Positions 1 through 21,692 of a DNA stretch of 21,692 bases are shown piece by piece (position 1 is the first letter of the stretch; each line of letters opens with the position of its first letter). A program made the translations under genes and the position numbers. The DNA comes from a virus. Below the pieces are notes generated by a model. That model worked only from the letters and a program-made list of their open reading frames with translations, was not told the origin of the DNA and ran no database searches. The DNA lies in IMG/VR virus record IMGVR_UViG_3300000597_000004, positions 1-21,692 of that record, one strand, 5' to 3'.

Positions 1-1
1 A

Positions 2-736
2 GCGCGCGAGCTGCTGCAACCGGCGATCCGCATTGACATCAAGGATGTGTGGCTCGACCGACCGGAGCTGTACCCGCCACAAAGTCGGGAAATTGAACTA
101 ACCGCACAGCAACGCAAACTGCTGTATGATCTTAAGGCCAAGCTGCGAGTCGAGACCAAGAATGGCACCGCAATCATCCCCGCCAACGAGGCAGCCAGTC
201 GCAACAAAGCGCTGCAAATCGTACAAGGCATGATTTATGACGACAGTCACACAGCGCACGAAACCGATGCCAGGAACAGAATCCTAGAGGCAATCGACGT
301 AATCAACCGCAGTGTCGGTAAAGTGCTCATTTTTATCGGATTGACAAGTGTGGTTGAATTGGTATATAAGGAATTGAACAAGGTAGGGATCACATGTGCC
401 AAGATAACCGGAGTGACCAACGACAAGGAACGCAACGCGACCTTCGAATCGTTCCAGAACACAGCAGCGCCGCGGGTGCTGATAGCCGATCCGGGAACGA
501 TGGCTCACGGCTTGAATTTACATGCCGCTTCTACCGTGTTGTGGTACGGGCCGACCGACAAGACTGGATTGTATATGCAAGGGATTCGGAGAGCTTATCG
601 GCCTGGACAGCATCACCCTGTGACTGTGGTGCAGCTTGTCAGTACTACGCTCGAAAAGCAGATTTTCAAAAGGCTCGAAACCAATCAAACGCTACAAGGC
701 ACACTGTTGGACTGGGTTAAGGGAGACCAGCTATGA
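2..736 (+). CDS. SNF2-family DNA helicase, C-terminal part (5' end outside window)
   Basis: This is the last 244 residues of an ATP-dependent DNA helicase or translocase of the SNF2 type. The frame is open to the left edge, so the GTG at 47 is an internal codon and not the start. The part seen is the second RecA-like lobe. It opens with the linker typical of the family (RELLQPAIR followed by a Leu-Pro-Pro-like stretch), then the strand KVLIFIGLTS, the region TMAHGLNLHAAST (motif V) and QGIRRAYRPGQ (motif VI with its arginine finger). The ATP-binding Walker A/B lobe must lie upstream of the window. Phages use such proteins in replication or recombination, probably here with the primase-helicase downstream. 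The stop overlaps the next start by ATGA (733-736), which indicates translational coupling. The family call is firm; the exact role is inferred. Confidence 0.85.
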   Translation, partial: ARELLQPAIRIDIKDVWLDRPELYPPQSREIELTAQQRKLLYDLKAKLRVETKNGTAIIPANEAASRNKALQIVQGMIYDDSHTAHETDARNRILEAIDVINRSVGKVLIFIGLTSVVELVYKELNKVGITCAKITGVTNDKERNATFESFQNTAAPRVLIADPGTMAHGLNLHAASTVLWYGPTDKTGLYMQGIRRAYRPGQHHPVTVVQLVSTTLEKQIFKRLETNQTLQGTLLDWVKGDQL

Positions 737-1137
737 GAGACCCCGACTATAGCGATCAACAACTGATCGACGAATTTTTTCGACTCGAAAAAAGGTTGGA
801 AGAATTCAAAGAAGCTTATAAGAAACAATGTGAACCATACAATACGGCAATTCTGGCAATCAAAGGAACCCTGCACGAACGCTTAAACCAGCGCGGCGCC
901 AAGCACACTAGCGTCGCGGGTGGCACCTGCTACAAAGTTATGAACATGACGACCAAGACCACCAGCCGGCAGGCTTACTTGCAGTTCTGCATCGAGAACC
1001 CGGATGTCGGTCTTAACCTGCTGACTGCCAATGTTTCGAAAGACTATCTGTCAACTTTCATGGAAGCGCACGACAATCAGCCGCCGCCCGGTGTGGAAGT
1101 CAACTATGTAGAAACCGTCACAATCAGGAGCACCTAG
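733..1137 (+). CDS. Conserved phage protein of unknown function, early region
   Basis: A 134-residue protein. The N-terminal half (about residues 7-50) is a charged amphipathic helix (FFRLEKRLEEFKEAYKKQ) likely to form a coiled coil. The second half has the pattern RGAKHTSVAGGTCYKV, then an aromatic/acidic helix, then PPPGVEVNYVETVTIR. From memory, this two-part layout (helix, 'GT-Y' strand, terminal 'PPGV' plus beta strand) recurs in small phage proteins next to replication genes, where it has no assigned function. The helical first half resembles the Gam type of host-nuclease inhibitor in general shape, but I see no specific residues to support that. It starts within the stop of the helicase gene (ATGA) and its TAG is directly followed by the ATG of the next gene, so it belongs to the same operon. 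Confidence 0.75.
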   Translation: MRDPDYSDQQLIDEFFRLEKRLEEFKEAYKKQCEPYNTAILAIKGTLHERLNQRGAKHTSVAGGTCYKVMNMTTKTTSRQAYLQFCIENPDVGLNLLTANVSKDYLSTFMEAHDNQPPPGVEVNYVETVTIRST

Positions 1138-2187
1138 ATGAACGATCTTCCTTCCCTGCCTGATGCCACTTTTCTCGGTGGCCGGCAGCGTCGCCAACTC
1201 GGCGAAGCCAGCCTCAAAGGACTGGGTTTCAGTCAGCCCGCGCATATCAGCCGACTCGGCGGACGTTTTCATCTCGTGGGCGAGACCGGAGAATACCAAC
1301 CGGTCACTACGTTCGATCCGCAAATCGGCGCTTACATCGACATGGTAATCGTCGACGTGAACGAAAACCGGTCGAAGATTTATTTCGACCGCTCCAAGCC
1401 GTATGACGCGAACCGGGAAGACCCGCCGCTGTGCTTTTCCGACAACGGCGTGGCGCCAAGCGTCAACGCCATTCAGCCACAGCACGAGACCTGTGCCGGC
1501 TGTCCGCAGAACGTCAAAGGCTCTGCCATATCTGGTTTGACCGGAGCTGAAGTGTGGGCTTGCAAGGATCAGAAGAAATTAGCCGTAATCGTCAATGGGA
1601 TAGCGGGAGTATGGCTGTTTGTCATTCCGCCGGCCAGCCTGAAAAAGTACCGAGCCTATGTGGAATGGATCGTGCGCCAACAGCTCCCCGGTGCCAATCG
1701 CGCGGCCGATCCGGCCGACATGATTACCCGTGTTTTCTTCAATCAGGGCAGTCCTAACGTCTTGGAATTTCGAGCGGAGGGGCTCGTCACCGCCGAAATT
1801 GCTGCACTGCAAGATAAATTATGGGAAACCGGCGCAACCGATGCCATCGTCGGCCGCAACGATCAACCGCGTACTAAACCACTGCCAGCCTTGCCCGGAG
1901 GCCAGCCAGAGAGAATTTCGGCTCCTCAGGCTACGAACGCGGCTCCAGCTCAATTAAACGCACCAGCGGCCTCCGCAACGGCTTCGCAACCGCAGGCACC
2001 GAAACCGGAACCGCCAAAACGGCGGGCCAAGAAAGGAGGTTACGAGACCCACCCGCTTGACGTACCAGCCTTCATTCAGGCTGATGCAAGGCCGGAAAAG
2101 CCAGCAGCAGCTTTCGGCATTCAACCGGCAAAAGAAGCATCGACCGACATGGCTGCAAAAGTAAGAGCTGCGTTCAAACTCGCATGA
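1138..2187 (+). CDS. Hypothetical four-cysteine (zinc-site-like) phage protein with disordered Pro/Ala-rich tail
   Basis: A 349-residue protein with two parts. Residues 1 to about 230 look globular. They contain four cysteines spaced as a possible zinc site: C99 (PPLCFSDNG), C119 and C122 (ETCAGCPQN) and C142 (VWACKDQKKLAV). Residues about 240-310 are rich in proline, alanine and glutamine and end in a basic patch (PPKRRAKKGG), followed by a short amphipathic C-terminal helix (DMAAKVRAAFKLA). A compact domain with a flexible tail and a terminal motif is common among single-strand-DNA-binding or annealing proteins of phage replication modules, and the position between helicase and primase fits. 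I cannot see an OB fold, so that role is a guess. The start ATG directly abuts the preceding TAG, and the stop overlaps the next gene by ATGA. Confidence 0.75.
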   Translation: MNDLPSLPDATFLGGRQRRQLGEASLKGLGFSQPAHISRLGGRFHLVGETGEYQPVTTFDPQIGAYIDMVIVDVNENRSKIYFDRSKPYDANREDPPLCFSDNGVAPSVNAIQPQHETCAGCPQNVKGSAISGLTGAEVWACKDQKKLAVIVNGIAGVWLFVIPPASLKKYRAYVEWIVRQQLPGANRAADPADMITRVFFNQGSPNVLEFRAEGLVTAEIAALQDKLWETGATDAIVGRNDQPRTKPLPALPGGQPERISAPQATNAAPAQLNAPAASATASQPQAPKPEPPKRRAKKGGYETHPLDVPAFIQADARPEKPAAAFGIQPAKEASTDMAAKVRAAFKLA

Positions 2188-2522
2188 GTAAAATCTTCAA
2201 CCAGCGACTAGCATGGTGCTTGCAACATGGAGCACTATCGGTCGCAGACCTGTCGGTGTGGTTTGAAATTCCGTACCCTACCGTTCGCGCTTGGTTACGT
2301 GGCACTGCGCCCCGTAAAGCACGATTCAATCAACTCGATGCGAGATTGAATCGACTTAAAAAACTAATCAAGCTTGGGCATGGCTTTCCTGTGCCCATGT
2401 CTCTCAGTCAAAATAAAAGAGCTGCATATGTGAGCGCCATCCGTGATCGACTTTCTTACCCACATACTCCCACAAAAAGGACTGCGCTGCGCAACTCTGT
2501 TCGTCGGGAAGCAAGTCAGTAA
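2184..2522 (+). CDS. Small helix-turn-helix DNA-binding protein
   Basis: A 112-residue basic protein. Residues about 18-40 (LSVADLSVWFEIPYPTVRAW, then LRG) match a helix-turn-helix of the type found in small phage regulators and replication accessory proteins, with the recognition helix at PTVRAWLRG. The C-terminal third is rich in Arg, Lys and Ser and is encoded in a stretch shared with the next gene. The start overlaps the preceding stop by ATGA. The last 80 bases are read in a second frame as the start of the primase-helicase. It may act as a transcriptional regulator of the early region or bind the origin; neither can be decided from sequence. Confidence 0.7.
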   Translation: MSKIFNQRLAWCLQHGALSVADLSVWFEIPYPTVRAWLRGTAPRKARFNQLDARLNRLKKLIKLGHGFPVPMSLSQNKRAAYVSAIRDRLSYPHTPTKRTALRNSVRREASQ

Positions 2523-5250
2523 TCATTTCTTTACTTCGAATGCCGAACTAGCCACGTTCATTGCCACCAATGATGCGCAAGGACATACCGTTTATCATGC
2601 TTGCGCCAGTTATCGCACGCAGCGGCGCAAGCAAGAAAACGTGCTTGCGCTGAAAAGTTTATGGTTAGACGTCGATGTCGGAGAAAAAGCTTTTGCGCAA
2701 AAAACCGGATACCTTACTGTTACTGATGCTGCTCGTGGCATTGCTGTTTTTTGCCGTGATACTGCTCTACCAGCCCCTACGCTGGTTTTATCGGGTACCG
2801 GGCTCCATACCTACTGGGTCTTCGCATGTGAGCTTACCCTGGAGCAGTGGAAGCCCTACGCACTGGGTCTCAAGCGACTCGGACAAAGTTGTGGTTTGTG
2901 CTTTGATCCCGCTCGAACCAGCGATGCAGCCTCAATTCTCCGTACCCCCGGAACCGTCAATCGGAAATATGCTGCCGTTGCGGTGCAAGATTGTACCCGC
3001 AACGGACCTTATCCATTAGAGCTGTTCAGGAGACTACTCGATGAAAAAGAAACGCAAGCGGCATGGGACTTCGGCGACGCCTCGCATCTCGCTTACCGAA
3101 CGCCAGCTTTGGCAAGCCTTTCACTTTCTTGGCCTAACCGCGGGGAGTTTATCAGTAGTACAAGCATTGCTGATAAATGCAAGCAAGTCGGAGAATTACG
3201 ACGCTGTCATGGGAATTTGCCGGAACCAGTTTGGTACGCATGTCTCGGAGTGCTTGCGTTTGCTACTGACGGCACAAATTTTAGCCACGAGTGGTCAAAA
3301 GGAGATTCCCGCTATACTGCCGAAGCTACGAACAAAAAATTGGATCAACATCGCAAACTTAGCGGCGCTACAACTTGCCAACATCTCGAAAGCCTCAACC
3401 CATTAGGTTGTAAAGAATGCCCATACAAAGGAAAAATCAATTCACCCATCACCCTTGGCTACGCTAACGAAAAATCGGTAATACCGGTAACAAACGGCTT
3501 ACCCAAACTACCGGAACCTTATGGCTGGGAGAATGATTCGCTCGTAGTGCAGTCGTCAACCAGCGGAGGGCCAAAAAACTATTTGATTTCCAAACATCCA
3601 ATCTATCTCGAAACCGTAAGCACCGGGGAAACTCGCGGCGACTTCAACCTGACTTTCAAGCAAAAACTGCCGGTGAAAAATTGGGATATAATCACAGTGG
3701 GAGCGCAAGAGCTGTTCAGCCCGCTTGGGGTTGGAGCATTGACGAGATTCGGCGCCAACATCCATGACAACGAAATATTCAAAAAGTTCGTGCATGCCTC
3801 GATAGATCAGTATTACACAAAACAAGCTTTGTTTACTCGTTACGATCAATATGGCTGGAAGCCGGAAGGATTTCTCGGCAGCAAGAATTTTTACACCGCT
3901 ACCGGCATCCACGAAGCCGTGGTCAGCGACGAACTGACTATCCGCAACACATGGATCGGCCCCGGCAAAGGCGCCAAGAATGACCCGTCAACCGGGCTGG
4001 AGCGCTGGCAAAACGCTGCCAACACGATGTTTGCCGCAGGCTGCGAAACCCAGTCGCTGGCGGTGCTCGCTTCCTTTGGCGCTCCGCTCATGCGTTTCCT
4101 AGCAGTGGATGAAGGTGGCACGATCTTGCATTTGGTCAGCCGCGAGACCAACAAGGGCAAGACCACAGCCTTGTGTGGGGCTTTCACGGTATGGGGTCTC
4201 AAGCGCGGCTTGAGCCTTACCAACGAGGATAACCGCGTCACCAAATGGCTCACCCTGGCAGCACTAGGCAACCTGCCGCTGATTTACGATGAGCTGGACG
4301 CGCGCGACCCCACCTACATTCGCAGCTTCATCACCAATTTCACCAACGGCCGCGACAAGATGCGTGCCGACCGCACTGGTCAAATCAAGCACGCGGCGAC
4401 GGAATGGCAAACCGTAATGATCAGCGCCTCGAATACCAGCATCATCGATCAACTATCGACCGGTCACGATCCCGAAGCAGCAGCCGCGCGCGTGTTCGAG
4501 CTGGAAGCAACCTTGCCCGAGCATCTAATCAACCGAATGGGAGAGAAGCTGCGCAATGAGCTGCAAGCGAACTGTGGCTATGCCGGTCACGCTTATCTGC
4601 AATATCTCGTGCAAATCCGCAACGAACTGCCAGACTGGGTACAACAAAAACTGATTGAGGTGCAAAAAAAGACCGGGCTGTCCAACAATTATCGATTTTG
4701 GCTGCGCTTGGCTGCCGTCGTGGCCGTCGCCGGTACCATCGTTCGCCACATCGGCCTTCTCGAAGTTTCCATCGACCGCATTCTTGAAAACTGGCTGTTG
4801 CCGCTGATGATCGATCAAAGCGCCGATGGCAAACAAGGCGACCGGCAAGCCAAGGGATGGGCCTACGGTGCTTTGGCGCATGCCATTGCCAAGCTCAAGC
4901 CACATACTCTGATCGTGCAGGGACAATACGTGACCGGCAAGACCATGCGGCCAATCGAGACCCCGCGCGACCAAATCGTTGCCCGCTACGAGACCGGGCT
5001 GAAACGGTTCACCATCACCACGGAAGCACTCAAAAACTATGCCGTCGAGCACAACCTTCCTTGGTTGCCGTGGTATCGCGAAATGAAGCGAACCGGGGTA
5101 ATAAGCGAAACTAAGAAAGTAACGCTGACAGCCGGGACCGAGCTGGCGGGGGCATTGACCTATTGCTACGAAATCAACCTACGCCACAGGTTGCTGGCAG
5201 AAGAGCCGGAAATAGCAGAAACCAATATCGTGCCGATCCGAGCTACTTAG
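2443..5250 (+). CDS. Primase-helicase: AEP/RepB-like primase fused to DUF927-like AAA+ helicase
   Basis: A 935-residue replication protein that probably makes primers and unwinds DNA at the fork. The primase half has WLDVDVG (metal-binding D76 and D78), SGTGLHTYW (S117 to H122) and DPARTSDAASILRTPGTVNR (from D155), the expected order for an archaeo-eukaryotic-type primase. Next comes the region around 243-330 with WYACLGVLAF, a conserved HEWSKGDSRY stretch and a C-x-H...C-x2-C cluster (C312, H314, C323, C326), as in phage primases with a PriCT-like part. The helicase half has Walker A SRETNKGKTT (566-575), Walker B LPLIYDEL (611-618) and a sensor strand VMISASNTS (658-666). The start is GTG: an in-frame TGA at 2431 rules out an earlier start, and the residues right after the GTG (FLTHILPQKG) resemble the usual N-terminus of this family, so the 80-base overlap with the HTH gene is real. 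The stop overlaps the opposing gene. Confidence 0.9.
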   Translation: MIDFLTHILPQKGLRCATLFVGKQVSNHFFTSNAELATFIATNDAQGHTVYHACASYRTQRRKQENVLALKSLWLDVDVGEKAFAQKTGYLTVTDAARGIAVFCRDTALPAPTLVLSGTGLHTYWVFACELTLEQWKPYALGLKRLGQSCGLCFDPARTSDAASILRTPGTVNRKYAAVAVQDCTRNGPYPLELFRRLLDEKETQAAWDFGDASHLAYRTPALASLSLSWPNRGEFISSTSIADKCKQVGELRRCHGNLPEPVWYACLGVLAFATDGTNFSHEWSKGDSRYTAEATNKKLDQHRKLSGATTCQHLESLNPLGCKECPYKGKINSPITLGYANEKSVIPVTNGLPKLPEPYGWENDSLVVQSSTSGGPKNYLISKHPIYLETVSTGETRGDFNLTFKQKLPVKNWDIITVGAQELFSPLGVGALTRFGANIHDNEIFKKFVHASIDQYYTKQALFTRYDQYGWKPEGFLGSKNFYTATGIHEAVVSDELTIRNTWIGPGKGAKNDPSTGLERWQNAANTMFAAGCETQSLAVLASFGAPLMRFLAVDEGGTILHLVSRETNKGKTTALCGAFTVWGLKRGLSLTNEDNRVTKWLTLAALGNLPLIYDELDARDPTYIRSFITNFTNGRDKMRADRTGQIKHAATEWQTVMISASNTSIIDQLSTGHDPEAAAARVFELEATLPEHLINRMGEKLRNELQANCGYAGHAYLQYLVQIRNELPDWVQQKLIEVQKKTGLSNNYRFWLRLAAVVAVAGTIVRHIGLLEVSIDRILENWLLPLMIDQSADGKQGDRQAKGWAYGALAHAIAKLKPHTLIVQGQYVTGKTMRPIETPRDQIVARYETGLKRFTITTEALKNYAVEHNLPWLPWYREMKRTGVISETKKVTLTAGTELAGALTYCYEINLRHRLLAEEPEIAETNIVPIRAT

Positions 5251-5506
5251 CAGCAGCCCGCAACTCGGCTAACTTCAACTGTTCTTTTTTAAGCAGCTCT
5301 AACAGCTCCGGGAGGCGATCAATGGTCGCGGCCCGGAGTTGATTCTCGTCCACCTTGGTTTGACTGCTGATTTGGGCGGTGGCGCCAGCGGTCTTGGCCC
5401 GCAAGATCACCGAAAAATTGCTGTCCTGCCCATCGGTCTCCATGTCCATGATTTTTTGCAGTTCGCGAATCGAGGCATGGGTCAAACGGCGGAAATCGGC
5501 ATTCAA
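5243..5506 (-). CDS. Small helical protein of unknown function, last gene of late operon
   Basis: About 87 residues if it starts at the TTG at 5506-5504, which forms a TTGA overlap with the stop of the preceding gene, the same coupling pattern used across this operon. The open frame reaches further upstream, but that part is antisense-free shadow of the PurD-like gene. No ATG exists in the first part; a later ATG (MDMETDGQ) would give about 68 residues. The protein is mostly helical: LTHASIRELQKIM, then a Ser/Thr/Gln-rich middle ending KVDENQLR, then a charged amphipathic helix (LLELLKKEQLKLAELRAAAK). The pattern is loosely like the C-terminal part of small terminase subunits, but the evidence is weak. 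Its TAG overlaps the stop of the + strand primase-helicase by eight bases. Confidence 0.55.
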   Translation of the reverse strand: MNADFRRLTHASIRELQKIMDMETDGQDSNFSVILRAKTAGATAQISSQTKVDENQLRAATIDRLPELLELLKKEQLKLAELRAAAK

Positions 5507-6858
5507 ATCGCCGTCGTGTAAAGCATCCCGGTCGCGTAGCCATGCTGCTGAATCTTCGGAAGCTGGCGTGCCAAGCGCCTGCCGATATCCGTGCGCCACA
5601 TGGGGGAGTTGGGCACTGTCAAGCTTTCCAATCGGCGGTAAGCGGCATGTGCCGCGTCTTTCACCGTCGCCGCTACTCCCGTCATCACCAGCACGTAATC
5701 CCCCGCCGTCGCCGGGGTAGGCGCCCGGATCGTCGTGCCGTTCACCCGCCGCGGGCATTCCGCCAACATCATCTCGCATGGATGCAGGTTCTTCCATAGC
5801 CCCTGTTTGATCCCATAAATCGGAATCCCCCAAACTTCCCGGCGGGTTACGTGGCTGTAAGGATAGTCGGGCACGGACAACACGACCCCTATCGCTACGC
5901 TGTCGTAGGTCCAGATACTCGTGTCCATGCCGGTCAGCAGATTCTTCAGCCATTCGACGCTATCGCCTTGCAATAAGCCAAGCTGGATATTGTAAGTCGG
6001 CCAACCGACCCTAGTAGTAAACTCCAAAGGCCATGCCTGTCCCTTGGCATCGATAATACAATTAACGTCTATATAGCCCACATAGTTCTGTTTGTGTAGC
6101 TCCTGGGTAAGCGGCAGCAGCATCTTATCAGCCAGCTTAGATTTCTTGACGATCCGCAGTACCGTGCCCTGCTCGCCGGTTGCCACCCCCAGCTCGTTAT
6201 TCATCAACTTTTTGAACTCCCAATTCTCATGCCAGCCCTCGTTCCAGCCAAGCGGGCCGAACCAGCCACCGACTGCCATTTCCGATCCCTCGACAAAATC
6301 TTGCAGGATGAAATTCATTTTCTTGCCAAGCTTCTGCCAGCGCTCTAGCATGTAGAGCATGTCTTCCGGCGTCTTGGCACAATAGGACAATGCCTTGTTG
6401 TCTTCGTCGTTGGGTTTGGAGACAAAACGCCGGTCGTGTTTCTTCACGTAACTGATCGCAGCAGCATAGTCGGAGAATTCTTTTGACGGTATGGTGGCGA
6501 TGCCGGCTCTTCGGAGTATTTGCTGCCCAGTTATCCGGTCGTTTTCCCACTGTGACGTTTCCGTCGACGGACCTACAACATTGTTATTACCAAGAGTTGT
6601 CCGATGATTGTCGATGTCTCGCATATACTTCCTGTTGTCCGCTACTAGGACAACATCGGCCCACCGCAACCATGATTGAAATTCTCGTACGACTGTTACG
6701 AGACCCTGACCAATCTTCTCGGTCTTAGGCTTATCGGGAATGAAAATCTTTACTTCGTGACCCTCACGCTGCGCACGCATGGCGGGATCGAGTGCATTGC
6801 CGAGCGGATCAACGATCAAAAACCGCAGCCGTTTCCATGCTTGCTGTAGATGTTTCAT
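5503..6858 (-). CDS. PurD-like ATP-grasp protein (divergent phosphoribosylamine-glycine ligase homologue)
   Basis: A 451-residue protein with the full layout of PurD (GAR synthetase, about 430 residues): an N-terminal Rossmann-like part (LRFLIVDPLGNALDPAMR), an ATP-grasp core and a PurD-type C-terminal domain. ATP-grasp residues visible are K148 (FVSKPN), Q186 to E190 and E193 (QDFVEGSEMAV), D264/N266 (GYIDVNCIID) and E279 (PLEFTTRVGWPTYNIQ). The C-terminal part has GDYVLVMTG, then AAYRRLESL and MWRTDIGRRL, close to the PurD end 'YR-DIG'. The PurD signatures GREHAL, the glycine-rich GLAAGKG loop and GPNTGGMG are absent or changed, and EFN reads EFT. It is therefore probably an ATP-dependent ligase with a changed substrate. 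It starts by ATGA overlap with the large virion protein gene. Homology is clear; substrate and role are not known. Confidence 0.8.
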   Translation of the reverse strand: MKHLQQAWKRLRFLIVDPLGNALDPAMRAQREGHEVKIFIPDKPKTEKIGQGLVTVVREFQSWLRWADVVLVADNRKYMRDIDNHRTTLGNNNVVGPSTETSQWENDRITGQQILRRAGIATIPSKEFSDYAAAISYVKKHDRRFVSKPNDEDNKALSYCAKTPEDMLYMLERWQKLGKKMNFILQDFVEGSEMAVGGWFGPLGWNEGWHENWEFKKLMNNELGVATGEQGTVLRIVKKSKLADKMLLPLTQELHKQNYVGYIDVNCIIDAKGQAWPLEFTTRVGWPTYNIQLGLLQGDSVEWLKNLLTGMDTSIWTYDSVAIGVVLSVPDYPYSHVTRREVWGIPIYGIKQGLWKNLHPCEMMLAECPRRVNGTTIRAPTPATAGDYVLVMTGVAATVKDAAHAAYRRLESLTVPNSPMWRTDIGRRLARQLPKIQQHGYATGMLYTTAI

Positions 6859-9200
6859 CGGCCGAAGCTAGGCAACCACCAGAACATATAGCCGGGTAAG
6901 ATATCGCCTCTTTCGTTGCGAGCGTTTGCCGGGACATCGGCATCCTTATGGCCTTTACTGCGAAGTGCATCGGGATTGAAATGAACCCAAGACCGTCCCG
7001 ACCAGCTTTCATCCAGTTTATTTTTTGCCATTTGCTCTTTGCGTGCTTGTTCAGTCAACAATGAATCAAACAATTTGTCTGCATCGCGCTCCGACATTAG
7101 AACTCGCACCGCATCATTCTTGAACTGATTACGCATTCCTTCGCGCTGTTCATGCAACATCTTGCGCGCAGTATTAACAGCTCCAAGCATCTGATCCCAA
7201 GATGCTGACGTACTGAAATTCTTCTCCATTTCAGCGCGTTCTTGCGCAGTACCAGCGCGAGCAACTGCCAACGACTTGATGATTTCGGTACCGAGAATTT
7301 GGGCAGCTAGCTTGACGTTTGTCGGTTCCGGATAGCCAGCAATATTTTCCATTATGTAAGCTTTAACTTTATTAAAAACTGGCGCGTCTAGAATTGAGAC
7401 ATGACCACCTAATGCTTGCCACTCGGCTCCTAGCTGTTCCAACACTTCCAAATGACCGGCGGCAACGCTAAGAAACCGTACCTGATCGCCTTGCGGGCCG
7501 GCTCCCATGTAACGATCAATAGTCTTGCCCGCGGCACGCACAAGATTGGCTTGCCGAGTGCGGTATTGCGCCGTGTCGGTTATTCCTTGCGCTTTCAATT
7601 TCTCGTCAGCGAGATTCCATGCCGCTCTAGTGAAAGCTTGCTTGACGACACCGGTAAAGCCAGCAGCCTGCGGCGGCGTGCCGCCTTTCGCGACTTGGCC
7701 AAGATTGATGACATTGGAGGCTTGCTCAATCTCTTCGGTAGTGATGCCTTTCTGTGCTAGAGCATCATGCGCCTTGGCAGCATCGAGTCCGTAAACTCTA
7801 TCTTGCGACAAGCCAAAGCGTTCCCAACCCAGGCGTAGAGCTTCCTTGCGAGCCTCAAGCGCTTGCGCCGCTATTCTTGCTTTTGCTGCTGTTTGTTCCC
7901 TGGCAACTTGGGCACGTGCGACAAGTCCCTCTCTTAGTCGTTGAGTACGACCTAGTTCCGCAGCACCAGCACGAAACATGCGCCCCTTTTCTAAATATTC
8001 GGTCAGCTCACGTTTTTCAGAAGCATGCATACGAGCTAATTCACGCTTGAAGTTTTCCGATTGTCCTTGGCGATAATCTTTCCTGCCTTCGACAAATTCG
8101 GTCAGCTCTTGCCTGAATGCTTGATTTGATTCGGTAATCGCCGTGCGTGTTGCAGCATTTAATTCGGCAACCTGTAACCGACCTTCAATTTGTCTTTCGG
8201 TAACCCGTTCACGCCCAGCAATCTGTTTTTCGGCTATCCGCTCACGGGTACCCAATGTTTGGGCAGCAATGTCTAATTTAACCTGCCGATCTTTCTCCCT
8301 GCCTGCTTCGCGCGTCTCGGCACGTTCTGCCAAACCTGCTTCATGGGTACGACCAAGCTCAAGCCTGCCTTCTCCAAGTTCGCGTGCTGTCTGCGCCCTG
8401 AAGGCAGCAGTTTCAGCATTTTGTTGCTGAATCAAATTAGTCATTTCAAATCTAGCTTGCTTTCGCTCTGCTTCTGTCTCTGCGGCTGCAATTTTTTGTG
8501 CTGCCTGCCGTAATTTTTCCTGTTGCCCTTCATACAAGCGCGCTTCCCGCTCCCTAGCTACGGCAATCCTGTCTGCTGCCGCTTCGCGCCGCTGCGAAAT
8601 TGTCGCCTCATGCCATGCCGCCTGTTCCTCGACTTTCATCAACGGAACAAGATTATTGACCACCCCGTAGATCACTCCAGATGGGGCACCGGGGTTGGCC
8701 TTTACCGCTGCATTGATCACTTCCCGCATGGTCAAGGGACCACCGGGCCCGAGATAACCCTTCGGCGGTTGCCGTTGCGCTGGCTGTGCCGCCTGCGGCG
8801 GTGCCCCTTCTGGCTGCGCCGCGGCCGGTGGACCGCCAATCGGAGGTGGTCCTGCCGGTGGACCGCCCATGATGCGTTCACCCGGAGCACCAACCATGCT
8901 GCCGGTCGCTGCCGGCTCGACCGCCGGTTGCTGTGCTCGCGCTGCTGGCTGCTGTGCTGCCGGCTGTGAAGGCTGCCCCGGCTGCGGAGCTGGCAGGGGC
9001 GGACCGGGCGGACCACCGGCACCGGAAAGAAGCTGAAGGGTACGATCAGCACCAGTACGAGTTTGGATTCCAAAATCGTATTCTTGCTGTACCCGTCGTG
9101 CTTCCTCTTCGCGTAATCGAGTCTGACTTAACCGACTTGCAATATCGGCTTGCGATTCCTGCGATTCGAGAAAACCGCCGGCAATTCCACCGTTAGCCAT
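6855..9200 (-). CDS. Large coiled-coil internal virion (DNA ejection-type) protein
   Basis: A 781-residue protein. Residues about 15-45 are a charged helix. Residues about 60-150 are a low-complexity Pro/Ala/Gly/Gln stretch. Residues about 185-465 are an almost uninterrupted Glu/Arg/Ala/Gln-rich helix with imperfect repeats such as RERIAEKQIAGRERVTERQI. The C-terminal part from about 480 is globular; its segment from about 572 to 695 (RFLSVAAGHLEVLEQL, then N610 and a helical stretch ending MLHEQREGMRNQF) resembles a helical domain I know from many phage virion proteins placed at the end of short-tail modules. The length, coiled coil and position after the GNAT and Gly-rich genes correspond to T7 gp15/gp16-type internal proteins that are injected and form a conduit. 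I saw no lysozyme or transglycosylase motif. It starts 1 base after the preceding stop. Confidence 0.75.
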   Translation of the reverse strand: MANGGIAGGFLESQESQADIASRLSQTRLREEEARRVQQEYDFGIQTRTGADRTLQLLSGAGGPPGPPLPAPQPGQPSQPAAQQPAARAQQPAVEPAATGSMVGAPGERIMGGPPAGPPPIGGPPAAAQPEGAPPQAAQPAQRQPPKGYLGPGGPLTMREVINAAVKANPGAPSGVIYGVVNNLVPLMKVEEQAAWHEATISQRREAAADRIAVAREREARLYEGQQEKLRQAAQKIAAAETEAERKQARFEMTNLIQQQNAETAAFRAQTARELGEGRLELGRTHEAGLAERAETREAGREKDRQVKLDIAAQTLGTRERIAEKQIAGRERVTERQIEGRLQVAELNAATRTAITESNQAFRQELTEFVEGRKDYRQGQSENFKRELARMHASEKRELTEYLEKGRMFRAGAAELGRTQRLREGLVARAQVAREQTAAKARIAAQALEARKEALRLGWERFGLSQDRVYGLDAAKAHDALAQKGITTEEIEQASNVINLGQVAKGGTPPQAAGFTGVVKQAFTRAAWNLADEKLKAQGITDTAQYRTRQANLVRAAGKTIDRYMGAGPQGDQVRFLSVAAGHLEVLEQLGAEWQALGGHVSILDAPVFNKVKAYIMENIAGYPEPTNVKLAAQILGTEIIKSLAVARAGTAQERAEMEKNFSTSASWDQMLGAVNTARKMLHEQREGMRNQFKNDAVRVLMSERDADKLFDSLLTEQARKEQMAKNKLDESWSGRSWVHFNPDALRSKGHKDADVPANARNERGDILPGYMFWWLPSFGR

Positions 9201-9201
9201 A

Positions 9202-10212
9202 TTAGATTGGCCTTAAATTTGGATTGGTTTCCGGTGAACCGCCATAATACCCACCGCCGCCGCCACCAAACGGCCCCCAACCACCGCCGGGTGGGAACAT
9301 TAGACCCATCCCACCACCAAACTGCCGCAGCCAAGCTTGTTGTTGATTAAATTGCTGGTTCTGCTGCGAAAGGGCGAGTTGAGCTTGCTGATTGCCAACT
9401 TGATTGGCCGCATTGACCTGTCCCATGTAGTTGAGCCAATCGCCGGCTTGCAGCTGCGGTATCGTAGAAGTCAGATTGCCGAACTGCGCTGCTGCCTGCG
9501 GTCCTTGTAACGCTCCGCCTAGAATTGCGTTGTAGGCACTCCATGGTGCTTGCGCCGAACCGAGACCAGCCCCAATAGCACTGCTGCCAAGGCCAAAGGC
9601 ACCGGTAGCCGATCCCAATGCTCCGCCATAAAGCCCCCTGGCTGCTTCTGCCCCAACCCCCATGCGGTTAAGTAAGTTGTTCTGCCAATCAATATTGAAA
9701 TCCGCCATGGTCTTGCCGGCAACACCTTGACCCCAAGGCGTGCCTGCCAAACCAGATTGACTAAGACCGGCAAGCGACTGCTCACCAACCTGTTGCGCGG
9801 TACGTTGATAAAGTGCCTGCTGCGGATCGAACGCTTGATTTAAGATAGCCCCGGCCGCGCCGATCTGCGGGGCTACCGTACCGCCAATCTGCCCCGCCAT
9901 TCCCAAGCCACCCAACGCATTGAGCTGTCCCAATCCGCCAAACAGATTTGCCCCGCCCTGGAAACCACCAGCATAGGGGTTAGCCATAAAGCCGCGAGCA
10001 ATACCACTGACATCCCCTAAAAATTGTCCACCGATATTGTACTGTCCTAGATCACCAATCGCCCCAGCGCCGCGAGCAAAGGCAGGACCAATCGGCCAAT
10101 TTTGTTGGGGCGGTAATTGCACATTGCTGGGACTACCGAACGCACCAAATAAACCGGCGCCGCCGACACCTGCGCCCAAGCCACCCATCAACATTGCCGG
10201 TGTGATGCCCAT
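9202..10212 (-). CDS. Gly/Ala/Gln-rich virion protein, probable ejection-cassette partner
   Basis: A 336-residue protein of low complexity. The N-terminus (MGITPAMLMGGLGAGVGGAG) is hydrophobic and glycine-rich, the centre has many GG, GA and AQ pairs with amphipathic helical stretches, and about 40 residues near the C-terminus are Gln-rich then almost only glycine, tryptophan and proline (GGGWGPFGGGGGGYYGG). There are no cysteines. It sits between a GNAT/small-gene pair and the long coiled-coil protein, which is the position of gp14 in the T7 order 13-14-15-16; phage proteins at this position are often Ala/Gly/Gln-rich and membrane-active when injected. The start ATG overlaps the preceding TGA by one base (TGATG). 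The function is inferred from position only. Confidence 0.65.
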   Translation of the reverse strand: MGITPAMLMGGLGAGVGGAGLFGAFGSPSNVQLPPQQNWPIGPAFARGAGAIGDLGQYNIGGQFLGDVSGIARGFMANPYAGGFQGGANLFGGLGQLNALGGLGMAGQIGGTVAPQIGAAGAILNQAFDPQQALYQRTAQQVGEQSLAGLSQSGLAGTPWGQGVAGKTMADFNIDWQNNLLNRMGVGAEAARGLYGGALGSATGAFGLGSSAIGAGLGSAQAPWSAYNAILGGALQGPQAAAQFGNLTSTIPQLQAGDWLNYMGQVNAANQVGNQQAQLALSQQNQQFNQQQAWLRQFGGGMGLMFPPGGGWGPFGGGGGGYYGGSPETNPNLRPI

Positions 10213-10418
10213 CAGTCTTTTACCGGTCTTTCAGTTTCGTGCTCTTCCATGAATTTTTGAAATTCAAGCTGGCGCTTTACCCCGCCAATTCCTGTTTTAT
10301 AGGCTTTACCGTAAGGAATACCGATCTGCGTAGGACCGATGCGATCATAGTCTTTACGGCGCGCAGTTTCCTCCGAACCATAATTCCCATTCCACATTGT
10401 GTTGCCGGTGCGGGCCAT
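10212..10418 (-). CDS. Small basic/polar protein of unknown function
   Basis: A 68-residue protein starting at the ATG that shares one base with the preceding TGA (TGATG); an upstream in-frame GTG is less likely because the sequence GGTGGAG lies just before the ATG as a Shine-Dalgarno site. The sequence has a Gly/Asn-rich start (ARTGNTMWNGNYGSEETA), a Tyr/Gly-rich middle (IGIPYGKAYKTG) and a charged C-terminal helix (KRQLEFQKFMEEHETER). No family is recognised. It lies between the GNAT gene and the Gly-rich virion gene and is coupled to both by one-base overlaps, so it is probably a virion or assembly protein. Confidence 0.6.
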   Translation of the reverse strand: MARTGNTMWNGNYGSEETARRKDYDRIGPTQIGIPYGKAYKTGIGGVKRQLEFQKFMEEHETERPVKD

Positions 10419-10951
10419 CACTCCACCAATAGTTTCATGTAAGCCACCTCAAATGCCTTCAAGCCAAGGCGCTTGAAAATTACCCGCACCCGCCGATCAC
10501 GTTGAGAAAACCAATGAAGCTTTTCAGATACGACCATGCGCACTACACCACACTTGCGCAAATGTTTCTCATTCTCGCGAAACATGCGTAACCCAGTCAA
10601 GCCGCGCCGGTAATGCGGATCGAGCCAAAACATATCGATATAAGCGTGCAGCGTCGTCTTATAATGCAAGTGCGGGGAAATAAGATTGAAGATATAGCCA
10701 ATCAGCTTGTCGTCGTCACGTACAGTCAAGACATGCAAGGTGCCGTTAATAGACCCTTGCATGAAACGATCCCAATCGGGATCGAGCGGGATCGCATCAC
10801 GATGAACCCCTAGCTCATGCCAATGCTTACGGAAAAGCGGTAATAGCTCCCGCGCAATAACATAAAATGGCTCGAACTTGATATCGAGCTTAGGCGGTAC
10901 GCGGTCCGAGAGTGCCGGCACCACGTGAAGTTTTGTGGCTATCGGAGGCAT
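10418..10951 (-). CDS. GNAT-fold acetyltransferase-like protein, T7 gp13/DUF2833-type
   Basis: A 177-residue protein with a GNAT (N-acetyltransferase) pattern: an initial helical part (VIARELLPLFRKHWHELG), strand KLIGYIFNLIS, strand AYIDMFWLDPHYR, then the CoA-loop-like RRGLTGLRMFRENEKHLRKC, strand VRMVVSEKL and the closing RLGLKAFEVAYMKLL. This order matches the phage protein class of T7 gp13 (DUF2833), which has a GNAT fold and precedes the internal virion proteins in the T7 genome. Here too it comes before the Gly-rich and coiled-coil virion genes. The canonical RxxGxG/A loop reads RRGLTG, so binding of acetyl-CoA is possible but not certain. The start is ATG with GGGAGG upstream. Confidence 0.75.
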   Translation of the reverse strand: MPPIATKLHVVPALSDRVPPKLDIKFEPFYVIARELLPLFRKHWHELGVHRDAIPLDPDWDRFMQGSINGTLHVLTVRDDDKLIGYIFNLISPHLHYKTTLHAYIDMFWLDPHYRRGLTGLRMFRENEKHLRKCGVVRMVVSEKLHWFSQRDRRVRVIFKRLGLKAFEVAYMKLLVE

Positions 10952-11090
10952 TAACCGATCCTCCCTGACACTTCATGCTTGAATCGGGGACACTCGGTGA
11001 ATGATTGCCATCCGTTTTCAAGCTGGTGTCGGACGCACGAGCGCTGCCGGCAAAACCGACATCAACGCCATGACCTTTAGTCTTTGCCAT
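10890..11090 (-). CDS. Small Ser/Gly-rich protein of unknown function
   Basis: A 66-residue protein, start ATG at 11090 preceded by GGAG at seven bases; the frame could begin with an upstream TTG, but the spacing favours the ATG. It is rich in Ser, Gly, Lys and Thr (MAKTKGHGVDVGFAGSARAS) with no predicted helix or membrane part and one cysteine, and is probably unstructured. Its last 62 bases overlap the start of the GNAT gene in another frame, and that GNAT start has its own ribosome site inside this gene. The clear ribosome site and the lack of other coding in 10952-11090 support it as a gene, but the overlap lowers confidence. Confidence 0.5.
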   Translation of the reverse strand: MAKTKGHGVDVGFAGSARASDTSLKTDGNHSPSVPDSSMKCQGGSVNASDSHKTSRGAGTLGPRTA

Positions 11091-11102
11091 GATCAATCTC
11101 CG

Positions 11103-11621
11103 TTACTGGATGCAAACAAAGCCTAACCCTACTGTGCCGTTGAGCGCATTAGCAGCATGGGTATTGGTAAGGCTTACAGTAAGCGTACCGGCTCCTGTAG
11201 CACTAACCAAAGGTACCGGATAGCCATTAGTCACGAGCGTACCGCTGTAAGAAACAACCCATGCTTGGCAAACACTGGTAGCAGTCACCAAAGTATTATT
11301 GATGACAAAGTTAGCATTGGTAGCGGCAGCCGTCGTAAGCGTACCAGTCGTAACCAAGCCACGTTGGGCGTTACAAGTCTGCGGCGAAGCTCCGGTCGCC
11401 GTGCAATAACCACCCATCGAGTAAATGACTGGAATATTGTTGTTTAACGATGTAGGAGCGCCGTTAAGGGTTTGCAGCAAGGTATTGAGCGTTGCGACGA
11501 GCTGCGATGGTTCGTTGTATGTCGGTGAAATGGGAATCAGCGGCAAACCACCACTAAAGCCAAGAGCAGCACCGAATACTGCCCCCAAAAAGACTGCGGC
11601 CGTCACAAGAAGTTTGCGCAT
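11103..11621 (-). CDS. Secreted or virion-associated protein with signal peptide
   Basis: A 172-residue protein. Residues 1-22 are a Sec-type signal (MRKLLVTAAVFLGAVFGAAL) with two N-terminal positive charges and a hydrophobic core; the cleavage site is unclear (after A-L-G at 21 or nearby). The mature part has a helical piece (EPSQLVATLNTLLQTLNG) followed by Thr/Ala/Asn-rich beta-type sequence and four cysteines (C73, C83, C118, C170), the last next to the C-terminus. The beta-rich second half (STGT-, VSLTNT-like stretches) looks like a small fibre or adhesin tip. It has a good Shine-Dalgarno site (GGGAGAA) and sits just after the collar fibre gene. The first-half pattern 'QLVATLNTLLQTLNG' resembles the start of phage tail proteins. 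No enzyme motif is seen. Confidence 0.65.
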   Translation of the reverse strand: MRKLLVTAAVFLGAVFGAALGFSGGLPLIPISPTYNEPSQLVATLNTLLQTLNGAPTSLNNNIPVIYSMGGYCTATGASPQTCNAQRGLVTTGTLTTAAATNANFVINNTLVTATSVCQAWVVSYSGTLVTNGYPVPLVSATGAGTLTVSLTNTHAANALNGTVGLGFVCIQ

Positions 11622-11642
11622 GCTCGTTCTCCCTGGCCTATC

Positions 11643-12719
11643 TTAATACTTAATCTGCTTGTTCATCAAGATAATTGGCGGAAGATTGGTATGTGCCGCT
11701 CCGCTGCCAAAAGCATTGCCGGTAAAGCTGGGGGTGCTGGAAACAACGGACGTGGAATCATCTGCTTGGTTGCTGTCACCAGTGCGGACGACAAAAAATG
11801 TAGTTGGGGCAATGGTACCTTGGGACATGCTACGCATATGCGCCGTAATGGTCGGTTGGCTTATTGTGCCGGTTGGAGTGATCACGGGAAGCTCAGTTAT
11901 AGTTAAAACATGGTTTTGACCGCCCCCGGAACCGAGTAGCGCCGTGCCGTCGAAATTGCCCCCCGCGACAGTAATACGTCCGGACCCGCCAGAATCAATC
12001 ATTCCGATTACGCGCCCGCGCGCATCGGGCAATTGAAAATTGCCGGCTGTGCAGCTCCCCGCAGCAGGGGAACCAAACTTTAACCAAAGCGCAGTAAAAA
12101 CCGTAGTTGAGACGCACGTTCCTTGTAGCAGTAGCCAACCTGCGTCACCTGTTGCTGAAATCGTATCAATCACAGTCCCAACCGGAAATGGAGAAAGATT
12201 AGTACTTAACTGAAAATTAGCACCATCATAAACAACCTCGGTAATTCCTTGGTTGAGAATTTCAAACCCCTGAAGAGACTGAATTCCGTCAGTCGTGCGT
12301 CGTGTAATAGCAGTAGCGGGCGTACTGCCAATTTGTAAGGTTGCTGGTCCGGTATTAGCAAAACCTGCCTTGAAAATAACCTTGTAGCCAAGGGTCAAAG
12401 TAAAATTAGGAGGCGAGGTCGCAGTAACAACTTGCGCGTTTTGCGTTCCTGTGGATGTACCGATCCCAACAAAAACGGGAGACCCGCCTTGAGATGGTGG
12501 AATAGGTGTCGTCAAACCACCTAAAGACGTAATATCGCTGTTAGCTCCTGCCGCCGCTGCACTGCCCAAGCAGGTAACCAAGGCATTATAATTTGCCATA
12601 ACTTGACTTGCGTCAGCTAACTGCCCGTTAACCAAATTGAATGGCAACGTACAAGCTACCCCAGCATGAGCAAGCTTGCTGAAGAGCAGAAATAACAACG
12701 CTAGACCGAACTTTCTCAT
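11643..12719 (-). CDS. Tail-collar-domain fibre protein with signal peptide
   Basis: A 358-residue tail fibre. Residues 1-19 form a signal peptide (MRKFGLALLFLLFSKLAHA) with an AHA cleavage site. Residues about 108-172 hold a common phage-tail repeat unit (FANTGPATLQIGSTPATAI, then VVYDGANFQL). Residues about 180-240 form a phage tail collar domain (GTVIDTISATGDAGWLLLQG, then FQLPDARGRVIGM), and the C-terminus (HTNLPPIILMNKQIKY) is the usual end of collar-type fibres. The mature chain has four cysteines (C23, C50, C202, C223), of which the second pair lies within the collar domain. Collar fibres contact the host surface. A signal peptide on one is unusual. The start overlaps the stop of the hub gene by ATGA (12716-12719). 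Confidence 0.85.
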   Translation of the reverse strand: MRKFGLALLFLLFSKLAHAGVACTLPFNLVNGQLADASQVMANYNALVTCLGSAAAAGANSDITSLGGLTTPIPPSQGGSPVFVGIGTSTGTQNAQVVTATSPPNFTLTLGYKVIFKAGFANTGPATLQIGSTPATAITRRTTDGIQSLQGFEILNQGITEVVYDGANFQLSTNLSPFPVGTVIDTISATGDAGWLLLQGTCVSTTVFTALWLKFGSPAAGSCTAGNFQLPDARGRVIGMIDSGGSGRITVAGGNFDGTALLGSGGGQNHVLTITELPVITPTGTISQPTITAHMRSMSQGTIAPTTFFVVRTGDSNQADDSTSVVSSTPSFTGNAFGSGAAHTNLPPIILMNKQIKY

Positions 12720-14392
12720 GCTGCTGCCTGTACGTCGGTAAGGAATTTGAGTTTCTGTAGCATCAACCGCAAAGTTCCAAGCTTGATCGCAGAAGCAGAC
12801 TGCCCATTAGCTTCAAAAAATCCGCGCGAAAAACTAAGTGCGTTACGCCAAGGCAATCGCCGTGGTGCAAGAGCAAGCAAACTTGACCCCCATACTGATG
12901 ATCCCCAATTAAACTGCCCCCATATTGCACTACTTCCAGTCGGAACAATTTGAATGCTATCTATAACCACTCCTTGCTGGTCTTGAAAGTTTATAGCTAT
13001 AGGTGGAGTTGTAGCAGCAAAAGCAAGATCAAACGTTGTTTGCTTTACGCTGTAATTTGACATGATATCCAAGTCAGGCAACAAAGTTGTCTGATATATC
13101 CAAGTCATCTGTAAACCATTTTCAACAAATGCACCAGATAAAGACTGAACTGTATCGCTTTGCCAAATTTTTGCTGGAATGCCTACTCCTGTCAGCAAGA
13201 AAGAAGCTTGAAAAGGCTGAATCAAAGCTGCTGGAAATGTATGCGGTCCGGTCCAGATACCGCGTGAAATATGATACCACCATTCCTGCTGCTGTTGGGT
13301 TACCAAAGGATTTTGCACAGTCACCCTGATAACATCTACATTACATGCGGCTACTGCACGTGAAGGCACTGCCACATTGATAAACGGCACGACGATCCCT
13401 TTACCATCTACGCCAATTGGATCAGAAATATTTGCCTGAAAATCAATGATCCGAAGTCCATCAGGAGCCAAAAAAGCAAGTCCTTTAGGAGTACTGCAAA
13501 CACTTAACGGTGAACGAGTTCCAGTTGCGAAATTCATCGCATTAAGCGTAAGGTTATTAAGCGCAGAATCTCCGGTGAGTTGATAAGTGTTTGATACTCC
13601 CTTGAATATAATTAAAGCCTGAATGATACCACCTAACTGATTGAACAAACGTAATTGCCCAAGCGCAGTTAAAGGAATAGTATCGCCAAAGGTAACAACT
13701 TGAGTAGCGTTCGTTACATTGAGAGGATTAAAAATATCAGAAAAAACTACTGCTGGCTGCACTACGACATTGACAATGTAATATGCTCGTCCATTGAATT
13801 GCGCGACAAAAGTCGGAGGGATTGAAAACGTAATCGCTCCGGTCAAATTGCCGGCATTCCAAACTGGAGCTGTCGGCGTAGTAAGATCAAACCAGCCAAA
13901 CATAGAAGAAGTTGCAGAAAACCCCGGATGCGTCACTACCAACTTGGTTCCGATCAAATCCATAATCGGAGGTGTCCAAGGTCCGCTAGTAGGTTGACTC
14001 TGCGGTACGTTGCTTGAGGTCACACCCGAAACAGTAATAAAAGTATTTGTGCTCAAATTAAAACAAAAAGGCGTGTCAAAGCCGGTTGCTGTGTTTCCTA
14101 TCATTCCATAAACTAAATTACTAAAAATATGAAATACCGAAATAGTGCCCGCAGTAGAACTTGTTCCAGCAGTCTGAAAACCCGAGCTAAAACCCGAACT
14201 AAAACCCCCACCCATCATTGTCGCATCAATTAATTTAATTGCCGCTGGACGACACTGAAATAAACCGGATGTAGAAGGATCAGGAATCAAATTAGTAAGA
14301 AATGTCATTGCCCCTTCAAAAGCAGATGACGAATCAAGTGTGTCCGATACACCACGCGGTCTCCACACCAAAGGTTGCGCATTTCTGATCAT
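12716..14392 (-). CDS. P22 gp10-like tail hub / packaged-DNA stabilisation protein
   Basis: A 558-residue beta-rich protein with no signal peptide. Its N-terminus (MIRNAQPLVWRPRGVSDTLD, then FLTNLIPDPS and a CRPAA motif) matches the start of P22 gp10-type and related podovirus hub/nozzle proteins, and the length is somewhat above the 472 residues of P22 gp10. The body contains repeated beta-propeller-like elements (GWFDLTT, FNGRAYYIVN, LGQLRLFN, KGLAFLAPDGLRIID, WWYHISRGIW). The gene follows the gp4-like adaptor two genes upstream, as expected for a short-tail head-to-tail connector. It is coupled to its neighbours by ATGA overlaps at both ends (14389-14392 and 12716-12719). The role is sealing the portal after packaging and carrying the tail fibres. 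Confidence 0.75.
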   Translation of the reverse strand: MIRNAQPLVWRPRGVSDTLDSSSAFEGAMTFLTNLIPDPSTSGLFQCRPAAIKLIDATMMGGGFSSGFSSGFQTAGTSSTAGTISVFHIFSNLVYGMIGNTATGFDTPFCFNLSTNTFITVSGVTSSNVPQSQPTSGPWTPPIMDLIGTKLVVTHPGFSATSSMFGWFDLTTPTAPVWNAGNLTGAITFSIPPTFVAQFNGRAYYIVNVVVQPAVVFSDIFNPLNVTNATQVVTFGDTIPLTALGQLRLFNQLGGIIQALIIFKGVSNTYQLTGDSALNNLTLNAMNFATGTRSPLSVCSTPKGLAFLAPDGLRIIDFQANISDPIGVDGKGIVVPFINVAVPSRAVAACNVDVIRVTVQNPLVTQQQQEWWYHISRGIWTGPHTFPAALIQPFQASFLLTGVGIPAKIWQSDTVQSLSGAFVENGLQMTWIYQTTLLPDLDIMSNYSVKQTTFDLAFAATTPPIAINFQDQQGVVIDSIQIVPTGSSAIWGQFNWGSSVWGSSLLALAPRRLPWRNALSFSRGFFEANGQSASAIKLGTLRLMLQKLKFLTDVQAAA

Positions 14393-14613
14393 TGACCAAC
14401 CGGCTTTTGTTCTTTTGCTTTCTCGCGCGCCTGTGCTTCACGCTGAATAGTTTGTAGAATTGTTTGTATCTGTTGATGAGCACGCGCACTCGCCGGAACC
14501 TCGCCTAGTGCTTGCGTCATGGTTTCCCACAAGTCACGGTCTGGCGGCACATAAGGCGTTTGGGCAAACACCGGTGTTGCCAGCAACAAAAAAATACAGC
14601 TAATTCGTTTCAT
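14389..14613 (-). CDS. Short secreted protein with signal peptide, unknown function
   Basis: A 74-residue protein starting at ATG 14613, which lies inside the end of the preceding gene (14-base overlap). A longer open frame upstream belongs to the preceding gene's shadow. Residues 1-17 are a signal peptide (MKRISCIFLLLATPVFA) with a VFA cleavage site; there is no lipobox cysteine, so it is not a lipoprotein. The mature part is about 57 residues: a Pro/Tyr/Asp turn (TPYVPPDRDLWETM), a helix and a Gln/Glu/Lys/Ala-rich coiled coil (QTILQTIQREAQAREKAKEQ). It is flanked by tail genes and translationally coupled at both ends. It could be a tail or periplasmic assembly factor; a spanin subunit is considered but nothing specific supports it. 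Confidence 0.6.
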   Translation of the reverse strand: MKRISCIFLLLATPVFAQTPYVPPDRDLWETMTQALGEVPASARAHQQIQTILQTIQREAQAREKAKEQKPVGQ

Positions 14614-16135
14614 AGGAACCGCCCAATTGAAATGCTTGACTATTGGCGCCCGTAAACGTTCCATCGGCAAATCGGAATACGCAAGATGTCGAGTTTGGGC
14701 TGGCAACCCCTGCAAGGCTCTTGCCGCTAATTCCTCCCTCTACAGCGCTTCCGCAATATTGCGAATTTGCAATGTTAACCGTCGCTATCGGTAAAGTAAC
14801 ATTGAAACTCGTCGCACATGCGCTATTAACATTGATAGAAATGAACGCAGACCATATCACAATTTTACCGAACTGTTTGGAGCGACCATTTAGTGCTGTA
14901 TATGTTGCGCTGCCAGAACCGCAAGTCGGCGTTGGCGTGAAAGTTGTCCAGGCGGTATTATCAGCAACTAACGCGCCGCCCGCATAATATCCGTTTTGCA
15001 CATTTAATGTTCCTACTCCCTTAAATCCACCAGTTACAACACTACCAGCGCCATAAACCACAGCACCATTTGCTAGGCCGAATTGCGCAGTTAAGGCACC
15101 AGCATTCACTGTTTGAAAGTTTACAGAGCTGGAAGGCGTTGCAACACTAGTGGGATCATTGACAGTCAAACATTGCAAGAAAAACTCGCCCGCCGCACCG
15201 CCATTGTTATCACCGAGCATCGCAAGACATATAGGCACATCCCCCGCTACACCCGCTCGTCCAGAAACATGCCGGCCAAAAGTAATTAAAACCGGGTCTA
15301 AGTTGTTACTTACGCCAGGAATAAGCGACAGACCGGTAACGGTTGCCCCGCCGGTAGATACGTCAGTCATTGCTATATCAGTAAGGCCACCTGAAGCAGG
15401 AGGACGCACATCCCATGCAATATTAGCAGTTCCTCCCCCGGTAATTGGATCACAAATAACCGGTAAATTTTGCCCACTTGACGCATTTACAAACACAACT
15501 GGATTTTGCAATGTCGTATTTTGCCGTAATGCAGTGCAAAAACCGATTGCTACCTTTGCAGCAGTATCGCCTACTACATCAGTATAACTAATCGTGACGC
15601 CAGTAGCGCCGCCGATATTTGCTCCAGTAAATTTTACCGCATGAACAGCGCCAACCCCAATAGTACCCCCAAACGTTGCATTAACGCCTTGACCCTGCGC
15701 ATTGCTGCCAAGAACATTAAACGGATAAATATTGTTACCTGTCCAATTAACGTTTTGATCCAAAGCCGAAATTACATGTCCCGATACTTCAGGTGGAGCA
15801 GTAAAAGGACCGCTGCTACCTATACAAGTTGAACCCGTAAAAGCAGGCGAGCACGGATAACTAACAATATTAGCAGTATCTACCAAAGCCAACGTTGGCG
15901 AAGCAGCAATTGGCAAGCAAGGTGGAGTTGGGCTGCCAACAGTACCGGTACAATAAAATGCCGTCGAATTAGTGATGTCGTTGGTAATATTACGTAAATT
16001 AAGTGGAGTTATTAAACCGGTAGTGTTATCGGGAAATTGCGCAGTAATCTCGGCAAGAATTGTAGAACGACTCTTCTGCGCGTAAGCAGAAGTCGATAAA
16101 CATAAAGCAAAAAATACAGGTAAAAATTTCTTCAC
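14600..16135 (-). CDS. Large tail/fibre protein with signal peptide and paired cysteines
   Basis: A 511-residue protein from GTG at 16135 (GTGA overlap with the preceding stop; a second GTG one codon earlier is possible). Residues 1-19 are a signal peptide (MKKFLPVFFALCLSTSAYA, then Q20) with a clean AYA site. Residues 22-57 hold the phage-tail N-terminal motif LAEITAQFPDNTTGLITPLN and LRNITNDITNS. The rest is Gly/Thr/Asn-rich beta sequence. The C-terminal part (WTTFTPTPTCGSGSATYTAL, then a 'GSYE' end) resembles the trimerising tip of many tail fibres. The mature chain has 12 cysteines at about 62, 73, 95, 104, 200, 228, 303, 322, 405, 440, 461 and 485, arranged in neighbouring pairs. This pattern suggests disulfides formed outside the cytoplasm. 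It follows the gp4-like adaptor gene. Confidence 0.75.
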   Translation of the reverse strand: MKKFLPVFFALCLSTSAYAQKSRSTILAEITAQFPDNTTGLITPLNLRNITNDITNSTAFYCTGTVGSPTPPCLPIAASPTLALVDTANIVSYPCSPAFTGSTCIGSSGPFTAPPEVSGHVISALDQNVNWTGNNIYPFNVLGSNAQGQGVNATFGGTIGVGAVHAVKFTGANIGGATGVTISYTDVVGDTAAKVAIGFCTALRQNTTLQNPVVFVNASSGQNLPVICDPITGGGTANIAWDVRPPASGGLTDIAMTDVSTGGATVTGLSLIPGVSNNLDPVLITFGRHVSGRAGVAGDVPICLAMLGDNNGGAAGEFFLQCLTVNDPTSVATPSSSVNFQTVNAGALTAQFGLANGAVVYGAGSVVTGGFKGVGTLNVQNGYYAGGALVADNTAWTTFTPTPTCGSGSATYTALNGRSKQFGKIVIWSAFISINVNSACATSFNVTLPIATVNIANSQYCGSAVEGGISGKSLAGVASPNSTSCVFRFADGTFTGANSQAFQLGGSYETN

Positions 16136-16854
16136 CACCCCACCTGCTTGGTGTTGCGCAGACGATCAAATGACGTACCGAAACGTCGCCGGTCCAAACG
16201 TACATAAGTTCCGCGATTTTCCCGGTCTCCAGTCATCTTCAAATACCTGCGCAACAACGTTCCTGCCCCGCCGGGGTAACGCTCATCGTCATCACCCAGC
16301 AAAGACTGTGCCCGATCATCATCAAGACCTACACACATCTCACCCGTCAGTCGGCGCAACAAATAAAGTTGATTGGGAAACCAAGGAATACTTCCATCTG
16401 CCGGCACTGGAACATCAGGCATAATTGCTTGATAGCGAACAAGCGCTTGATAAGCTCCGCTTGGCGGCATCCAAAAATAAGCAATAGGCGGTACCTTTGA
16501 AGTATCAACCGCAAATGAAATCGGAAAATTAGAAAGCCCTGCCGTCACTACCATTTTGTCCATCTGATCAAGATCGATGGGAATTAATTCATAAGGAACG
16601 CCTTGTATCCAATAAAAACAATCGTTGGGTTTAGCACGAAGATAATCAGCAGGAAAAGGCATTGTCGCCCGTCCAAACGAATCAACAATAGTTGGAAGAT
16701 TAAAATAAAAATCTTTTTGGGACGCACTAACATCCCAGTCCTGATAAAGTTCTTGAAGAATTAAGTTAAGTTTTTGCGCCCCTTGCAGCACATAACCGGG
16801 CACGTTCGCATCTTGGCATGCTTGAGCCACAATCTGCAAAGAAGTAAGTGGCAC
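16132..16854 (-). CDS. P22 gp4-like head-to-tail adaptor / head completion protein
   Basis: A 240-residue protein starting at GTG 16854 (MPLTSLQIV), one base after the preceding TGA. The N-terminal half has the pattern LQGAQKLNLILQELYQDWDV and an aromatic strand (DFYFNLPTI) followed by PFPADYLRAKPNDCFYW, typical of P22 gp4-type connector proteins that sit under the portal. The C-terminal half is helical with GEMCVGLDDDRAQSLLGDDDE and ends in an Arg-rich tail (RLDRRRFGTSFDRLRNT) of the kind that binds the portal. P22 gp4 is 166 residues, so this copy is longer. Its place between capsid genes and the tail fibre/hub genes supports the role. The next gene overlaps its stop (GTGA). Confidence 0.7.
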   Translation of the reverse strand: MPLTSLQIVAQACQDANVPGYVLQGAQKLNLILQELYQDWDVSASQKDFYFNLPTIVDSFGRATMPFPADYLRAKPNDCFYWIQGVPYELIPIDLDQMDKMVVTAGLSNFPISFAVDTSKVPPIAYFWMPPSGAYQALVRYQAIMPDVPVPADGSIPWFPNQLYLLRRLTGEMCVGLDDDRAQSLLGDDDERYPGGAGTLLRRYLKMTGDRENRGTYVRLDRRRFGTSFDRLRNTKQVGW

Positions 16855-16855
16855 G

Positions 16856-17323
16856 TCATTCCGATCCCTTCAGGATCGCCTCTGTGACGGCGATATCTTT
16901 CTTATGTTTCTCAATAATCTGAAGCTTGGCTTCAATATTATTATCATGCCGGCTTATAATATTTTTTTGAGATTCCGTAAATATCAAATTGCCTCGCCGC
17001 TTTCCCAAATCCCATTCAGTTTGCGCTTTCAAAATATAAGTTTCACGTCCAGTACGATACTGAACAAGCTCTTTTTCGGCTGCCTCAAGTTCAAGTTTCA
17101 AGGTGCGTAACCGATACTTAGCCGCGACCCAATCAGAAGCATTAGTCAATTTGTCCAATTCAACTCTAAGTGCTGGAAGACCATCAAGATTTCGCACATG
17201 CGAGCGCAATGACATCTTTCCCGCGCCAAGATCAAAAGCAATCACCACTTCCGTTACAATGTCAGAAGCCTTGTAAGTTGGCTCTTTAGTATCTTCCTTT
17301 ATTGGAACAACTTCAGCCGACAT
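16856..17323 (-). CDS. Coiled-coil protein of unknown function, head region
   Basis: A 155-residue protein with an acidic, probably disordered N-terminus (VVPIKEDTKEPTYKAS), a beta segment (EVVIAFDLGAGKMSLRS), and a long charged helical remainder from about residue 50 (KYRLRTLKLELEAAEKELVQ and later LQIIEKHKKDIAVTEAILKG) that should form a coiled coil. The start ATG shares one base with the preceding TAA (TAATG). No family is recognised. In comparable podovirus operons, small proteins between capsid and adaptor are usually head-tail joining or assembly chaperone proteins, but that is only a positional inference. Confidence 0.65.
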   Translation of the reverse strand: MSAEVVPIKEDTKEPTYKASDIVTEVVIAFDLGAGKMSLRSHVRNLDGLPALRVELDKLTNASDWVAAKYRLRTLKLELEAAEKELVQYRTGRETYILKAQTEWDLGKRRGNLIFTESQKNIISRHDNNIEAKLQIIEKHKKDIAVTEAILKGSE

Positions 17324-17769
17324 TACACACCTAATAAAGTCTTACTTGCAACATTGATCTGGTTTGGTCCGATCCTAAGCTCGCGCGGCTTACGGTAAAA
17401 ATTACGATTAGCTCCGCCGATCTCATCCTCATGCTCCCAACAGCGCCGCATTTGCTCACGCATCGAAGCAGCTTGCAAAGCCGTCACGCGATAAGTAAAA
17501 GCGTGAATATATTCTACTCCATCGAATAAAAGCCGCACCGCATGACCGGGTAAATCAATCAATACATCTTCAAACTGCTCTGCGGGCCTATGCCGGCGAC
17601 GCTCATGCGTCAACGCCTCTTCAAGAAAAGCTTCCTCTGCTTTGCTTTTTCTTTCTTCGGCAACATGCGCCCGTGCCTTGTCAAGAATGCGCTGCTTCTC
17701 TTCATCATCAAGCGCAGCAAACTCAAGCCGATCAACAAAGTCACGTGGCAATTCGAACTTCTTGTTCAT
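17323..17769 (-). CDS. Hypothetical phage protein, head region
   Basis: A 148-residue protein beginning at ATG 17769, four bases (ATGA) into the preceding gene's stop; an in-frame TTG four codons upstream is less likely. The N-terminal half is helical and highly charged (MNKKFELPRDFVDRLEFAAL, then LDDEEKQRILDKARAHVAEE). The C-terminal half is beta-rich and aromatic (VLIDLPGHAVRLLFDGVEYI, then a helix with REQMRRCWEHEDEI) and ends in a basic/Asn-rich part (NRNFYRKPRELRIGPNQIN). No family is recognised. It is coupled to both neighbours by overlapping stop/start codons and belongs to the head module. Confidence 0.65.
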   Translation of the reverse strand: MNKKFELPRDFVDRLEFAALDDEEKQRILDKARAHVAEERKSKAEEAFLEEALTHERRRHRPAEQFEDVLIDLPGHAVRLLFDGVEYIHAFTYRVTALQAASMREQMRRCWEHEDEIGGANRNFYRKPRELRIGPNQINVASKTLLGV

Positions 17770-18062
17770 GTATGCACCCAACTTGCACCGGCAGCCGCAG
17801 CGGCCGAGAGAAGAATGGGAAAGCCGGTCGCTGGATCAAAGGCGACATAATCACCTTCAATGCAACGCAATACTCCACGATTGGGAATACTCAACAAACC
17901 CTTCTGCGAATAAGCACCCGGCCAAATTGGCCGACCGTTAATCTGATCGTTCAAGATCGAAGTCAAGAACGTCGCCACATCTGCCGGAATGTAATCGTTG
18001 GTGCCGACAACCATAGCCGTAAGCGTGGTTGTCGCCGCCGTACCAAGCGTACGTGTCGCCAT
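17766..18062 (-). CDS. Small hypothetical virion protein, head region
   Basis: A 98-residue protein from ATG 18062, which shares one base with the preceding TGA (TGATG). The N-terminus is Thr/Ala-rich (MATRTLGTAATTTLTAMVVG), the middle contains a helix (PADVATFLTSILNDQ) and a beta part with Trp, Tyr and Gly (GRPIWPGAYSQKGLLSIPN, VLRCIEGDYVAFDPATGFP), and the C-terminus is Ala-rich. The compact beta-rich middle could be a capsid decoration protein or stopper, but nothing specific shows this. It directly follows the two paralogous genes. Confidence 0.6.
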   Translation of the reverse strand: MATRTLGTAATTTLTAMVVGTNDYIPADVATFLTSILNDQINGRPIWPGAYSQKGLLSIPNRGVLRCIEGDYVAFDPATGFPILLSAAAAAGASWVHT

Positions 18063-18364
18063 CAACCACCTCCACTAGCAAATCCTTGAATTTGCCCTAG
18101 CGTTGGCTGCGCATTCATCTGCGCTGCGATATCTGCCGCCATAGCATTGGTCAACGTAGTAATGTCAGCCGCTTGAATGATCCCGCCAGCACCGGTTCCT
18201 TGTAAATTTGTACCGGCAAAATTTTGCGTATTAAATAGCGCCTTAGTTTGCGCCAAACCAGAACCGCCAACAGGACCGGAAAGCGGCCCGACTGGATCAC
18301 TCATAGATCCAGTACCCGGACCAATCCAGTCAACCCAAGCCGCATAACGAAGACGATAAGCCAT
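18062..18364 (-). CDS. Small virion protein, second copy of a tandem pair
   Basis: A 100-residue protein starting at ATG 18364 (TGATG overlap with the preceding stop). A longer open frame upstream is shadow of the first copy. It begins MAYRLRYAAWVDWIGPGTGS and ends LTNAMAADIAAQMNAQ plus a Gly/Ser tail; the middle is Gly/Pro/Leu-rich (VGPLSGPVGGSGLAQTK) and then Asn/Gly/Thr-rich. The same beginning and end are found in the gene just upstream, so the two arose by duplication. The C-terminal helix is alanine-rich and probably oligomerises. The position directly after the capsid gene suggests a minor head or decoration protein. No described family is recognised. Confidence 0.7.
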   Translation of the reverse strand: MAYRLRYAAWVDWIGPGTGSMSDPVGPLSGPVGGSGLAQTKALFNTQNFAGTNLQGTGAGGIIQAADITTLTNAMAADIAAQMNAQPTLGQIQGFASGGG

Positions 18365-18654
18365 CAGGAGCCTCCTGTAGCAAAGCCAGCTAATCGCGTG
18401 AGAATAGCATTCATTTGCGCCGCGATATCGGCTGCCATTGCATTGGTCAACGCAGTGACATCTGCCGTCGCCAAAGCACCACCCGTACCAGTACCTTGAA
18501 TGTTTGCCGTGTTCGCACTGGCGTTGAACTCCAATGTCTGCCCGGTACCGGAAGACCCCAGTTCCCCGGCAAGCACTGCGGCTGCTCCACCCATTGGACC
18601 TAGGCCAGGGGCAATCCAATCAACCGCCACTGAGTAACGAAGTCGATATGCCAT
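18364..18654 (-). CDS. Small virion protein, first copy of a tandem pair
   Basis: A 96-residue protein with ATG at 18654, sharing one base with the capsid gene's TAA (TAATG). An open frame 30 codons longer would run into the capsid gene and lacks support. It begins MAYRLRYSVAVDWIAPGLGP and ends with LTNAMAADIAAQMNAI, matching the next gene at both ends; the centre diverges more (GGAAAVLAGELGSSGTGQ). It is likely a head decoration, stopper or other capsid-associated protein because of its position right after the capsid gene. The shared N-terminal tyrosine/arginine/tryptophan motif (MAYRLRY, VDWI) may be the contact surface. Confidence 0.7.
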   Translation of the reverse strand: MAYRLRYSVAVDWIAPGLGPMGGAAAVLAGELGSSGTGQTLEFNASANTANIQGTGTGGALATADVTALTNAMAADIAAQMNAILTRLAGFATGGS

Positions 18655-20006
18655 TAGCCGAACACGAGGTTGAAGGCAGACGTTGATTCGATTCGCATTG
18701 CAAACTGTTGGTTTTGAATTAACGTCCCATAAAACGCTTTCCAACCAACAATCCTCAACTGATTAATCGGATCAGACTTATCCGCATCTTTCAGATAACT
18801 AAATTTCACGTCATCAAGAACAACCTGACCATAAGAACCACGACCGAAGATAAAAGTTGGATAGATCGTAACACCAACACCCGGTGTTGCAGGCGGAACT
18901 TGGGCCATGCCGATACCGGTAATAATTACGGTTTGACCGGGTGCGAGCTGCGTCGCCTGCCCCTGCATTGGTCCGGTAGTTGGACCGGAAGCGCTCAACC
19001 CAAGATTAACCGGAGCTGTAGCCGAACCAGTACCAACATACACGTTGAACGTAAAACCAGCGAGTGCAGGCAATACCACAGAAATTGAACCGTTTGGCCC
19101 CGTTACCGAAATTGGACCGGAAGCCGCATAAATACGACTCTCATACTGATTCTGCGTATCTGACGCGGTGACGATAATAAAATAGTTTGCGTTAGTAGCA
19201 AGACTGCCGGAAGTTCCGGCTGTACCGGTAATAGCAGCGACCCCAACAAACGTTGGAACCAAGTTCGAAAGACAAAAACGAATGCCACTCCACTCACCAA
19301 TCTCATAATTATACAACCGATTAATATCCGAATACGACCACGCAGTATTGATACGCGCATCTTCACGAAGATCGCCAGCTACAAATGGATGCATCACCGC
19401 CACATAGTGCGGCATGGCACGTGGATTGGTAGATGCCTTCGCTCCACCCGAATCGGCAGCAATTTTGGTATCGGTCATCTCGTCGCCGGAATAACGCGGC
19501 GCACCGAGCGTAACCAGCATTGCAAAAGCGCGATTAAGCTCGTGCACATTCAATACATCACCAGCAACCAATGCACCGCGCGATCCACGCGCATTCACAT
19601 AATTTATCTGTGCAAAAGCCATCAACGCATTAAATGTGTTTCTCTCGAAAGTCTCGGCAACTTGAAGCCCGGTCAACTCAATTGCTTTTTTGAACAAAGG
19701 ATGTTTGATCGTAATTTCTGCAACATCGGTTACAGTAATCTTGTCACCCCATTGTAACGCTGTTGCCACGACTTGCTGGATCGTCATTATTTCGCCAACC
19801 GGCGGCACACCTTCGGACAAAGGCGCAAAAGGAAGCGGCACGCGCTGATAGCGCGTTGCGGTATAGGTTGTACCTCTGCCGTGAGGCAGCTCTAAGGGAT
19901 CACCGAATTGATAAACAACAAGCTGACGCCGTGCGAGCGGTAACGTCTTGTCAGCAATATAAGCCTCAATATCAGCCTGAAAGCTGGGAGCGGTATTGAT
20001 TGGCAT
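18654..20006 (-). CDS. Major capsid protein, N4-gp56 family, with inserted Ig/FN3-like domain
   Basis: A 450-residue capsid protein of the N4-gp56 type (HK97 fold). The N-terminal half has FERNTFNALMAFAQINYVNA, ALVAGDVLNVHELNRAFAML, HYVAVMHPFVAGDLREDARI and EIGEWSGIRFCLSNLVPTF, an order known for this family; the end has VVLDDVKFSYLKDADKSDPI and QLRIVGWKAFYGTLIQNQQF. Between about residues 255 and 366 lies an extra roughly 110-residue Gly/Thr/Ser-rich segment (GSLATNANYFIIVTASDTQN, then FTFNVYVGTGSATAPVNLG) that looks like an Ig/FN3-type beta domain probably exposed on the shell surface. The start is ATG with GAGG at six bases. It follows the scaffold gene by 15 bases. No cleavage of an N-terminal pro-piece is evident. 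Confidence 0.9.
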   Translation of the reverse strand: MPINTAPSFQADIEAYIADKTLPLARRQLVVYQFGDPLELPHGRGTTYTATRYQRVPLPFAPLSEGVPPVGEIMTIQQVVATALQWGDKITVTDVAEITIKHPLFKKAIELTGLQVAETFERNTFNALMAFAQINYVNARGSRGALVAGDVLNVHELNRAFAMLVTLGAPRYSGDEMTDTKIAADSGGAKASTNPRAMPHYVAVMHPFVAGDLREDARINTAWSYSDINRLYNYEIGEWSGIRFCLSNLVPTFVGVAAITGTAGTSGSLATNANYFIIVTASDTQNQYESRIYAASGPISVTGPNGSISVVLPALAGFTFNVYVGTGSATAPVNLGLSASGPTTGPMQGQATQLAPGQTVIITGIGMAQVPPATPGVGVTIYPTFIFGRGSYGQVVLDDVKFSYLKDADKSDPINQLRIVGWKAFYGTLIQNQQFAMRIESTSAFNLVFG

Positions 20007-20021
20007 GACTCGCCTCTCGGA

Positions 20022-20807
20022 TCATAGGGGCACGTCCGACAAGCGCTCTTCCAAAGTCTTTCCACCGCTACGTTCACGTTTACCGACATTCGTATCGCCG
20101 CGCGACTGACTTGGCCGACTCGAACTAGCTGCGACACGTTTTGCAGCTTCAGTACGCTGCTTACTGCTGCCAGCAGGTCGCGAAAGTATATCTTCACCAA
20201 TCATATATTTCAGAATTGCCTCACGAGACGCACCGCCGCCCTCTTGCCGCAATCGCTGAAATTCCGCTTCGACTTTCGCTTCCATTCGTTTGTAACGTGG
20301 ATCGTTAACGGCTTTAGTTTGGTAGAGCGCTCGATCATTTTGATCCCAGGTAGACAGCTGCATGCCGCGAATTTGTTGGGTCAACCGGGTTTCGGAATCC
20401 CGCAAATCCTCATGCACGCGCTCTTCTGGAGTCAAAGATGATCGACGTTGTGCACGCTGTTCTGCCGATTCGGTAGGTTGTTGTTGGCTAACCGGCTGTT
20501 GCCGTGCCTTCAACAATTCATCAATCCGACGATTGGCTGTCTTTTCACGCTCTTCAGCCTCACGAAGGCGCCGATCTAAGCTCTTGATCCTGTCAGTGGC
20601 ACGGCCGGCGGTTCGTTCGACACGCTCTCGGCTTTGTGCGCTGACTTCATCAGATTGCTCAGTCTCTTTGCCCTCGTCCGCCTCATCCTCAAAATCATCC
20701 GGGTTATCCGGTTCCTCTTCAGAAGGATCATTTGGCGGGTTGTCCTCTTCCGGCTCGATCTGCTCTACCCCGGAAAGATCAACTTCATCGTCATTAGGTT
20801 TCGGCAT
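20022..20807 (-). CDS. Capsid scaffold protein
   Basis: A 261-residue protein from ATG 20807 (GGAG five bases before; an in-frame GTG just upstream would be too near the ribosome site). Residues 1-55 are strongly acidic (VEQIEPEEDNPPNDPSEEEP and more), residues about 60-105 are a charged coiled coil (RIKSLDRRLREAEEREKTAN), the middle is Gln-rich, and the last 65 residues are basic and helical (KRVAASSSRP, GKRERSGGKTLEERLSDVPL). An acidic N-terminus, coiled coil and basic C-terminal capsid-binding part is the scaffold layout, and the gene is directly upstream of the major capsid gene as in most tailed phages. No protease domain is seen. Confidence 0.8.
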   Translation of the reverse strand: MPKPNDDEVDLSGVEQIEPEEDNPPNDPSEEEPDNPDDFEDEADEGKETEQSDEVSAQSRERVERTAGRATDRIKSLDRRLREAEEREKTANRRIDELLKARQQPVSQQQPTESAEQRAQRRSSLTPEERVHEDLRDSETRLTQQIRGMQLSTWDQNDRALYQTKAVNDPRYKRMEAKVEAEFQRLRQEGGGASREAILKYMIGEDILSRPAGSSKQRTEAAKRVAASSSRPSQSRGDTNVGKRERSGGKTLEERLSDVPL

Positions 20808-20820
20808 CACAGCTCCGAAA

Positions 20821-20837
20821 AGCGAGTAACGCTCGCT
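20821..20837 (-). terminator. Short hairpin followed by TTTT (weak terminator or processing site)
   Basis: Reading the minus strand: AGCGAG, loop CGTTA, CTCGCT, a perfect 6-pair stem with a 5-base loop, followed by TTT and then C. An alternative stem in the same place (CGAGTA/TACTCG, 8-base loop) overlaps it, so the two are mutually exclusive. The T-run is short for an efficient intrinsic terminator. It lies just before the scaffold ribosome site, so it might instead protect or expose the mRNA 5' end. Confidence 0.35.
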
Positions 20838-20845
20838 ACTCGAAA

Positions 20846-20863
20846 GACGCTAATTCGTGCGTC
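20846..20863 (-). repeat. Inverted repeat in the spacer before the scaffold gene
   Basis: A GACGC ... GCGTC inverted repeat with an 8-base loop (TAATTCGT on the + strand). It sits nine bases from the hairpin at 20821-20837, upstream of it in the direction of transcription. It could form an RNA hairpin or an operator half-site pair. The stem is only 5 pairs, so chance is possible. Confidence 0.3.
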
Positions 20864-20914
20864 ACTCGAACAGACGAAGGTAAAATTAAACAGAAGCTAA
20901 AGAAAAAGCAATAG

Positions 20915-21103
20915 TCACTTTTCAGCTTCAGCTTTGGGCTCTTCTACCGTAGTTTCTTCTAAAATAGGGCCTCGCACCAATTCTAAATGAAAACTCCGTA
21001 ACTTATTAGCCACGCTTTCAACAACTTCCCACGCACGCATCAAAATGGCCGTATCGAGTTCATTCATCATAACTTGAAGCCGACTTAGTTCATTTACTGT
21101 CAT
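20915..21103 (-). CDS. Small helical protein of unknown function
   Basis: A 62-residue protein starting within the stop of the preceding gene (ATGA, 21100-21103). The first two thirds form amphipathic helices (LSRLQVMMNELDTAILMRAW, then ESVANKLRSFHLEL), the end is acidic and Lys/Ala-rich (ETTVEEPKAEAEK). No family is recognised. It is encoded between the peptidoglycan-binding-domain protein and the scaffold and ends just before the regulatory spacer. Small helical proteins at this place may be assembly factors, but I have no direct evidence. Confidence 0.6.
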   Translation of the reverse strand: MTVNELSRLQVMMNELDTAILMRAWEVVESVANKLRSFHLELVRGPILEETTVEEPKAEAEK

Positions 21104-21546
21104 GGCACCTTCACCTTGATCCTTTCCGCAGGAGGACGATTTGCTTCGCTGATCAGCGCTAAATAAGTTTGCTCGTCAACCCAACCATGTTGGGGCAAAC
21201 CTTTGATGGCTTGAAATGCCTTAACAGTTTGTGTCGTTGTTACGCCCCAATAACCATCAAGCACAAGATTAGCACTAAGCATATTTAATAAACGCTGTAC
21301 TCCATAAGTAAAACCAGCACTCAGCACTGAAACTGCCGCATCGAGACGTAACGCTGGATCGAGCAAAGGAAACAAAGTATTTGCAAAAGCCTGCAAAGCT
21401 GCCGGTAATAATATCGGTTTTCCGGTAAGTTCGCTTGTTGTTGGAATAGCAGAAGCAATCGGCAAACCAGCAAGCAACCGTTGCTGTAGCTTATCCCATA
21501 TCACCAACAATTCTTGAATGATCTGGATGGTCTGAAGCTGATCCAT
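21100..21546 (-). CDS. Protein with C-terminal peptidoglycan-binding-like domain, head module
   Basis: A 148-residue protein. Residues 1-80 are helical and hydrophobic-amphipathic (IIQELLVIWDKLQQRLLAG, LQAFANTLFPLLDPALRLD) with no clear transmembrane stretch or signal peptide. Residues about 83-133 match the PG_binding_1 fold: VQRLLNMLSANLVLDGYWG, then TVKAFQAIKGLPQHGWVDE and TYLALI, with the usual D-G-x-W/F-G, F-Q and G-x-V/hydrophobic positions. There is no attached hydrolase. In phages this domain is normally in endolysins, and finding it alone between the portal end and the scaffold is unusual. It starts three bases after the preceding TAA, using GAGGT as a ribosome site. Confidence 0.7.
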   Translation of the reverse strand: MDQLQTIQIIQELLVIWDKLQQRLLAGLPIASAIPTTSELTGKPILLPAALQAFANTLFPLLDPALRLDAAVSVLSAGFTYGVQRLLNMLSANLVLDGYWGVTTTQTVKAFQAIKGLPQHGWVDEQTYLALISEANRPPAERIKVKVP

Positions 21547-21549
21547 AAC

Positions 21550-21692
21550 TTACCTCACACCTCTAAGCCGTGGCATCGCTCCAGGCATCTGGTCTTGATG
21601 AATCATGCCGGCTGGTCCTTGCCCGCCACGCGGCCCGCCGGTACGTGCACCCTGCCGTGGCGTCCCTGGCACTCCCGGTCCAGCTCCCCCCG
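21550..21692 (-). CDS. C-terminal tail of a probable portal protein (start outside window)
   Basis: The last 46 residues of a reading frame that continues past the right edge. The sequence is Gly/Pro/Arg-rich (GAGPGVPGTPRQGARTGGPR) and ends MPGAMPRLRGVR before TAA at 21550-21552. Such flexible Gly/Pro tails are common at the end of podovirus portal proteins, and a portal is expected a few genes before scaffold and capsid. Nothing in the visible part proves the identity, so the portal call rests on gene order. Confidence 0.45.
   Translation of the reverse strand, partial: GGAGPGVPGTPRQGARTGGPRGGQGPAGMIHQDQMPGAMPRLRGVR

Follow-up and report, generated by a model that had tools for sequence, protein, structure and literature searches.

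Predicted Sec signal peptides are conserved on fibre-type tail proteins of a phage group known from metagenomes

Gene layout of the tail module

The stretch of DNA analysed here (the window) is a 21.7-kb virus record from IMG/VR. Five consecutive tail-region genes, all on the minus strand, were found where an earlier reading made from the sequence alone (the sequence-only reading) had placed them. The first (positions 14600–16135) starts with GTG, overlaps the stop codon of the head-tail adaptor gene and codes for a fibre protein of 511 amino acids with a Sec-type signal, MKKFLPVFFALCLSTSAYA↓QKS (the arrow marks the predicted cut), and an N-terminal domain related to phrog_3614; its putative signal peptide of 19 amino acids, AYA↓Q, is encoded at 16079–16135. 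It is followed by a gene for a predicted small exported protein of 74 amino acids (14389–14613; MKRISCIFLLLATPVFA↓QTP), which is probably helical and whose putative signal peptide (17 amino acids, VFA↓Q) occupies 14563–14613. The tail hub or nozzle gene (12716–14392) codes for a protein with a P22 gp10-like fold and without a signal peptide, and its stop codon overlaps the start codon of the gene for a collar-type tail fibre of 358 amino acids (11643–12719; MRKFGLALLFLLFSKLAHA↓GVAC; putative signal peptide of 19 amino acids, AHA↓G, 12663–12719). The conserved N-terminal domain of the collar fibre (12570–12653) lies between Cys23 and Cys50, a cysteine pair that is confined to signal-bearing copies of this protein. 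The last gene of the module (11103–11621) encodes a third fibre-module protein of 172 amino acids with four cysteines and a signal-like N-terminus, MRKLLVTAAVFLGAVFGAALG, of uncertain cleavage site. The head-tail adaptor (16132–16854; SU10 adaptor-like, below the Pfam cut-off) and the major capsid protein (18654–20006), which served as a control, are encoded on the same strand and lack signals.

A profile search gave no homologue of the 74-amino-acid protein, and no lytic domain was matched by Pfam among the fibre-module proteins; the small helical protein could be a lysis accessory. Small signal-bearing proteins with coiled-coil-like sequence were also seen at the equivalent place in three related loci (L081, L093, and L240).

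The structure model of the hub (pLDDT 84.8) matched P22 gp10 (E = 7.7e-12, TM about 0.6) as well as the hubs of Sf6 (gp8), Pa223, and VP1, and this modelled fold makes a podovirus with a short tail of the P22 type the most likely identity of the phage. The model of the collar protein, which is of modest confidence (pLDDT 69.7), resembled the tips of T4 gp12 and gp37 and the A-1(L) fibre in its C-terminal half and the Pa193 fibre in its middle domain (Z = 8.0–8.6), so that its earlier assignment as a fibre-type tail protein was borne out by the modelled fold. The Pfam Collar family (PF07484) was matched with 19.6 bits against a cut-off of 24, and with 26.9 bits by a relative in locus L102. Another signal-bearing relative (L019) carries an S74 chaperone domain, and a relative of the collar domain without a signal (L174) has an Mtd second domain. 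Residues 22–62 of the first fibre protein were related to phrog_3614 (E = 4.8e-4), a family of which gp14 of the Escherichia coli phage Golestan is a small full-length member; it is encoded directly after the head-tail adaptor, lacks a signal and starts at the domain. The placement of the first fibre in a tail module is thus upheld by a domain shared with proteins encoded beside head-tail adaptors.

Signal peptides in the window

Signals of the Sec/signal peptidase I type were called by a home-made rule, which looks for a positively charged n-region, a hydrophobic core, an AXA-type site, and the absence of a lipobox, and whose false-positive rate was measured on controls. Among 529 control phage proteins (hub, adaptor, capsid, scaffold, and others), each taken with the start as annotated, only 4 passed, and the pass rate was 6–10% for the shuffled N-terminal 60 residues of relatives. 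When the 26 genes of the window were scored, the four fibre-module genes passed, together with one weak match in a small gene (17766–18065, score 2.96) that was taken as false. Basic starts, hydrophobic cores, and clean AYA, VFA, and AHA sites were present in 14600–16135, 14389–14613, and 11643–12719, respectively. The fourth protein (11103–11621) has the basic start and the hydrophobic core, and its possible site, GAALG↓F, is ambiguous; relatives of it in some other phages end in AFA↓GGVP. Its N-terminus could alternatively be an uncleaved anchor. Neither the hub (12716–14392) nor the head genes showed a Sec-type N-terminus by this rule among the 26 window genes. The lipobox is absent from all four signal-bearing proteins, none of which has the Cys at +1 of lipoprotein-type superinfection exclusion proteins.

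By this calibrated rule, the sequence-only reading was right that four of the five genes begin with Sec-type N-termini, that three of these end in an AXA-type site and, setting aside the weak match at 17766–18065, that no signal is carried by the intervening hub or by the head proteins. Three of the four are predicted to be clear Sec/signal peptidase I type N-termini, and the fourth is less certain because of its cleavage site.

Conservation of the signals among related phages

Relatives were gathered by searches with the hub (34–57% identity) and with the collar domain in its mature, signal-free form, which yielded about 200 loci. Signals recurred in phages whose hubs are 34–57% identical. 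The rule was passed by 93 of 143 relatives of the collar fibre, 17 of 25 of the first fibre and 15 of 17 of the third family, compared with none of 86 adaptors, 2 of 69 capsid proteins, 1 of 39 scaffold proteins and, with alternative starts allowed, 9 of 115 hubs. The eight first-fibre matches scored without a signal comprised five fused to the adaptor and three that are signal-less. The homologue check proposed earlier thus found the signal conserved among relatives. The trait is not universal, since 35 of 106 copies of the collar domain have no signal.

Mean identity was 17% in the signal segment of the collar fibres and 72% in the adjoining collar domain, with hydrophobicity kept. All 71 signal-bearing collar copies have an Ala at −1 with a fitting −3 residue at the right place, a count that indicates an available site and not an unbiased frequency, as the search admitted only Ala at −1. 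Low identity together with a kept shape and an available site is expected of a signal and not of a docking element. Signals also go together within a phage: where the collar fibre bears one, 22 of 28 loci have a further signal-bearing gene, compared with 5 of 20 in the comparison set (P = 3e-4). Judged by sequence, carriage of these signals is conserved in a large group of phages known from metagenomes.

Of two consensus queries with the collar N-terminal domain against isolated phages, one found nothing and the other only Klebsiella matches with E > 1; the hub had no match in that collection. The hub was also looked for in genomes from the order of G008 (Paraburkholderia; 399 genomes), the class of G001 (Mesorhizobium; 385), and the phylum of G005 (398). 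Only the known G008 and G005 copies and one fragment were retrieved, which gave no host for signal-bearing phages. Prophage-like copies within the family of the window (L129 and L130 in Paraburkholderia, L120 in Methylococcaceae) are signal-less.

Mature N-termini and the cysteine pair

The N-terminus of signal-less collar copies falls where cleavage would place it in the signal-bearing ones: the distance to the ADA motif is most often 15 amino acids from the predicted cut and most often 16 from the initial Met of signal-less copies. The domain starts of the first-fibre family agree in the same way (MAKTK in Golestan gp14 and MAAST in L066, compared with ↓QKTK in signal-bearing copies), and in the third family one member (L195) is signal-less and starts at the predicted mature position.

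Of the 71 signal-bearing copies, 54 have the cysteine pair that flanks the collar domain, whereas all 35 signal-less copies lack it. In viral contigs alone the counts were 40 of 57 and 0 of 33, and after dereplication of these 13 of 23 and 0 of 24 (P = 8e-6). This positional pair was used because the raw cysteine percentage (1.07% in the adaptor, 1.19% in the collar fibre) does not cleanly separate the roles. In each of two loci (L014 and L019), a signal-bearing copy that has the pair lies close to a short signal-less one that does not, and one copy inside the otherwise signal-bearing clade of the window (L073) has neither signal nor pair. In the first-fibre family, a cysteine near the domain occurs only in signal-bearing or adaptor-fused copies. 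The 17 signal-bearing collar copies without the pair indicate that export is not for the sake of disulfides alone.

The poorly resolved tree of the short collar domain had 13 signal switches on the best topology, of which three are forced by supported branches. The switches never contradict the association of cysteines and signal; a paired test on the tree had little power, with three supported pairs. Given the poor resolution and the few forced switches, much of the association could reflect shared descent, and the link between cysteines and signal is therefore strong, though not fully independent, evidence. The cysteine pattern suggests real translocation into an oxidising compartment.

A possible two-compartment assembly

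The compartment reading proposed earlier stood in part; in it, fibre proteins are exported to the periplasm, to be added during or after lysis, to coat the host surface and block superinfection, or to be kept apart from the capsid until lysis. It gained as to export, whichever of these three uses applies, from the modelled collar fold, the conserved signals, the signal-less hub and head proteins, and the cysteine pair as a new, independent marker of export; the 35 signal-less copies among 106 show that the trait is not universal. Sec export of the fibre proteins is well supported by the predicted signals and their conservation. Translocation would best explain why a docking-type domain that also exists on its own is preceded by a removable signal, and why cysteines are tolerated or selected only behind that signal. 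That the proteins are translocated and cleaved, that they form disulfides and enter the virion, and when they dock are points that we infer.

We consider it somewhat probable that Sec exports the fibres to the periplasm, where they are processed and acquire disulfide bonds, and that they join the particles when the cell lyses or later. Capsid, adaptor, and hub would be made and assembled in the cytoplasm, and the fibre proteins would be made as precursors with a cleavable Sec signal, cross the inner membrane and be trimmed by signal peptidase; in many members of the group they would also become disulfide-bonded in the periplasm. The trimmed N-termini would be those of the signal-less relatives, and with a mature N-terminus that matches that of cytoplasmic relatives the same docking domain or surface would be presented. 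When lysis opens the inner membrane, the fibre would meet a fibreless particle and dock on its hub or adaptor. In P22 and T4, tailspikes and fibres, respectively, are added to particles that are otherwise complete, which makes joining after lysis feasible. Whether this amounts to a class of tailed phages assembled in two compartments, in which post-lysis joining lets fibres from one cell be shared among the particles of a lysate, is a proposition that we regard as evenly poised.

Export by itself needs no incorporation into the virion, and the exported proteins may instead be presented on the infected cell or shed by it, and would then mask receptors against superinfection or act on the surface. 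Signal- and cysteine-bearing relatives that adjoin RHS-repeat proteins in Mesorhizobium and Reyranella genomes without a convincing hub gene speak for an extracellular, non-phage role of the domain. However, the genes of the window are flanked by those for the adaptor, the hub, and internal virion proteins, with stop codons overlapping start codons, signal-less relatives occupy the same position (the copy with an Mtd second domain in L174, and Golestan gp14 beside the head-tail adaptor), and Collar and S74 are domains characteristic of fibres in virions, so that we regard a role outside the virion as unlikely. A further alternative, which appears improbable, is that the tail is finished at the inner membrane before lysis, with docked tails receiving the exported fibres, perhaps through membrane-tethered adaptors. 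Five relatives have adaptor and first fibre joined in one reading frame across a hydrophobic segment that ends in AXA, and four of the five bear exported-type cysteines; yet such fusions were found in only 5 of 86 adaptor matches, internal translation starts could account for some of them, and we know of no precedent for a cytoplasmic tail that crosses the inner membrane while it is still intact.

In other phages, some hydrophobic parts of the virion act on membranes, and the N-termini might accordingly be structural pieces of the virion, for docking or membrane penetration, and not signals. We hold this to be quite improbable, as the sequence of the segment is unconserved (the 17% identity given above) while the signal shape is kept and an AXA-type site stands at the right place, and as 35 domain copies do without the segment and the cysteine pair tracks it. 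Chance or misannotation, with hydrophobic starts arising from wrong start codons, is very improbable: the hub matches that passed when alternative starts were allowed (9 of 115) speak for it, but few controls with their own start passed (4 of 529), most of the 35 signal-less copies have no upstream room, and the signals are conserved across dozens of divergent contigs. As an explanation at the family level, chance is refuted by the control rates and this conservation.

The accepted view is that virions of tailed phages are put together entirely in the cytoplasm. If periplasmic export of fibres followed by joining at or after lysis is correct, it would add a second, extracytoplasmic assembly step for tailed phages. 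It would also allow disulfide-stabilised fibres, keep receptor-binding parts from the interior of the producing cell and make an exchange of fibres among the particles of a lysate possible. The open-access literature, of which coverage was incomplete, did not yield an account of fibres exported as a set, in agreement with the sequence-only reading, which had known of no such system; Sec use by phages is already known for lysis proteins, and an exported set of fibres appears undescribed in that literature. One paper took the absence of a signal peptide as support for phage origin (PMC6199706). If fibres are exported, a fibre-like protein encoded by a prophage could not be taken as cellular on the strength of its signal peptide.

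Comparison with known systems

The short tail of P22 and Sf6, with its gp4 adaptor, gp10 or gp8 hub, and separately added tailspike, shares with the phage of the window the hub fold, the encoding of adaptor and hub in one block, and a separate receptor-binding part. The P22 tailspike is cytoplasmic and lacks a signal peptide, whereas the fibres described here carry predicted ones. Known fibres of the T4 gp12/gp37, A-1(L), and Pa193 types are likewise cytoplasmic and without a Sec signal; they are alike in fold to the collar protein, most relatives of which have a signal and many the cysteine pair. Golestan gp14, of the phrog_3614/Guernseyvirinae type, has the same N-terminal domain as the first fibre and the same position directly after the head-tail adaptor, but differs in having no signal, no cysteine, and a Met at the mature start. 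A link to receptor-binding proteins of the Mtd type (Bordetella phage BPP-1) is given by the Mtd second domain of the signal-less relative in L174, a domain that the window protein lacks. Alphaproteobacterial collar-domain proteins beside RHS-repeat genes share the signal, the cysteine pair, and the ADA..V domain but are not of this phage type, and no convincing hub gene of this type was found in the alphaproteobacterial genomes tested; predicted export of these relatives in hub-less genomes indicates a further use for the signal-bearing domain, away from phage particles. SAR endolysins are phage lysis proteins that use Sec (PMC3765740). These endolysins and the spanins combine Sec use with action at lysis, but they are lysis enzymes and membrane-spanning lysis proteins, whereas the proteins described here are fibres with signals of the cleavable type.

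Fused, paired and variant fibre genes

In five of the relatives, the head-tail adaptor-like protein and the first fibre are encoded in one frame with no stop codon between them (L028 2442-4265, L037 697-2385, L039 1271-3706, L049 1626-3005, and L080 483-2720), and the junction consists of a hydrophobic stretch with an AXA site at its end. The products of these fusions would be either polyproteins cut by signal peptidase or proteins separated through internal initiation. At two loci (L014 10138-11231 and L019 12151-13486), a collar protein copy with a predicted export signal and the pair of cysteines flanking its N-terminal docking-type domain is followed by a short paralogue of the same domain, which comprises 80-83 amino acids and lacks both signal and cysteines. 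Another collar-domain protein without signal carries an Mtd second domain (L174 1628-3196).

Neighbouring genes

Two genes located within or adjoining the module of signal-bearing fibre genes (L002 8971-9495 and L014 17207-17662) probably encode endolysins, as judged by eye from their sequences, a position that would agree with the export of the fibres being connected to lysis. In the window, an ATP-grasp gene (5503-6858; GARS-like, with a match below the Pfam cut-off) adjoins genes of ejection-type proteins, and a gene at 21100-21546, whose product has a peptidoglycan-binding domain (PF01471), lies upstream of those for the scaffold and the capsid. Two small neighbouring genes next to the capsid gene (18062-18373 and 18364-18672) have like starts (MAYRLRY...) and apparently represent a tandem duplication.

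Collar-domain proteins in alphaproteobacterial genomes

Seven loci in alphaproteobacterial genomes (L105, L109, L111, L112, L115, L118, and L122) encode collar-domain proteins that carry the signal and the cysteine pair and are not located within phage modules. In L105, L115, and L118 the respective gene product adjoins an RHS-repeat protein of 1190-1564 amino acids. These signal-bearing proteins possibly constitute an extracellular fibre system, which would be either domesticated or ancestral.
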